The notes beneath the pieces are model-generated. The model made no database searches, was not told the origin of the DNA, and worked only from the letters and a program-made list of their open reading frames with translations. The position numbers and the translations under genes were made by a program. This document shows positions 1 to 64,000 of a stretch of 64,000 nucleotides of DNA, piece after piece. How positions within the stretch are numbered: position 1 is the stretch's first letter; every line of letters begins with the position of its first letter. Origin of the DNA: Moraxella catarrhalis (GTDB lineage Bacteria; Pseudomonadota; Gammaproteobacteria; Pseudomonadales; Moraxellaceae); assembly GCF_001656295.1 (NCBI RefSeq), contig NZ_LXHE01000002.1, positions 434,001 to 498,000 of the forward strand, read 5' to 3'.

Positions 1-386
1 ATCACACCACGATCAGCCGCTTCCCACAGGTCTTTAAGCATCAGTTGACCAGCTTCATCATTGTGCCAAATGTAGTATTGAATATCAATGGATTGGTTTG
101 CCACATCAGTCAGCGTACTGCGTGCAGCAAAAGCATTAGCGCCTGTTGTAATCGGATAATATCCAGATTGATTGGGGTGATGATGACTTTGGGCGTTGAT
201 GGCTGAGATGAGTCCGTCTGAGCTGCCACCATGTTTGACCATTTGGTGACGCGCTTGAACCTGTTTGGTCAATGCCAGACTCTTTGGTAAGTGAGGCGTA
301 TCGGGCAGGTTTTTGCAGCCAACAAGAAATGTTAGCATGACACTAGGAATGCCGATAACAAACAAAGAGCGAAAATGATGAATCAT
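1..386 (-). CDS. Phospholipase D-family lipoprotein, N-terminal part (cut by window edge)
   Basis: The gene reads off the left edge, so only about 128 N-terminal codons are present. The start is ATG at 386. A hydrophobic signal ends in a lipobox LVGC with Cys24, so the protein should be lipid-anchored. Further on, 'SIDIQYYIWHNDEAG' and 'LWEAADRGV' match the start of the PLD/cardiolipin-synthase-like fold, where the strand before the first HKD motif reads IDIQYYIW. The HKD motifs themselves lie outside the window, so catalytic competence cannot be judged. Known relatives act on phospholipid phosphodiester bonds at the envelope; function here is by family only. Confidence 0.75.
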   Translation of the reverse strand, partial: MIHHFRSLFVIGIPSVMLTFLVGCKNLPDTPHLPKSLALTKQVQARHQMVKHGGSSDGLISAINAQSHHHPNQSGYYPITTGANAFAARSTLTDVANQSIDIQYYIWHNDEAGQLMLKDLWEAADRGV

Positions 387-432
387 GACTCAAAAAGTCT
401 AAAAATTTGATTTATCATAGCAAATTTATCCC

Positions 433-483
433 AAAAAAGAAGTGCTTTACCAAAATTTTACCAAACAAAATCGCTTCTTTTTT
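433..483 (-). terminator. Possible terminator after folE
   Basis: On the minus strand AAGAAGCG and CACTTCTT can pair (one G-T wobble) across a long AT-rich loop of about 26 nt, followed by a T-run. It lies 70 bp past the folE stop. The long loop makes it weaker than the other terminators in this window. Confidence 0.45.
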
Positions 484-552
484 AATCATTTTGGCGATGA
501 TTGTTATCAAATGGCGAGCTGTTGCCAAATCATTTAACCACAAGTAAACCAA

Positions 553-1158
553 TTAACCAAAAGCGGGCATTCGGCGAGGTACAGCATCCAAAAATTCACG
601 GCGTGCGTCATGATTGGTGGTAAACTCACCCAACATGCTGGTGGTGCGTGTGGTAGATTGTTGTTTGCCAACACCACGCATCATCATGCACATATGGCAG
701 GCATCCATAATAACCGCAACACCACGGCAACCCGTCAGCTCTTCGATAGCACTGGCTACTTGCTTGGTTAAGTTTTCTTGGATTTGTAGACGGCGTGCAT
801 ACATATCAATGATGCGTGCCACTTTAGATAATCCTAATACTTTGCCATCTGGCAGATAGCCAACATGGGCAACCCCATAAAAAGGCAGTAGATGATGCTC
901 ACATAGCGAATAAAATTCAATATTTTGTACCAAAACCAGCTCAGGATTATCAGAATCAAAGACGGCATTATTAGCCACAGTTGCCAAATCCTGATGATAG
1001 CCACGAGTAAGATAACCAAACGCCTTGGCAGCCCGCATTGGTGTATCAATTAATCCATCACGGGTCAAATCTTCTCCTGCTGAGGAGATGATTTCGGCAT
1101 AATGCTTAGACAGGATTTCGTAATCGTGGATAAAGTTTACGGTATCAGAATTTGACAT
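553..1158 (-). CDS. folE: GTP cyclohydrolase I
   Basis: Converts GTP to 7,8-dihydroneopterin triphosphate, the first step of tetrahydrofolate synthesis, in the cytoplasm as a homodecamer. The zinc ligands are visible in '[12 protein letters not shown]' and '[11 protein letters not shown]', followed by the conserved '[12 protein letters not shown]'. The 201-aa length from ATG 1158 fits the family. The reading frame stays open 66 codons further upstream to a TTG at 1356, but that part is low-complexity and unlike FolE, so I start at MSNSDTVNF. No good ribosome binding site precedes 1158. The gene is divergent from fabI, and its closest folate-pathway neighbours in the window are fau and folD. 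Confidence 0.93.
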
Positions 1159-1329
1159 ATTTGAAGCATCTAGTAAAAAAATGCATAGCTTATCATAAAA
1201 TAGCGATTGATTTAACAAAAAACTGATTTTTTCATCACTTTTTGAGCATTTATCAAACACCTTGGATGAGTTGATGTGTAAAATTAAGTTTACATTTGTA
1301 CTAATTGTATCCCACATTTTAAAATTCCA

Positions 1330-1338
1330 TGCTATAAT
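1330..1338 (+). promoter_or_regulatory. Extended -10 promoter of fabI
   Basis: TGCTATAAT is a perfect extended -10 element, 31 nt before the fabI ATG. No recognisable -35 sits 17 bp upstream. The ribosome binding site AAAAGGAT follows. Confidence 0.65.
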
Positions 1339-1368
1339 GGCAAAAATTTCTATCAAAAGGATAAAGTC

Positions 1369-2193
1369 ATGTTACTAAAAGGTCGGCGTTTTGTGGTGAC
1401 TGGGATTGCCAGTAAATTATCAATTGCTTGGGCGATCGCTGAAAGCTTGCATCGTGAGGGGGCACAGCTGATTTTAACCTATCCGAATGATAAAATTAAA
1501 AAGCGTGTGGATATGGCTGCCGAAGCATTTGATGCGGTGGCGGTGATTGAGTGTGATGTTGGCTCAGATGAGTCGATTCAAGTGTGTTTTGATGAAATCG
1601 CCAAACATTGGGGTGTAGGTGACGATAAAGGCATCGATGGTATTGTGCATGCCATCGGTTTTGCCCCTGCCGATCAGCTTGATGGTGATTTTACCCAAGC
1701 AACCACTCGTGAGGGCAGTCAAATTGCCCATGATATCTCAAGCTACAGTTTTGTCGCACTTGCCAAAGCAGGGCGTGAATTACTTGCTGCACGCCAAGGC
1801 TCACTGTTGACTTTAACTTATGAAGGCAGTATTTCTGTATTGCCAAATTATAATGTCATGGGCATGGCAAAAGCAAGCCTAGAAGCTTCGGTACGCTATT
1901 TGGCATCATCATTGGGCGGTGAGGGCATTCGTGTCAATGCCATCAGTGCCGGTCCTATCCGCACATTGGCTGCCAGTGGTATTAAATCATTTCGCCGTAT
2001 GCTTGATGTTAGCGAAAAAATCGCACCGCTTGGGCGTAATGTTAGCCAAGAAGAAGTGGGTAATGCTGCACTGTTTTTGTTATCGCCTTGGGCAAGCGGT
2101 ATTACTGGCGAGATTTTATTTGTGGATGCAGGCTTTAATACCGTTGCCATCAGTGAAAAAATCATGATGATGGTAGGCGACGGCGAACAATAA
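1369..2193 (+). CDS. fabI: Enoyl-[acyl-carrier-protein] reductase (NADH)
   Basis: Reduces trans-2-enoyl-ACP in the last step of each type II fatty-acid elongation cycle. It is an atypical SDR enzyme: the cofactor loop reads '[15 protein letters not shown]', and the catalytic pair is Tyr161 and Lys168 in '[19 protein letters not shown]', with Tyr151 in 'LTYEG' as the second conserved tyrosine. 'VHAIGFAP' keeps the Gly that is altered in triclosan-resistant variants of E. coli FabI, so the target looks wild type. The length of 274 aa is slightly above the usual 260 because of a loop after residue 80. Single gene with its own promoter. Confidence 0.95.
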
Positions 2194-2240
2194 CAACGCT
2201 TTAAAACTTTCATAAAAAGTTAAGTTGGTAGTGAGCAAAA

Positions 2241-2270
2241 TTGTGCCAACGACATCAAACATTGGCACAA
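2241..2270. promoter_or_regulatory. Perfect inverted repeat across the rpe -35 region
   Basis: TTGTGCCAA at 2241-2249 and TTGGCACAA at 2262-2270 form perfect 9-bp arms with a 12-bp spacer, so the arm centres are 21 bp (two helical turns) apart. The right arm covers the position expected for the -35 box of the rpe promoter. No T-run follows on the plus strand, so it is more like an operator than a fabI terminator. The cognate protein is unknown. Confidence 0.45.
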
Positions 2271-2282
2271 ATATCCGATTTT

Positions 2283-2291
2283 TGGTATGAT
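2283..2291 (+). promoter_or_regulatory. Extended -10 promoter of rpe
   Basis: TGGTATGAT matches TGnTAnnnT, 32 nt before the rpe ATG. Confidence 0.5.
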
Positions 2292-2322
2292 ACGCCATAC
2301 CATTTAATTGTTGAGAGTGATT

Positions 2323-3003
2323 ATGACCCAGCCTTTTTTGATTGCCCCATCGATTTTGTCTGCTGATTTTGCACGGCTTGGAGCGGATATTGAAAGCGTT
2401 CTTGAAGCTGGTGCAGATGTTGTGCATTTTGATGTGATGGACAACCATTATGTACCAAATCTAACTTTTGGTTCGATGATTTGTCAAGCGTTAAAAGACT
2501 ATGGCATCACTGCACCCATTGATGTACATTTGATGGTTAAGCCAGTCGATGGCATGATTGAGCAGTTTTTAAAGGCGGGGGCTGACATCATCACTTTTCA
2601 TCCCGAAGCCAGTGAGCATATAGACAGAAGCCTTCAGCTGATTAAAGATGGTGGTGCCAAATGCGGTTTGGTCTTTAATCCTGCAACACCTTTATATTAT
2701 TTGGATCATACTTTGGATAAGGTTGATCAAATTTTGCTGATGAGTGTCAATCCAGGTTTTGGTGGTCAAAAGTTTATTGATACAACATTGGATAAATTAG
2801 CAACTGTGCGTCAAATGATTGACGATAGTGGTCGAGACATTCGCTTGGAAGTTGATGGCGGTGTCAATGTGGCAAATATTCGCACCATTGCTGAGGCGGG
2901 TGCTGATATGTTTGTGGCAGGGTCGGCGATTTTTAATCAGCCTAATTACAAGGCTGTGATTGATGCTATGCGTGATGAGTTATCAAAGGTAAATCGATCA
3001 TGA
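2323..3003 (+). CDS. rpe: Ribulose-phosphate 3-epimerase
   Basis: Interconverts ribulose 5-phosphate and xylulose 5-phosphate in the pentose phosphate pathway. It is a TIM barrel with the metal and catalytic signatures '[14 protein letters not shown]', '[16 protein letters not shown]', 'DVHLMV', '[12 protein letters not shown]' and 'EVDGGV'. ATG 2323 follows a GAGAGTG ribosome binding site and gives 226 aa, the normal length; the upstream in-frame TTG at 2308 is not needed. The stop overlaps the start of the next gene by four bases (ATGA), so the downstream membrane protein is probably translationally coupled. Confidence 0.94.
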
Positions 3004-3353
3004 CTATGCCGCACCATCAAGCCCAAACCACGCATCACAATCCCCCAAAACCCAACAAACCCGCCAGCGTCGTACCGATGGGCTTTACCATAGGGCTATG
3101 TTTGGCAAGTTTGCTATTAAGCTTAGCAGGCTATGGATTTCGATTGATGTTTGGTGATGAGATGTCTGAGGTATTGCGTCATGCTGCTGTCGTTGTGCCT
3201 GTATTTGTGATTGGCATTCCGCTGATGACTTGGCTTGGTGCGACTGGACTAAATAAACTGGGTAAAACCAATATCCACCCTAGAAATGCTTGGACTTTTG
3301 GTTGGTTATTATCGACAGTGGCGATGTTATCCATTATGGGAGTGTATAGCTGA
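3000..3353 (+). CDS. Small three-helix membrane protein, coupled to rpe
   Basis: Unrecognised, 117 aa. A Pro/His-rich cytoplasmic-looking N-terminus (about 25 residues) is followed by three predicted membrane segments at about residues 27-50, 60-81 and 97-116. The start ATG overlaps the rpe stop and its own stop overlaps the start of the next gene (TGATG), so rpe and both membrane genes form one tightly packed operon. No catalytic motif is visible. The pair may form a small membrane complex; that is inference from coupling only. Confidence 0.7.
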
Positions 3354-3655
3354 TGCTCTCCAAGCTAATTCCTGATATCATCACGCCAAAAGATATCCCT
3401 AAAGGCTTGATTTTATTGCTTATTGTGGCGTGTTTGCTGGTGGGTTTATCAGGGCTTAGATATGGCGGTGTGGAAGGATGGCTTCATGTCCTTGAAAATT
3501 GGCTCGTCGCTTTGGTGGTGATTCCTGCCTTAACTGCATTGATCTCATTGCCTTTAAAGTGGCGTGATAGCACCTTTGATGTGCGTATGGTCTATTATTT
3601 GGGTATGTTTGTTGCACTTTTATTTATGTTGGCAAAGCTACGCTACTGGCGATGA
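3353..3655 (+). CDS. Small three-helix membrane protein, second of the pair
   Basis: Unrecognised, 100 aa. Three hydrophobic segments lie at about residues 17-36, 50-67 and 79-96, with the short charged stretch 'LKWRDSTFDVRM' between the last two. It starts one base into the previous stop (TGATG), so it depends on translation of the gene before it. There is no signal peptide cleavage site and no recognised domain. The three genes from rpe onward end here; no terminator is obvious before the next gene. Confidence 0.7.
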   Translation: MLSKLIPDIITPKDIPKGLILLLIVACLLVGLSGLRYGGVEGWLHVLENWLVALVVIPALTALISLPLKWRDSTFDVRMVYYLGMFVALLFMLAKLRYWR

Positions 3656-3722
3656 CTTGAAAAGTACCAAAATGATGCCATATACCAAGATAGACTAAAA
3701 TAATGATGAGATGGCAATCATA

Positions 3723-4424
3723 ATGACAAATCAAATTTCACAAACCATTGAAAATTGGCAAACGATGAGTATTGCAGAATGCCTATCATTTGTTGATGAT
3801 TTGGTATATCATGCGTCTGATTCTGATGAAGAGGACACACTATCAATTTTACATGAGCTGTTTTTTCAGGAAGTTAATGGGCGTGGTGATGAGACGCTGA
3901 TTGATGCACTCGCTTCAGCCATTGCTCAGTTTATGGATCCTGCGACAGTTGAGGAGCTTGCACAGCAAGTAGAGCGGACATTAGGCGTCGATTTAGCCAG
4001 ATTATCAAAACTGGCACGCAGTCAGCGATTAAATGCACAGGTGCAAGCATCTGACGGTGAGCATCGCCCCAAGCGTCGTCAGCGTAAGCAGCCAGATCAA
4101 GAGGATTTGGATACCAAAGAGCGTGTATCACAGTTGCGACATGCCAGCAAATCAAAAAAGCCCAAGGATGGTTTTGTCCAAGAAACTTTGCTTGAATTTA
4201 TTGAAGAGTCGTCAGGGGTGATGATTTTGCGAGAAGTGGGTCATGATCATGATGAGCCATTGGTGAGTATTACTTTTTCAGAGCAAGTCCAAGATATGCT
4301 AGGTGCTGATGCTAGAGTGGTTGGGCAAGCGATGATCCATGCTGCCATCGCAAGCGTTGTACAACGCCAAAGCAACTTTTGGCATGCACATGTATATGAT
4401 GAAGAACCAGCACATTATAGCTGA
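3723..4424 (+). CDS. Hypothetical acidic/basic two-part protein
   Basis: I do not recognise this 233-aa cytoplasmic protein. The N-terminal 100 residues are acidic and helical. A strongly basic, low-complexity linker follows ('HRPKRRQRKQ...', 'ASKSKKPKD'), and then a compact C-terminal part with 'GVMILREVGHDHDEPLVSITFSEQVQDMLG'. The basic linker could contact nucleic acid or a membrane, but nothing proves it. ATG 3723 and ATG 3711 are both possible; GAGATGG precedes 3723 at workable spacing. The gene stands alone and is closed by a good terminator at 4448-4484. Confidence 0.6.
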   Translation: MTNQISQTIENWQTMSIAECLSFVDDLVYHASDSDEEDTLSILHELFFQEVNGRGDETLIDALASAIAQFMDPATVEELAQQVERTLGVDLARLSKLARSQRLNAQVQASDGEHRPKRRQRKQPDQEDLDTKERVSQLRHASKSKKPKDGFVQETLLEFIEESSGVMILREVGHDHDEPLVSITFSEQVQDMLGADARVVGQAMIHAAIASVVQRQSNFWHAHVYDEEPAHYS

Positions 4425-4447
4425 TGTATTTGAAAACTGATTCAATT

Positions 4448-4484
4448 AAGAGATTAAATCGTGCCATATTTAATCTCTTTTTAT
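4448..4484 (+). terminator. Rho-independent terminator
   Basis: AAGAGATTAAAT and ATTTAATCTCTT are perfect 12-bp arms with an 8-nt loop, followed by TTTTATT. Confidence 0.8.
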
Positions 4485-4549
4485 TGTATTAAAGTAAGTT
4501 TAGCTAAATAAGTATTTAATGTTTAATATATTACATGTAGAGGCAATGT

Positions 4550-5101
4550 ATGCGTATTCTAACTTTATTTAAAAGCGTATTGATTGGGTGTATGGTCATG
4601 GGCGCCACCGCTCATGCCCTTGATGTTGATTTAATGTACCAGCAATCATTAGATGGCAAAAGAAATTTGAGGCTGCTTAGTGAACAAGATGGCAAAACCA
4701 TCAATGGTTTTAAGTTTGATACCTGTTCGTATCAAGGCGGAAGAATTAATTATTGTTCAGAAAAATCTGCTGCCAATATTATCAAGGTGGCTACCAATTC
4801 AAAATCTAGCCCCATCCTTGGTAAATACAGAGCTGTTGTTGTTGCATCCGAGGATGGATTAACCAAGTCCCCAGTAATGGTTGATGTTAAATCTAAAAAG
4901 GTTTATACATCTAATGTGGAATTTGGGACGGAAGTGCAAACAGATGTTTCTAACAATACCATTCTTATTTATGGGAACGCAGTTCAAGGCTGGGTTTATC
5001 CTGAGATGGAAGCAATGTCGGGGGATAAGAATAACCCTGTTGAGTTGAAGTTCTACGAACCAGACCAGTACTCAAACGAATACCTATTTTCATTTTATTA
5101 G
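4550..5101 (+). CDS. Exported protein of unknown function
   Basis: Unrecognised, 183 aa. The N-terminus is a clear Sec signal peptide: two charges, a hydrophobic core, and a likely cleavage after 'ATAHA' near residue 24. The mature part is about 160 residues, beta-rich in appearance, with two cysteines ('DTCSYQG', 'INYCSEK') about 10 residues apart that could form a periplasmic disulphide. A GAGGC ribosome binding site precedes ATG 4550. The protein is probably periplasmic or secreted. It stands alone between a terminator and the opposing fau gene. Confidence 0.6.
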   Translation: MRILTLFKSVLIGCMVMGATAHALDVDLMYQQSLDGKRNLRLLSEQDGKTINGFKFDTCSYQGGRINYCSEKSAANIIKVATNSKSSPILGKYRAVVVASEDGLTKSPVMVDVKSKKVYTSNVEFGTEVQTDVSNNTILIYGNAVQGWVYPEMEAMSGDKNNPVELKFYEPDQYSNEYLFSFY

Positions 5102-5199
5102 CATCAACCATGTTCGAGCCTGCCTCTAAAGGTTCGGATGAGTACAATGATAAATCCGCCTTTATTTTGGCTATTTGGTTAACAGATGACGAATTAGCA

Positions 5200-5796
5200 T
5201 CATTTTAATCTAATTAGCCTTTGATCGGTAATGATGATGTCCACCGACATATCCCAAGGCTGTTTGGGCAGCCGATCTGTCACTTGAAAATCATAACACC
5301 AAGCGATTTTTAGGCAGTTTTTGGCTTTTGCAAATGTACGATCATAGTAGCCGCCCCCCATACCAAGGCGTACACCGTCAAGATCAACCATCACCAAAGG
5401 GCAAATGATGGCATCCATATGATTGGCAGATAATATCAGTTTTGAGTGGGGTTCATGCATCCCTAGGCGATGCTTTTTAAGAGGTGTTTTATTGAGTGGT
5501 TGAATGATGGGGGTAAATGTCAAGGGTTTGTTTGGCGTGGTGATGGGTAAATACGCTTGATAGTCAAGTTTTTGGCAAAATTGGGCAATGGTAGCAGTTG
5601 GTAGTTCGCCAAATCCATCCAAATAAAAACCAATATTGGCTTTTTTGGGCAATAGTGGTATTAATTTATATAAAAATCTGCTCGCCAAGTAAGCGGATCT
5701 TTGACGCTCACAGTGACTCAGTGATCGTCTTTGCATACGCATGTGTTTACGCAAATGGACAGCGGATAAATTGGTTTGGTGGTTGGTCTTGGTCAT
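5200..5796 (-). CDS. fau: 5-formyltetrahydrofolate cyclo-ligase
   Basis: ATP-dependent conversion of 5-formyl-THF to 5,10-methenyl-THF, which clears the inhibitory storage form of folate. Family marks are the N-terminal basic helix 'RKHMRMQRRSLSHCERQ', 'IGFYLDGFGELPT', and the signature 'DLDGVRLGMGGGYYDRTF' that binds ATP phosphate and substrate. The length of 198 aa is normal. In many gammaproteobacteria the 6S RNA gene sits just upstream of this gene (ygfA); I looked for it in 5797-5981 and saw no convincing 6S-like fold. The gene diverges from fumC. Confidence 0.88.
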   Translation of the reverse strand: MTKTNHQTNLSAVHLRKHMRMQRRSLSHCERQRSAYLASRFLYKLIPLLPKKANIGFYLDGFGELPTATIAQFCQKLDYQAYLPITTPNKPLTFTPIIQPLNKTPLKKHRLGMHEPHSKLILSANHMDAIICPLVMVDLDGVRLGMGGGYYDRTFAKAKNCLKIAWCYDFQVTDRLPKQPWDMSVDIIITDQRLIRLK

Positions 5797-5884
5797 TGTG
5801 TTTATATTTGGTAATGATTATTATTTGCTATTGAATCCTAGATAAACTGATGGTATGCTAAATCATCTCATCATTTAGATAAAG

Positions 5885-5893
5885 TGGTACAAT
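5885..5893 (+). promoter_or_regulatory. Extended -10 promoter of fumC
   Basis: TGGTACAAT fits TGnTAnnnT, 88 nt before the fumC ATG. No good -35 is seen. Confidence 0.5.
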
Positions 5894-5981
5894 TCAGTTA
5901 GGTGCATTGCTAGTAGAATTGCATCGCTGATTGTATCACGCATCTTAAGCGACTTTTATCAAAAAATCAATGGAGTAAAAT

Positions 5982-7370
5982 ATGACAACACGCATCGAAA
6001 AAGACACCATGGGCGAGATTGCTGTACCTGCTGAGGCTTATTGGGGGGCACAAACTGAACGCAGTCGCCAAAATTTCCGTATTGGTGGAGAAAGACTGCC
6101 AGAGCCCTTAATCCATGCGATGGCAACTGTTAAAAAAGCCGCTGCTATGACTAATGCAACACTTGGCCGCATCACCGATGAGCAATCACAGCTAATCGTT
6201 CAAGCCTGTGATGAGATTTTGGCAGGTAAGCTTAATGATCAATTCCCGCTTGTGGTGTGGCAAACAGGCTCAGGCACTCAGTCTAATATGAATATGAATG
6301 AGGTTATCGCTAATCGTGCCAATGAAATTGCTGGTCAACCAAAAGGAAGTTATCAGCCGATTCATCCTAACGATCATGTCAATCACGCCCAATCGACTAA
6401 CGACAGCTTTCCGACAGCAATTCGAGTGGCAGCTGCTCAAGAGATGAGTAATAAACTGTTGCCAGCCATTAATAATTTACGCCAAACATTGGCACAAAAA
6501 TCAGCTGATTTTGATGAGATTATTAAAATCGGACGCACACATTTACAAGATGCCACACCGCTGACTTTGGGTCAAGAGTTTAGCGGTTATGTCATGCAGC
6601 TTGATTATGCTTTGGAGCGTATTGAGACGGCATTGAGCGGTCTTTATCAGTTGCCATTAGGCGGTACAGCAGTTGGCACAGGGCTTAATAGCCATCCTGA
6701 TTATGCTGTTAAAGTCGCTAAAGTTTTGGCAGAATTAACCAAGCTGAATTTTATCACAGCACCCAATAAATTTGAGGCTTTGGCTGCACGAGATGCCGAA
6801 GTATTTGCTTCGGGTGCACTAAAAACCTTGGCAGCAAGCCTTAACAAAATCGCCAATGATGTTCGTTGGCTGGCTTCAGGTCCACGCTGTGGTCTGGGTG
6901 AACTTAGTATTCCTGAAAATGAGCCTGGCTCATCCATCATGCCTGGTAAAGTCAATCCAACTCAGTGCGAGGCGATGACCATGGTGGTCACCCAAGTCTT
7001 TGGTAATGATACGACCATTTCTATGGCAGGGGCTTCTGGTAATTTTGAATTAAACGTTTATATGCCTGTGATCGGATATAACCTATTACAGTCGATTCGT
7101 CTGCTAACGGATGCCATCAATAGCTTTAATGAGCATTGTGCAGTAGGCATTGAGCCAATTCGTGAAAAAATTGACCATTATTTACATCATTCTTTGATGT
7201 TGGTTACCGCGCTCAATCGCCATATCGGCTATGAAAATGCCGCCAAAGTCGCCAAAACCGCTTTCAAAAACAATCAGTCTTTGAAACAAACTGCCATTCA
7301 GCTTAACTTATTGACCGAAGCGGAATTTGATGAGCTTGTGCGTCCAGAACAAATGGTTGCCCCAAAATAA
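5982..7370 (+). CDS. fumC: Class II fumarate hydratase
   Basis: Iron-independent, homotetrameric enzyme of the citric acid cycle that hydrates fumarate to L-malate. The superfamily signature '[13 protein letters not shown]' holds the mobile catalytic serine loop; '[14 protein letters not shown]', '[14 protein letters not shown]' and '[17 protein letters not shown]' supply the other active-site regions. The length of 462 aa is standard. Single gene with its own promoter and a strong terminator at 7385. Confidence 0.95.
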
Positions 7371-7384
7371 GCGTTTGATGCTCA

Positions 7385-7413
7385 AACACCGCCAGTGATT
7401 TGGCGGTGTTTTT
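7385..7413 (+). terminator. Rho-independent terminator of fumC
   Basis: AACACCGCCA and TGGCGGTGTT are perfect 10-bp arms with a 6-nt loop, followed by TTT. Confidence 0.88.
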
Positions 7414-7476
7414 GGTTGAAAAAAAGCCGTAATTTAGCGATAATAGCCCATTTATCCATCATCATATGCCATCATC

Positions 7477-9240
7477 ATGACCACCACACAAGCCCGTCTT
7501 AAAAAACCAAAAAAGCCACGGCGTTCACAAGCCGATATCGCGGCTAATCATTTTTTAAAGTCTGTTTTTCGCCCTGCAAAAAAGCAGCTGACTTTGGCAT
7601 GGCTGTGCGATGTGATCAGCTTGCTATTATTAATGGTACAAGCTTGGATTTTGGTGATGATTTTTGATGGTTGGCTTTTGCCATTCATTCCGACATTATC
7701 CCAGCATCAAGCGATGGCGATCGAGGCTTTGGGGATGTATTTGACGGCTTTATTTGCGGTGATGGTGCTGCGCGCATTGATTGGTTATGCCAAAGATGTG
7801 TTACTAACGCGCATCGGTGTGCAAGCAGCCAGTGATGTGCGTCAGCGGCTATTAATTAAGCTGGGTGAAATGGGTCCTGCCAGACGCTTTTTTGGCTCTG
7901 ACGGTGCATTGGCAAGTAAGATCATTGACGAGCCTGAGCACCTGATCGGTTATGCCCGTTTTGAGATTCAAAAGCGTACCGCGGTGAGTACCCCCATTTT
8001 ATTGGCAATTTGTGTCAGCTTTTTTAGCAAAATGTCGGCAGTCATTTTATTGGCGACGGCGCCACTGGTACCAATTTTTATGGCAATGATTGGTGTGGCA
8101 ACAGCTCGCAAAAGTCGTGAACAGATGGATGCGATGGCACAGCTTGGTGGGCGATTTTTTGATTGGATACGCGGGGTGAATACATTATCGCGTCTGGGCG
8201 CGGTTGATATCGCTGTGAGAGATATTGATATCAGCAGCGACAATTACCGCAAAAAAACCATGGCGGTGCTACGCATTGCGTTTTTGAATAGTGCGGTGCT
8301 TGAGTTTTTATCAGCCCTATCCATTGCGCTTGTGGCGGTTTATTTGGGTTTTGGATTGATTGGAATTTTACCTTGGCAATCTGGTGTTGTCATGACCACT
8401 TACAGTTCAGCTTTGATGATTTTATTATTGGTGCCTGAATTTTATGCACCACTACGCCGCTTGGGCGCCGAGTATCATGTCAAGGGTCAAGCGGTCGGCG
8501 CTGCCAAGGAGATGGTGGGCATACTTGATTTTAAAAATAGCAAAACCGAGCTTCGCCAGGTGGATTTGGTAGGACAAGTGGGATTTTGTTTAAGGCAAGT
8601 GGCTGCCTTTGGTGATGATGGGCGAGTTAGATTGGCTCCGACGACATTTCAGTTTGAAGCAGGCAAATCAACATTATTAAAAGGAGAAAGTGGCGCTGGT
8701 AAATCAACGCTTCTACAGATCTTATTGGGATTTGGACAATATACTGGCGTGGTCGAGGTACATGATGATCAGGGGCGATATCGCTATGATACGCTGGATA
8801 TGGCGTATCTTAGACGCCAATTTGGTTATTTGGCGCAAATGCCAGCGCTGCTACCCATCAGTATTCGCGATAATTTGACATTGGCAAAATCTGATGCGAC
8901 CGATGATGAGCTGGCTAATGTATTGGATGCGGTTGGTCTGTGGTCTTTGATCCGAGATTTGCCCGAGCAGATGGATACCATACTTGGTGAGCGGGGCGGT
9001 GGCTTGTCAGGCGGGCAGGCACATCGACTTGCCATTGCACAGCTTCTACTTCAAGATGCCAAAGTATGGCTGCTTGATGAGCCGACAGAGCATCTAGATA
9101 GCGAGACTGCCTTGGTGATAAAAGATTTATTAAAACGCTTATCAGCGCAGCGGACGGTCATCTGGATCACTCATGATCAGAGCGCTGATATCACCTTTGA
9201 TGATGTCCATCATTTGGGAGCTTATGATGAAACCAAATAA
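7477..9240 (+). CDS. cydD: CydDC thiol exporter, subunit CydD (ABC transporter)
   Basis: One half of the heterodimeric inner-membrane CydDC ABC protein, which exports glutathione/cysteine (a haem-linked role has also been proposed) and is needed to assemble cytochrome bd oxidase. Six membrane helices occupy about residues 40-330. The nucleotide-binding domain has Walker A 'GESGAGKST', the signature 'LSGGQAHRLA' and Walker B 'VWLLDEPTEHLD'. The length of 587 aa is typical. The stop overlaps the cydC start region by 14 bases, so the pair is co-translated. cydAB are not in this window. Confidence 0.92.
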   Translation: MTTTQARLKKPKKPRRSQADIAANHFLKSVFRPAKKQLTLAWLCDVISLLLLMVQAWILVMIFDGWLLPFIPTLSQHQAMAIEALGMYLTALFAVMVLRALIGYAKDVLLTRIGVQAASDVRQRLLIKLGEMGPARRFFGSDGALASKIIDEPEHLIGYARFEIQKRTAVSTPILLAICVSFFSKMSAVILLATAPLVPIFMAMIGVATARKSREQMDAMAQLGGRFFDWIRGVNTLSRLGAVDIAVRDIDISSDNYRKKTMAVLRIAFLNSAVLEFLSALSIALVAVYLGFGLIGILPWQSGVVMTTYSSALMILLLVPEFYAPLRRLGAEYHVKGQAVGAAKEMVGILDFKNSKTELRQVDLVGQVGFCLRQVAAFGDDGRVRLAPTTFQFEAGKSTLLKGESGAGKSTLLQILLGFGQYTGVVEVHDDQGRYRYDTLDMAYLRRQFGYLAQMPALLPISIRDNLTLAKSDATDDELANVLDAVGLWSLIRDLPEQMDTILGERGGGLSGGQAHRLAIAQLLLQDAKVWLLDEPTEHLDSETALVIKDLLKRLSAQRTVIWITHDQSADITFDDVHHLGAYDETK

Positions 9241-10957
9241 ACCATTTAAGCTTCATGAACTCATCAGTACCCAAATCTGGGTATGGATCTTGGCTTGGCT
9301 GTTGGGACTTGTGACTGTTTGGTCGGTCTTGGGATTATCGATGGTTTCAGGATGGTTTGTGACCATGTCAGCCGTAGCAGGCTTAGTTGCAGTAGGCACT
9401 CATACGTTTAACTATATGATGCCGGCAGCCATCATACGTACCTTTGCCATTGCGCGCACCTTATCTCGCTATGGTGACTTGATGGTATCGCATCATGCTG
9501 TCTTTGGGCTTTTAAAGGATTTGCGCGTTAGATTTTTTGGTGCTTGGGCAAATTTAGATTATAAAGCTCGCAATCTTCAAGGGCAATCTAGCAGCCAAAA
9601 AATGCATCGCCTTGTCAAAGACATTGATGTTTTGGATGAATTTGTTTTACGCTTTATATCGCCTTGGATTATGGCAATCGGTGCAGTACTTTTGGTGGCT
9701 GGCGTGACGCTATTGCTGTTGCCCAGAGCATGGTTTGGGCTATTACCGATTGGCTTGGCGATATTGATTGCTGCTTTGGTGGTATATCGCGGCATTGATT
9801 TGGCGCATCGTGAGAGCGCGCTACTTGAAACTCGTAAATCCAAGCTGCTAGACACCTTGCCTGCGCTGACATCTTTGCTGATTTGGCATCGCTGGGAGGC
9901 GCACATACATCAGCTGAGTGATTTGGATGCTCAGCAGACCAAAATTACCCTGTCATCACATCGTCTGCGCCGAATCGGTATCTTGGGAGTGCAAGTAGCG
10001 CTGGCACTGGCGGCGGTGCTGCTACTTTGGGGTATGGGAGAGTTTTTTGGACAGGCTGACATCATTGCTTTTAGCGTTCAGACATTGAATGATTATCCGA
10101 TGATGAGTTCAGCAGTGGCGCTGGCGGTATTTTTAGGTTTGATGGGGCTGGGTGAATTTATCCAAAACTTAATTGCTGAGCCATTGGCTTTGGGGCGCAG
10201 TCAGGTCGCTAAGCAGCGACTGAACGAGATGCTTGGTAGCCAAAGTGATACCCCTAAAGTCAATCTTGATCAGATTGTTAATCAGTATGACAATTTGACT
10301 TTACAGCTTGATCATGCCGTTGTGAGAGCGCCAAAAGCCATCATCAGCGCTCACATTCATCATGCTAAGATCAGCTCTGATACACCTTGCTTGATTGTGG
10401 GTCCTTCAGGTTCTGGCAAATCCACTTTACTGCATACGCTTGCCCAAGAACATGATCTGATCTCAGGCGATATTTGGTTGTGTACTAACGCCAAGCGCTA
10501 TCCTTGGCAGTCAGTCGATTTTGGTCAATCGCTTGGATTCTTGGGGCAGGTAGTTGATATTTTTGATCAAACGCTTGCGGATAATCTGCGCTTAGGTAAG
10601 TCAAATGCGACTGATGATGAGCTTATAGCGGTTCTTAAGAAGGTCAATTTATTAACTTGGCTAAATAATCAGCCTAAAGGTCTGGCAACTCGTCTTGGAG
10701 AATATGGTATGGCTGTGTCGGGCGGGCAGGCGCGGCGTATCGCCTTGGCTCGGCTTTTATTAACTCCAAAAGCGGTCATGATGCTAGATGAGCCTTTTGC
10801 AGGCTTGGATCCAGATACACGCCACAATGTATGGTCAAGTCTAATTGATGCCCAAAAATCTGGTGATATTGGCTTATTATTAATTTGTACCCACCAGCTA
10901 TGGCAACAGATGGGTGAAGTTCAGGTCATCAAAATCGAGGGTGAGGGTCAAGTTTAA
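9227..10957 (+). CDS. cydC: CydDC thiol exporter, subunit CydC (ABC transporter)
   Basis: The partner of CydD. I start at ATG 9227, six bases after the GGGAG ribosome binding site inside cydD; an adjacent ATG at 9224 is too close to it. The membrane domain carries the CydC-like 'LSMVSGWFVTMSAVAGL' and 'AIARTLSRYGDLMVSH'. The ATPase has Walker A 'GPSGSGKST', signature 'VSGGQARRIALARLL' and Walker B 'AVMMLDEPFAGLD'. The product is 576 aa. The gene ends only 4 bp from the convergent glycosyltransferase gene, with no room for a separate terminator. Confidence 0.92.
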   Translation: MKPNKPFKLHELISTQIWVWILAWLLGLVTVWSVLGLSMVSGWFVTMSAVAGLVAVGTHTFNYMMPAAIIRTFAIARTLSRYGDLMVSHHAVFGLLKDLRVRFFGAWANLDYKARNLQGQSSSQKMHRLVKDIDVLDEFVLRFISPWIMAIGAVLLVAGVTLLLLPRAWFGLLPIGLAILIAALVVYRGIDLAHRESALLETRKSKLLDTLPALTSLLIWHRWEAHIHQLSDLDAQQTKITLSSHRLRRIGILGVQVALALAAVLLLWGMGEFFGQADIIAFSVQTLNDYPMMSSAVALAVFLGLMGLGEFIQNLIAEPLALGRSQVAKQRLNEMLGSQSDTPKVNLDQIVNQYDNLTLQLDHAVVRAPKAIISAHIHHAKISSDTPCLIVGPSGSGKSTLLHTLAQEHDLISGDIWLCTNAKRYPWQSVDFGQSLGFLGQVVDIFDQTLADNLRLGKSNATDDELIAVLKKVNLLTWLNNQPKGLATRLGEYGMAVSGGQARRIALARLLLTPKAVMMLDEPFAGLDPDTRHNVWSSLIDAQKSGDIGLLLICTHQLWQQMGEVQVIKIEGEGQV

Positions 10958-10961
10958 TTTA

Positions 10962-12122
10962 TCACTCTGTGCTTTGATTGACTAAGTCTTGATAAACTTG
11001 AATCGTATTAACGACCATGTCATCAATTTCGTAAGCGTGCGTCATAGCGGGCGGGATTGGGTTTGATAATAAAAACTTAACACTTTTGCACAGCATGATC
11101 GCGGTTTGTTCTTTGACCAGTCCTTGGGGATATAGGTCTCCCAAGATATCAGCAAAAGCACCTTTTGCCCAACCAATCACGGGCGTCCCCAAGTGAATGG
11201 CTTGAAGCGATGTCATGCCAATGCTCTCAGGCCGATTAGCAAGCGATAATACGATATTGGCTGACGACAGCCATTCACGCATGTCGGGCGGATTTTTACC
11301 GATAAAAGAGACCCGATCTTGTAAGCCCAAAGTATGCAGGCGTTGGACAAAATCCTCATAAAACACACACTGATGAATGCGTGCTGTGGGGTCGTCATCC
11401 ATGATAATTGCGTGAATTTTTGGAAATTTTTCTTGTAAATTTCCTAAAATATCGATCAGCCATTCTTGACCGTATTCTGGACCGATCGGTGTTGGAAAAA
11501 CCAACCATTTTTTGTGTTCAAGCTCAGGAAATTGAGCAAAGGTTTGATGCAGCCAATGCACGGATGAGTGATGGCGATACGGATATTTTCGGACATCTAC
11601 CCCACGCGGCACACAAATAATATCAGGCAACTTGATGGATTTATCGATTTTTTCTGGTTTTATTTTTTCAAAAATTTTATTAAAATGTTTATCAATACTT
11701 CTAGATGCGCTGATCAGCAAATCGGCATTAAACAGTGCTTTTGAATAAGAATTTAAAGGATAAAACCCATATAAGCTTGAAATAATTTTGGGTCTTTTGT
11801 CGTTTGCAAAAGGGCGCAGCGCCCAATACAGCACCCAAGCAGGCGTGCGAGAATGCACATGAATGATGTCGGGCTGATGTTTTTCAATGATCCGCCGAAG
11901 CGTGAAGGTATGCATGAGTGCCCACCAGCTTTTTTTGGGCATGGGCAGACGGTAATATGTTGCGCCATCACGCACAAGACGCACAATAAGCTTGCTGTCG
12001 GTTGGTGCGCTGCCGATGATGATAGACTCATGACCAGCTTTGATGAGCGCATGCGAAATGGGATAAATGCCACGCTCAGACTCATCATGCCTAAGCGAAG
12101 ATGACAGTTGAAGAACTTTCAT
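10962..12122 (-). CDS. Glycosyltransferase, GT4 type
   Basis: A 386-aa protein with the GT-B fold: an N-terminal Rossmann half ('GHESIIIGSAP', 'IIHVHSRTPAWVLYWALRPF') and a C-terminal half with 'GLQDRVSFIGKNPPDMREWLSSANIVLSLANRPESIGMTSLQAIHLG', which is the donor-binding E-x7-E-type region. It resembles sugar transferases of lipooligosaccharide or glycan synthesis, but substrate and acceptor cannot be read from sequence. It lies 18 bp downstream of bcp on the same strand and probably shares its transcript. No signal peptide; likely cytoplasmic or membrane-peripheral. Confidence 0.8.
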   Translation of the reverse strand: MKVLQLSSSLRHDESERGIYPISHALIKAGHESIIIGSAPTDSKLIVRLVRDGATYYRLPMPKKSWWALMHTFTLRRIIEKHQPDIIHVHSRTPAWVLYWALRPFANDKRPKIISSLYGFYPLNSYSKALFNADLLISASRSIDKHFNKIFEKIKPEKIDKSIKLPDIICVPRGVDVRKYPYRHHSSVHWLHQTFAQFPELEHKKWLVFPTPIGPEYGQEWLIDILGNLQEKFPKIHAIIMDDDPTARIHQCVFYEDFVQRLHTLGLQDRVSFIGKNPPDMREWLSSANIVLSLANRPESIGMTSLQAIHLGTPVIGWAKGAFADILGDLYPQGLVKEQTAIMLCKSVKFLLSNPIPPAMTHAYEIDDMVVNTIQVYQDLVNQSTE

Positions 12123-12140
12123 ACACTGATCATCTGATGT

Positions 12141-12641
12141 TCAACTGGTTTTATTTTCAAGAAAATCTAAAATTTTTGCAACATGCTCTTTGGCTTTCAC
12201 ATTACGGAAACTGCCAATCATCTCACCGTTTTTGTTATACACAAAGGTAGAGCGCACCACGCCAAGATGGGTTTTACCATACATCTTTTTTTCTTTGATG
12301 ACATCATAGTGTTGGCACAGTTTTTCGTCGGTATCACTAATCAAATCAATGGACAAAGCTTTTTTATTGATAAAATTTTGATGAGATTTGACGCCATCTC
12401 GTGATACGCCAAGAATGTAAAATCCTAAGGATTCAAGCTTAGCTTTGTGTTCGCTAAAATCTATCGCCTGAATGGAACAGCCTTGCGTGTTATCTTTGGG
12501 ATAAAAATACAAAATCAGACCTTGATCGCTTTGTCTGAGTAGTTGATCAAGCTGCACCGAAGTGGCTTCTTGGGTATCAGCTGCCACCATGGTTAACTCA
12601 AAACTTGGTAGCACGATGGTTTCGTTAGAATTTTGTAGCAT
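12141..12641 (-). CDS. bcp: Thioredoxin-dependent peroxiredoxin, Bcp/PrxQ type
   Basis: Reduces hydrogen peroxide and organic peroxides. The peroxidatic cysteine is Cys55 in 'YFYPKDNTQGCSIQAIDF'. In E. coli Bcp a resolving cysteine lies five residues later; here that position is Ile60, so this is a 1-Cys-like or alternatively resolved version. The other Cys, in 'EKLCQHYDV', aligns with a Cys that E. coli Bcp also has. The length of 166 aa is slightly long because of the N-terminus. GAGAT precedes the ATG. Confidence 0.87.
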   Translation of the reverse strand: MLQNSNETIVLPSFELTMVAADTQEATSVQLDQLLRQSDQGLILYFYPKDNTQGCSIQAIDFSEHKAKLESLGFYILGVSRDGVKSHQNFINKKALSIDLISDTDEKLCQHYDVIKEKKMYGKTHLGVVRSTFVYNKNGEMIGSFRNVKAKEHVAKILDFLENKTS

Positions 12642-12685
12642 TGGTATCTCGTTGTCATTTTAATCATAACAGTTAAACGATGTAT

Positions 12686-12694
12686 ATTTTAGCA
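12686..12694 (-). promoter_or_regulatory. Extended -10 promoter of bcp
   Basis: The minus strand reads TGCTAAAAT, 45 nt before the bcp ATG. Confidence 0.5.
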
Positions 12695-12909
12695 AAATTT
12701 ACCCATGAAAGAACATTTTTATTCATCATAATTGCTTAGTAATCATCAATTCTTTCCAAACTGCATCAATTTGCAAATTTTTGTTTGGCATCAAAATGAC
12801 TTTGCGGTAAAATTACAATTTTTTATTTTAATTACAGGCAATTACTTTGCTATTTCGTTCGCTGACCGCTTTTGAATTAAGACTTTAGCGATTATTATTT
12901 GGATAGAAT

Positions 12910-14223
12910 ATGTCTTTATCATCATATTTAAAAATTAATGAGCGTGGCTCATCCGTGCGTCAAGAAATTATTGCTGGCTTGACGACTTTTTTGGCGATGG
13001 TGTATTCGGTCATCGTTGTGCCAAATATGTTATCAGCAGCTGGATTTCCTGCTGAATCGGTTTTTATCGCAACATGCTTGGTGGCGGGTCTTGGTTCAAT
13101 ATTAATCGGACTTTGGGCAAATGTACCGATGGCGATTGGCTGTGCGATTTCTTTGACGGCGTTCACTGCTTTTAGCTTGGTGCTTGGGCAAGGTGTGAGC
13201 ATTCCTGTGACACTGGGTGCGATTTTTTTGATGGGTGTGGTTTTTACCCTAATTTCGGTGACGGGCGTGCGTGCGTGGATTTTACGCAATTTACCTGAAT
13301 CGATTGCGCATGGCGCAGGCATTGGTATTGGACTATTTTTACTACTGATTGCTGCCAATGGCGTGGGTTTGGTCATCAAAAATGACGCAGGCTTGCCTGT
13401 GACGATGGGTGAGTTTATGTCGTTGCCTGTGATTTTATCCTTGGTGGGGCTGGCGGCGATTATTGGTCTTGAGCGATTACGCATTAAGGGCAGTATCTTA
13501 TGGGTGATTATTACCATTACGATAATTGGGCTACTTTTTGATCCTACAGTGAAGTCAGATGGTGTTATTTTAAAAGTACCAAGCTTTGGCGCGGATTCTT
13601 TATTTATGCAAATGGATGTCATGGGCGCACTCAATGCCGCGATTTTGCCAGTGGTGTTTGCCTTGGTGATGACGGCAATTTTTGATGCGACAGGCACCAT
13701 TCGCGCTGTGGCAGGTCAGGCTAATCTACTGGATAAAGATGGTCAAATCATCAATGGTGGTCGTGCTTTGACATCAGATTCGGTCAGTAGCGTGTTTTCG
13801 GGTATTTTTGGGACAGCACCTGCTGCGGTGTATATCGAATCTGCTGCTGGTACGGCAGTGGGCGGTAAGACAGGTTTGACAGCGATTGTGGTTGGTGTGC
13901 TGTTTTTATTGATGCTATTTTTTCAGCCATTGGCATTTTTGGTACCAAGCTATGCTACTGCACCTGCACTCATGTATGTCGGTCTTTTGATGCTAAGCAA
14001 TGTCTCAAAACTTGATTTTGAAGATTTTGTCGGAGCAATGAGCGGTTTAATTTGTGCCGTATTTATTGTTTTGACTGCCAATATTGTCACAGGAATTATG
14101 CTTGGTTTTGGTGCATTGGTGCTTGGACGGGTGATTTCTGGTGAATTTAATAAGCTTAATATTGGCACTGTGATTATCGCTGTCGTTCTTGTCGCATTTT
14201 ATGCGCTCGGCTATGCCATTTGA
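12910..14223 (+). CDS. NCS2-family purine permease (AzgA/AdeP-like)
   Basis: A 437-aa inner-membrane transporter with about 12-14 hydrophobic segments. It belongs to the adenine/guanine/hypoxanthine branch: '[26 protein letters not shown]' near the start, '[19 protein letters not shown]' with the conserved FDxxGT, and '[32 protein letters not shown]'. Such proteins import purine bases by proton symport; the exact base is not determinable. The ATG at 12910 follows GGATAGAAT. A 246-codon antisense open frame over this gene is a codon-bias shadow. It shares a bidirectional terminator with the converging tetR gene. Confidence 0.88.
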
Positions 14224-14241
14224 TACTAAGCGCCTAAATAA

Positions 14242-14269
14242 AACCCTGTCAAAGTTGGCAGGGTTTTTT
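14242..14269. terminator. Terminator shared by the purine permease and tetR genes
   Basis: AACCCTG and CAGGGTT arms, extended by two further pairs, are followed by T6 on the plus strand and by A/T-rich sequence on the minus strand. Confidence 0.8.
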
Positions 14270-14283
14270 GTGCTAGTTTTGTG

Positions 14284-14871
14284 CTAAATCAGACTGGCTA
14301 AGTTCTCATAAATCTCCTGCTGTTTGGTTTGGTCGGATTTTAGCCCACTGTCAAGCTGAGCACCTTCGATGGCATAGCGCACCACTTGATACTGTGCATG
14401 GCTGTCAGTGGCGGCGAACTGCTTTTGTTTTTGAGCCATCCAGTTTTGCCATATCTCAAACATGATGGCATCAGCATGAATGGCTTTTAAAAGCCCAGAC
14501 CAGTTACTATTCAATCCAATCTCAGGATTTTGAAAAATCACTTGTAAATATGCTTTGGTAAACCGCCCCTGGACATCACCCAGTTCATCAGTGATGGATA
14601 AAATTGCGGTATTGAGCTGAGCGATATAAAGACCCACCACAGCATTTAACAGCTCTTCTTTGTTTTTAAAATGATGAAACAGCCCACCTTTACTGGTACC
14701 TGCAGCGTCTGCAACTTTTTGCATGGATAAATTCACCACGCCGTCACTGACCATCAAATGCTTGGCCGCCATGATTAACCCATGTTTAAGCTCCTCTGGT
14801 TTATTTTTTCGTTTGGCGCTGGATGCGTCAGCGTGAAGATTGCTTTCACTGGCAAATAAAGTGTCATTCAT
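14284..14871 (-). CDS. TetR/AcrR-family transcriptional regulator
   Basis: A 195-aa regulator. The N-terminal helix-turn-helix is at about residues 45-75 ('LSMQKVADAAGTSKGGLFHHFKNKEELLNAVV'), with the typical TSKGGLFHHF recognition region. The C-terminal ligand domain is not assignable. It diverges from gpmI, and the shared upstream region carries two palindromes (14911-14929 and 14935-14948) that are the obvious candidates for its own operator. No transporter or enzyme target is adjacent apart from the convergent purine permease. Confidence 0.88.
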   Translation of the reverse strand: MNDTLFASESNLHADASSAKRKNKPEELKHGLIMAAKHLMVSDGVVNLSMQKVADAAGTSKGGLFHHFKNKEELLNAVVGLYIAQLNTAILSITDELGDVQGRFTKAYLQVIFQNPEIGLNSNWSGLLKAIHADAIMFEIWQNWMAQKQKQFAATDSHAQYQVVRYAIEGAQLDSGLKSDQTKQQEIYENLASLI

Positions 14872-14910
14872 ATAATAAATTATCCTAAACTAAAAAATGA
14901 TTGACAAAAC

Positions 14911-14948
14911 TTATCTTTGATAAAGATAAATAAAACCAACTGGTCGGT
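14911..14948. promoter_or_regulatory. Candidate TetR operator pair upstream of tetR
   Basis: TTATCTTT-GAT-AAAGATAA (14911-14929) is a perfect 8-3-8 palindrome. ACCAAC-TG-GTCGGT (14935-14948) is a near-perfect 6-2-6 palindrome of the kind bound by TetR-family dimers. A TTGACA at 14901-14906 on the plus strand lies just beside the first palindrome. Confidence 0.5.
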
Positions 14949-15041
14949 ATTTTATAAAACTCTATGAGAATTTGCAAGAAAAGATGCAGCGCTAGGATGA
15001 ATTTTATTTCTCAGCGGTTAAGCATGATTTGCCAAAAATTA

Positions 15042-15050
15042 TGCTACAAT
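15042..15050 (+). promoter_or_regulatory. Extended -10 promoter of gpmI
   Basis: TGCTACAAT lies 35 nt before the gpmI ATG. The -35 position has no TTGACA-like sequence. Confidence 0.5.
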
Positions 15051-15085
15051 ACGATGTATTTTTATCAGTTTATTTGGAGCTTACG

Positions 15086-16648
15086 ATGTCAAATCAGAAA
15101 AAAATTCCCCATGTATTGATGATTTTAGATGGTATTGGCCATCGTGAAGAGACCAAAGATAATGCCGTCGCGGCAGCCAATACACCAAACTTAGATGCTT
15201 TGCTTGCCAGCTGTCCCAATGGACTGATTTCTGGTTCTGGCATGGATGTGGGATTGCCAGATGGTCAGTTTGGTAACTCTGAAGTGGGGCATATGAATCT
15301 GGGGGCGGGTCGTATTTTGTTCCAAGATTCAACTCGAATTATGAATGAGATTGAGTCAGGGGAATTTTTTAATAATTCGGCATTGACGAATGCTGTTCAA
15401 GCCACGCTTAACAATGAAGGCGCAGTGCATATTTTAGGGCTTTTGTCTGATGGCGGTGTGCACGCGCATATTGATCATATCAAGGCAGCGGCTAAGCTTG
15501 CTTTATCTCAAGGGGCGATGCAAGTGTTTGTGCATGCGTTTTTGGATGGTCGTGATACACCGCCACAGTCTGCCAAAGGCTATGTTACTGATATTGAAGA
15601 TTATTTTACTCAGCTTAATCAAGAATTTGAAGGTAATGTTAAAATTGCCAGCATCATCGGTCGATTTTATGCCATGGATCGTGATAAGCGTTGGGATCGT
15701 GTGGAATCTTGTTATGAGCTATTAACCGAAGGCAAATCGGTCAGAACAGCAGATAATGCACTAGATGCAATCGAGCAAGCATATGCTGCAGGGGAGACGG
15801 ATGAATTTATCGCTGCAACTTTCATCGAAGAAGATGGTATTATTTGTGATAATGATGGCGTGATTTTTATGAATTTCCGTGCTGACCGTGCACGAGAAAT
15901 CAGCTTGGCTTTTTTGGATGCTAATTTTGATGGCTTTGATCGTCATATTGTGCCTGAGTTATCGGCATTTGTTATGCTGACCAAATATTCAGATGAGCTT
16001 GAAAATAATCCAAAAACCGACATCGCCTATCATCCAACAAGTCTGGCAAATACGCTGGGTGAATATTTGCAAAATTTGGGCAAAACTCAACTTAGAATTG
16101 CCGAAACCGAAAAATACGCACATGTAACCTTTTTCTTTAGCGGTGGTCGTGAAGATCTGTACAACGGCGAAGATCGCATTTTGATTAATAGTCCTGATGT
16201 GAAAACATACGACCTAAAGCCTGAAATGAGTGCCTTTGAGGTCACCGAAAAATTAAATGATGCGATTGACTCGGGCAAATATGATGTATTGATTGTCAAT
16301 TATGCCAATGGCGATATGGTGGGGCATTCGGGGGTATTTGAGGCGGCAGTTAAGGCAGTAGAGGCGGTGGATCAGTGCATAGGCGAGGTGGTCAAGCATG
16401 TTCGTGCCGCTGACGGTCATTTATTAATCACCGCTGATCATGGCAACTGTGAGCAGATGCAAGACTACCAAAGTGGTCAGGTACACACGCAGCATACCAC
16501 AGAACTTGTACCTTTTATCTATATTGGTGATAAAAAAGCGACTGTGCGTCGTGGCGGCAAGCTGTGCGATGTGTCACCAACACTGTTGGATCTGATGGGG
16601 TTAGATAAGCCAAATCAGATGACTGGAGAGAGTTTATTGGTTTTTTGA
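15086..16648 (+). CDS. gpmI: 2,3-bisphosphoglycerate-independent phosphoglycerate mutase
   Basis: Interconverts 3- and 2-phosphoglycerate in glycolysis using two Mn ions. It is an alkaline-phosphatase-superfamily enzyme: metal-binding Asp15 in 'MILDGIGHRE', and the phosphorylated Ser65 in 'GQFGNSEVGHMNLGAGR'. 'HAFLDGRDTPP' (substrate), 'FMNFRADRARE' and 'ITADHGNCEQM' with 'HTQHTTELVPF' complete the active site. The start is ATG 15086 after TTTGGAG, giving 520 aa; the TTG/ATG extension upstream is spurious. ctpA follows after 24 bp. Confidence 0.95.
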   Translation: MSNQKKIPHVLMILDGIGHREETKDNAVAAANTPNLDALLASCPNGLISGSGMDVGLPDGQFGNSEVGHMNLGAGRILFQDSTRIMNEIESGEFFNNSALTNAVQATLNNEGAVHILGLLSDGGVHAHIDHIKAAAKLALSQGAMQVFVHAFLDGRDTPPQSAKGYVTDIEDYFTQLNQEFEGNVKIASIIGRFYAMDRDKRWDRVESCYELLTEGKSVRTADNALDAIEQAYAAGETDEFIAATFIEEDGIICDNDGVIFMNFRADRAREISLAFLDANFDGFDRHIVPELSAFVMLTKYSDELENNPKTDIAYHPTSLANTLGEYLQNLGKTQLRIAETEKYAHVTFFFSGGREDLYNGEDRILINSPDVKTYDLKPEMSAFEVTEKLNDAIDSGKYDVLIVNYANGDMVGHSGVFEAAVKAVEAVDQCIGEVVKHVRAADGHLLITADHGNCEQMQDYQSGQVHTQHTTELVPFIYIGDKKATVRRGGKLCDVSPTLLDLMGLDKPNQMTGESLLVF

Positions 16649-16672
16649 GCAATTAGATAAAGAAGGTTTGGT

Positions 16673-17938
16673 ATGCGATTTTCGGCAGTAATAACGACTT
16701 TATTAATTGGTGTGATGGGCTATGCGAGTGCATTTGCCAATCAACAGGCTTTTGATGCTCAAGCAGATGTAGACGATCTGATGATGGATACGCCTGCCTT
16801 GGATGCTTTGGATGTAGCACCAAATCATTTGTACGGTATTGACGGTTTGCACTCTGGGCGAGTGCCTTTGAATACCATCAGTCCCACCACGCTCAAAACT
16901 TTTGTGCAGGTAGTTGATTTGATGCGTCGTGAATACATTGAGCCTGTAGATGATGAGATGTTATTTTATCATGCCATTCATGGGATGCTAAATCGTGTGG
17001 ATCGCAATGCTGAGTTTCTTGATGCGACTGCCTTTGCCAATCTTAGCTCATTTACCACAGGTAATGTGGCAGGCGTGGGTCTAAAGGCAGTTTGGAAAAG
17101 CCAAGATGCACATTGGGTGGTGACTGAAGTGACTGCCGATAGCCCTGCCAAAACTGCAGGTATTAATGTTGGCGATTATTTACACCAGATTGGTGATATT
17201 AAACTGAACCAATCCCAAACTGAAAATGACATCATTCAGCTTTTAAGTGGTATTGCAGGCTCAAGCGTTGATATCACTTATTCAAGAGCAGGTCGATCCA
17301 AGCAATCTGCCAATGTCATTCGTAACCAAGTTCAAAAAAGCAGCATTGAAGTTTTTGTTCAAAATGACATTGCTGTCATCAAGCTTCCCGTCTTTCAAAA
17401 TAACACCAGACAAGATATGATTAATCGTCTTGCTTTGATAGAAGGGCAGGTTCGGGGTGTGGTAATCGATTTACGAAACAATCCTGGTGGTGTGCTTGAT
17501 TCAGCCGCTGAAGTGGCCTCTTTATTTATGCGAAAGCAAGTGGTGACCCAAGTCCAAAACCGAAGTGGCATAGAAAGGGTGATAGAAACGCATGGCTCAC
17601 CTGTGCTAGAATCCATGCCAGTGATTATTTTACAAAACCGCTATTCGGCATCAGCAGCTGAAGTGCTTGCAAGCTCACTGCAAACTCATGGGCGTGCGCT
17701 GATCGTCGGTGAGACCAGTTATGGTAAGGGGTCGGTGCAATCGGTGATTCCTTTGGGGAATAATCAAGGGATCAAGATGACTACCGCACACTATCTAACG
17801 CCTGATGGCAAAAAGATCGATAAAATCGGTGTAGTGCCTGATGTGAGTTTTAAACCGCCTTCTAATGACTCACAAGACGATGAATGGTTGCGCTTGAGCC
17901 TAGATTTGATGGAGCAAGCAAAAGCAAATCAAAGCTGA
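16673..17938 (+). CDS. ctpA: Carboxy-terminal processing protease, S41 family
   Basis: A 421-aa periplasmic serine protease. The signal peptide is cleaved near 'ASAFA' (about residue 23). A PDZ domain lies around residues 120-200 ('VTADSPAKTAGINVGDYLHQIG'), and the catalytic core carries the Ser/Lys dyad in 'NRYSASAAEVLASSL' and 'GETSYGKGSVQSV'. 'VVIDLRNNPGGVLDSA' is the conserved strand. Relatives trim C-termini of envelope proteins and degrade cell-wall hydrolases. The gpmI-ctpA pair is common; the envC gene that often lies between them is absent here. The ribosome binding site is AAGAAGG. Confidence 0.92.
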   Translation: MRFSAVITTLLIGVMGYASAFANQQAFDAQADVDDLMMDTPALDALDVAPNHLYGIDGLHSGRVPLNTISPTTLKTFVQVVDLMRREYIEPVDDEMLFYHAIHGMLNRVDRNAEFLDATAFANLSSFTTGNVAGVGLKAVWKSQDAHWVVTEVTADSPAKTAGINVGDYLHQIGDIKLNQSQTENDIIQLLSGIAGSSVDITYSRAGRSKQSANVIRNQVQKSSIEVFVQNDIAVIKLPVFQNNTRQDMINRLALIEGQVRGVVIDLRNNPGGVLDSAAEVASLFMRKQVVTQVQNRSGIERVIETHGSPVLESMPVIILQNRYSASAAEVLASSLQTHGRALIVGETSYGKGSVQSVIPLGNNQGIKMTTAHYLTPDGKKIDKIGVVPDVSFKPPSNDSQDDEWLRLSLDLMEQAKANQS

Positions 17939-17949
17939 TTTAAGGCAAA

Positions 17950-17997
17950 ATCGCAATCAAAAGATCAATGAATTGGCTGTTTTGATTGCGATATTTT
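17950..17997. terminator. Bidirectional terminator between ctpA and the response regulator
   Basis: ATCGCAATCAAAA and TTTTGATTGCGAT are perfect 13-bp arms with a 17-nt loop, then ATTTTTG. Both convergent genes can use it. Confidence 0.8.
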
Positions 17998-18013
17998 TGT
18001 ATTTGATTACTGA

Positions 18014-18655
18014 TTAATGAGCCTGTATCAGCCCATGTCGGATGGCAAGGTGCGTAAGCTTAACATCGCTATCTACACCCAGTTTTTCAAAAATGCGATA
18101 ACGGTAAGTGTTCACTGTTTTGGCGCTCACAAATAGCTGATCGGCGATCTGCTGCGTACTTTGGCAGTTAACGACCATCATGGCAACCTGTTTTTCGCGC
18201 TCAGATAGGGCGTCAAAGGGCGACTCTTTTTGTTCACCAAGCACTGTCTCGGCAAGCTGCTCAGCAACATCATGGCTAAAATAACGCGATCCTGCGTGCA
18301 CTTTTTTAATGGCGCGGATCATCTCATCTAGCGGCGTTCCTTTGGTGATATACCCATTTACGCCAGCTTTTAAAAGCATGGAAGGATATGGCTGAGCTGT
18401 CAAGCTTGAGACAGCAAGCACTTTAATGGTTGGATTAAATTGCTTGATGCGTCGAGTGGCTTCCACACCATCGATATTCGGCATATTAACATCCAATAAA
18501 ACAACATCAGGGCTTAGCGCACGCACCTGCATGACTGCACTATCACCATCAACTGCTTCACCGATGACCTCAATGCTCGGATCATCATCAAGCATCCGAG
18601 TAATGCCCATTCTTACCAAATCATGGTCATCTGCGACCAAAACTTTAATACTCAT
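18014..18655 (-). CDS. GacA/UvrY-like response regulator (NarL/LuxR type)
   Basis: A 213-aa two-component regulator. The receiver domain has the acidic pair in 'VLVADDHD', phospho-acceptor Asp55 in 'VVLLDVNMPNIDG', and the conserved Lys in 'YITKGTPLDEM'. The C-terminal LuxR helix-turn-helix reads 'LSEREKQVAMMVVNCQSTQQIADQLFVSAKTVNTYRYRIFEKLGV'. It resembles GacA, which controls small regulatory RNAs; by name only, since no sensor kinase or uvrC is adjacent. The start is ATG 18655; a TTG one codon earlier is also in frame. Confidence 0.85.
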   Translation of the reverse strand: MSIKVLVADDHDLVRMGITRMLDDDPSIEVIGEAVDGDSAVMQVRALSPDVVLLDVNMPNIDGVEATRRIKQFNPTIKVLAVSSLTAQPYPSMLLKAGVNGYITKGTPLDEMIRAIKKVHAGSRYFSHDVAEQLAETVLGEQKESPFDALSEREKQVAMMVVNCQSTQQIADQLFVSAKTVNTYRYRIFEKLGVDSDVKLTHLAIRHGLIQAH

Positions 18656-18685
18656 CAAACGCCTATACTATTTATTGATAAGAAT

Positions 18686-18694
18686 ATTGTAACA
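18686..18694 (-). promoter_or_regulatory. Extended -10 promoter of the response regulator
   Basis: The minus strand reads TGTTACAAT, 30 nt before the ATG. Confidence 0.45.
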
Positions 18695-18771
18695 AGAATT
18701 TAGGTTCATGTCGCCATTTTATTCAAAAATAATGCATCAATGGGTTTTGGCTGATCGCATCATTTGGGATA

Positions 18772-18801
18772 TAAAAAAGAGCCCAAGACAACTTGGACTC
18801 T
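18772..18801 (-). terminator. Rho-independent terminator of rpsT
   Basis: On the minus strand AGAGTCCAAG and CTTGGGCTCT pair (one G-T wobble) around a TTGT loop, followed by T6. Confidence 0.87.
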
Positions 18802-18818
18802 GTGATGCTGAGCAACTA

Positions 18819-19085
18819 TTAGCCTTTTAGAGCTTTGATTGCAGCATTCAAACGGCTCTTATGACGAGCAGCTTTATTTTTGTGGATGATGCCTTTATCA
18901 GCCATACGGTCAATGACTGGCACAGCTTTGTTATAGGCTTCGGTTGCAAGCTCATAAGACTTTTCTTCAATTGCAGAATTGACGCGTTTGATGTAGGTAC
19001 GCACCATAGAGCGCTGAGATGCATTGTGCTGACGACGCTTGGTATTTTGACGAGCGCGTTTGCGAGCTTGTGCAGAGTTTGCCAT
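18819..19085 (-). CDS. rpsT: Ribosomal protein bS20
   Basis: An 88-aa basic protein that binds 16S rRNA early in 30S assembly. The start '[18 protein letters not shown]' and the body '[34 protein letters not shown]' are unmistakable. ATG 19085 follows AAGGAT; the longer frame running up to 19211 is spurious. It stands alone with its own promoter and terminator. E. coli S20 represses its own translation at a UUG start; here the start is a plain ATG. Confidence 0.96.
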
Positions 19086-19175
19086 AGGATAAATCCTTAA
19101 AAAATTGAAATGATAAATTGTAAAAAGTGGGGCAATGTGCTTGAGGAGACGCATTGCTTGGACAATATGCCATCT

Positions 19176-19204
19176 ATGATACCAAAATCTTGGCAATCTC
19201 ACAA
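19176..19204 (-). promoter_or_regulatory. Promoter of rpsT with -35 and extended -10
   Basis: On the minus strand TTGTGA (19199-19204) is followed after exactly 17 bp by TATCAT, itself preceded by TGG. This is the most complete promoter among the extended -10 sites listed. It leaves a leader of about 85 nt. Confidence 0.6.
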
Positions 19205-19273
19205 TATGCAAATAAAAATTTTCTTAGTCGATTGACTGACGGAATTGGTGCTTGATTTTTTTGATGGATTTTG

Positions 19274-19282
19274 TGCTAGAAT
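19274..19282 (+). promoter_or_regulatory. Extended -10 promoter of the Rossmann-fold gene
   Basis: TGCTAGAAT lies 80 nt before the ATG at 19363. Confidence 0.4.
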
Positions 19283-19362
19283 AATAAATTCAAAAATCAG
19301 CACTTGGCGCAATCGATTGATTGCTTGAATATAATGCGTATATTTAGCGTGAGTGAAAATTG

Positions 19363-20061
19363 ATGAAAACCAAAGCAATCTTAATCGGTGGTTCGAGTCG
19401 AGTGGGTGAGGCACTTGCCCAAGAGCTTTCACTGATCTATGAGTCAGTGATACTCATCACGCGTACTCAGCCGCGTGCCATGAGTGCGAATATGCAGGTG
19501 TATCATGTGGCGGATTTTCGGGCACTGGCATCGACCATTGAGGCGATGGCAATTGGTGCTGATACAGATGCTTTTAGTTGTCTTGGTGTCTCAAAACAGC
19601 AAGTACCAAGTCATGATGAATTTTATCAAGTCAATGTGTTGTACAATCTAGAATTTGCCAAAGCCTGCAAACAAAAGGGCGTACAGCAGTTTTATTTTTT
19701 ATCCAAAGATGGTGCCGATGCGCCCAACCATGACGATGAGCTGACAGCCAAGGCGGATGTAGAGTATTATTTGCGCACGCTGAGTTTTGATACATTGGCA
19801 ATTTTTCGGCTGCATCGCTTAACCTTGCCCAAGCAGCGCCTGAGCCTAAAAAACCTCGGCAGCCAAGCACTCAATGGTGTATTATCTAAACTAAATAAAA
19901 ACAAACGTGCGCTTGCGCCAAAACAGGTCGCCGCTTGTATGGCGATTACCGCCTATAAGCATAACCATCAGCCGCAGCTACGCACACCAAACCAAGCAAC
20001 CATCATCACACATGAACAGATGCTCAACAGCGTCATTCGCCCCAACAAAAAATCCAAATAA
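19363..20061 (+). CDS. NAD(P)-binding Rossmann-fold protein
   Basis: A 232-aa protein of the atypical short-chain/NmrA-like group. The N-terminus has the dinucleotide loop 'AILIGGSSRVGEALAQEL'; 'FSCLGVSKQQVPSHDEFYQVN' and 'FYFLSKDGADAP' correspond to the strands that follow in HTATIP2-like oxidoreductases. The usual catalytic YxxxK is not clear, although 'VEYYLR' is near the expected place. Substrate unknown; it may be a redox sensor or quality-control protein rather than an enzyme. The start is ATG 19363; TTG 19360 is directly before it. Single gene between rpsT and gyrA. Confidence 0.7.
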   Translation: MKTKAILIGGSSRVGEALAQELSLIYESVILITRTQPRAMSANMQVYHVADFRALASTIEAMAIGADTDAFSCLGVSKQQVPSHDEFYQVNVLYNLEFAKACKQKGVQQFYFLSKDGADAPNHDDELTAKADVEYYLRTLSFDTLAIFRLHRLTLPKQRLSLKNLGSQALNGVLSKLNKNKRALAPKQVAACMAITAYKHNHQPQLRTPNQATIITHEQMLNSVIRPNKKSK

Positions 20062-20208
20062 CCAAATCTTAGCCTAAGATGGCTATCTGATGTGTGATTA
20101 AGCTGAACACGGTTTAATTGGTGGCTAGATTTGGGATATGGATTGGCTGGTTTTAATTTGACCGCCCAAATAAAAATCAGTGATTACCTACATTTTTTGG
20201 GCATTTTG

Positions 20209-20217
20209 TGCTAAAAT
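20209..20217 (+). promoter_or_regulatory. Extended -10 promoter of gyrA
   Basis: TGCTAAAAT lies 92 nt before the gyrA ATG. Confidence 0.45.
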
Positions 20218-20309
20218 ATCGCCTTATTTTTAAGGTATTTGTGCATGGGTTTGGTGATGAGATATTTACCACAACCGTGTAAATTAATCGTTTGTAGCTA
20301 GGATTATTT

Positions 20310-22997
20310 ATGAGTGATTCGGTCAGTCCAATTGGCATTGTCGAAGAATTAAAGCGTTCGTATTTGGATTATGCGATGAGTGTCATCGTTTCGCGTGCGC
20401 TGCCTGATGTGCGTGATGGACTTAAGCCTGTTCACCGCCGTATTTTATATGCCATGCATGAGCTTGGGAATGATTATAATAAAAAATACCTCAAATCGGC
20501 GCGTGTGGTCGGTGATGTGATTGGTAAATATCATCCACATGGTGATACTGCTGTCTATGATGCCATTGTGCGTATGGCACAAGATTTTAGCTTGCGTTAT
20601 ATGCTGGTCAATGGTCAAGGTAATTTTGGGTCAATGGATGGCGATCCGCCAGCAGCCATGCGTTATACAGAAATGAAAATGCAGAAGCTGACGCACAAAA
20701 TGCTTGCCGATCTTGATAAAGATACAGTTGATTGGGAAGATAACTATGACGGCTCTATGAAAATGCCAAGCGTATTGCCGGCGCGCATTCCAAATTTGTT
20801 GGTTAATGGTGCGACAGGGATCGCCGTGGGTATGGCAACCAATATGGCGCCGCATAATCTGACAGAAGTACTGAATGCCTGCTTAGCATACGCCGAAGAT
20901 CCAAATATTTCAACCGATGAGCTGATTACGCACATTTCAGGACCTGATTTCCCAACGGGCGGCATCATCCATGGCAGAAGTGGCATCATTGATGCTTATC
21001 GTACTGGCAAAGGTCGTCTGCACATTCGTGGTCGCTATCATATCGAATCAATGGGCGATAGCGGTGCAAACAAAGACCGTGAGCGCATCATTTTTACAGA
21101 AATTCCTTACCAAGTTAATAAAGCCAATCTGATCAAGCACATCGCCGATTTGGTGAATACCAAAAAAATTGAAGGCATCACGGAGATTCGAGATGAGTCA
21201 GATAAAGAAGGCGTGCGCGTGGCGATTGATTTGCGCCGAGGCGAAAATGCCGAAGTGATGGTTAATAACTTATTTAACCAAACGCCGCTTGAGACGAGCT
21301 TTAGTATTAATATGGTGGCATTGGATAATGGTCAGCCCAAGCTTATGACACTGCGCGACTTGGTGGCAGCGTTCATTCGCCATCGCCAAGAGGTGGTGAC
21401 GCGCCGTACGATTTTTGAGCTTAACAAAGCGTTGGCGCGCGGGCATTTGCTTGAGGGCTTAACCATTGCCCTTGCTAATATTGACGATGTGCTTGAGACC
21501 ATCAAGCAGTCAGCTAACCGCAGCGAAGCACGCGAAAATTTGCTAGCTAAGACTTGGCATTCAGCCGGTGTGGTCAAAATGCTTGAAGCGGCGGGCGCTG
21601 ATTCTATTCGCCCTGAGATCATTGATGGTGAGGATCTTAAAGCCCCGTATGGCTTGATTGAGAACAAAACTCGCTATCGTCTGTCACCTGATCAGGTGAA
21701 CGCCATTTTGGATATGCAGCTGCATCGTTTAACTGGTCTTGAACAGGATAAATTGACGGGTGAATATCAAGAAATTTTAGGCGAGATTGCACGCCTGACT
21801 TTGATTTTAGATGATTTTGATGTCTTAATGGGCGTGGTGCGTGCCGAATTGATTGACATTCGTGATGAATTTGGTGATGAGCGTAAAACTGACATCGTCG
21901 ATGCTCGCCATGACTTTAATCGTGAAGACTTAATCCCTGAACAAACGGTTGTTTTGACAGTTTCTCGTACAGGCTACGCCAAGACTCAGCCGATCAGTGA
22001 CTATCAGGCTCAAAAGCGTGGGGGTAAAGGACGCTCAGCGACTGCCATGAAAGAAGATGATGTGATTGAGCATTTGTTGGTGACCAGTACACATGCCCAT
22101 ATTTTATGCTTTACCAATACAGGTCGTGTCTTTAGATTGCGTGGGTTTGAAATTCCGATTGCCAGTCGTGGCTCAAAAGGTCGTCCTTTGGTGAATTTGA
22201 TTAATCTTGAGTCAGATGAGTCGGTCACAGCAATTTTGCCTGTCAATGACCTAAAAGACGAAAATAGCTTTGTGTTCTTTGCAACAGCATCAGGGACAGT
22301 CAAGCGTGTGGCTTTATCACAATTTGCCAATCTGCGTGCTGGAGGCTTGCGAGCGATTGATTTGGCGGAAGGTGATACCTTAATTGGTGTTGCAATCACC
22401 GATGGTGAACAAGAGATCATGCTATTTAGTAATGAAGGCAAAGCCATCCGCTTCAAAGAACATAGTATCCGTGCCATGAGCCGAGTTGCCAAAGGCGTTC
22501 GTGGTATGCGCGTGAATTTGCTTGCAACAATTGATGAAGAAGAGCTGTTGGATGAAGATGGCGATGAAATCAGCGATGATTTTGCGGTGAGCCGAGTTGT
22601 GTCGCTGGTGGTTGCACCCAAACAAGGTGAGATTTTGTGTGCTTGTGAAAATGGTTTTGGTAAACGCACGCCGATTGATGATTATCCAACCAAAGGTCGT
22701 GGCGGTAAAGGCGTTATTGCAATCAAGACCTCTGAGCGTAATGGTCAGTTAGTCAAGGCGATTGCAGTGACTGGCGAAGAAGATGTCATTTTGATTTCGG
22801 ATAAAGGCACTTTGGTGCGTACGCCTGTGGCTCAGATTGCTACCGCTGGTCGCAATGCTCAAGGCGTTAAGCTGATTCGCATTGCTGATGAAGAGGTATT
22901 GGTTGGCATGGCGTGTGTTGAACATGATGAAGACGAAATCGAAGAGTCAGAGGTATTGGCTGATGTGGTGCAACAGGCATCCGAGTCTATTCAATAA
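20310..22997 (+). CDS. gyrA: DNA gyrase subunit A
   Basis: The DNA-breaking and rejoining subunit of gyrase, which introduces negative supercoils. The catalytic tyrosine is Tyr119 in 'AAMRYTE'. The quinolone region reads '[20 protein letters not shown]': Thr80 and Asp84 correspond to E. coli Ser83 and Asp87. Thr80 is, as I recall, the wild-type residue in M. catarrhalis, where Thr80Ile gives quinolone resistance, so this allele looks susceptible. The C-terminal beta-pinwheel has the GyrA-box 'QKRGGKG' and '[10 protein letters not shown]'. The length of 895 aa is normal. A GST gene follows after 45 bp. Confidence 0.97.
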
Positions 22998-23042
22998 ATA
23001 TTCAGCCAAGCTTATTGGCGTGGCTTTTTGGAATTGTCAATC

Positions 23043-23750
23043 ATGTTGCACTTATATCATTTGAATAGCTCTCGTTCTTTTAGAGTGGTTTGGCTGCTTG
23101 AAGAGCTTAAATTGGCTTATGGCTTAGAGTATCAGCTCCATTTGGTTGAGCGTGATAAAAAAACTTTTTTAGCACCCAAAAATCTTGAGCAGATTCACCC
23201 CATGGGGAAGGCACCGATTTTAATCGATGACAGACTGCCTAAGGGGGAGCAAGTTTTGGCAGAATCTGCGCTGATTTTATCTTATTTATTAAAAGCTTAT
23301 GATTCTAAAGCGTATTTTTATCCTGCGGCAGCTGCCCCAAATGAACAAGCCAATGACAAAGTGTGGCGTGATTATACTTTTTGGATGCATTTTGCAGAAG
23401 GGTCAGTGATGCCACCTTTGGTGATGGGGCTGATTTTAGATAAAGCTCGCCAAAAATCTCCTTGGTTTGTTAAACCTGTACTCAATAAATTCAACTCAAG
23501 TATTCATCAGATCATTTTGGATAAGAATTTGATGAATGCTTTAAAGATGCTAGAGACGGCTTTGTCTGATAAGTTATACTTAACAGGGCAATTTAGTGCC
23601 GCTGACATACAGATGTATTTGGCAGTGTATGGCGCACGCTTGCGTGGATTGATACCACAAACGCACACCAATACGCATGCTTGGCTTGGCACTTGTGAAG
23701 GTCGTCAAGGTTTTAAGTATGCTGTTTCTTTGGCAGGCCCACCGTTGTAA
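23043..23750 (+). CDS. Glutathione S-transferase-like protein
   Basis: A 235-aa protein with an N-terminal thioredoxin fold ('LYHLNSSRSFRVVWLLEELKL', 'HPMGKAPILID' with the cis-Pro, 'LAESALILSYLL' holding the glutathione-contacting Glu-Ser) and an all-helical C-terminal domain ('LYLTGQFSAADIQMYLAVYGARLRGL', where the GxFSAADI motif is the folding N-capping box). The substrate is unknown. Start ATG 23043 gives the family-typical N-terminus. It may be transcribed with gyrA, since the 45-bp gap has only a weak hairpin, and it precedes a small membrane protein by 21 bp. Confidence 0.86.
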   Translation: MLHLYHLNSSRSFRVVWLLEELKLAYGLEYQLHLVERDKKTFLAPKNLEQIHPMGKAPILIDDRLPKGEQVLAESALILSYLLKAYDSKAYFYPAAAAPNEQANDKVWRDYTFWMHFAEGSVMPPLVMGLILDKARQKSPWFVKPVLNKFNSSIHQIILDKNLMNALKMLETALSDKLYLTGQFSAADIQMYLAVYGARLRGLIPQTHTNTHAWLGTCEGRQGFKYAVSLAGPPL

Positions 23751-23771
23751 GCGGGCATAATCAAGGAGCTT

Positions 23772-23978
23772 ATGGCGATGCAAAAGAACAAGCCAGTGAT
23801 TTTACAAAACAGTGGTGTCAAGATATTGGTGGGCGTGCTATGTGTATTGAGTTTTGTGGCAGGATATTTTTCCCATCAGTCGCGCCAAATGAATTATTGT
23901 AAATCCATCAATCAAGTACCTGCCATCCAAAGCGGTATTGTCATTTGCCAAACCACTGACACAAAGACTTATCACTGA
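23772..23978 (+). CDS. Small single-pass membrane protein
   Basis: Unrecognised, 68 aa. A short basic N-terminus is followed by one hydrophobic segment at about residues 16-34 ('VKILVGVLCVLSFVAGYF'). The C-terminal tail has two cysteines, which would be periplasmic if the N-terminus stays inside. A strong AAGGAG ribosome binding site six bases from the ATG argues that it is real. A 19-bp-period tandem duplication covers its stop codon: without it the protein would be two residues shorter. It probably shares a transcript with the GST gene. Confidence 0.6.
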   Translation: MAMQKNKPVILQNSGVKILVGVLCVLSFVAGYFSHQSRQMNYCKSINQVPAIQSGIVICQTTDTKTYH

Positions 23979-23990
23979 CACAAAGACTTA
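23954..23990. repeat. Tandem duplication over a stop codon
   Basis: The 18-bp unit CACTGACACAAAGACTTA occurs at 23954-23971 and 23973-23990 (period 19). The TGA stop of the small membrane protein lies in the second copy. Confidence 0.85.
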
Positions 23991-24028
23991 ATTTAAAATA
24001 GTGTAGCGCGTCTTTGGTAGGATTTGGG

Positions 24029-26110
24029 TTATTTGGTCAAAATTTCTGCCAATTTTGATTTATTATGGATATTATCCCAATGAACCAATGCTTGTAAGCG
24101 TCTTTTATAAACTTCTGATAAAATCAAATTTTTACTGTTAGTTTGTTGCTTGAGCAGAATGTCTTTTAAGGCGGTGCAAATCAGTCCATAAAATACTGGC
24201 GTGATGGCTTTGAGATCTTGATTAGACCAAGATTGGATAAATCTTTGCCAGTGCAGCTGTATTTGACTTTTATTGACATCGCTCAAAGCAGCGATGATGA
24301 AATACGCACAGCTTTGAGCCGTTTCGGCGCTATCTTGTAGGATTTCGTCTGGTAATGCGCTGATGGTCGCGATGATTTCATCTAATAATGGACTTTTAAA
24401 ACTTGCCCAATTTGGCAGCTTGGGTAAGTCAATTTCTTGACGCTCAAGATGATTTGATAGTGGCATGTGTGCCTGTGCCATACCTGAATGCTCGATCACA
24501 AATGCCAAAGGATCGGATTTGAGCAAAATGGGGGTATGGATCAGATGTAGCCCGATTTCAGTGATCGCATCGGCTTCATCGCGGCGACTATAATTGATTA
24601 AATCAACCTTTGGGCTAAACCGTCCTCCCTTGCCCACCGCTTTTAATTTTTGATAAATATCGCCATTTAGCCACCATTTTAAGCTAGAGCCTTTTGGCAG
24701 CAGTTCGGTCAGCTGCCTAAGTGTCGCCATGGCTTGCGCTTTAGATTCAGGACGAGTCAGGTCGTATTGACTTGCCAAAACGCCATAAATATAATCCGAC
24801 AGACTCACCGCGCCTTCGATGGCATCACGCATCGCAGCTGCGCCATGAGATTTTAGGTAAGTGTCAGGATCATGATTATCGGGCAAAGTCAAAAACTTAA
24901 GCTCGCGACCATCACTTAAGACAGGTGCGGCAATTTCTAGTGTGCGCCAAGCTGCACGCTGCCCTGCGCTATCACCATCAAAACATAAGGTAAGCTGATT
25001 GTTATAGCGTAAAAGTCGCTCGATTTGCTTTTCGTTAGCGGCAGTACCCATAGGCGCTACCGCCCCATAAATCCCTGCTTGGTATAAGGCGATGACATCC
25101 ATATAACCCTCAACCAGTAAGTAGTCTTTGGCTTTTTGTCTGCGCGATTCATACAGACCATACAAAATGTGCTGCTTTTGAAAAACTGGCGATTCGCTTG
25201 AGTTGATATATTTTGGATTTTCATCTCCTAGGCTTCGCCCTGCAAAACCCACAACGCGCCCTTGGTTATCGCGAATGGGGAAAATCACCCGATGACGCAG
25301 CAGGCAAAAGTTTCTTCCATTACCCTTGGAGGATTCTCGAACCAAGCCTAATATTTTCAAGCCTTCGATGTCTTGGGGGAAAACTTGTTCAAGGTGCTGC
25401 CAACCTTCGGGTGCATATCCTAGACTAAAGGTTTGGATGGTCTCTTCGCTAAGACCACGATCTAAAAAATACTGTTTTGCAAAAGCAAAGCTACCGAGCA
25501 TGAACTGATAGTAGTCATGCACTGCATTTAATAGTGTGTACAAATCGCCTTGTGCTTCGCTTGGCGGCTGAGTCAAGACGGGCGCTTGAGTGTCATAAGG
25601 TTCGTTGTAACAGGGTTGATGGGAATCATCTAAACCAAAATAAGTATCGTATGCCGATAAATCATTTGTCCAGTCGGTCGTCGGTGATGGGAGTATGTCA
25701 GGCTGCTGCTCGGCAGTATGTTGGGCGATGTTCGCATCTGGCGAAGGTTGAGTGGGCGGCTTGGCACCCTGAGTCTTGGTGGTTTTTTTGTATTTGAATT
25801 TTTTTTGGTAAGCGTCATCTTTGGGCAGCTCGATGCCCGTTTGTTCGGACAAGTATTTGACCGATTCAATAAAGCTCATCCGCTCAAATTCTTTTAAAAA
25901 AGTGATCGGATTGCCCTTAGCATGACAGCCAAAGCAATAATATAAGTTGGTCTCAGGATTGACATAAAACGATGGCGTTTTTTCACCATGAAAGGGGCAA
26001 CAGCCTTTGTACTCGCGGCCTGCTGCTTTGAGCGTGGTATGTTTGCCAATCATCCCCACCAAGTCAGCTTGGCTATTGAGCTGCTCGATGATGGACTCGG
26101 GGATATTCAT
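24029..26110 (-). CDS. dnaG: DNA primase
   Basis: Synthesises RNA primers at the replication fork with the DnaB helicase, whose gene is also in this window. The zinc-binding domain has Cys38, His41, Cys59 and Cys62 ('CPFHGEKTPSF', 'YYCFGCHAKGN'). The TOPRIM core shows 'LLVEGYMDVIALYQAG' and 'LCFDGDSAGQRAAW'. The C-terminal region contacts DnaB. The length of 693 aa exceeds the usual 580-600: an extra Pro/Gln/Asp-rich, disordered-looking linker of about 80 residues (roughly 108-190) separates zinc and polymerase domains. It is not in the classic rpsU-dnaG-rpoD operon; bamD lies upstream on the same strand. Confidence 0.95.
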   Translation of the reverse strand: MNIPESIIEQLNSQADLVGMIGKHTTLKAAGREYKGCCPFHGEKTPSFYVNPETNLYYCFGCHAKGNPITFLKEFERMSFIESVKYLSEQTGIELPKDDAYQKKFKYKKTTKTQGAKPPTQPSPDANIAQHTAEQQPDILPSPTTDWTNDLSAYDTYFGLDDSHQPCYNEPYDTQAPVLTQPPSEAQGDLYTLLNAVHDYYQFMLGSFAFAKQYFLDRGLSEETIQTFSLGYAPEGWQHLEQVFPQDIEGLKILGLVRESSKGNGRNFCLLRHRVIFPIRDNQGRVVGFAGRSLGDENPKYINSSESPVFQKQHILYGLYESRRQKAKDYLLVEGYMDVIALYQAGIYGAVAPMGTAANEKQIERLLRYNNQLTLCFDGDSAGQRAAWRTLEIAAPVLSDGRELKFLTLPDNHDPDTYLKSHGAAAMRDAIEGAVSLSDYIYGVLASQYDLTRPESKAQAMATLRQLTELLPKGSSLKWWLNGDIYQKLKAVGKGGRFSPKVDLINYSRRDEADAITEIGLHLIHTPILLKSDPLAFVIEHSGMAQAHMPLSNHLERQEIDLPKLPNWASFKSPLLDEIIATISALPDEILQDSAETAQSCAYFIIAALSDVNKSQIQLHWQRFIQSWSNQDLKAITPVFYGLICTALKDILLKQQTNSKNLILSEVYKRRLQALVHWDNIHNKSKLAEILTK

Positions 26111-26132
26111 GTCCGAAATTCCAATTGATGCA

Positions 26133-26167
26133 ATAATCTCAGGCGGTCATACACCGCCTGAGATTAT
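26133..26167 (-). terminator. Strong hairpin between bamD and dnaG
   Basis: A perfect 15-bp stem (the outer part reads ATAATCTC / GAGATTAT) encloses the 5-nt loop catac. The U-run on the minus strand is poor (ATTATTG), so it may only partly terminate bamD transcripts, or act as a processing or attenuation site ahead of dnaG. It ends 23 bp before the dnaG start. Confidence 0.6.
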
Positions 26168-26189
26168 AATTAACAGATTATAATTAACA
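26162..26189. repeat. 14-bp perfect tandem duplication
   Basis: GATTATAATTAACA is repeated head to tail at 26162-26175 and 26176-26189, between the bamD stop and the hairpin. Confidence 0.85.
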
Positions 26190-26215
26190 AATGATAACTT
26201 ACTTAAATACTGGCA

Positions 26216-27286
26216 TTAGCGCGGTACTTCATTCAGATGCCCAGCTTCTGCCTCTGCAGCTGGCAGATCCAGACTGATGGCAGGACGACGACTTGTGCCG
26301 CCAGCTGTAGGAATGTCTTCTGGGACTTGGGTTGTGGCAGGTAAGCTAATGGCGCCTGCTTGGCTGATGATTTGGGTGCGTGTTGCGCCATTATATTGAC
26401 CTTGATAGCTGTCAAGGTTTTCGCTTACACGACCCAAACGCCCAAAGCTTAGAGCTGATAATACCTTCTGTGTACGCGTCTTAGCACTCGTATCATTTAG
26501 GCGCACTGAGCCATCTTGATTGAGATATTTCGGATAGTTAATTTGCAGCAGCTGCTTGTACTGGTTGGCAGTCTCAGTCAAGCCAAGTTCTTGATTGGTA
26601 TAAGCCAAGATGGCGATGGCTTCGGGTACACCTGTGGACTGTGGATAATATTGAAATACCCACTTAGCTCGGTTAGCGGCAGCGACCATCGCATCACGTT
26701 TGACATACCAACGCGCCGCCACCAATTCGTGCTCAGCAAAGTCATTATAAATCGCAATCATGCGCTGGGCGGCATCGGCAGCATATGGACTGTTTGGATA
26801 GTTATTAAGTAGGCGTTGAAAATCTTGGAAAGCTAGGCGTAGATAGGTTACATCACGCTGAGACTGATCAAATCTAAATAAACGCGAAGCTTTGGGAGCG
26901 CCGCCCATATGAGTAACACCTTGCACATACAGTGCATAGTGCACCGAGCGGCTATTTGGATATAGGCGAATAAATTCTTCTGTGCTTTGGAGAACTGCTT
27001 CAAAATCATTGGCTTTGTATTGGGCATAAATCAGATCTAGCAGTGCCTGCTGTGCATATTGACCTGTCGGATAAAAGGTTCGGATGTTATTTAGTGCTTC
27101 AATGGCGTTACGATTTTGATTTTTATCAAGTGCTTCACTGGCCTGTTGATAATATGCAGCATCTGTTTTTTCAGCAGTCTCTACGGTATCAGCCTTGCGG
27201 TCAAACAGTCCGTTCACGCTTTGGCAGCCTGTAACAGTCAAAGTTGCTGCCATCATGGCGGCAATCAGCTTATTTTGTGATTTCAT
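26216..27286 (-). CDS. bamD: Outer membrane assembly lipoprotein BamD
   Basis: An essential lipoprotein of the BAM complex that inserts beta-barrel proteins into the outer membrane. The signal peptide ends in the lipobox VTGC (Cys21). Five TPR-like repeats follow, with the conserved 'YYQQASEALDKNQNRNAIEALNNI', 'FYPTGQYAQQALLDLIYAQYK' and 'FIRLYPNSRSVHYALYVQGV'. It has 356 aa, about 110 more than E. coli BamD; the extra C-terminal tail after about residue 250 is Ser/Arg/Thr-rich and ends in a low-complexity stretch. ATG 27286 has GAGAA upstream; a second ATG at 27298 is in frame but has no binding site. Confidence 0.92.
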   Translation of the reverse strand: MKSQNKLIAAMMAATLTVTGCQSVNGLFDRKADTVETAEKTDAAYYQQASEALDKNQNRNAIEALNNIRTFYPTGQYAQQALLDLIYAQYKANDFEAVLQSTEEFIRLYPNSRSVHYALYVQGVTHMGGAPKASRLFRFDQSQRDVTYLRLAFQDFQRLLNNYPNSPYAADAAQRMIAIYNDFAEHELVAARWYVKRDAMVAAANRAKWVFQYYPQSTGVPEAIAILAYTNQELGLTETANQYKQLLQINYPKYLNQDGSVRLNDTSAKTRTQKVLSALSFGRLGRVSENLDSYQGQYNGATRTQIISQAGAISLPATTQVPEDIPTAGGTSRRPAISLDLPAAEAEAGHLNEVPR

Positions 27287-27319
27287 AGGAATTCTCATGA
27301 ATTGGTCTAAATTTGGGCT

Positions 27320-27328
27320 AGTTTAGCA
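27320..27328 (-). promoter_or_regulatory. Extended -10 promoter of bamD
   Basis: The minus strand reads TGCTAAACT, 33 nt before the bamD ATG. Confidence 0.4.
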
Positions 27329-27494
27329 TGTTTTTATGGGTCTGACAATGAATGTCTATTGGCTGTATAAACACACAAAACCCATTCAAAAAATCGCTTG
27401 GATAATGAGTAAGACCAGTCAATTTAGATATTTTGGATAAAAGTAAAAATGCGTCGATATATCAGCAGCCTATCTTATCAAATTTGATAAAATA

Positions 27495-27503
27495 TGCTAA
27501 AGT
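27495..27503 (+). promoter_or_regulatory. Extended -10 promoter of rluD
   Basis: TGCTAAAGT lies 27 nt before the rluD ATG. Confidence 0.4.
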
Positions 27504-27530
27504 GGTCTAAATTTACTCTTAGGCTTTATT

Positions 27531-28598
27531 ATGAATCATGACGAATTGATGAATAACTTGGCAGATCAGGCACCTGACTGCGGCATAGATGAGGATGGTG
27601 ATGCTGATGATCTGATTGATACAGATGAGACGGTCAGCCAAACACCGACCCAAATTCATCTGATGCATAGTGTCAGTACTGAGCAAATTGGCGTTAGGCT
27701 TGATAAGCTTTGTGCGGATATTTTTGGGAATTTTTCACGCGCAAATTTAAAAAAATTCATCAATGAAGGTCAATTGACGGTTAATGGCAAGGTGGTTAAG
27801 CCAAAATATGCGGTCAAAGTGGGTGATGTCTTAAAGCTAGAAGCTGTCCATCAGTCTCATTCAGAGGATTTGCCTGAAAATATTGATATTGATATTATTT
27901 ATGAAGATGAGGCAGTGATTATCATTAATAAGCCTGCGGGTATGGTGGTGCATCCTGGTGCTGGTAATCGTACGGGTACTTTGGTGAATGCACTGCTGTA
28001 TCACTTTCCGAATCAGGCACACTTGCCACGAGCAGGCTTGGTGCATCGCATTGACAAAGACACAACGGGGCTGCTTGTCATTGCACGCACAAAATCAGCT
28101 CAGCTATCTTTGATTGATCAGCTAAAGGATAAAACTGTCTACCGTCATTATCAATGTATTGCTTTGGGTGCAGTGCACGAAGTGCTTCGCCATGCTCAAA
28201 TTGATGCGCCCATTGGTCGGCATAGCACCCATCGGACTAAGATGGCAGTGAAACAAACGGGCAAGCCTGCTTTAACGCACATTGTCAATGCCAAGTATTT
28301 GCATGAGCGTTACAGTCTTTTGGATGTTCATCTAAAAACAGGTAGAACGCATCAAATACGCGTGCATCTGTCTTATGTTGGTCATCCGCTGGTCGGCGAT
28401 CCTGTCTATGGCACATCACCGCGTGCAGGTTTATCCGACAGGCAAAGACGCACAATTTTGGATTTTGGTAGGCAGGCGCTTCATGCATACATGCTGGGTT
28501 TTATTCATCCTATTACTGGCGAGGCGATGAAATTTCATGCACCGCTACCTAAAGATATGCAGCAGCTGATTGAGATCTTAAACGATGATGCCCAATGA
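27531..28598 (+). CDS. rluD: 23S rRNA pseudouridine synthase RluD
   Basis: Makes pseudouridines 1911, 1915 and 1917 in helix 69 of 23S rRNA. Order: an acidic N-terminal extension of about 45 residues, an S4 RNA-binding domain ('GVRLDKLCADIFGNFSRANLKKFINEGQLTVNG'), then the RluA-type catalytic domain with the catalytic Asp in 'LVHRIDKDTTGLLV' and 'TGRTHQIRVHLSYVGHPLVGDPVYG'. The length of 355 aa is a little above the E. coli protein. Divergent from bamD, as in other gammaproteobacteria, and overlapping pgeF by 14 bp, so the two are co-translated. Confidence 0.94.
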   Translation: MNHDELMNNLADQAPDCGIDEDGDADDLIDTDETVSQTPTQIHLMHSVSTEQIGVRLDKLCADIFGNFSRANLKKFINEGQLTVNGKVVKPKYAVKVGDVLKLEAVHQSHSEDLPENIDIDIIYEDEAVIIINKPAGMVVHPGAGNRTGTLVNALLYHFPNQAHLPRAGLVHRIDKDTTGLLVIARTKSAQLSLIDQLKDKTVYRHYQCIALGAVHEVLRHAQIDAPIGRHSTHRTKMAVKQTGKPALTHIVNAKYLHERYSLLDVHLKTGRTHQIRVHLSYVGHPLVGDPVYGTSPRAGLSDRQRRTILDFGRQALHAYMLGFIHPITGEAMKFHAPLPKDMQQLIEILNDDAQ

Positions 28599-29424
28599 AA
28601 ATATGACGCTGCCTTTGGATATTCTTTATCAAAATGATGATGTGATGGTTATACAGACTCACACTGGCGTGTCTGATAAAGCCGATCAGCTGACAGGTCA
28701 TGACGATAATCAATTGGCACTTTATGGCAAATTTAATATGGCACTTCATGTCAATGATGTGCCATCTTGGGTGCTGAATCGACGGGCAAGGCTACTTGCT
28801 TGGCTGTATGAGCAGGCAGGTGCTAATCAAATCCACTGGCTAAATCAAGTCCATGGTAATGTTGTGATTGATGTTGATCAGCCAAGATCACAGTCGCTAA
28901 GCTTGGCAGATGCCTTGATCACTCAGCGTGCTAAGACAGCACTGGCGATTATGACGGCAGATTGTGTGCCTATAGCGATATTTGAAAAAAATGGCGGTGC
29001 GGTCGCCTGTATTCATGCAGGGTGGCAAGGGCTGACCAATGGCGTAATCGCCAAAACAGTCGCTTTGATGCCAACTTCTTCCAAGCTATTTGCTGTCATC
29101 GGTGCGTGTATCTCACTGCCGGCGTATGAAGTGGATCAGCACTTAGCTGAGCATATCATTGATGAGGTGGTAACAAATAAACTTGTCTTACTTGATAGGC
29201 AGGTGCTGTTTGATATGCTAATCAAACCTTCTAATAACTGTGGTAAGGCATATCTTGATATCAAGAGCTTGGCTCGGTTACAGCTTGAAAAATTCGGCAT
29301 AACAGTGCTAAATGATACCGTGCCATGCAGTTATTTATCGCCAAAATATTACTCGTACCGTCTGCAAACGCACACCAATCGCCCCGCAATCGGCAGAATG
29401 GCGATGCTTATCATCAAAAAATAA
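28585..29424 (+). CDS. pgeF: Multicopper polyphenol oxidase-fold purine nucleoside phosphorylase
   Basis: Known as YfiH/PgeF (formerly 'laccase domain protein'). Family members cleave or deaminate purine nucleosides using one zinc, and E. coli YfiH also removes wrong amino acids from peptidoglycan precursors. The zinc ligands are visible: His in 'NQVHGNVV', Cys in 'TADCVPIAIF' and His in 'CIHAGWQGL'. The length of 279 aa is slightly long at the N-terminus; starts at ATG 28585, 28588 or 28603 are all possible. It is in the conserved bamD | rluD-pgeF arrangement. Confidence 0.88.
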   Translation: MMPNENMTLPLDILYQNDDVMVIQTHTGVSDKADQLTGHDDNQLALYGKFNMALHVNDVPSWVLNRRARLLAWLYEQAGANQIHWLNQVHGNVVIDVDQPRSQSLSLADALITQRAKTALAIMTADCVPIAIFEKNGGAVACIHAGWQGLTNGVIAKTVALMPTSSKLFAVIGACISLPAYEVDQHLAEHIIDEVVTNKLVLLDRQVLFDMLIKPSNNCGKAYLDIKSLARLQLEKFGITVLNDTVPCSYLSPKYYSYRLQTHTNRPAIGRMAMLIIKK

Positions 29425-29492
29425 CCGTTGATATGATGCTATTTTATCGGAATATTTGGGTAATGTATGATGAATTTGGTGTAAAATGTCAG

Positions 29493-30260
29493 TCACGCAG
29501 GATTATCAATATCAATAAACGCCACATCAATGCCCAATTGTTGATTGATGACCTCACCGAGTCGAATCACACCGCCACGCTCTGTGGCATGATGACCTGC
29601 AGCAAAATAATCCACACCAAGCTCACGCGCCATGTGTGTTGTGCGTTCAGAAATTTCACCTGAAATAAACGCATCACAGCCCATAGTTGCCGCTTGCTCA
29701 ATCATATCTTGTGCGCCGCCTGTGCATAGGGCGATTTTATTTAGTAGACGATCGCCATCGGTGGCGGCAATATGTAAGGGCGTGCGTCCTAAAACTTTGG
29801 TAATTTTATCGGCAAATTCGGACGCCAAAATAGGGTTTGTGGTTGCCACATTACCAATCGGGTGCTTTTGGTCAGGATACAATGCGCCCGTAATCGTCAA
29901 ATCAAGCATATCAGCCAAGGTGCGATTATTGCCAATGTCAGGATGGGCGTCAAGTGGCAGGTGATAAGCAATCAATGAAATGCCATTTTGCATAAGTTTA
30001 CGCACACGCACGCCCTTCATGCCCACCAAAGGCTGATCTTCACCTTTCCAAAAATATCCATGATGCACCAAGATCGCCTGTGCTTTGGCTTGGATTGCTT
30101 GATCGATTAAGGCTTGGCAAGCAGTTACTCCAGTAATAATCCGTTCAATGGGTCTGCCTGCATCGACTTGCAATCCATTTGGGCAGTAGTCTTGGAACTC
30201 ATGAGCATTAAGATAGTTGTCACAAAACTGAGCTAAGGCTTGGGCACTGATGGTCGTCAT
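29493..30260 (-). CDS. Nif3-like dinuclear metal centre protein (YbgI family)
   Basis: A 255-aa protein, usually a hexameric ring with two metals per subunit. The metal ligands appear in 'ILVHHGYFWKGE', 'AYHLPLDAHPDIGNN' and, near the C-terminus, 'YFAAGHHATERGGV'. Its biochemical role is unsettled across the family (GTP cyclohydrolase-like or tRNA/wall repair roles have been suggested). The ribosome binding site AGGAAAAAG precedes ATG 30260. It converges with pgeF and diverges from copA. Confidence 0.87.
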   Translation of the reverse strand: MTTISAQALAQFCDNYLNAHEFQDYCPNGLQVDAGRPIERIITGVTACQALIDQAIQAKAQAILVHHGYFWKGEDQPLVGMKGVRVRKLMQNGISLIAYHLPLDAHPDIGNNRTLADMLDLTITGALYPDQKHPIGNVATTNPILASEFADKITKVLGRTPLHIAATDGDRLLNKIALCTGGAQDMIEQAATMGCDAFISGEISERTTHMARELGVDYFAAGHHATERGGVIRLGEVINQQLGIDVAFIDIDNPA

Positions 30261-30415
30261 ACTTTTTCCTATGATGAGTTTTGGGTATTGTATTCGCTTT
30301 TGAAAGATTATGCAAATGTATAGATAGCTTAAGAAACCAACTGTTTTACGCTTGTATTAAGCACAGTTTGACCCTATTATATTATTGACTATCAGCAGCT
30401 AAAAGTGAGTATCTT

Positions 30416-32626
30416 ATGTCAAATAAATCACCAAATCGTCATTTTTCCCCTGAGCAAGTGCATGAAATTACTGAGCAATTTGCCATCAGTGGCATGACTT
30501 GCCAATCGTGTGCCACACGCATCGAAAAAGTACTGAGCAAAAAGTCCGCCATTCATCAAGCGACAGTCAATTTTGCAACAGAGGTATTACAGATCTCTTA
30601 TGATGCCAATCAGGCCAATCGTGATGAGGTGATGGCTTGGGTGGCAAAGGCAGGCTTTGAGGCTGTGCCGATGGCAGATCGCCAAGAGCAGCAACAGATG
30701 CCTTGGGATTTGATAATCCTTTGGGGACTGTCATTGCCGTTTTGGGTGGGTATGCTTGGTATGATATTTGGATCACATGCGCTCATGATGCCTGTATGGA
30801 TTCAGTTTGTCTTGGCAAGTGTGGTGCAAGTTGTGTTCGGTGCACGCTTTTATTTGGGTGCTTGGGCGAGCATTAGGGGCGGGCTTGCTAATATGGATGT
30901 CTTGGTCGCACTTGGTACAACAGCAATTTGGGCGTATTCAAGTTATGTATGGCTGACCGATTTGCACGCCATGCATATGGTATATTTTGAAGCATCGGTG
31001 ATGGTCATTGCATTTGTTAGGCTTGGTAAATATCTTGAGCATCGAACCAAAACACAAAGCCTAAACAGCCTAGGTCTTTTGACGCAGCTGATTCCCACAG
31101 AAGTCAATCGCCGTATCGATGGTCAATGGGTCAAAACCAACATTGATCATATTAATGTTGGTGATGTGCTACTGGCTAATACGGGGGATAAGATCGCCGT
31201 AGATGGTGTGGTAAAAAGCGGCTTTGGTGTGTGTAATGAATCTCATCTGACGGGCGAAAGCTTACTCATTGATAAGCATATCGGCGATATGGTATATGCA
31301 GGCAGCGTCTTATCCGATGGCTCAATAGAATATCAAGCCGCCGCAACAGGCGCAAAAACCCAGCTTGGCGATATGATGTCAGCACTCCAAGATGCCCAAG
31401 GCACTAAGGCAGATATTGCCAGATTTGCCGATAAAGTTGCGGCTGTCTTTGTGCCGGTGGTGGTGGCATTGGCGATGGTGAGTTTTTTGGTCAATTATCT
31501 ACTTGGTGCAGATTTTGATATCGCATTAATGCGCGGAGTTGCTGTGCTTGTGATTGCTTGCCCTTGTGCACTTGGACTTGCAACACCTGCTGCGATTATG
31601 GCAGGCATGGGCACGGCAGCACGCCATGGCGTATGGTTCAAAGATGCCGTCAGCCTTGAGTCTGCTGGTAGCATTGATAGCATCATTTTTGATAAAACAG
31701 GCACGCTGACTTTGGGTCGTCCAAGTGTCCAAAAAATCCAAAGCCTAAGCGATAAGATGAGCGAAGAGCAGGCGCTTGGGTTGACAGCAAGCATAGAGCA
31801 GTATGCCAGTCACCCTTTGGCAAATGCCTTAGTGGAAGCTGCCAAAGATAAAAATTTACCTTTATATGAAGTATCTGATATCCAAAGTACCACCGGCCAA
31901 GGGCTGATAGGATATATCGATGGCATCGGATGGCTAAAAGTCGGCACGCCCAAATTCATTGGCTTGGCGTCATGGCAGACAGAGGATCATTGGATGGATG
32001 CAAGCTTGGTTGGACTGGCTGTCGATGATGTGCCGATGGCGATCTTTGGTCTGAGCGATACACTAAAGGCAGACGCGCACAGCATCATCAGCCGCATTCA
32101 TCATGATGGGATCGAGACTTATTTAATGAGCGGCGATCGCCAATCGGTGGTGGATGGCGTTGCAAATCAGCTTGGCATTACCGCCGCCTTTGGGCAAATG
32201 TCGCCGCGAGATAAGCTGTCCGCCATTGAGACATTAAAAAGCCAAGGCAAAACAGTGGCGATGGTCGGTGATGGTGTCAATGATGCACCAGCGATGGCAG
32301 CTGCGCACGCCAGTTTTGCGGTCGGCGGCGCGACTGATGTGGCTAAGCATACCGCATCGGCGCGACTGTTGGGTGAATCGCTGAGCCATGTTTTTTATGC
32401 TTATCGTATTGCGCGTATGACCTTAACCAATATCAAGCAAAATTTCTTTTTTGCACTGGTCTATAACTGTATCGGCATTCCATTAGCCGCAATCGGGCTA
32501 CTTAATCCCATGATGGCAGCCGCTGCGATGGCGCTAAGTTCAATCTCGGTACTTTTAAATGCCATGCGACTAAAGCGTGTACAGCTCATGCCCCGCGAAG
32601 CTCAGTCAGACAGATCCGTCAGCTAA
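30416..32626 (+). CDS. copA: Copper-translocating P1B-type ATPase (CopA-like)
   Basis: A 736-aa inner-membrane pump that exports Cu(I). One N-terminal heavy-metal domain has the CxxC pair Cys29/Cys32 ('GMTCQSCATRIEKVL'). The membrane CPC motif is in 'IACPCALGLATPAAI'. Cytoplasmic motifs: phosphorylated Asp in 'FDKTGTLTLG', 'HP' in 'ASHPLANAL', and 'GDGVNDAPAMAAAHA'. Single gene; no CueR-type palindrome or copper chaperone is adjacent. The CPC and the CxxC point to copper over zinc, but silver or cytochrome-oxidase-specific (CopA2/FixI-like) transport cannot be excluded. Confidence 0.9.
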   Translation: MSNKSPNRHFSPEQVHEITEQFAISGMTCQSCATRIEKVLSKKSAIHQATVNFATEVLQISYDANQANRDEVMAWVAKAGFEAVPMADRQEQQQMPWDLIILWGLSLPFWVGMLGMIFGSHALMMPVWIQFVLASVVQVVFGARFYLGAWASIRGGLANMDVLVALGTTAIWAYSSYVWLTDLHAMHMVYFEASVMVIAFVRLGKYLEHRTKTQSLNSLGLLTQLIPTEVNRRIDGQWVKTNIDHINVGDVLLANTGDKIAVDGVVKSGFGVCNESHLTGESLLIDKHIGDMVYAGSVLSDGSIEYQAAATGAKTQLGDMMSALQDAQGTKADIARFADKVAAVFVPVVVALAMVSFLVNYLLGADFDIALMRGVAVLVIACPCALGLATPAAIMAGMGTAARHGVWFKDAVSLESAGSIDSIIFDKTGTLTLGRPSVQKIQSLSDKMSEEQALGLTASIEQYASHPLANALVEAAKDKNLPLYEVSDIQSTTGQGLIGYIDGIGWLKVGTPKFIGLASWQTEDHWMDASLVGLAVDDVPMAIFGLSDTLKADAHSIISRIHHDGIETYLMSGDRQSVVDGVANQLGITAAFGQMSPRDKLSAIETLKSQGKTVAMVGDGVNDAPAMAAAHASFAVGGATDVAKHTASARLLGESLSHVFYAYRIARMTLTNIKQNFFFALVYNCIGIPLAAIGLLNPMMAAAAMALSSISVLLNAMRLKRVQLMPREAQSDRSVS

Positions 32627-32702
32627 GCTCAGGTATCTTCTTGGTAGTAGGTTTGAGTGTCTTTGGCTGATAAAAAATAATTATTCTTATTTGTACAATG
32701 TT

Positions 32703-32711
32703 TGTTATAAT
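32703..32711 (+). promoter_or_regulatory. Extended -10 promoter of the coiled-coil membrane gene
   Basis: TGTTATAAT is a perfect extended -10, 38 nt before the ATG at 32750. Confidence 0.6.
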
Positions 32712-32749
32712 AGCGATATTTTGATTGACCAATTAATGTCAGGTTTTCT

Positions 32750-33511
32750 ATGCCGAATTCAACCCTTTCCACTCATTTTAAAAAGCAGCGCGGTTCGACC
32801 AATCAGATTTTGGCATTGTTTTTGATTGCGCTTGCTGTTTCTGCATTGATTGTCGCTGTGATTGGCTATAAATTTGGCTATCGTCAAGGTGTGCATAGCG
32901 TTGAGCGCGCTGTTGCCACAAATAATGAAGCGGTGGCAAATGTCAGCGAGCTTACCGCTGAAAATGTGCGGCTAAAGCAGGAGATGACAACTGCCATCCA
33001 AGAGCGTGATATTAGTCGATCGACACTAAATAATCTGCGTACAGATTATGACAATCTAAAGACCACCAATTTACAACTTGAGCAGGTCAATGAGCTACTA
33101 AAAACTGCAGTTGCCGAGCAGGGCGGTGTGGCATTATCTATCATGGCATCAGAAATCATTGCTTTACCAAATGATACCTTTGAATATCGCTTTGATGTAT
33201 CCATGCTTGATATTTCTGGAAAAGCCGTTAAGATGATTCCTAAATTGACTTTACTAAACGAAACCAGTATGGTTGAGATACCGCTTGAGCCATCAAGCTA
33301 TGATATTCGTGGTGTGGCAAATATTCGTGGTCGATTTATCATGCCTGACGGCTTTGAGCCGAAGCAAATGAAGCTTGAGCTGGTCGCTGGCAATCAAAAA
33401 GTTCAGCAGTTGTATAACTGGCAAATTGGCAAAATCATCAACAATGCACCGCCTTCATTGGCACAAATGTCAAATTCAAGCCACCGACCAATTAAAAAAA
33501 GCACGCAATAA
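32750..33511 (+). CDS. Membrane-anchored coiled-coil protein (DUF6776-like)
   Basis: A 253-aa protein with one N-terminal membrane helix at about residues 20-42 ('ILALFLIALAVSALIVAVIGYKFGYRQG'), a coiled coil at about 55-115 (Leu/Asn heptads, 'LTAENVRLKQEM', 'LQLEQVNELLKTAV'), and a C-terminal beta domain ending 'NIRGRFIMPDGFEPKQMKLEL...'. The layout resembles a proteobacterial family that I believe is called DUF6776, of unknown role. The bulk should be periplasmic. It has its own strong extended -10 promoter and a terminator, so it is monocistronic. Confidence 0.65.
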   Translation: MPNSTLSTHFKKQRGSTNQILALFLIALAVSALIVAVIGYKFGYRQGVHSVERAVATNNEAVANVSELTAENVRLKQEMTTAIQERDISRSTLNNLRTDYDNLKTTNLQLEQVNELLKTAVAEQGGVALSIMASEIIALPNDTFEYRFDVSMLDISGKAVKMIPKLTLLNETSMVEIPLEPSSYDIRGVANIRGRFIMPDGFEPKQMKLELVAGNQKVQQLYNWQIGKIINNAPPSLAQMSNSSHRPIKKSTQ

Positions 33512-33536
33512 TTTATGGGTACTTTTTATCACAAAT

Positions 33537-33567
33537 ACAGGCGAGGCAGTGGCTTTCGCCTGTTTTA
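33537..33567 (+). terminator. Rho-independent terminator before clpS
   Basis: ACAGGCGA and TCGCCTGT are perfect 8-bp arms with an 11-nt loop, followed by TTTATAT. Confidence 0.78.
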
Positions 33568-33604
33568 TATTAACCAAAATTGAAATTTTGAGCAGTAATA
33601 CGAT

Positions 33605-33970
33605 ATGATGAAGCAGTGCGGCAGTGATTTTTTGATAAAAGCGGTTCAAGACTTTGAATCATCTTCTGACCATCAGTCAGAGACCGATGTCATCACCCAA
33701 ACCAAAACCCAAGTCAAGCAGCCCAAGCTATACGCGGTGATCATGCATAATGATAATTATACGACCATGGATTTTGTGGTTTATGTGCTTGTTGAGATTT
33801 TTGAGCACAATATTGATAAGGCGTATCAGCTGATGATGCAGATTCATGAGTCAGGGCAAGCAGTGGTTGCCTTGTTGCCTTATGACTTAGCTGAGATGAA
33901 GGTGGATGAAGTGACAGCATTGGCAGAACAAGAGTCTTATCCGTTACTTACGACAATTGAGCCTGCCTAA
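33605..33970 (+). CDS. clpS: ClpA adaptor protein ClpS
   Basis: Delivers N-degron substrates to ClpAP. The core 'YAVIMHNDNYTTMDFVVYVLVEIFEH' and the binding-pocket His in 'LMMQIHESGQAVVA' identify it. The pocket loop is NDN where E. coli has NDD, so the second Asp is Asn. The 40-residue N-terminal tail before the core is longer than in E. coli and rich in Gln/Thr/Asp. The length of 121 aa is normal. clpA starts 27 bp downstream. ATG 33605 and ATG 33608 are adjacent; either may be used. Confidence 0.93.
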   Translation: MMKQCGSDFLIKAVQDFESSSDHQSETDVITQTKTQVKQPKLYAVIMHNDNYTTMDFVVYVLVEIFEHNIDKAYQLMMQIHESGQAVVALLPYDLAEMKVDEVTALAEQESYPLLTTIEPA

Positions 33971-33997
33971 TTTTTAGATTTTATGATAAGGATTATT

Positions 33998-36301
33998 ATG
34001 CTAAGTCCTGAATTGTTAACGATTCAAGAGTTTATGCTGAAGTTCGCCAAACAGCATTCACATCAATTTATCAGCGTTGAGCATTTGTTGATGGGTTTAT
34101 TAAAAGATGCTTTTACCGTCAGAGTACTTGAGGAGTGTGGTGCTGACAGCGAATTTATTTTATCAAGTATCAAGCAATATCTTAAAGATTTCATGCCCAA
34201 GCGTGAAGGCGTCGACCCATTACCAACCAAAAGCCTAAATCGTGTGATGCAGCGTGCGATTTGGCAAGTCCAAGCCAGCCAAACCCAGCAGCTGGTCAAA
34301 CCCATTGATACACTTGTCGCAATTTTTAAAGAAGAACGCAGTTATGCCAATGAGTTGATCCAGTCTTGTGGCGTGGATATTTTATCGGTTACTCGTGCAA
34401 TTTCGATTCATCAGCGTTCTGCACATGATGCTTATGGCGATGTCGATGAGTCACTTGCCAATCAATCGACAAAGCCCAAGCAAAATCCGCTGGATGCTTA
34501 TACTTTAAATCTTAATGAGCAAGCGAAGCAAGGTAAAACCGATCCTTTGGTTGGGCGAGTAGATGAAATTGAACGCACCGTCCAAATCCTGTGCCGCCGC
34601 CGCAAAAATAACCCGCTTTTGGTTGGTGATCCTGGTGTTGGTAAAACAGCCATTGCTGAGGGTTTGGCTTGGCTGATTGTGAACGGCAAGGCACCAAAAC
34701 CGCTTGCCAATGCTACGATTTACAGCCTAGATATGGGTGCACTGATTGCAGGTACGAAGTTTCGTGGTGAGTTTGAGGCACGCATGAAAGATTTGATTGA
34801 CGAGCTAAAAGATACACCAGAGGGAATTTTATTTATTGATGAGATTCATATGATTATTGGGGCAGGTGCGTCCATGGACAGTAGCATGGATGTATCAAAT
34901 CTCATCAAACCTGCACTTGCCAAGGGGCATATTCGCTCAATTGGTTCTACAACATTTGCTGAGTATCGCCAAGTTTTTGAAAAAGATCATGCACTATCTC
35001 GGCGTTTTCAAAAAATAGACATCAAAGAGCCTTCGGTACCTGATACAATCGCCATTTTACAAGGATTAAAAGGGTATTATGAAGATTTTCATGGCGTGAC
35101 TTACACCGAGGATGCCATTGAGGCGGCTGTTAAATTATCTGTCAAGCATATTCATGAAAGATTTTTGCCCGATAAAGCCATCGATGTGATCGATGAGGCA
35201 GGCTCATTTGTCCGCTTGCATCATGATAAAGCTTGTCGTGATGATCAAGCAGACACCCAAAATAGCCCATCACCCATCCAGGTAGATGTCGATATCATAG
35301 AGCAAGTGGTCGCAAAAATCGCGCGCATTCCACCCAAGTCTGTCACCAGTGATGATAAAAATATTTTAAAAAATTTAAATGCTAATCTAAAGCAGATGGT
35401 TTTCGGTCAAGACCAAGCCGTTGATACACTTGTTGATGCAATTTTGCTTGCACGCTCAGGATTGACCCATCCTGACAAGCCCATTGGTTCATTTTTGTTT
35501 TCAGGTCCTACTGGTGTCGGTAAGACAGAGATTAGCCGTCAGTTGGCTTATTTGCTTGGTGTGCCTTTGGTACGCTTTGATATGAGCGAATACATGGAGG
35601 CACATACGGCATCACGGCTGATCGGTGCGCCGCCTGGATATGTGGGGTATGATCAAGGCGGTTTATTGACCGAAAAAATTCAGCAAAATCCGCACTGTGT
35701 GCTACTTTTGGACGAACTTGAAAAAGCCCACAGTGATGTCTTTAATTTACTGCTTCAAGTGATGGATCATGGCACATTGACAGATAATAATGGACGCTCG
35801 GTGTCATTTAAGCAGGTGATTTTGATTATGACAACCAATGTCGGGGCAGATAGTATCAGTCGCCGATCGATGGGGTTTACCCAGCAAGATCATCATAGCG
35901 ATAATCAAGACGCCATACAGCGTACATTTAGCCCTGAGTTTCGTAACCGCTTGGATGCCACAGTGAATTTTGCGCCGCTGCCGCCGGAGGTGATTGGCGA
36001 TGTGGTTGATAAGTTTATCACCGAATTGCAAGGTCAGCTGCTTGACAAAAATATCGTCTTGTCTGTGGATGATGAGGTGCGCTTGTATTTGGCTGACAAA
36101 GGTTATGATCGCCTGATGGGTGCAAGACCTATGGCAAGAATTATTCAAGAGCTGCTCAAAAAACCGCTATCACAGCTGATCTTGTTTGGCGATCTAACGC
36201 AAGATAAAGAAGGCGTGAAAGTGACTGCAACCATGAAAGACGGTGCGGTTGATTTTGAGATAATTGATGCCAAATTGACTGGTAAAATTAAGCCAAATTG
36301 A
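33998..36301 (+). CDS. clpA: ATP-dependent Clp protease ATP-binding subunit ClpA
   Basis: An AAA+ unfoldase that feeds ClpP. The N-terminal double Clp repeat (about residues 1-140) binds ClpS. Two AAA+ modules follow: Walker A '[12 protein letters not shown]' with Walker B '[10 protein letters not shown]', and Walker A '[13 protein letters not shown]' with '[11 protein letters not shown]'. The ClpP-docking loop, IGL in E. coli, reads MGF here ('RSMGFTQQD'). ATG 33998 follows AAGGA and gives 767 aa; ATG 33983 lies inside the leader. clpP is not in this window. Confidence 0.95.
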
Positions 36302-36416
36302 CTATAATTTATCCTGATTTATTCACTTTAGCAAACAAATCACTTGGCGTGCTTATTGATTGGTAGCGCACCATAAAGCACGGTAGCACTTGATGATCAC
36401 TAATAAAGGCAAAGTT

Positions 36417-37268
36417 ATGGCAACTGTACTAGACGGCAAAGCATTGGCAAAAAGCATCGAAAGCGACCTGTCAGCGCGTGTTGAGACATTAAAACAAAAG
36501 ACAGGGCGAACACCGATTTTGGCAACAATTTTGGTGGGCGATGATCCAGCATCAGCGACCTATGTGCGCATGAAGGGTAATGCTTGCCAGCGCGTCGGGA
36601 TGGATAGTATCCGTGTCGAGATGCCTGAAAGCACGACGACCGATGAGCTGCTTGCTAAGATTGATGAGCTAAATGCCAACCCAGATGTGCATGGCATTTT
36701 ATTGCAGCATCCTGTGCCAGCTCAGATTGATGAGCGAGCGTGCTTTGACCGCATCAGCTTGGATAAAGATGTCGATGGCGTCACTTGCTTAGGCTTTGGG
36801 CGTATGTCAATGGGTGAGCCTGCTTATGGTTCATGCACACCACAGGGCATCATGCATCTGTTGACACATTATGGTATTGAACTTGAAGGCAAACATGCGG
36901 TTGTCGTGGGGCGCAGCGCCATCTTGGGTAAGCCGATGGCGATGATGCTATTAAATGCCAACTGCACTGTAACGATCTGCCATTCACGCACCAAAAACTT
37001 AGCTGAGTATGTCGCTTCAGCTGATATTATTGTTGGTGCTGTTGGTGTACCTGAATTGATCAAAAAATCATGGATCAAGCAAGGTGCCGTTGCCGTGGAT
37101 GCAGGGTTCCACCCAACTGATGAAGGCGGCTGTGGGGATATTGAATTGGATGGTATCGAAGCTGTCGCTTCTGCTTACACTCCAGTGCCAGGCGGTGTCG
37201 GTCCAATGACCATCAATACGCTCATCCGTCAAACTGTCGAAGCTGCCGAAAAAGAAGCAGGCTTATAA
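36417..37268 (+). CDS. folD: Methylenetetrahydrofolate dehydrogenase / cyclohydrolase
   Basis: A bifunctional cytoplasmic enzyme that oxidises 5,10-methylene-THF to methenyl-THF (NADP) and hydrolyses it to 10-formyl-THF. The catalytic Tyr49 and Lys53 are in 'YVRMKGNAC'. '[11 protein letters not shown]' and '[14 protein letters not shown]' are the substrate signature, and '[18 protein letters not shown]' the NADP site. ATG 36417 after AAAGGC gives 283 aa, the usual size; the TTG at 36390 is unlikely. Ends in the shared terminator at 37290. Confidence 0.95.
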
Positions 37269-37289
37269 TCGTCACAGTTTTAGCACCGA

Positions 37290-37329
37290 ACAAAACCCCG
37301 CTTGTAAAGTCATACAAGCGGGGTTTTGT
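37290..37329. terminator. Bidirectional terminator between folD and gltL
   Basis: ACAAAACCCCGCTTGTA and its exact complement form a 17-bp perfect stem with a 6-nt loop. The A-rich and T-rich ends serve both strands. The strongest terminator in the window. Confidence 0.9.
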
Positions 37330-37373
37330 TAAATCAGAATGATTATTCGATTAATAACATGACTAAAATCAAA

Positions 37374-38195
37374 TCAATGATTTAAAATCTTACCCAAAAA
37401 TGCTTGAGCTCGGTCTGATTTGGCATTTTGGAAGAATTCTTCTTTACTGCAGTTTTCTACAATGTGACCTTGATCCATAAAAATAATGCGGCTGGCTACT
37501 TGACGGGCAAAACCCATTTCATGCGTCACACACATCATTGTCATGCCTTCGTTAGCCAAGTCCACCATGACTTCTAGTACTTCTTGAATCATTTCGGGAT
37601 CAAGCGCCGATGTCGGTTCGTCAAATAGCATGGCGACGGGATCCATAGACAGCGCCCGTGCAATCGCGACACGCTGCTGTTGACCGCCTGAAAGCTCTGC
37701 AGGAAATTTTTTGGCGTGCGCTGCCAGGCCCACGCGATCAAGATAAGCCATGGCTTTTTTGGTGGATTCATCGGCTTTGCGCCCCAGCACCTTTTGTTGG
37801 GCGATGGTCAAATTGTCAATGATTGACAAATGGGGGAATAGCTCAAAATGCTGAAATACCATACCAACTTGGCTGCGCAGTTTGGGCAAATTGGTATTTT
37901 TATCCCCAACACTGGTACCGTTGATTAAGATTTCCCCTTTTTGGAAAGGCTCAAGTCCATTCACGGTTTTGATGAGTGTGGATTTGCCAGATCCAGAAGG
38001 GCCGCACACTACAGTAACATCACCTTTGTGGACGTGAGCTCTGCAGTCGGTTAATACTTGAAAATCACCATACCATTTACTCACATCATGAATCTGAATC
38101 ATGATTTCATCAGATTTATGACCGCTGTCAGTCACCAAGCCGCCAAATTCATTAATATAAGATTTTTCATCCAATTGAGTTACGATTGCCATCAT
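37374..38195 (-). CDS. gltL: Glutamate/aspartate ABC transporter, ATP-binding protein
   Basis: The ATPase of the polar amino-acid importer encoded by the adjacent genes. Walker A '[11 protein letters not shown]', Q-loop '[13 protein letters not shown]', signature '[15 protein letters not shown]', Walker B '[15 protein letters not shown]' and the switch His in 'CVTHEM' are all intact. It has 273 aa; an extra 30 residues precede the usual start at '[12 protein letters not shown]' (codon 32), which is itself a possible alternative start. AAGGACAA precedes ATG 38195. Last gene of the operon, 21 bp after gltK. Confidence 0.92.
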
Positions 38196-38216
38196 TTGTC
38201 CTTATTGCCTTGCGCT

Positions 38217-38882
38217 TTATACGCGCAGATTTTTTTGAAGTCTTGCCACGCCTTTAGATGCGATCAAACTGATAATAAAATACACCGCACCTGCGCTTAA
38301 GATATAAAATTCAAGCAGCCCCATCAGCTCGCCGCGCACATAAGCGGCACGGAACAGATCAACCAAGCCTACCGCAAATACCAATGTCGTATCTTGAAAA
38401 AGAATGATGGACTGCTGAAGTACGAGTGGCAGCATTTTACGGAATGCTTGAGGTAAAATGATCAAGCGCATGGTTTGAGAGTAAGTCATACCCAAGGCTT
38501 TTGCAGCATTGATTTGACCTTTGCCGATGGATTGGATGCCGGCACGCACAATCTCAGCAAAATACGCTGCCTCAAACATGATGAAGGCAATTGTACAGCT
38601 CATAAACTTAGCATCAACTGTCAAATAATTGCCTGTCGCCATTGTGTACATCATGGGCACTGCAAAGTAAAACCACAGCAGCACCAATAAGAGCGGCACT
38701 GAGCGAAAATAGTTGACATAAAGTTTGGCAGGAACCGCTAAGATCGCTTTACCAGATAAACGCATCAGGGCAAGCACAGTGCCTAATAAAAGACCACCAA
38801 GCACAGCAAAAAACAGCACCTTAAAGGTAATTGACAATCCAGATAAAAGAATAGGTGCAGCAGTTTGGATTTCATTAAGCAT
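38217..38882 (-). CDS. gltK: Glutamate/aspartate ABC transporter, permease GltK
   Basis: A 221-aa inner-membrane permease of the HisM/GltK type with five hydrophobic segments. The EAA loop that contacts the ATPase reads 'INAAKALGMTYSQTMRLIILPQAFRKMLP'. I start at 38882 ('MLNEIQTAAPILLSG'), which overlaps the gltJ end by 8 bp and matches family N-termini; the longer frame to 38927 is inside gltJ. Functions as a heterodimer with GltJ. Confidence 0.92.
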   Translation of the reverse strand: MLNEIQTAAPILLSGLSITFKVLFFAVLGGLLLGTVLALMRLSGKAILAVPAKLYVNYFRSVPLLLVLLWFYFAVPMMYTMATGNYLTVDAKFMSCTIAFIMFEAAYFAEIVRAGIQSIGKGQINAAKALGMTYSQTMRLIILPQAFRKMLPLVLQQSIILFQDTTLVFAVGLVDLFRAAYVRGELMGLLEFYILSAGAVYFIISLIASKGVARLQKNLRV

Positions 38883-39624
38883 GCTGATCTCCATCAATTT
38901 GACCTTTAATACGCAGCTTTTTTTCAAGCATGGTCATGCCATAGATTAAAGTTAAATTAAACAATAAATAAATGATCGTGGCATAAGTATAAATTTCAAA
39001 GCTGTTTTGAGTGTATTCGCTGATGGTTTTGGTTTGGCTGATAAGCTCAGTAACACCCACTAAAGACGCAATGGAGGCGTTTTTAAAGCAGTTGGTCAGC
39101 TCGGAGCTCAGTGGCGGTAAAATGGTGCGAAAGGCCTGGGGTAAAATCACATAACGATAAGATTGAGCGGTGCTAAAACCTAAGGCCGCCGCTGCATTGG
39201 CTTGACCTTTTGGCAGTGACTCAATGCCTGTACGCACTTGTTCAATGATACGCGCAGCGGTAAACAGTCCAAGCCCAATCGCTGCCGAAATTGCTGCTGA
39301 TGTATTAGGCTCAAGCGACTGATACCAAAATGTGCGAAACCCTTCGGTCAGCAGATTTGGCATGACATAAAACCAAAAAAACAGCTGAACTAACAAAGGG
39401 ACATTGCGAAAAAAATCTACATAAATCTTAGCCAGCATCTGTGCGCTTTTATTGGGTAGGGTGCGCATGATGCCAAGTACGGTTCCGATCACCATGGCAA
39501 TCAACCACGCTACACCACCAATCATGAGCAGCCATTTAAAGCCTGTGACCAGCCAGTGCCAATACAGCTCATTGCCAATCCCAGTTGATTGCCAAAGTAC
39601 GCGCCAGTTCCATTGATAATTCAC
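38875..39624 (-). CDS. gltJ: Glutamate/aspartate ABC transporter, permease GltJ
   Basis: A 249-aa permease beginning with a GTG codon at 39624, supported by AAGGGG eight bases upstream and by the family-like start 'MNYQWNWRVLWQSTGIGNELY'. Five or six membrane segments; the EAA loop is 'ANAAAALGFSTAQSYRYVILPQAFRTILPP'. It is separated from gltI by 81 bp that hold a hairpin (39657-39679), and overlaps gltK. Confidence 0.92.
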   Translation of the reverse strand: MNYQWNWRVLWQSTGIGNELYWHWLVTGFKWLLMIGGVAWLIAMVIGTVLGIMRTLPNKSAQMLAKIYVDFFRNVPLLVQLFFWFYVMPNLLTEGFRTFWYQSLEPNTSAAISAAIGLGLFTAARIIEQVRTGIESLPKGQANAAAALGFSTAQSYRYVILPQAFRTILPPLSSELTNCFKNASIASLVGVTELISQTKTISEYTQNSFEIYTYATIIYLLFNLTLIYGMTMLEKKLRIKGQIDGDQHA

Positions 39625-39656
39625 AATAAACCCCTTAATAAAACAGATTAAGCAAA

Positions 39657-39679
39657 GTCAGCATCATCACGATGCTGAC
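39657..39679 (-). promoter_or_regulatory. Intercistronic hairpin between gltI and gltJ
   Basis: GTCAGCATC and GATGCTGAC are perfect 9-bp arms with a 5-nt loop. On the transcribed strand it is followed by TTTGCTTAATC, a poor U-run. Such hairpins in binding-protein operons often protect or partly end the first cistron, which would keep GltI in excess; that role is inferred. Confidence 0.6.
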
Positions 39680-39705
39680 CTTTTTTGGTAGGGCATGAAG
39701 CCAAA

Positions 39706-40665
39706 TCATTGGGCTTGTGTTGGTTGATCAGTTGGGTTTGCCAAAAGATTTTTTAGGTTGTCAGACATTGTAAATTGCATGTTGATATTTTTTGGTGGAA
39801 TAGGCTGCATGAACCATTTGTCATAGATGCTGTTAATTTCTCCAGAGGCGTAGACAGCTTTTAAGGCATCATCAACGACTGCTTTAAATTCGCTATCCCC
39901 TTTACGCACCATACAGCCATAGATCTCAAAAGATTGTGGCTCGCCAACGATTTGCCATTTGGCAGGATCTTTGGCTTTGGCTTTTTCGCCTGCAAGCAGG
40001 ACATCATCCATCATAAAGGCTTGGGCACGACCATTTTCAAGCATTAAGAATGATTCGCCATGATCTTTTGCTGAGATAATATTGATATTTAGCTGCTTTT
40101 CATCGTTGAATTGGCGGATATATCGCTCTGAGGTGGTGCCAGCGGTGGTGACCAAAGTTTTGCCAGTAAGGTCATCAAAACCATTGATGCCTGAATCTGT
40201 GGCAGTCAAAAGACGAGTGCCAATTTCAAAGAAACCGACCGAAAAATCAACTTGTTGAGCACGCTCTTCGTTATTAGTGGTTGAGCCGCATTCTAAATCG
40301 ACTGTGCCATTTTGCACCAAAGGAATGCGTGTCTGTGAGGTGACTAGGTTATAGCGCACTTTTAGATCAGGCATTTGCAGCTTTTCTTTGACAGCTTCAA
40401 CAACTTTTAGCTGAAGATCATGCGCATAACCGACAGGCTGATTTGGGTTGTCTGCGATATAAGAAAATGGAATGGATGAATCGCGGTGCGCAAGAACAAT
40501 CGTGCCTGATTGTTTGATTTTTTCTAAGGTGCCTTGAGTGCTGCTGCCTGTGGCAGGTGCAGCGGCAGGATCTGCAGCAGCTTGTTCAGCAGGCTTATTA
40601 CAAGCGGTAAGACTAACAGCAGCGACCATCGCCAAACCAAAAGATAACGGTTTTAATTGAAACAT
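39706..40665 (-). CDS. gltI: Glutamate/aspartate-binding lipoprotein
   Basis: The solute-binding component of the importer. The signal peptide ends in the lipobox LTAC (Cys22), so it is a lipoprotein here, unlike the soluble periplasmic E. coli GltI. An Ala/Pro-rich linker precedes the SBP_bac_3 domain with GltI-specific motifs 'SQTRIPLVQNGTVDLECGSTTNNEERAQ', 'ISAKDHGESF' and 'AFMMDDVLLAGE'. The length of 319 aa is slightly long because of the linker. AAGGAA precedes the ATG. First gene of gltIJKL, with a promoter candidate at 40755. Confidence 0.93.
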   Translation of the reverse strand: MFQLKPLSFGLAMVAAVSLTACNKPAEQAAADPAAAPATGSSTQGTLEKIKQSGTIVLAHRDSSIPFSYIADNPNQPVGYAHDLQLKVVEAVKEKLQMPDLKVRYNLVTSQTRIPLVQNGTVDLECGSTTNNEERAQQVDFSVGFFEIGTRLLTATDSGINGFDDLTGKTLVTTAGTTSERYIRQFNDEKQLNINIISAKDHGESFLMLENGRAQAFMMDDVLLAGEKAKAKDPAKWQIVGEPQSFEIYGCMVRKGDSEFKAVVDDALKAVYASGEINSIYDKWFMQPIPPKNINMQFTMSDNLKNLLANPTDQPTQAQ

Positions 40666-40754
40666 GTGAATTCCTTTTTAACAAAAAACAACGAAAAGTG
40701 CCAGTATCTACCGACGATCCGCAGCAAACATGATCATAACCGTGCTGCATTATT

Positions 40755-40783
40755 ACAATAGTGTAAAAACTGGTGAAATGCAA
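40755..40783 (-). promoter_or_regulatory. Promoter of gltIJKL
   Basis: On the minus strand TTGCAT is followed after exactly 17 bp by TATTGT (four of six matches in each box), about 90 nt before the gltI ATG. Confidence 0.45.
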
Positions 40784-41049
40784 GCGTTTATTTGGTAATT
40801 TTATAGACAAATTATTTCATCACTTATCTCAAGGCATGGATCTGACGATTTTCACATACTATACCCATATTTTTACGCAAAGCTCTGACAATTTGGCAGT
40901 ATGAGGTGATGGTGTGATAAATTTACAAAATATTTACAAATTGTGTCAGATTTTTACTTAAAAGTATTAAAATTTTGTGGTAGCATTTATACAAGATGAT
41001 TATAGATCGCATCCTATTTGTTAGAATGGCAGATCCGTCATCGGGGTGT

Positions 41050-41066
41050 GATTATAGTTTATAATC
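41050..41066 (+). promoter_or_regulatory. Palindromic -10 region of the DUF4377-like lipoprotein gene
   Basis: GATTATA-GTT-TATAATC is a perfect 7-3-7 inverted repeat enclosing TATAAT at 41060-41065, 40 nt before the ATG. Confidence 0.4.
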
Positions 41067-41105
41067 TCCTCTTTTTTTAGATGATTTATTTAAAGGATAA
41101 TTGAT

Positions 41106-41510
41106 ATGAAAAAATTATTTGCAGGCGTGGCTTTAGCTTCTGTAGCATTGGCAGGATGCGCATCAACTCAGCTTGATGATAAGCGCGTGATGATTGTTGA
41201 GGGCGAAGTTAAGCAGGTGCAGGTTCAAGATTTGCGTAGCTTCCAAGTAGAGATCGCACCTCGTAAAGCTGTGTGCGAGCTAACCAATAACTTAGGTGAA
41301 ACAGTGCAAGCAGAATGCTTACAATATCGCCGTACTTTTGATCGTAATTTTAATGTGCTAAGTGGTGATATCGAGGGCTTCCAGTACGAGCCAGGTTTCC
41401 GCTATGTACTAGACCTAAAACAAGAGCGTCTATTAAATGAGACAACTGGTCAAGTTGTTCCAAAATGGACTTTGAATAAAATTATCTCAAAAACACCTGA
41501 AATTCTATAA
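41106..41510 (+). CDS. Small outer-envelope lipoprotein (DUF4377-like)
   Basis: A 134-aa lipoprotein: lipobox LAGC with the acylated Cys at residue 18. The mature part has 'CELTNNLGETVQAECLQYRR', with two cysteines positioned to form a disulphide, then 'GFQYEPGFRYVLDLKQERL', which resembles the short beta domain found in DUF4377 and heat-shock-HslJ-type lipoproteins. The role is unknown. The ribosome binding site is AAAGGAT. It is monocistronic and shares the terminator at 41530 with sdaA. Confidence 0.7.
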   Translation: MKKLFAGVALASVALAGCASTQLDDKRVMIVEGEVKQVQVQDLRSFQVEIAPRKAVCELTNNLGETVQAECLQYRRTFDRNFNVLSGDIEGFQYEPGFRYVLDLKQERLLNETTGQVVPKWTLNKIISKTPEIL

Positions 41511-41529
41511 TTATCAGTTTGTTTCAATA

Positions 41530-41556
41530 AAAAACCAAGCTCATTGCTTGGTTTTT
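41530..41556. terminator. Bidirectional terminator between the lipoprotein gene and sdaA
   Basis: AAAAACCAAGC and GCTTGGTTTTT are perfect 11-bp arms with a 5-nt loop, usable from both sides. Confidence 0.88.
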
Positions 41557-41567
41557 TATGATTGAGA

Positions 41568-42989
41568 TTAGCATTGACTAAATCCTGAGCTGATATTAAT
41601 GGCGTCAATACGCTGTGCTGTCTTCATGGCATTGGTAGCGTGGATAGCAAGTCCACCTTTGGCGGTTTCTTTGTATTTATCCATCATATCCATGCCAGTT
41701 TCTTTCATTGTGGTAATCGCTTTATCAAGTGAGACATGATGGCTGCCATCACCACGCAGTGCAAGACGCGCAGCATTAATGGCTTTGACCGATGCCATGG
41801 CGTTTCGTTCAATACAAGGGACTTGGACCAGTCCTGCAATTGGATCGCATGTCAAGCCCAAATTATGCTCAAGTCCAATTTCTGCTGCATTCAAGCATTG
41901 AGCAACACTACCGCCTAAAACATGAGCTAATCCTGCTGCTGCCATGGCACAAGCAGAGCCGACCTCGCCTTGACAGCCGACTTCTGCACCTGAAATTGAG
42001 GCATTTTGTTTAATGAGTGCGCCGATCGCACCTGCAACCAACAAAAATTCACGCACCCCTTGGTAGCTAAATGCTGGAATAAATCCACGGTAATAATGTA
42101 ATACAGCAGGAATGATGCCTGCAGCGCCATTGGTGGGTGCGGTAACGACTTTTCCGCCAGCGGCATTTTCTTCATTGACCGCCAAGGCATATAAATTCAC
42201 CCAATCCATGGCAAGCAGACCTCCATTGCCTGAATACCCATATTCTTTGGATAGTTGCTCATACAGATCTTTGGCACGGCGTTTGACATTTAAGCCACCA
42301 GGCAAAATCCCATCAACTTTACAGCCTTGAGTGACGCAAGCTTGCATAGTATCCCAAACATCGTTTAAATACGCTTTAACATCATCAATATCTCTTAGGG
42401 CGGTTTCATTGGCAAGCATCAAATCGGCGATACTTAAATCATGTGCTTGGCATAATGCCGCCAGCTCTTCTGCACTGTCAAAATCATAAGGGTAGGCTGA
42501 TTGAGTATCTTGAGATGGCGCTAAGTTAATTTGCTGCTCATCTTTGATAAAGCCACCGCCAACAGAATAATAAGTCTGTGCCAACTGCTCACCATCATCA
42601 AGTATGGCGATTAGTTTCATGCCATTGGGATGCTCAGGTAATGGCGTGTCATCCCATAAAAGATGTTCGTTAGCATCAAATGCAATCTGATGCGTGCCGC
42701 CCAACATCAACCGACCTTCTTGGTAGATGGGCTTGAGATATTCTTCGGTTCGAGTGGTGTCAATCGTCGGTGGCTCATGCCCTGATAAACCAAGCAAAAT
42801 AGCGGTATCTGTGGCATGACCTTTGCCCGTTGATGATAACGAGCCATATAACTCAATGGTAATTTGACGGACGCTATCCATACGATCGCCAAGCAACACC
42901 AAAAAACGATTGGCTGCCACCATGGGACCGACCGTATGCGAACTTGATGGCCCGATGCCGATTTTAAACAGTTCAAAAACGCTGATCAT
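41568..42989 (-). CDS. sdaA: L-serine ammonia-lyase (L-serine dehydratase)
   Basis: Deaminates L-serine to pyruvate using an oxygen-labile [4Fe-4S] cluster; single-chain type with beta and alpha domains fused. The N-terminal '[22 protein letters not shown]' and C-terminal '[23 protein letters not shown]' are the signatures. Cluster cysteines occur in '[17 protein letters not shown]' and '[20 protein letters not shown]'. The length of 473 aa is normal. Monocistronic; the upstream region has a TATAAT on the minus strand but no TGn. Confidence 0.94.
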
Positions 42990-43320
42990 AAAGCATTATT
43001 CCAAATATAATTATCTATACAATTGATTATAATGGATTACAGCCTTATGAGCAATTGATAATAAATTTTGATGATTTGCCGACTTATCAAATGTTACCAA
43101 AGGCTAAAATACAATAATTAATCATGGCGATCAGTGTAATATTCAATCTATTTTTAATCATAATCAATTTTTCAAATAATTACTTTTGAAAAAATTAATA
43201 AAATGAATTGCAAATGGGAACAATTATTGTTATTATAAGCCTATGTAAAAGAGTATGAATCATTGTTGATCATGAAAATCTCTCAAGTTTATCGGTATCG
43301 AAAGCGAAAGGAGTTATCTG
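42990..43320. other. 331-bp divergent region between sdaA and bfd
   Basis: No gene is seen. AT-rich, and presumably holds both promoters. GAACAATTATTGTTA (43218-43232) is a weak Fur-box-like palindrome (about 9 of 14 positions) that would fit iron control of bfd, but the match is too poor to rely on. Confidence 0.4.
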
Positions 43321-43515
43321 ATGTATGTATGTATTTGCCATGATGTAAAAGACACACAAATCAAGACTGCGTTATCATCAGGCGTATCAGGCATGAAAGG
43401 TCTTCAAGAGTCTTTATCTGTTGGTACTTGCTGTGGCTGCTGCGTACCGATGGTTCAGGACTTGATTGATGAGCATCAAGCCAATGTGATCGCCATTGAT
43501 GTGATGGCAGGTTAA
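43321..43515 (+). CDS. bfd: Bacterioferritin-associated ferredoxin
   Basis: A 64-aa [2Fe-2S] protein that docks on bacterioferritin and passes electrons through its haem to release stored iron. Cluster ligands: Cys4 and Cys6 in 'MYVCICHDV' and the pair in 'VGTCCGCCVPM' (the family uses C-x-C...C-x2-C). An excellent AAAGGAG ribosome binding site precedes the ATG. In E. coli it is induced under iron limitation; the bfr genes follow on the same strand after a 366-bp gap with a terminator, so it is a separate transcript. Confidence 0.94.
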   Translation: MYVCICHDVKDTQIKTALSSGVSGMKGLQESLSVGTCCGCCVPMVQDLIDEHQANVIAIDVMAG

Positions 43516-43881
43516 GAAACTTAGATTATTAATGTTTCTAAATTATTTCTGATTTTTATTCAATATCGGCTTTGGGTGGTCTATTGAATAAAACCAGCCA
43601 ATAAACCGAGTGGTTAATCAATCATAATTTATACCAATTCTCATTATAGATTATATTTTATCTTTAAAATCAAAAAGTTATATCTATCCTAAAAATCATC
43701 TGTCTAGCTTATGCAGATGATTTTTTATTTTATTTGTTAATGCTTATCAGATTGTAAAGCGTTCGCGGTTCAATATCCCTACAAAGCAAAGATAGACGAT
43801 TTGAAATTTTGTGATAAGATAGTTAGCAATCACTATTTGAAGCAGTTTTATCAATTTGGTATATTACTAAGGAGTTTTATC
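43516..43881. other. 366-bp gap between bfd and bfrA, possible small RNA
   Basis: No open frame is convincing. A strong terminator (43691-43726) ends about 175 nt past bfd. It may close a long bfd 3' UTR, or a separate short RNA started near 43655 from the TATAGATTATATT region. A Fur-like half-site (CATTATAG, 43642-43649) lies just before. The last 150 bp hold the bfrA promoter, not clearly seen. Confidence 0.35.
43691..43726 (+). terminator. Rho-independent terminator upstream of bfrA
   Basis: AAAAATCATCTG and CAGATGATTTTT are perfect 12-bp arms with an 11-nt loop, followed by TATTTTATTT. Confidence 0.85.
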
Positions 43882-44376
43882 ATGAAATCATCTCAAAAAG
43901 TCATTGATTATCTTAACTTTTTATTAGGCGGTGAGCTTGGTGCTCGTGATCAGTACTTCATTCATGCACAAATGTATGCTGAGTGGAGTTTTGGTAAATT
44001 ATATGATCGTATTTATCACGAAATGCAAGATGAGACAGGACATGCACAGTTATTAATTCAGCGTATCTTGATGCTTGGCGGAAAGCCAAACATGCAAGTG
44101 AGCGAAATTCATATCGGCTCTGATGTGCCAAGTATGCTAAAAAGTGATCTTGAGCTGGAGTATCGTGTCCAAGAACATTTAAAAGAAGGCATCGCATTGT
44201 GTGAGACAGAGCGAGATTATGTGACACGAGATATTTTGGTGCGTCAGCTTGAAGATACTGAGCAAGATCACGCTCATTGGCTTGAAAAACAGTTGCGTTT
44301 GATTGATTTGATGGGTCTACAAAACTACCTACAAAGCGTGACTGCTGAAGTCAATCAGCAGGTCAATACTCATTAA
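43882..44376 (+). CDS. bfrA: Bacterioferritin subunit A, ferroxidase type without haem ligand
   Basis: A 164-aa ferritin-like four-helix subunit of the 24-mer iron store. All diiron ferroxidase ligands can be placed: Glu18, Glu51, His54, Glu93 (E. coli 94, one-residue deletion before it), Glu127 and His130. The haem-ligating Met52 of E. coli Bfr is Thr52 here ('QDETGHAQ'). So this subunit should oxidise Fe(II) but not bind the inter-subunit haem alone. ATG 43882 follows AAGGAG. bfrB starts 12 bp downstream, so the two are made together, as in the two-gene bacterioferritins of Neisseria and Pseudomonas. Confidence 0.93.
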   Translation: MKSSQKVIDYLNFLLGGELGARDQYFIHAQMYAEWSFGKLYDRIYHEMQDETGHAQLLIQRILMLGGKPNMQVSEIHIGSDVPSMLKSDLELEYRVQEHLKEGIALCETERDYVTRDILVRQLEDTEQDHAHWLEKQLRLIDLMGLQNYLQSVTAEVNQQVNTH

Positions 44377-44388
44377 TTGGGAGTGATT

Positions 44389-44865
44389 ATGAAAGGTAAT
44401 AAAGAAGTTATCCGTGCGTTAAATTTGGTATTGGGTCAGTCACTCATTGCGATCAATCAGTATTTTTTACATGCACGCATCACCAAAAATTGGGGTGTCT
44501 ATAAGCTTAATGAAGTATTTTATAAGCAATCCATTCAAGAAATGAAATGGTCTGATGAGCTTATCGAACGAATTTTACTGTTAGAAGGTTTACCAAACCT
44601 ACAAGATCTTGGCAAGCTTTTGATTGGCGAAGATGTTGCTGAGATTTTGGTATGTGATTTAAAGCTTGAAAAGCGTAAGCATGATATCTTGGTGGATGCG
44701 ATTGGTATTTGTGAAGATCATCGTGACTATGTATCACGAGAGATTTTGGTGAAGCTAAAAGATGAAAATGAAGAGTACGAAGATTGGCTTACCACACAAC
44801 AAGAACTGATCGAAGATATGGGCATTCAAAACTATATCCAATTAAACGCTCAAGATAATGATTAA
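44389..44865 (+). CDS. bfrB: Bacterioferritin subunit B, haem-binding type without ferroxidase centre
   Basis: A 158-aa partner of BfrA. Met52 is present ('IQEMKWSD'), so it can ligate haem at the subunit interface. The ferroxidase ligands are largely lost: Glu18 is Ser18, His54 is Trp54, Glu127 is Asn127, His130 is Tyr130; only Glu51 and Glu94 remain. It therefore complements BfrA exactly. 'LPNLQDLGKLLIGEDV' is the conserved B-C loop. GGGAG precedes ATG 44389. The gene symbols A and B follow gene order; naming varies between species. Confidence 0.93.
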   Translation: MKGNKEVIRALNLVLGQSLIAINQYFLHARITKNWGVYKLNEVFYKQSIQEMKWSDELIERILLLEGLPNLQDLGKLLIGEDVAEILVCDLKLEKRKHDILVDAIGICEDHRDYVSREILVKLKDENEEYEDWLTTQQELIEDMGIQNYIQLNAQDND

Positions 44866-44895
44866 TTGATTTGAATAAAAATTGATTTGAATAAA
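44865..44895. repeat. Tandem duplication just after bfrB
   Basis: ATTGATTTGAATAAA at 44865-44879 and 44881-44895 (period 16), beginning on the last base of the bfrB stop. Confidence 0.85.
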
Positions 44896-44913
44896 TCAGT
44901 CATTAAGTTTCAC

Positions 44914-44944
44914 AAAAACCGCCTAATCAGATGGGCGGTTTTTT
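44914..44944. terminator. Bidirectional terminator between bfrB and mipA
   Basis: AACCGCC and GGCGGTT arms with a 10-nt loop, with A-run and T-run on the two sides. Confidence 0.85.
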
Positions 44945-44965
44945 GGTGAATCCAAGGTTGAATCA

Positions 44966-45724
44966 TTAAAAATGATAATTTAGCCCCAGCCGAGTTTTGC
45001 TGTCAATTTTATTGTCAGTCATTGGGCTGTTTTTTTGGGCATTTGATAGCCATTCGATACGCTGATTAACAAATGCACTGACTTTTGGTGTGACTTGGTA
45101 ATTGACTGTCGCTGTCACAAAGGGTGACCAACCAGAATCGGCTTGATATGCGGTATGATTGGTTTTTAAGGCCTCGGCATCTAGAATGCCATAGTAGTAC
45201 TGATTGTAATCTTTACTGTGCCAAGTTGCACCAAATTCTGGATATACCGTCCAAGCATCTTTATTAAAGCGGCTTAGGTGCGATAAAGTGACGGTCTGAC
45301 CATTATGCCGATCAAGCACATCGGTGGCAGCTTTTGCTTTTAGACCACCGTAAGGGGTGATATAAAGATAGCTTGCATGGGCGAGTGCTGACCATTGACG
45401 CTTATTAAGCTGCTTAAGTTCTATGGTATTGGCATGATTGGGGTCAAAGCTCTGACCATCATAAGTTAAGCCGATACGAACATGGTGCTTGTTATCCTTA
45501 TAAGGGTAAAAACCAGCTTCAGCACCTTCGATATACCAACGATTATTATCATAAAAAGCTTGGGGCATGATAAAAACAGGATCTTTGGCATGATAAGCAG
45601 TCGCATTATAAGTCGCATTGACGCCAAATCTTAGGCTGGCATCATGATCAATCGGTAAACTTTGGGCGTATGCGGCGGTCGTTAGCCCACAGATCACAGC
45701 TAAGCTGAAAGTTTTTATGTTCAT
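44966..45724 (-). CDS. MipA/OmpV-family outer membrane protein
   Basis: A 252-aa outer-membrane beta-barrel. The signal peptide is cleaved after 'TTAAYA' (about residue 20). The mature sequence alternates polar and hydrophobic residues and ends in Phe ('GLNYHF'), the usual barrel-insertion signal. 'GAEAGFYPYKDNKHHVRIGLTYDGQSFDP' is the MipA signature region. E. coli MipA scaffolds murein hydrolase and synthase. Its start overlaps the alr stop (ATGA), so it is translationally coupled to alanine racemase, a cell-wall precursor enzyme; this context fits a wall-related role. Confidence 0.85.
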   Translation of the reverse strand: MNIKTFSLAVICGLTTAAYAQSLPIDHDASLRFGVNATYNATAYHAKDPVFIMPQAFYDNNRWYIEGAEAGFYPYKDNKHHVRIGLTYDGQSFDPNHANTIELKQLNKRQWSALAHASYLYITPYGGLKAKAATDVLDRHNGQTVTLSHLSRFNKDAWTVYPEFGATWHSKDYNQYYYGILDAEALKTNHTAYQADSGWSPFVTATVNYQVTPKVSAFVNQRIEWLSNAQKNSPMTDNKIDSKTRLGLNYHF

Positions 45725-46872
45725 TTAAATTCCCTCTTAGGTAGGTATGTATCCATAATACATCGCTTTGGTCGTGTGGTCAAACGGCACATCAGCTCAT
45801 AGCTAATTGTTCCTGCACACATTGCCACCTCATCTATCGTCGGTGAATCACCCCACAGCACAACAGGCGTATTAATGGCAATATCAAGCCCATGAATATC
45901 AATCATAAACATATCCATGGCAACTCTGCCAATGATATCGCATAAGTGGCGATTGCCCGAAGTATCGGTCACGCTAACTTTAGCACCCATCACCACTCTG
46001 GGATAACCATCGCCATAGCCAATACTGACAACAGCGATCTTATGTGGTTTTTGTGCTGCCCACAGTGCACTATAACCGATACTATCGCCAGCTGCCAAGG
46101 TGTGGATAGCCATCACTTGTGCCGATAGCGTCATGGCAGGCATGAGATTGAGTGCTTTGGCTGATTGATTAGCGATGGGATTAGAGCCGTACAAGGCAAT
46201 GCCAGCACGCACCCAATTATGATGCTGGTCCTTAAAATTAAAAATCCCTGCTGAATTACACAAACTGCCAAGCGTATCAGGTGCAAACGATCGAATACAC
46301 GCCAAGGCTTGATCAAATTTGCTGATTTGTCGTGCATTTAGTGGGTGTGATTTGTCATCTGCACACGCAAAATGACTTGTCAAAATTAGCCGATAGCCTG
46401 CATCGGTCAACGATTTGGCGGCGGTGATGATGTGATCGTCATTAAATCCTAGGCGGCTCATGCCTGTATTGTATTTTAGCCAAATGGTATGGCAAAATTG
46501 GTCTTGCTTGGGCTGGTGAGCCAATGCCCAAGTGAGCTGATTTTCATGATGAATCAGACAGCCAAAATCATGGTCAATTGCCACTTTCCACTCATCTAAG
46601 CTAAAAGCACCTTCAATCAGTACGATGGGTTTTTTGTGATTCATGCCATCAAGTGCTTGCTTGACCGCCATGGCTTCTGATAAACACGCCACGCCAAAGC
46701 CATCAGCATGGATCAAAGCAGGGACGGTTGCATCTATGCCATGACCGTATGCGTCTGCTTTGACCATGGCGAGTACTTTGGTCGTTGGGTCAAGTTGGCT
46801 TTTGATGATTTGCAGATTGTGCATCAAAGCATTAGGGTGGATGGTGATAGAAGTGCTACGCATCGTATTCAT
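45721..46872 (-). CDS. alr: Alanine racemase
   Basis: A PLP enzyme that makes D-alanine for peptidoglycan. The PLP lysine is Lys38 in 'AMVKADAYGHG', and the second catalytic base, Tyr, is in 'GDSIGYSALWAAQKP'. 'VSIGYGDGYPR' and 'DIIGRVAMDMFMIDI' are conserved. The length of 383 aa is slightly above average. It follows dnaB by 11 bp, an arrangement also found in other gammaproteobacteria (dnaB-alr), and overlaps the mipA-like gene. Confidence 0.95.
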   Translation of the reverse strand: MNTMRSTSITIHPNALMHNLQIIKSQLDPTTKVLAMVKADAYGHGIDATVPALIHADGFGVACLSEAMAVKQALDGMNHKKPIVLIEGAFSLDEWKVAIDHDFGCLIHHENQLTWALAHQPKQDQFCHTIWLKYNTGMSRLGFNDDHIITAAKSLTDAGYRLILTSHFACADDKSHPLNARQISKFDQALACIRSFAPDTLGSLCNSAGIFNFKDQHHNWVRAGIALYGSNPIANQSAKALNLMPAMTLSAQVMAIHTLAAGDSIGYSALWAAQKPHKIAVVSIGYGDGYPRVVMGAKVSVTDTSGNRHLCDIIGRVAMDMFMIDIHGLDIAINTPVVLWGDSPTIDEVAMCAGTISYELMCRLTTRPKRCIMDTYLPKREFK

Positions 46873-46883
46873 TATTCTTAAAA

Positions 46884-48284
46884 TTATTCATCAATATCAT
46901 AATCTTCAGGCATATCGCCTGGAATTAAATCATCAAATCGGACATATTCACCAATGAATTTGAGCGGCACTTTACCACGCTCACCTTGACGGTTTTTACC
47001 GATGATAATTTCTGCCAAATGCTTGATATCATCTTTGTCTTGGTGATAATAATGATGGCGATATACAAATAAAATCAAGTCGGCATCCTGCTCAATTTGC
47101 CCTGATTCACGGATATCTGAAATTAATGGTCGCTTGTTTGGGCGGTCTTCAACTTTGCGGTTAAGCTGAGATAAAGCAACCACAGGGCAGTTAAGCTCAC
47201 GCGCCAGTGCCTTTAAGCTGCGAGAAATCTCGCCCATTTCATTGACTTTGTTATCACCCATACCAGGCACACGCATCAATTGCATATAATCAATCAAAAC
47301 AAAGCCCAAACCGTCAGGGTGATTTTTGGCAATTCTACGGCAAGTGGCTCTGATTTCAGAAGGGCTAAGATCTGAGCGGTCATCGATATATAAATGCTTG
47401 TCTTGAAGTAGCGTGACGCCATTCATAAAACGACCCCATTCATCTTCGCTCATGTTCGCTGACATCAAGCGCTTCATATCAATACTGCCCCACGCTGCCA
47501 ACATACGCATGGCAATCGATTCAGCAGGCATCTCCATCGAAAAAATGGCAACCGCTTTATTGGACATCAGTGCCGATTGTGCAAAATTTAGTGCCAAAGC
47601 CGTCTTACCCATCGCTGGGCGGGCTGCCAAAATGATTAAGTTGCCATTTTGAAAACCAAGCGTTTTATTATTAAGTTCAATAAACCCTGTATCAAGACCA
47701 ATCAGGCCATTAGGGCGTAAGCGAATGTCGTTAAGCTGCGTGACGACATTTGCCATGACATCATCGATACGCTGTGGACCTGTTTTGCTACTACCTTTAG
47801 CAAAGCTCTCTCCAATACGAAAAATATCCGACTCAATCGTATCTAAAATCTCTGTGATGGTTTGCTTTTTTGGGTGATATGCCAAATTTAGCATGTGATT
47901 GGCGGATGAAATCAGCTGGCGATACACCGACATTTCTCGTACTTTTTCGGCATAATTGATGAGATTAAAATAATTTGCCGTACTTTGATTGATGGTAATC
48001 AGATACTCTTCGCCGCCTGCTGATACCAGCTGACCTATGCGACTTAGATAATCATGCACCATGATGCTATCATATGGCTCATTGACACGCGCCAAATGAC
48101 TGATGGCATCAAAGATTTTTTTGTGTCTTTCACCATAAAAATCATTGGCGTTGATGATATTTTCTATGTCTTCAAATGAATCATTAATACTCATTAAGCT
48201 TGCCAAAAGTGAACGCTCCATCTCAATGCTGTGGGGCGGCTGAAGCGTAAGGAGGCTGTCTTTTTTATCGTTTGTGTTGGTCAT
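46884..48284 (-). CDS. dnaB: Replicative DNA helicase
   Basis: A hexameric 5'-3' helicase at the fork; it recruits DnaG. The N-terminal domain starts 'LQPPHSIEMERSLLASLM'; the RecA-like core has Walker A 'ARPAMGKTALALNFA', 'FSMEMPAESIAMRMLA', Walker B 'GFVLIDYMQLM' and 'VALSQLNRKVEDR...SDIRESGQIEQDAD'. No intein is present. I start at ATG 48284, giving 466 aa; a TTG at 48305 would add seven residues. First gene of dnaB-alr-mipA, divergent from pdxA. Confidence 0.95.
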   Translation of the reverse strand: MTNTNDKKDSLLTLQPPHSIEMERSLLASLMSINDSFEDIENIINANDFYGERHKKIFDAISHLARVNEPYDSIMVHDYLSRIGQLVSAGGEEYLITINQSTANYFNLINYAEKVREMSVYRQLISSANHMLNLAYHPKKQTITEILDTIESDIFRIGESFAKGSSKTGPQRIDDVMANVVTQLNDIRLRPNGLIGLDTGFIELNNKTLGFQNGNLIILAARPAMGKTALALNFAQSALMSNKAVAIFSMEMPAESIAMRMLAAWGSIDMKRLMSANMSEDEWGRFMNGVTLLQDKHLYIDDRSDLSPSEIRATCRRIAKNHPDGLGFVLIDYMQLMRVPGMGDNKVNEMGEISRSLKALARELNCPVVALSQLNRKVEDRPNKRPLISDIRESGQIEQDADLILFVYRHHYYHQDKDDIKHLAEIIIGKNRQGERGKVPLKFIGEYVRFDDLIPGDMPEDYDIDE

Positions 48285-48426
48285 GTCAGTGCTTGGCTTA
48301 TGCAAAAGGTCTTACAAATATGATTTGTGTTTGGTAATCGCTATAAATAATGATAAAATCCGACTGGAAAATATGCCATAAAAAAACCTAAATTGTACCA
48401 TAAAAACCTTGCGAGAATCTTCCAAA

Positions 48427-49587
48427 ATGCCCAATTTTGACAAAAATATCATCAATAAATCGCTTGATAATTGGGCGAATTATCCGCTCAATCACACACC
48501 TACTAAGCCAATGCTCATCACCACAGGCGAGCCTGCTGGCATTGGTATGGACATTGTGTTAGATGTGATCGATGCTGGCGATTTATCAGAAGGTATTTGG
48601 CTGATTACTGCCGATAAATCGGCATTTGTTGCACGAGCCAAAGCACTAATTAAGGCAGGCAAGCTTAGCAAAATACCTGATTTTTATGTCATTGATGTAC
48701 CCGATAAAATAGACAATATCACAGAAAATTGGCTGGACAGTCAGTTAACTTTTAATTTAAAAAATCAATCAAAAAACCATCCTTTGGTGATTGTTTTGAA
48801 TATAATTTGCTGTGATGAAGTTATCGCAGGTCAATTAAACACCGCTAACGCTGCCATGGTAGAGCGACAACTGCATTTGGCACATATGTTAGCAAAAACG
48901 CAGCAAATCCGTGCCATCATCACCGCTCCGCTGCAAAAATCTGTGATGATTCAAGCAGGAATTTGCCTTGATAATGGAGATATGTTTAGCGGCCATACCG
49001 AATATTTTATGCACAAATCAAACTGTCATAAAGTGGTGATGATGCTTGCTAATCGTGTGATGAAAGTGGCACTGGTAACAACACATTTGCCGCTCAAAGA
49101 GGTTTCTTATGCCATTACCGCCAATGAAATCAAGCAAACCGTCAGGATTACTCATCAAGGATTGGTGACGCAGTTTGGTATCTCATCACCCAAAATTTTG
49201 GTTTGTGGGCTTAATCCACATGCAGGCGAAGAAGGGCATTTGGGTGATGAAGAAATTTGCATTATTAATCCTGCCTTAGAAGCATTGATGGCTGAGGGTA
49301 TTAATATTTCTTATGCCATGCCTGCTGATACACTGTTTACACCGCAGCACTTGGCGGACTGTGATGCTGTGATTGCTATGTATCACGATCAAGGTCTTGC
49401 ACCACTTAAGTCGCATGGTTTTGGTGATACAGTCAATATCACTTTGGGCTTGCCTTATGTGCGTACATCGGTAGATCATGGCACTGCACTGGATTTGGCA
49501 GGGACAGGCAGGGCGTCTAGTAGCAGCCTAAAACAAGCAATTTTTTATGCCAATAAAATGTCACTATCTGGCTTTGATTTTGCATAA
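48427..49587 (+). CDS. pdxA: 4-hydroxythreonine-4-phosphate dehydrogenase
   Basis: Oxidises and decarboxylates 4-phosphohydroxy-threonine in the DXP-dependent pathway to pyridoxal phosphate. The motifs 'TTGEPAGIGMDIVLD', 'ITAPLQKSVM', 'FSGHTEYF', 'MYHDQGLAPLKSHGFGDTVN' and 'RTSVDHGTALDLAGTG' include the zinc His ligands. The product is 386 aa from ATG 48427, about 50 longer than E. coli PdxA: an extra N-terminal 28 residues plus an insertion near residue 100. An ATG at 48511 just before the core lacks a binding site. Upstream of rsmA and apaH as in E. coli. Confidence 0.93.
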   Translation: MPNFDKNIINKSLDNWANYPLNHTPTKPMLITTGEPAGIGMDIVLDVIDAGDLSEGIWLITADKSAFVARAKALIKAGKLSKIPDFYVIDVPDKIDNITENWLDSQLTFNLKNQSKNHPLVIVLNIICCDEVIAGQLNTANAAMVERQLHLAHMLAKTQQIRAIITAPLQKSVMIQAGICLDNGDMFSGHTEYFMHKSNCHKVVMMLANRVMKVALVTTHLPLKEVSYAITANEIKQTVRITHQGLVTQFGISSPKILVCGLNPHAGEEGHLGDEEICIINPALEALMAEGINISYAMPADTLFTPQHLADCDAVIAMYHDQGLAPLKSHGFGDTVNITLGLPYVRTSVDHGTALDLAGTGRASSSSLKQAIFYANKMSLSGFDFA

Positions 49588-49676
49588 ATTTGCAAAATTC
49601 ATCATGAAAATTTTCACGCTCATCATCGAAACATGATATGATGATCACAATTTTATTCAGCGTTCAATCATCAATT

Positions 49677-50531
49677 ATGCACATTATCCCAAAGTCTCCG
49701 CAACAAGCCAAGCATGCACCCCGTAAGCGTTTTGGTCAAAATTTTTTACATGATACTCATGTTATCTCTCAGATTGTGACCGCCATTCGGCTAGATAGAC
49801 AGGATAATTTATTAGAGATTGGACCAGGTCTTGGGGCATTAACCGAGCCTTTGCTTGCTGAGGTTGATGGCATGACAGTGATTGAACTTGACCGAGATTT
49901 GGCATCCCAGCTGAAGATTAATATTGGTGCCAATAGTCATCCTGATTTTACGATCATCAATGATAATGCGATGCATATCAATTATCGTGCGTTGGCAGAG
50001 CAGATTGGTAAAGGTGCTTTTCGGGTGGTGGGCAATTTGCCTTATAATATTTCTACACCGATTTTATTTCGCTTGCTTGAATTTAGTGATGTGATCAAAG
50101 ATATGCACTTTATGCTCCAAAAAGAAGTGGTTGATCGCATCACAGCTGAGCCTAATTCAAAAGAATATGGCAGATTATCGGTGATTATGCAATATTATTG
50201 TCAATCGGATTATTTGCTCACCGTCCCCAAAGGGGCGTTTAACCCACCACCAAAAGTTACCAGTGCAGTTTTTCGGCTAACGCCTTATAAAACTAAGCCT
50301 ATTACAGCGATAGATGAGTCGGTATTTGCTTTGGTGGTTCGTGAAAGCTTTAATCATCGGCGTAAGACTTTAAGAGCAATTTTTAAGGCAAATGGGCTGC
50401 TGCCAACTTTAGATGAATCAGATTTTGAAAAAATTGGCATCAGTCCAAGTGCACGCCCTGAGACATTGCGTGTGCATGAGTTTGTTTTACTTGCTGATTT
50501 GGTCGTCAAAAATCGTCAGTCATCATCTTAA
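49677..50531 (+). CDS. rsmA: 16S rRNA dimethyladenosine transferase RsmA (KsgA)
   Basis: Dimethylates A1518 and A1519 of 16S rRNA, a checkpoint in 30S assembly. The SAM site is '[10 protein letters not shown]' and '[16 protein letters not shown]'; the catalytic motif IV is 'VGNLPYNIS'. ATG 49677 gives 284 aa with a family-like N-terminus; ATG 49638/49641 would add 13 residues, and neither start has a good ribosome binding site. Between pdxA (89 bp) and apaH (16 bp). Confidence 0.94.
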
Positions 50532-50547
50532 TCATTAATTGCTGAGT

Positions 50548-51393
50548 ATGAATACAGAACAAAAACACTACCGCCATCACTATGTTATCGGCGACTTACA
50601 AGGCTGTTTTGGTGCATTTAATGAGCTATTAAGTGCTTTGAATTTTGATGAAACCCAAGATAAACTTTGGCTTGCAGGTGATATTGTCGCACGAGGTGAA
50701 GATTCACTTGCCACTCTTAGGGAAGTAAAACGCCTATCAGACATTGGTGCGCTGACCACAGTGCTTGGCAATCATGACATTACCTTAATTGCCACTTGGC
50801 GGGGTGTCTTAACCCCTAAGCCAAAAGACAAGACGCTACCGATTTTTGAAGCGCCTGACTGTGATGAGCTGCTTAACTGGCTTCGACAGCAGCCACTTTT
50901 GGTATTTCCAGATGATAAGACCGTACTGACACATGCAGGCATTCCGCCCAATTGGTCCATTACTGAGGCGGCAGGATACGCCAAAGAGCTTGAAAAGCAG
51001 CTGTCAGGTAGCCTAAGACAGCTAGATCGTTTATTGCCAAATCTTTATAGCAAAAAAAGCGAAGAATGGTCAGATGACTTAAATGGCTACCAAAGAATGC
51101 GCGCCATCGCCAACTACTTTACTCGCATGCGCCTTTGCACCCAATCAGGGCGATTGGAGTTTTCTTTTAAAGAATCACTAAAAGATGACATGCCAATGGA
51201 TTTTCGCCCTTGGTTTTCTTGGTTTGCGGTACGAGAAAGACGCATTTTATTTGGACATTGGGCGGCTTTAAAAGCCGAGGTAGATACCAAATTCGTGCGA
51301 GCGCTTGATGGTGGCTGTGTATGGGGTGGTAAGCTTGTGGCTTATCGGCTCAGTGATGGTGCGGTGATATCCGTTGGCGCTCACTGCCCATGA
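50548..51393 (+). CDS. apaH: Diadenosine tetraphosphatase (symmetrical)
   Basis: Splits Ap4A into two ADP and can also remove Np4 caps from RNA. It is a metallophosphatase: 'VIGDLQGCFGAF' (GDxxG), 'LAGDIVARGEDSL' (GDxVxRG), 'VLGNHDITLI' (GNH), 'LTHAGIPP' and 'FGHWAAL'. The product is 281 aa from ATG 50548. E. coli has apaG between ksgA and apaH; here the 16-bp gap leaves no room for it. Confidence 0.93.
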   Translation: MNTEQKHYRHHYVIGDLQGCFGAFNELLSALNFDETQDKLWLAGDIVARGEDSLATLREVKRLSDIGALTTVLGNHDITLIATWRGVLTPKPKDKTLPIFEAPDCDELLNWLRQQPLLVFPDDKTVLTHAGIPPNWSITEAAGYAKELEKQLSGSLRQLDRLLPNLYSKKSEEWSDDLNGYQRMRAIANYFTRMRLCTQSGRLEFSFKESLKDDMPMDFRPWFSWFAVRERRILFGHWAALKAEVDTKFVRALDGGCVWGGKLVAYRLSDGAVISVGAHCP

Positions 51394-51467
51394 TGATATG
51401 ATGGTTGCCAATGACCCAAAATTTCATTTATAATTTGTTGTTGGTTTTAGATTTTATATCTAAATTT

Positions 51468-51493
51468 TTTAAATTATTTTTTTAAATTATTTT
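51468..51493. repeat. 13-bp perfect tandem duplication in the pgk leader
   Basis: TTTAAATTATTTT twice, head to tail, ending 20 bp before the pgk start and so close to its ribosome binding site. Confidence 0.85.
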
Positions 51494-51513
51494 AAGTTAA
51501 GCAAAGGATATTT

Positions 51514-52716
51514 ATGGCAATCTTAACCATGAAAGCGTTGGACTTGGCAGGCAAGCGTGTGTTGATTCGTGAGGACTTGAATGTTCCCATTAAAGATGGT
51601 GTCATCACCAGTGATGTGCGACTACAAGCCGCTTTACCAACCTTAAAAGATGCCTTAGCAAAAGGTGCTGCGGTATTAGTCGCATCACATTTGGGTCGGC
51701 CAACCGAGGGTGAGCCTGACCAAAAATATTCGCTGGCACCTGTTGCTGACTATTTGTCAAATCATTTAGATGCACCCGTACGCTTTGAGGCTGAGTATCT
51801 AGATGGTGTAGAAGTGGCAGTAGGCGAATTGGTTTTACTTGAAAATGTACGCTTTAATGTTGGCGAGAAGAAAAATTCTGATGAACTATCAAATGCTTAC
51901 GCCAATCTTTGTGATATTTTTGTGATGGATGCTTTTGGTACTGCACACCGTGCCCAAGCATCAACTGAAGGCGTCATTCGTGCTGCTATTGGGCAAGGCA
52001 AGCAGGTTTGTTCAGGTAATTTATTAACCGAAGAATTAAACGCTCTGTCACGAGCACTTGATAATCCTGCCTCACCAGTGCTTGCAATTGTTGGCGGCTC
52101 CAAAGTCTCAACCAAGCTTGATGTACTGACAAGCCTTGCTCAAAAATGTGACAGTATCGTCGTTGGGGGTGGTATCGCCAATACTTTTTTGGCGGCAACA
52201 GGCGTGAATGTGGGTGCATCATTATATGAGCCTGATTTGATTGATACCGCTAAACAAATCATGAAAAAAACCAATATTTTGTTGCCCTCTGAAGTGGTGG
52301 TGGCTGACAAAAACGAGATCGATTTTGATGACTTCTTGGGTTCGCTTGAGAAGGCAGCAGCAACGGTCAAGCCTGTCAATGAACTTAATGATACGGACAT
52401 GATTTTGGATATCTCAAAAGCAAGTGCCGATGAGATTGCCAAGCACATTCATAAGGCTGCTACCATTTTATGGAATGGGCCTGTGGGCGTCTTTGAAGTT
52501 GATAAATTTGGCACAGGCACACAAGTGCTAGCAATGGCAGTCAAAGATTCGTCAGGATTTAGCATTGCAGGTGGTGGCGATACATTGGCAGCGATTGATA
52601 AATACCAAGTAGCAGATGATGTCAGTTATCTATCCACAGGTGGTGGCGCTTTTTTAGAGTTTGTAGAAGGCAAAACCCTGCCTGCAATCGCAGCACTTGA
52701 GTTAGCATCTGATTAA
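51514..52716 (+). CDS. pgk: Phosphoglycerate kinase
   Basis: Transfers phosphate from 1,3-bisphosphoglycerate to ADP. It is a two-domain hinge enzyme: '[14 protein letters not shown]' and '[14 protein letters not shown]' in the N domain, '[15 protein letters not shown]', '[15 protein letters not shown]' and '[10 protein letters not shown]' with '[10 protein letters not shown]' for nucleotide binding. Lengths (400 aa) and motifs are standard. AAAGGAT precedes the ATG. fba follows after one small gene, the usual pgk-fba glycolytic neighbourhood. Confidence 0.96.
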
Positions 52717-52874
52717 GTATTAATTTATTATATTTAAACTTAAGGCATTGTTACAAGCTCTATTATTTTTTGTTGTATTATTAAATTTAGGGCTTGTCAA
52801 ATGCAAGTTGGCTGACTAAACTAGTCATATTTGACGACTTTCGTCATTTTAAAACACATAAGAGAGAATAACAC

Positions 52875-53165
52875 ATGAAAAAAATCCTACCTGCCGCTGT
52901 TTTTGCTATTTTATTGGCTGCCTGCAGTCAACAAACTCAAGATTCAGCCAGTCAAGCTGCAGCATCGGCCGCTGAGGATACCAAAGCAAATGCTACTGTT
53001 GTCGCCCAAGAAGCAGAAGCGGCAGCACAAGCGACAGGTAACGCTGTTGAGAATGCTGCAGAAACAGCTTCTAATGCTGCCAAAAACCTTGGTGCCGCCG
53101 TTAATGAAGCGACTACTAATGATCAATCTGCCGAAGCCAGATCGCCTGAAGATCAGCAGTATTAA
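52875..53165 (+). CDS. Small Ala-rich lipoprotein with LEA-like helix
   Basis: A 96-aa lipoprotein: lipobox LAAC with Cys17. The mature 80 residues are almost entirely Ala, Glu, Asn, Gln and Thr, with imperfect 7- to 11-residue periodicity ('AQEAEAAAQATGNAVENAAETASNAAKNLG'). This predicts one long, weakly amphipathic helix like Lpp or the LEA-type stress proteins. No enzyme motif. It lies between pgk and fba with a 158-bp upstream gap and its own terminator, so it is probably an independent unit. Role unknown; a membrane spacer or a desiccation/osmotic protectant are possibilities. Confidence 0.7.
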   Translation: MKKILPAAVFAILLAACSQQTQDSASQAAASAAEDTKANATVVAQEAEAAAQATGNAVENAAETASNAAKNLGAAVNEATTNDQSAEARSPEDQQY

Positions 53166-53184
53166 TTTGTCCTAACTTCACTGA

Positions 53185-53210
53185 AAGTCGACTTTTGATG
53201 TCGGCTTTTT
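53185..53210 (+). terminator. Rho-independent terminator before fba
   Basis: AAGTCGAC and GTCGGCTT pair (one G-T wobble) with a 7-nt loop, followed by T-rich sequence. Confidence 0.75.
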
Positions 53211-53244
53211 TATTGGAATTAACTTGGTGCAAAATCTTAGCTTA

Positions 53245-53253
53245 TGGTATAAT
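53245..53253 (+). promoter_or_regulatory. Extended -10 promoter of fba
   Basis: TGGTATAAT is a perfect extended -10, 35 nt before the fba ATG. Confidence 0.6.
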
Positions 53254-53288
53254 CCAGCTATATTTTTAATTATTTTTAGGAGACTATT

Positions 53289-54326
53289 ATGGCATTGCTT
53301 TCTCTACGCCAATTACTAGATCACGCAGGCGAGCATAGCTATGGTTTGCCCGCGTTTAATGTCAATAACCTAGAGCAAATGCGCGCCATCATGATGGCTG
53401 CTGATAAGACTGATTCTCCTGTGATCGTACAAGCCTCTGCAGGTGCGCGCAAATACGCTGGTGCACCTTTTTTGCGTCATTTGATTTTATCGGCGATTGA
53501 AGAGTGGCCTCATATTCCTGTGGTCATGCATCAGGATCATGGAACCAGTCCTGCGGTTTGTCAGCGCTCCATTCAGTTGGGATTTAGCTCAGTGATGATG
53601 GATGGCTCATTACGAGAAGACGGCAAGACACCAGCTGATTATGACTACAATGTCGCAGTAACGCGTGAAGTTGTTAAGATGGCACATGCTTGTGGCGTGT
53701 CTGTCGAAGGTGAGATCGGTGTGCTTGGTAGCCTTGAGACTGGTATGGCAGGTGAGGAAGATGGTGTGGGCGCTGAAGGTGTCTTGGATCACAGTCAGCT
53801 ACTTACTTCTGTGGAAGAAGCGCGCCAATTTGTCGCTGATACAAATGTGGATGCACTTGCCATCGCGGTTGGTACTTCTCATGGTGCTTACAAATTCACT
53901 CGCCCACCAACAGATGATATTTTGGCGATTGACCGTATCAAAGAAATTCACGAAGCTTTGCCCAATACTCATATCGTGATGCATGGCTCAAGCTCAGTCC
54001 CTCAAGAGTGGCTAAAAATTATCAACGAAAACGGTGGTAATATTGGCGAAACTTATGGCGTTCCTGTTGAGCAGCTGGTTGAGGCGATCAAGCATGGCGT
54101 GCGTAAAATCAATATCGACACCGACTTACGCTTGGCAAGCACAGGCGCAATTCGCAAATTTTTGAATGATCATCCAGCGGAGTTTGATCCGCGCAAATAT
54201 TTGGCAGCGTCAATGAAGGCGATGGAAGAGATTTGTGTTGCTCGCTACGAAGCTTTCGGTGCTGCAGGTAACGCAAGCAAGATTCGTCCAATCAGTTTAG
54301 AAAAAATGGTTGATTATTATCAATGA
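53289..54326 (+). CDS. fba: Class II fructose-bisphosphate aldolase
   Basis: A zinc-dependent aldolase cleaving fructose 1,6-bisphosphate. Zinc and substrate residues appear in '[18 protein letters not shown]', '[10 protein letters not shown]', '[13 protein letters not shown]', 'VMHGSSSVP' and '[14 protein letters not shown]'. The length of 345 aa matches the longer (Calvin-type/IIB-like) subgroup. Its stop overlaps the ruvA start (ATGA), so ruvA is co-translated with an abundant glycolytic enzyme, which is unusual next to the common ruvABC operon. Confidence 0.94.
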
Positions 54327-54937
54327 TCGGTATGATCTCAGGTCAGGTGCAGTACCTAAATGCACCTGTGGCTTGTATTATGACGTCAAGTGGTGTGGGT
54401 TACGAGATCGAGTTTCCCATACCTAGCTTTTGTCAGCTGACCATTGGCACTCAGACCGCTGTCTATGTACATCATCATGTCCGAGAAGATGCCATAAATT
54501 TGTTTGGTTTTATGGATCGTCATGATCGTGATATTTTTAGAAAGCTCATCAAAATTAACGGCGTCGGTGCTAAAATGGCGTTAGCAATGCTTTCAACCCT
54601 AAGCGTTGCCGAGATTAAACACGCTGTTGAAACAGATGGTGATGCAGCTTTGGTGCGTGTACCGGGTATCGGCAAAAAAACCGCTCAGCGTATTTTGCTT
54701 GATTTGAAAGGTAAGCTCAATGAGTTTGGGGAAATGCAGCCAATGACAGCAGAAGGCTTATTTGGCAAATCCGCCGATAACTCCATGCTGATCATCGCTG
54801 AAGTTGAAAGCGCTTTGATGAATTTAGGCTATAAAGAAAAAGAAGCGCAAGCAGCCATCAAAAACGCTCAATCCGATGAGATCAACAATACTTCCGATCT
54901 ACTAAAAGCAGCACTGCGTCAGCTTTCGGGATTTTAG
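54323..54937 (+). CDS. ruvA: Holliday junction branch-migration protein RuvA
   Basis: Binds four-way junctions and loads the RuvB motor. The N-terminal OB fold begins '[16 protein letters not shown]' and has '[17 protein letters not shown]'. Two helix-hairpin-helix motifs are visible ('[14 protein letters not shown]', '[18 protein letters not shown]'), and domain III ('[16 protein letters not shown]') contacts RuvB. The length of 204 aa is normal. ruvB and ruvC are not adjacent: a terminator and an opposing gene follow. Confidence 0.95.
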
Positions 54938-54950
54938 AGCTATTAAGCAT

Positions 54951-54983
54951 AAAAAACCAGCCGTATCATTTGGCTGGTTTTTT
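54951..54983. terminator. Bidirectional terminator between ruvA and the LysR gene
   Basis: AAAAAACCAGCC and GGCTGGTTTTTT are perfect 12-bp arms with a 9-nt loop, serving both converging genes. Confidence 0.9.
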
Positions 54984-54984
54984 A

Positions 54985-55857
54985 TTAATCATCGATAGAT
55001 AGCATGGATAATAAAGCTTGCATGCTGGCGGATCGAGTCAAATTGGGATTGGTGACCAAGCCCAGATGTCTTTGAAGTTCGATATTTTCTGCCATATCAA
55101 TTTTGATCAAGTCTTGGTTAATCAGCGTTTCGGGTAATACCGACCAGCCCAAGCCGACCGAGACAAGCATGCGAATGGACTCTAGCGGATTGGTGCTCAT
55201 GGTCGCATAAGGGCGCAAATTATGCTTGGCAAACTCAGCCAAGGTGATTTGACTGGTGAAGGTATTGGCAGCTGGCAAAATCGCTGGATAATGCGCCAAC
55301 TGAAGTAAGCTGACCTTGGATTTTTGAGCCAAAGGGCTAAGCGTGCCTGTCACAAAATATAAAGGATCGCTCCATAGGGTGTGATAATTTAGGCGTCGAT
55401 CATAGGTCGGCGGCAGTGTCAAAAAAGCCAAAGAAATTTCACCTTCAAGCACTGCCTTATGAGCCTCTTCAGAATCCACAAACCGAACTTCAAGCTGAAC
55501 CGCCGGATAGGTCTGAATAAATCTTTTAAGCACCGGCGCAAGGTGGTGAAGTCCAATATGATGACTGGTACCAATCACCAATCGACCAGAAGCGACTTCT
55601 TTGGCGTGTTGCAAGCTTGCCTTACAGGCTTCGTAGTCGTCAAGCCATCGCCGTACAAAAGGAAGTAAATCATGTGCAGCAGCCGTTGGGATGATGCTGC
55701 GACCAACGGTATCAAACAACACCGTTCCAAATTCATCTTCCAGATTTTTAATGCGCTTACTCACGGCAGGCTGCGTGATATAAAGCTTTTCGGCAGCACC
55801 AGAGATGCTGCCTGTCTGCATAACTGCGACAAAAGTAGCAAGATTTGTGGTATTCAT
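54985..55857 (-). CDS. LysR-family transcriptional regulator
   Basis: A 290-aa regulator. The winged helix-turn-helix at residues 1-60 reads 'MQTGSISGAAEKLYITQPAVSKRIKNLEDEFGTVLFD'; the effector domain includes 'GRLVIGTSHHIGLHHLAPVLKRF' and 'VGLGWSVLPETL'. The profile resembles regulators of leucine and sulphur metabolism, but the family is too broad for a ligand call. It lies upstream of leuC on the opposite strand with one small gene in between. E. coli LeuO is also a LysR protein near leu genes, which makes leucine control a hypothesis only. Confidence 0.87.
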   Translation of the reverse strand: MNTTNLATFVAVMQTGSISGAAEKLYITQPAVSKRIKNLEDEFGTVLFDTVGRSIIPTAAAHDLLPFVRRWLDDYEACKASLQHAKEVASGRLVIGTSHHIGLHHLAPVLKRFIQTYPAVQLEVRFVDSEEAHKAVLEGEISLAFLTLPPTYDRRLNYHTLWSDPLYFVTGTLSPLAQKSKVSLLQLAHYPAILPAANTFTSQITLAEFAKHNLRPYATMSTNPLESIRMLVSVGLGWSVLPETLINQDLIKIDMAENIELQRHLGLVTNPNLTRSASMQALLSMLSIDD

Positions 55858-55982
55858 CGCTTAACCCAACATATCAATAAATGTCAGCATATTGCTGTGT
55901 TAATGATAGCTTAATATATTCCAAAAAGTTTTGCAATAAAAATTTTAAGGAATGATTATTGTCAGGCTTCAACGATCAAGGA

Positions 55983-56288
55983 TTATTCATTATAAAAATC
56001 ATTGGCTTTATATAAAAGCATCAATAAAGAAGCGTAGCAAAAAATGCTGATCAAACATAACACCAAAAACGTCAAGCCAGTTCTATCGACTGAGCCTGTG
56101 GCGCTAAATGGATTGTAAATCACGCCGTCGCCCCAAAATAGCCAATTAATCAAAATCTGACATAAAAAACCAATCAAGCAGAGTCTTACGATGACTTTTT
56201 CTGAACGCACGCCATGACGACGAGTGATATATAAGCCGACCGATAAAATAAAGAAAAATATCACTGCCGAAACAAAGTAGATGAGCAC
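55983..56288 (-). CDS. Small three-helix membrane protein
   Basis: Unrecognised, 101 aa. The start is taken as GTG 56288 because a perfect AGGAGT lies six bases upstream; the longer frame from another GTG at 56312 has none. Three hydrophobic segments at about residues 2-22, 33-54 and 74-95, with a short basic loop ('TRRHGVRSEK') after the first. The loop after the second segment is 'GDGVIYNPFSATGSVDRTG'. No motif suggests a function. It diverges from leuC. Confidence 0.6.
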   Translation of the reverse strand: MLIYFVSAVIFFFILSVGLYITRRHGVRSEKVIVRLCLIGFLCQILINWLFWGDGVIYNPFSATGSVDRTGLTFLVLCLISIFCYASLLMLLYKANDFYNE

Positions 56289-56472
56289 AGTTTGACTCCT
56301 AATAAAGCACACAAGGCTAAGAAAATACCGATCAATCGTTATTACCTAAATTAACAAAAATTTACCAAATGTACAATAACTAAGTGATGAATATTCTTAG
56401 ACAGTCAAATTAACCATTCCAAAAAGTTTTTAAATTTATAAAAAATATAAATTATTATTATTAATTATCTTT

Positions 56473-56481
56473 TGCTATAAT
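56473..56481 (+). promoter_or_regulatory. Extended -10 promoter of the leu operon
   Basis: TGCTATAAT, a perfect extended -10, 104 nt before the leuC ATG. The leader of about 95 nt shows no Leu-rich peptide frame, so classical attenuation is not evident. Confidence 0.55.
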
Positions 56482-56584
56482 TCTGATTATCAATTAAACT
56501 GAGTGGCATTGGCAGCTACAAAGCGACCGCATCACTTAGGTGTATTAACAAAGGCTTTTAGCCAGTGGATTTGGAGAATAGAAT

Positions 56585-58003
56585 ATGGCAGGTAAAACCC
56601 TATACGATAAACTTTGGGATGATCACTTGGTCAAGCAGCGTGATGACGGCTCATCACTGATTTATATTGACCGTCAGCTTTTGCATGAAGTCACATCACC
56701 ACAGGCTTTTGAAGGTTTACAGTTGGCAAATCGTACACCGTGGCGTCTGTCGGCGAACATCGCCACCCCTGACCATAATGTGCCCACTTCCAAAAAAGAG
56801 CGTGAGCAAGGCATTGACGGCATCAAAGATGAAACTTCACGCATTCAGGTGCAAACGCTTGATGACAATTGCAACACCTTTAACATCGTAGAGTTTGGCA
56901 TCAATGACATTCGCCAAGGTATCGTGCACGTTGTAGGGCCAGAGCAGGGCTTGACCTTACCAGGCATGACGGTGGTCTGCGGCGATAGCCACACTGCCAC
57001 GCATGGGGCGTTGGGCTGCTTGGCTCATGGCATTGGCACATCAGAAGTAGAGCACGTGCTTGCCACACAGTGCTTGGTCGCCAAAAAAATGAAAAACATG
57101 CTTGTGCGTGTGGACGGCAAATTGGGTAAGGGCGTAACGCCAAAAGATGTAGTGCTTGCCATTATCGGTAAAATCGGTACAGCAGGCGGTACGGGCTATG
57201 CCATTGAATTTGGCGGTCAGGTGTTTCGCGACATGTCCATAGAAGGGCGGATGACCGTGTGTAATATGGCAATCGAAGGCGGTGCACGTGTCGGCTTGGT
57301 GGCGGTGGATGATAAGACCATTGACTATGTCAAAGACCGACCTTATGCCCCCACAGGCGACAACTGGGAAAAGGCGGTAAGCTACTGGAATACCTTGCAT
57401 TCTGATGAAGATGCTTATTTCGATACTGTGATTGTGATGAATGGCGAAGACATTGAGCCACAAGTCTCGTGGGGCACATCGCCTGAAATGGTCATTCCAG
57501 TTACCCAAAATGTACCAACCCTTGAACAAGCAAAAGATGACGTGCAGCGTAATGACTGGACACGAGCCTATGAATATATGGGTCTGACAGCAGGACAGGC
57601 ATTGTCGGATATCAAGCTTGACCGTGTGTTCATCGGTTCATGCACCAACTCACGCATCGAAGACATCCGAGCTGCTGCTGATGTGGTCAAAGGTCACAAG
57701 GTGGCAAGCAGTGTCAAGCAAGCGATGATTGTGCCAGGTTCAGGACTGGTCAAGCAGCAAGCCGAAAGTGAAGGTTTGGATAAAATCTTCCTTGATGCAG
57801 GGTTTGAATGGCGAGAGCCAGGCTGTTCAATGTGTCTTGCCATGAATGCTGATAAACTTGAACCCCAAGAGCATTGTGCCAGCACATCTAACCGCAATTT
57901 TGAAGGTCGCCAAGGTAATGGTGGACGCACACACTTGGTGTCGCCTGCCATGGCAGCGGCAGCAGCGATTACAGGGCATTTTGTGGATGTGCGGACGTTT
58001 TAG
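56585..58003 (+). CDS. leuC: 3-isopropylmalate dehydratase, large subunit
   Basis: An aconitase-family [4Fe-4S] enzyme which, with LeuD, isomerises 2-isopropylmalate to 3-isopropylmalate in leucine synthesis. The cluster cysteines are in '[16 protein letters not shown]' and 'CSMCLAMN'; '[33 protein letters not shown]' is the substrate region. The length of 472 aa is typical. First gene of leuC-leuD-(98-aa gene)-leuB; leuA is elsewhere. An unusually long 157-bp gap separates it from leuD. Confidence 0.95.
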
Positions 58004-58160
58004 TGTCAAAATAAGTTAGGATACTTAATCACGGGTTAAAAATTGGTCATTTGGCATAAAATGAGCTTATGTAAGCCAATTGTATGATCATTCATAAGCG
58101 CATCAGTGCATCCATACCGCTGATTAATGTATCAATATAACCGTCTTTTGGAGAAAAATA

Positions 58161-58811
58161 ATGGAAAAATATACCACCGAAATTGGCATTGTTGCCCCAC
58201 TTGACCGTGCAAATGTCGATACCGATTTGATTATCCCCAAGCAGTTTTTAAAGTCTATCAAACGTACAGGCTTTGGCGATAATTTGTTTGATGAGCTGCG
58301 TTATCTTGATGAAGGCTATTTGGGTCAAGACATCTCAAAACGCCCAAAAAACCCTGACTTTGTCCTAAACCAAGACCGCTATCAGGGAGCGACGATTTTA
58401 CTGGCGCGCAGTAATTTTGGTTGCGGGTCTAGCCGTGAGCACGCACCGTGGGCATTGTCTGAATTTGGCTTTCGTACGGTGATTGCCCCAAGTTTTGCAG
58501 ATATTTTTTATAATAACTGTTTTAAGAATGGTATGCTCCCCGTGATTTTGCCCGAAAGCGATATTGATGAGTTGTTTAAAGAATGTGAAGCTAACGTCGG
58601 CTATCAGCTGACAGTGGATTTGGAGAATCAAAAAGTAATTTCACCATCGGGCAAAGAATATGACTTTGAAGTTGATGCATTTCGTAAGCATTGCCTATTA
58701 AATGGTTTGGATGATATCGGTTTGACCTTACAGAATGCCGATGATATCCGTGCTTATGAAGATAAGGCAAAGGCAGAGCGCCCTTGGATGTTTAAAGAGT
58801 TGACGGCTTAA
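58161..58811 (+). CDS. leuD: 3-isopropylmalate dehydratase, small subunit
   Basis: The swivelling domain that completes the LeuC active site. '[19 protein letters not shown]' and '[40 protein letters not shown]' are diagnostic. The length of 216 aa is normal. TTTTGGAG precedes the ATG. One base separates its stop from the start of the small unknown gene, so translation is likely coupled. Confidence 0.95.
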
Positions 58812-58812
58812 T

Positions 58813-59109
58813 ATGACTTTTAATATTGCAAATTATTTATTTGATGGCTTGACCAATTTAAATGATGGCTTTGATGTTCCAGGTATTATTTATGTTTCTG
58901 AAATAGATTTTGAAATCTTGCTTAATCGTGCAGAGGCAAAAAATATTAACATTTGGGGTATTGAACCTTGGTTTAATGGTGAGTTTTATGGCGTGGAAAT
59001 TTATGAAGATTACAACTTGCCAGCTAATGACCCAAACTGGTATCGTCAGGCGTTTGAGAAATTTAAGAAAGAAAATCGCAATTTGCAATATGCCATTTCG
59101 TTTGGCTAA
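58813..59109 (+). CDS. Unknown 98-aa acidic protein inside the leu operon
   Basis: I do not recognise this protein. It is acidic and aromatic-rich ('NINIWGIEPWFNGEFYGVEIYEDYNLP', 'DPNWYRQAFEKF'), has no signal peptide or membrane segment, and looks like a small alpha/beta fold. The composition recalls single-domain immunity or contact-inhibition-type proteins, but no motif proves it. It starts one base after leuD, with the binding site inside leuD, and is 39 bp before leuB. Its base composition (AT-rich) is lower in GC than the flanking leu genes, which hints at later insertion. Confidence 0.65.
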   Translation: MTFNIANYLFDGLTNLNDGFDVPGIIYVSEIDFEILLNRAEAKNINIWGIEPWFNGEFYGVEIYEDYNLPANDPNWYRQAFEKFKKENRNLQYAISFG

Positions 59110-59148
59110 CTAGTCAATTAAATGGTTGAATTAAAGAAGGAAAACCCT

Positions 59149-60219
59149 ATGACAAAACACATTGCAATCCTAGAAGGCGACGGTATCGGCCCTGAAATTG
59201 TTGCCCAAGCCGTCAAAGTGCTGGATAAATTAAAAGAGCAAGGCTTAGATGTCAGCTATGAATACGGCTATTTGGGTGGCTCAGCATATGACAGATATGG
59301 CAAGCCTTATCCTAGTGAGACCCAAGAGCTTTGCCAAAAGGTGGATGCAGTGCTTTTGGGGGCGGTAGGTTCTCCGCAGTATGACAATTTAGAGCGTGCG
59401 GTGCGTCCTGAGCGTGGACTTTTAGCCATTCGCAAAGATTTGAATTTGTTTGCCAATTTGCGTCCTGCCATTTTGTACAAAGAGCTGGCGGATGCTTCTA
59501 CCTTAAAGCCTGAAGTGGTTGCAGGCTTGGATATTTTGATTGTGCGTGAGCTGACAGGCGATATTTATTTTGGTGAACCTAGGGGCATTCGCACGCTTGA
59601 CAGTGGCGAGCGTGAAGGCTTTAATACCATGAAATACAGCGAGAGTGAGATTCGCCGCATCGCCAAAGTGTCATTTGAAGCTGCCCAAAAGCGTAATAAA
59701 AAACTGTGCAGCGTGGATAAAGCCAATGTGCTAGAAACTACCGAGCTTTGGAAAGAGATTTTTACAGAAGTGGGCAAAGAGTATCCTGATGTTGAGCTTA
59801 GCCACATGTATGTGGATAATGCCGCCATGCAACTGGTCAAAAATCCCAAGCAGTTTGATGTGATTGCCACGGGCAATATCTTTGGCGATATTTTGTCCGA
59901 CCAAGCGTCCATGCTCACAGGCTCTATCGGCATGCTACCGTCAGCAAGTCTCAACGAAACTGGCAAGGGTTTATATGAGCCTAGCCACGGTTCAGCCCCT
60001 GACATTGCAGGTCAGGACAAAGCCAATCCATTGGCGACCATTTTATCGCTTGCCATGCTCGTCAGATACAGCCTGAACGATGAACAGCGTGCAGGACAGA
60101 TAGAGCAGGCGGTGCAAAAAGTGCTAGAAAAGGGCTATCGCACAGGGGATATCTATGAAGACGGCACGACGCTCGTGTCTTGTTCACAGATGGGTGATGA
60201 GGTGGTGGCTGCGCTGTGA
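59149..60219 (+). CDS. leuB: 3-isopropylmalate dehydrogenase
   Basis: Oxidatively decarboxylates 3-isopropylmalate (NAD, Mg/Mn). Signature regions are '[19 protein letters not shown]', '[21 protein letters not shown]', '[13 protein letters not shown]', '[30 protein letters not shown]' and '[18 protein letters not shown]'. The start is ATG 59149 after AAGAAGGAAAA, giving 356 aa; the ATG at 59122 has no binding site. The last gene of the leu operon proper; the next gene begins 14 bp on. Confidence 0.95.
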
Positions 60220-60233
60220 TTATGGATAAGCAA

Positions 60234-61061
60234 ATGAATCATTGGATAAAAATCATACCTGCTTGTCTCATATTGGCAGCTTGTTCTAAGCTGCCAATAG
60301 CAGCCGCGAATCCAGAAGCTAAGAGCATTAAAGACTTTCAAGCGGTGGAGCTAGACTATACTCTGCCTGAAGATGTCGCGTCCGTCTGTCAGCCACAAAC
60401 TAAGGCTCAGTCATCTGATCTGACATCAGAGTACGAATCGGTGATTGGCTGCCCATCGATTGATATACAATTGGTATCACTGGAACCTAAATGGATTCAA
60501 GATTCACTTAATTTTTATATCACTCAAGATCATAATCCTGAACGAATCAAATTTCGCCGTCATTTGGATAATTTTGCCCGTCAATCTATGCATGACAACG
60601 GTGTTATGCCGTATTATCAGAGTGTAGAACCGCAATTTGTTGGCATGCATGGCACCCTGGCTCAGTTTGCCGTCTTGGATGATGTGTATTTGGGCGGTGC
60701 ACATGGCATGCAGACGACCACTTATTATATCTATGATTTGGCGCTTGGTACACAGATAAGCCTTTATGATCTTGAGATCGAATCTTATGACAAAGAGGTG
60801 GGTCGGCTGTATGAGCTGACTGAAGCGGCGTACGATCGGTATTTGTACGCCCACCGAGCTGACATTGGCGATCCTGAGGAGTATAAGGAAATTTATTCAT
60901 TAGAGTATACGGATAATTTTTATTTCAACGATCAAGGTTTGGTGCTGTATTACAATCCTTATGTATTAAGCCCTTATGCGATGGGACCTGTTGAGCTGGT
61001 TATTCCTTTTGCTGATCTTGAGGGTGTGCTAAGAGCAGAATATTTACCACCGTTTGATTAA
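60234..61061 (+). CDS. DUF3298-like lipoprotein
   Basis: A 275-aa lipoprotein: lipobox LAAC, with Cys17 when started at ATG 60234 (GGATAAG upstream; ATG 60222 and GTG 60216 are alternatives). The C-terminal half fits the DUF3298/RsiV-like fold: 'YLGGAHGMQTTTYYIYDLALGTQISLYDL' and, near the end, 'NFYFNDQGLVLYYNPYVLSPYAMGPVELVIPFADL'. These domains occur in anti-sigma factor RsiV, where they bind lysozyme, and in many exported proteins of unknown role. A lysozyme-binding or wall-sensing role is a hypothesis. Lies 14 bp after leuB and may be read through from it. Confidence 0.78.
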   Translation: MNHWIKIIPACLILAACSKLPIAAANPEAKSIKDFQAVELDYTLPEDVASVCQPQTKAQSSDLTSEYESVIGCPSIDIQLVSLEPKWIQDSLNFYITQDHNPERIKFRRHLDNFARQSMHDNGVMPYYQSVEPQFVGMHGTLAQFAVLDDVYLGGAHGMQTTTYYIYDLALGTQISLYDLEIESYDKEVGRLYELTEAAYDRYLYAHRADIGDPEEYKEIYSLEYTDNFYFNDQGLVLYYNPYVLSPYAMGPVELVIPFADLEGVLRAEYLPPFD

Positions 61062-61063
61062 TC

Positions 61064-61093
61064 AATAAAGACCTGTATTAACAAGTCTTTATT
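61064..61093. terminator. Bidirectional terminator between the DUF3298 gene and fetB
   Basis: AATAAAGAC and GTCTTTATT are perfect 9-bp arms with a 12-nt loop; the right arm overlaps the fetB stop codon. Confidence 0.72.
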
Positions 61094-61859
61094 TGGGTAA
61101 AATCAATCGAAGCTCACGATCAAAAAATCGCCGAATCACAAACAATGCCGACAAAGTACACGATATGGCACTGCTTGCACATATCAAAAACATCGTCATA
61201 ATCTGATATCGCACCGCTTGGGTAGGATCGGCGCCTGCCAAGATTTGCCCTGTCATCATGCCAGGTAAGCTCACCAATCCCACAACCATCATCGAATTAA
61301 TCGTGGGCATCATACCACTGCTGACTGCAGAGATGATGGCGCGGTGGCAAGCTTCATAAGGCGTCGCACTGAGCGCCAATAGCGTGCGAATTTGATCCTG
61401 ATGATCATGCAGATGATCGATCAGCCGTCCCGTGGTCAAAGAAATGGCAGTCAAAGAACTTCCCAAAATCAGCCCCAATATCGGGATGATGTACTGCGGC
61501 GAGTACCAAGGCGTCACTTGTAAAATGACCGGCATGGCGATGAGCGTCACCCCAAATGCCGCCACGCCAAGCGATAATAAAGTATCAATCAGCAAGCCTT
61601 GATAGGGTCTTTTGACGCGGTTTTTGGCGGAGATGGCGGCAATCAGCGTCATGATTGATAAGATACCAAGCACCTCATACCAACTTTCTTTGGCGAATAT
61701 CCATGCCAAGATCAGCCCAATCAAGCTAAGCTGCACCACTGTACGCACCGCTGCAATCGTCAGGGTCTTGGCAAGCCCAAGCTTCAGCCAAAGCGATATG
61801 CCAATGGCTATCAATACAAGTAATGCCGAGATACCAACATCTGTTAGGCTGAGTATCAC
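61089..61859 (-). CDS. fetB: FetAB-type ABC transporter, permease (YbbM family)
   Basis: A 256-aa inner-membrane protein with six to seven helices, UPF0014 family. Motifs: 'RTVVQLSLIGLILAWIF', 'AKNRVKRPYQGLL', 'ILGLILGSSLTAISLTTGRL', 'ALSATPYEACHRAIISAVSSGMMPTINSMMVVGLVSLPGMMTGQILAGADPTQAVRYQ'. E. coli FetAB exports iron and raises oxidative-stress resistance; the substrate here is inferred. The GTG start at 61859 overlaps the fetA stop (GTGA), so translation is coupled. Confidence 0.87.
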   Translation of the reverse strand: MILSLTDVGISALLVLIAIGISLWLKLGLAKTLTIAAVRTVVQLSLIGLILAWIFAKESWYEVLGILSIMTLIAAISAKNRVKRPYQGLLIDTLLSLGVAAFGVTLIAMPVILQVTPWYSPQYIIPILGLILGSSLTAISLTTGRLIDHLHDHQDQIRTLLALSATPYEACHRAIISAVSSGMMPTINSMMVVGLVSLPGMMTGQILAGADPTQAVRYQIMTMFLICASSAISCTLSALFVIRRFFDRELRLILPK

Positions 61860-62545
61860 AGTTTCGACCTTTCAGTGATCAGCACACCGTCTTTTATCCA
61901 CCAACTGATAGCAGACAGCGCCATCGCATGATGCGGCTGATGACTCACCCAAATGACCGCACGATCGGGCTGATCAGATACCCAGTCATTGACGCAGTCT
62001 ATGAGCTTGGCAGCGGTATTTTCGTCAAGAGCGGCGGTCGGCTCATCTAATAGTAAAAGTGCAGGATTAAGCTGCAAAGTACGCATAAAATGTACAATTT
62101 GGCGCTCACCGCCTGACAGCGTATGGATATTTTGATTCAAAAACTCTGCCGTCTTGCCAAATCTGCTCAGCTGAGAGATGTGCCAGTTTTGATCAAACAC
62201 TTTATCCTGATGCTGCTTAAAAGTCAAAGGCAGCTTCAAATTATCCATCACCGTCTCAGCGATCATGACAGGCGTTTGGGTGATCAGCGCCACTTTTTCA
62301 CGCCACAAAAGCGGATCGCTTGAGCAAGACAGGGTTTGATTGGGTAAATTCAGCACAGCATCACCCTCATGTGGCAGCTGACCTGCCAAAGCCGATAAAA
62401 ATAACGACTTACCAGACCCTGAAGCGCCCATTAGGATGATTTTTTGTCCAGCGTTGATACTGCCTTTGGCTTGATGAAGTAGGGTGCGAGTCTGATCTGG
62501 TGTGCTGATATGGATATTTAGGCGATCAAAAATAAATAAAGCCAT
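61856..62545 (-). CDS. fetA: FetAB-type ABC transporter, ATP-binding protein (YbbL family)
   Basis: A 229-aa ATPase. Walker A 'GASGSGKSLFLSALAG', Q-loop 'ALITQTPVMIAETV', signature 'LSGGERQIVHFMRTL', Walker B 'LLLLDEPTAALDENT' and the switch His in 'VSHQPHHAM'. The 'PLLWREKVALITQTP' region matches FetA. It begins one base after the stop of the thioesterase gene and overlaps fetB; all three are one operon. Confidence 0.87.
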   Translation of the reverse strand: MALFIFDRLNIHISTPDQTRTLLHQAKGSINAGQKIILMGASGSGKSLFLSALAGQLPHEGDAVLNLPNQTLSCSSDPLLWREKVALITQTPVMIAETVMDNLKLPLTFKQHQDKVFDQNWHISQLSRFGKTAEFLNQNIHTLSGGERQIVHFMRTLQLNPALLLLDEPTAALDENTAAKLIDCVNDWVSDQPDRAVIWVSHQPHHAMALSAISWWIKDGVLITERSKL

Positions 62546-62546
62546 A

Positions 62547-62996
62547 TTAAGCGCTCTTGGTCGCGCTCATCAGCGTATGAACAAAATTTTCTGGCAGGCG
62601 CTGGGGGCGGATTGTTTTTCTATCATTGATTACGCAAGCCAAAGTAATCATCGCCGTAGTGGCAGGCTTGTCTTGATTGGGGCGATAAATGCTTTGGCGC
62701 ACAACTAAGCTGGCTGGTCTGATGCGCACTTCATCGACCGTCACCGTCAGCTCATCATCAACCAGTAAAGGCGTGTGATACACCAGATCCGCCTGACTCA
62801 CCACAAAATGCACCGCTTTGCGTGATTCTTTATTAGCGTCGTCATCCAAGCTTAAAAAATAGCCATCATAACCAAGCGTCGTCAGCCAGTCGCGTCGGCA
62901 ATTTTCAAAAAATACCAAATGATTGGCATGATAGACGATACCGCCAGCGTCAGTGTGATTGATATACACTTTATAAGTTTTTTGAAAATTTACCAT
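62547..62996 (-). CDS. Acyl-CoA thioesterase, YbgC/FadM type (hotdog fold)
   Basis: A 149-aa hotdog-fold thioesterase. The catalytic Asp and loop are in 'VYINHTDAGGIVYHANHLVFFENCRRDWL', the 4-hydroxybenzoyl-CoA thioesterase signature. 'VYHTPLLVDDELTVTVDEVRIRPASLVVRQSIYR' forms the central strands. In E. coli ybgC heads the tol-pal operon; here it heads fetA-fetB instead, with a one-base gap. Substrate chain length is not readable. GCGAGG precedes the ATG. Confidence 0.87.
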   Translation of the reverse strand: MVNFQKTYKVYINHTDAGGIVYHANHLVFFENCRRDWLTTLGYDGYFLSLDDDANKESRKAVHFVVSQADLVYHTPLLVDDELTVTVDEVRIRPASLVVRQSIYRPNQDKPATTAMITLACVINDRKTIRPQRLPENFVHTLMSATKSA

Positions 62997-63143
62997 AACC
63001 TCGCCAAAATTATCTAAACGATGAGCTCAATAAAGCAACCACTCTGCCAATCATTGTACACCGTTTGATGAGCGCTTGCCAACATTGGACTTGGGATTTA
63101 ATATTGTAAGGATGGATAAAGTTCACAAAATCTCATCAAAAAT

Positions 63144-63152
63144 TGTTACAAT
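63144..63152 (+). promoter_or_regulatory. Extended -10 promoter of xthA
   Basis: TGTTACAAT lies 44 nt before the xthA ATG; TTCACA at 63122 is a poorly spaced -35. Confidence 0.45.
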
Positions 63153-63195
63153 ACCAAATCATCAAAATGATTCAAAAATTTTAAAAGAGTGAGTG

Positions 63196-64000
63196 ATGAC
63201 GACATTTGTCAGTTTTAATATTAATGGACTTCGCGCAAGACCACATCAGCTTGAGGCGGTCAGAGACATTTTGGGTGCTGATATTATTGGTTTACAAGAA
63301 ACCAAAGTGCATGATGCGCTTTTTCCAGCGAAAATGGTGCAGGATTTGGGCTATCATGTCGAGTTTTTTGGTCAAAAAGCGCATTATGGCGTAGCATTGG
63401 CGTCCAAGATTGCCCCAGTATTTGTCCAAAAAGGCTTTCCTTTTGGGCATGATGACGCACAACGCCGATTGATTCACGCACGCTATGATTTTGATGGGCG
63501 GAGTATCGATGTGTTAAACGGATATTTTCCCCAAGGTGAAAACCGCAGTCATGAAATCAAATTCCCTATGAAGCGTGAATTTTATGCCGATCTTAATCGC
63601 TATATTGATGAGCTCAAGGCTGATGGTCGTGAGCTGATCATCATGGGAGATATGAATATCTCGCCAGAGGACATTGATGTGGGGATCGGTGAAGCCAATG
63701 CCAAGCGCTGGCTTGCCAAAGGGACTTGTTCATTTCTGCCCGAAGAGCGTGTGTGGTATCAGACGCTCATGTCTACAGGCTTGACGGATACTTATCGCTT
63801 ATTTCGTCCAGAGGCTCATGATGAGTTTAGTTGGTTTGATTATCGCTCGCGCGGTTTTGAGGATACGCCTAAGCGCGGGCTGCGCATTGACCATATTTTA
63901 TGTACAGATACCCTAAAAAATGACTGTGTGGCAGCAGGTATCAGCTACGATATCCGAGCGATGGATAAGCCATCAGATCATGCACCCATTTGGGCGAAAT
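63196..64000 (+). CDS. xthA: Exodeoxyribonuclease III (C-terminus cut by window edge)
   Basis: An AP endonuclease and 3' phosphatase/exonuclease of base excision repair. Visible motifs: '[13 protein letters not shown]', metal-binding Glu in 'GLQETKVHD', 'HYGVALASK', 'GYFPQGENR', '[15 protein letters not shown]' and the catalytic 'SDHAPIWAK' at the very end. 268 codons are present and the E. coli enzyme is 268 aa, so only a few residues are missing. ATG 63196 follows GAGTG. Divergent from the ybgC-fetAB operon. Confidence 0.95.

Follow-up and report, generated by a model that had tools for sequence, protein, structure and literature searches.

Why would two neighbouring bacterioferritin genes each lack a functional site that the other one retains? 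This question is raised by bfrA (43882..44376, plus strand, 164 residues) and bfrB (44389..44865, plus strand, 158 residues) of Moraxella catarrhalis, whose coordinates include the stop codons and refer to the window, the whole stretch of 64,000 nucleotides analysed here. Both open reading frames were found at the place and on the strand given in the initial annotation. With 156.7 and 204.5 bits they exceed the TIGR00754 cut-off of 125.55 bits, which places both products in the bacterioferritin subfamily. The explanation that we regard as highly probable is that they form two subunits of one 24-subunit hetero-bacterioferritin, with BfrA dimers oxidising iron and BfrB dimers carrying haem and docking the ferredoxin Bfd. 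Our own analysis covers the residues, how the genes are arranged, their conservation among relatives, and the absence of another PF00210 gene; co-assembly, homodimers and the electron path are inferred from relatives. The literature behind the mechanism comprises seven papers (PMC6529640, PMC12120770, PMC8945002, PMC12261321, PMC13136788, PMC7760384, PMC3699543).

The starting point is an alignment with a crystallised variant of E. coli Bfr, whose species provides the residue numbers used throughout. BfrA shows E18, H46, D50, E51, T52, H54, E94, E127 and H130; its six ferroxidase ligands are thus complete, and the haem position 52 is occupied by Thr in place of Met. Its E94 is residue 93 of the protein itself, the count being offset by a gap of one residue and, further on, an insertion of one residue. 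BfrB shows S18, K46, Q50, E51, M52, W54, E94, N127 and Y130, so four of the six ferroxidase ligands are lost (S18, W54, N127, Y130), and the inner-surface pair H46/D50 is absent as well (K46, Q50). Every residue that the initial annotation had named is correct. It had called the losses exactly complementary: the split is real, but the wording is slightly too strong because BfrB keeps E51 and E94. Neither protein combines Met52 with a full centre as a homo-bacterioferritin of the E. coli type does, and the Met52 typical of the subfamily is supplied by BfrB, BfrA having Thr. What is present instead is an adjacent pair of a full-centre BfrA without Met52 and a defective-centre BfrB with Met52, with bfd nearby. 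By residues and gene arrangement, the Moraxella locus is therefore a tandem hetero-bacterioferritin, an already known kind.

Could shifted ligands restore either site, as the initial annotation had allowed? For AlphaFold2, proteins from the window were aligned with retrieved ones (30 and 33 rows), and the resulting models reach a mean pLDDT of 94.5 for BfrA and 95.1 for BfrB. They show five helices, the four-helix ferritin fold plus a short fifth, and score Z 25-27 on Bfr chains. The BfrA model superposes on P. aeruginosa FtnA 3R2H with Z 26.0 (0.8 A, 153 residues) and the BfrB model on P. aeruginosa BfrB 4TOA with Z 27.1 (0.7 A, 156 residues). Counting structures less than 1 Z apart as tied, the top rows for BfrA are P. 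aeruginosa FtnA, a variant of it, A. baumannii Ftn and Shewanella 9IIG chain A, and those for BfrB are P. aeruginosa BfrB and Shewanella 9IIG chain M. The closest structures are solved hetero-cages of relatives (9BTS, 9IIG, 3R2H); structural alignment identity is 58% between BfrA and A. baumannii Ftn (9BTS_a) and 49% between BfrB and A. baumannii Bfr. Since the overlays run end to end, no register shift would bring new ligands to either site at the level of the chain (as distinct from atoms), and neither the alignment nor these predicted folds bears out a restored site.

The two genes share a strand and are separated by 12 nt (44377..44388), which is compatible with one transcript. Downstream of bfrB, a G+C-rich inverted repeat followed by T (44917..44944, plus strand) can be read from the sequence as terminator-like; the terminator scan listed none, the loop of 10 being longer than it permits. 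No Fur box was found within three mismatches of a consensus, and sigma-70-like matches were rarer than in shuffled sequence (7 against a mean of 10.4). A gene for bacterioferritin-associated ferredoxin, bfd (43321..43515, plus strand, 64 residues), lies 366 nt upstream of bfrA and is recognised by PF04324 Fer2_BFD with 44.1 bits (cut-off 26); the PRK10509 Bfd model gives 34.6 bits, below its cut-off of 75. The encoded protein starts with MY, matching M1 and Y2, which are described as docking residues in P. aeruginosa Bfd (PMC12261321). Near tandem hetero-bacterioferritin genes bfd is reported to occur often, though not always (PMC12120770). Within the genome (2.23 Mb, 26 contigs) exactly two PF00210 matches exist, namely bfrA and bfrB. 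A further ferritin that fills in a missing function is rejected, as the genome has no other such match. Another genome from this genus (G052), a single contig with a completeness rating of 100%, has no TIGR00754 match, and both genes may have been lost jointly.

How general is the division between the two sequences? A contig scan with BfrB gave 59 loci, biased to BfrB relatives, the closest found being from Moraxella. It was joined by a family survey of 149 genomes (134 of them matched; the matches listed were used), a class survey of 87 genomes (47 matched, 33 above the cut-off), an order survey of 80 genomes around Brackiella (51 matched, 37 above the cut-off), seven genomes behind loci, and further regions. 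From 212 loci, 300 matches together with six reference rows yielded 243 unique cores; four fragments were discarded, namely one in L170, two in L171 and part of a split haem subunit in L057. These were typed by residue 23, which lies outside both sites, Asp defining an A-type; four PDB reference chains are included in the counts. All 79 A-types have the six ligands and His46, and 77 lack Met52. The other 164 sequences all have Met52; their ligands are complete in 73, one is lost in 17 and at least two in 74. Among the 243 cores none is without both functions, and the two uniform counts (79 of 79 with six ligands, 164 of 164 with Met52) take the split beyond chance.

Two sequences count against a haem-free A-type as a strict category. 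L149 (1966-2442, plus strand) and L201 (1019-1699, minus strand) have D23 and a full centre and fall in the A branch, yet carry Met52 and might, judging from their residues, bind haem; the A-type is thus not haem-free by sequence everywhere. A further group is formed by 16 unique haem subunits (L076, L079, L080, L081, L137, L188, L190-L194, L198-L200 and others) in which Glu127 is replaced by Thr followed by Glu128, the rest being kept. They account for 16 of the 17 one-loss sequences; the remaining one, L167, is encoded by a gene broken up across reading frames, and its ligand change may be an artefact. Of the 13 genomes in which a one-loss subunit stands alone, 12 belong to the E127T group. 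The E127T subunit would be a homo-Bfr variant whose centre may work differently.

Tandem pairs were compared as well. In all 63 distinct ones, many from sister species and hence not independent, the centre of A is complete, whereas B keeps Met52 and has lost two to six ligands; Met52 is absent from A in 61. The number of ligands lost in tandem B is two in nine pairs, three in eight, four in 35, five in nine and six in two; 41 pairs have A first and 22 the haem subunit. Pseudoalteromonas rubra (G239) harbours two hetero-Bfr pairs (L159/L164 and L154/L165), one in each order. Within the Moraxellaceae, among the matches listed, adjacent complementary pairs occur in Moraxella, Psychrobacter and genera g7 and g14, and dispersed ones in g10 and g15, the latter tentatively taken to be Acinetobacter. 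The dispersed pairs have lost other ligands (H/Q18, Q51, V/A94, Y130) than the adjacent Moraxella pair (S18, W54, N127, Y130). Twenty best-scoring copies from the family, 17 of them from genomes with a single match among those listed, comprise 16 with Met52 and complete ligands and four with E127T.

At the level of genomes, 32 in the class and 37 in the order have classified full-length copies (G229 and G287 are likely one genome). An A-type accompanies a degenerate haem subunit in ten and nine of them, respectively, an intact one in two and three (5 of 69) and a one-loss one in none and one. One-loss subunits stand alone in four and nine genomes, intact ones in 16 and 14, degenerate ones in none and one, and an A-type alone was found in neither set. 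Degenerate haem subunits are therefore paired with an A-type in 19 of 20 classified genomes. The exception, which counts against the hetero-cage and goes against a strict rule, is L209 in G317, a lone degenerate Met52 subunit in a genome with no A-type above the cut-off and two additional PF00210 matches. One class genome above the cut-off, G231 (1.4 Mb), has fragments only and was left out of this count; its locus L171 shows haem-type and A-type gene fragments side by side, both apparently truncated.

These data also bear on the idea that BfrB is just a copy in decay that is losing its ferroxidase site. In its favour, the ligand columns of degenerate haem subunits are more variable than the average column (entropy ranks 0.62-0.84). 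Against it, Met52 and I49 are constant in 74 of 74 and L68, D56 and N23 in 73 of 74, and bfrB is intact in the Moraxella loci read. We give this idea almost no credence. Lys46 occurs in 61 of the 74 degenerate haem subunits, against His46 in all A-types. The A-types show the mirror image, invariant ligand columns and a variable residue 52. That ferroxidase and haem functions are split between subunits, as first proposed from the window, is supported.

If the two subunits share a cage, which dimers do they form? The initial annotation had suggested that a mixed dimer would hold haem by a single Met. BfrA and BfrB do have one common fold, and the crystallised E. coli M52H variant (8W8Z) indicates that the cage tolerates a changed ligand. 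The relatives point elsewhere: Shewanella cryo-EM is described as showing homodimers only (PMC12120770), the A. baumannii crystal as containing homodimers of Ftn and homodimers of haem Bfr (PMC13136788), and P. aeruginosa Bfr as having bis-Met haem spectra (PMC8945002). Moreover, Arg22-Asp23 salt bridges are reported for the FtnA dimer and Arg30-Asp56/Glu60 for haem dimers (PMC12120770). BfrA has R22, D23, Q30, Q56 and Q60 where BfrB has I22, N23, R30, D56 and E60, so that a mixed dimer would lose both sets. Across the survey, R22 accompanies D23 in 52 of 79 A-types, position 22 is I or V in all but two of the 164 others, and R30 and D56 occur in 149 and 161 of 164 haem-type sequences versus 29 and 23 of 79 A-types. 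As the cages of relatives hold haem-free ferroxidase homodimers and haem homodimers, mixed dimers with a one-Met haem appear very unlikely.

Which subunit would dock Bfd? The P. aeruginosa site is described as L68, P69, N70, Q72, L78, L79, G80 and E81 (PMC12261321). BfrB matches it with L68, P69, N70, Q72, L78, I79, G80 and E81; BfrA has K68, P69, N70, Q72, H78, I79, G80 and S81, and within the window proteins L68 and E81 belong to BfrB alone. In P. aeruginosa, Bfd is reported to bind BfrB dimers only, not FtnA, a Bfr with about 55% BfrB responds to Bfd at about 60% of the maximum reached with 100% BfrB, and Bfr composition varies with oxygen (PMC8945002). Together with the docking residues, these data lend support to the earlier suggestion that Bfd-driven release is tied to the subunit ratio, and it should scale with BfrB content. 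In M. catarrhalis at 26 C, bfrA and bfrB are reported to drop 5.5- and 6.2-fold (PMC3699543); since both drop jointly, the ratio need not shift much in that condition.

Characterised systems allow a closer comparison. The complementary split has already been published for Magnetospirillum and others (PMC6529640). As in Moraxella, Bfr1 and Bfr2 of M. gryphiswaldense are adjacent with the haem-free gene first, Bfr1 without Met52 and Bfr2 without ferroxidase residues, but the replacements in Bfr2 (E18Q, H54A, H131M) differ from those in BfrB; the two are described as forming one mixed 24-mer with a proposed 14:10 stoichiometry (PMC6529640). Chain A of 9H1U was taken to be Bfr2 because it carries the published E18Q and H54A. 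Shewanella oneidensis SoBfr12 (9IIG) likewise has adjacent genes, one for a haem-free ferroxidase subunit and one for a haem subunit, which share a 12:12 cage with homodimers only (PMC12120770), but has the haem-subunit gene first and a haem subunit with fewer lost ligands (D51, no E94). In A. baumannii, of the same family Moraxellaceae, Ftn and Bfr form a heteropolymer (9BTS) that is likewise divided into a haem-free ferroxidase subunit and a haem subunit without ferroxidase centres; these form homodimers each, and Bfd binds the haem subunit (PMC12120770, PMC12261321, PMC13136788). P. aeruginosa has a mixed cage in which FtnA dimers are haem-free and BfrB dimers carry haem (PMC8945002), as proposed here, but its genes are separate (PA4235, PA3531) and its BfrB retains the ferroxidase ligands, so that no complementary loss occurs there. 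Neisseria gonorrhoeae has a bicistronic BfrA/BfrB pair, and iron-containing oligomers are reported to be absent without BfrB (via PMC6529640). The Moraxella bacterioferritin literature, by titles and abstract starts among the matches listed, treats no subunit division of labour, and Moraxella is unnamed in the main text of PMC12120770 and PMC13136788.

Might BfrA and BfrB nevertheless assemble into 24-mers of their own, the former a ferritin and the latter a haem cage? Each type has a complete ferritin fold and distinct residues at the dimer interface, and P. aeruginosa FtnA and BfrB are reported to yield a 24-mer when each is made alone (PMC8945002). Against this, bfrA and bfrB adjoin, all four characterised relatives cited have mixed cages, S. 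oneidensis gives no iron-stained cage from either subunit alone (PMC12120770), and a BfrB-only cage would be without most ferroxidase ligands. Separate cages thus seem improbable, even though the M. gryphiswaldense two-hybrid A-B signal, reported in a single orientation (PMC6529640), counts against a shared one. In the hetero-cage that we prefer, BfrA-BfrA dimers would oxidise Fe(II) at intact di-iron centres and bind neither haem nor Bfd. BfrB-BfrB dimers would oxidise little iron and hold one haem each between two Met52; the neighbouring Bfd would dock on them and pass electrons to the mineral, releasing iron.

Where did the two subunit types come from? Trees were calculated without columns 18, 22, 23, 46, 50, 51, 52, 54, 94, 127 and 130; with about 145 columns they are unrooted, have many unresolved forks, and their groups were named with the sequences known. 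A-types form one side of a branch in a quick tree of 123 rows (SH-aLRT 99) and one branch in a careful tree of 81 rows (100/97, with a bootstrap that had not settled completely). The quick tree places P. aeruginosa FtnA, A. baumannii Ftn and further dispersed A-types in a supported set with BfrA (13 rows, SH-aLRT 96), and these sequence trees favour one old A lineage for tandem and dispersed A-types. Forcing tandem A and tandem B into a single clade gives a tree that is rejected (p-AU 0.0005, 149 log units), a result that counts against the origin by tandem duplication proposed in the literature. Gene order has to change three times across the 21 tandem A and another three times across the 27 tandem B, so each group contains either order. 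Many independent losses of the ferroxidase centre were suspected from the differing replacements, but a tree that unites 32 degenerate sequences (leaving out L055 and L209) is not rejected (p-AU 0.70, with a likelihood above that of the free quick tree), although the careful tree does not gather them on a single branch. A joint scenario, to which we assign an even chance, is that a single old haem-free ferroxidase lineage, including P. aeruginosa FtnA and the dispersed A-types, came into cages of haem subunits. The partner would at first have been intact, its ferroxidase site later being released and drifting differently in each lineage, and the two gene orders would reflect rearrangement rather than either duplicate turning haem-free.

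The locus itself is ordinary for its group, and its value is comparative. The survey yields a simple sequence rule for subunit type, Asp or Asn at 23 plus residue 52, and departs, in a way that can be tested, from the origin published for tandem pairs. For Moraxella, Psychrobacter and their relatives, iron loading and iron release would lie on separate genes of one cage, so that each could be changed alone.
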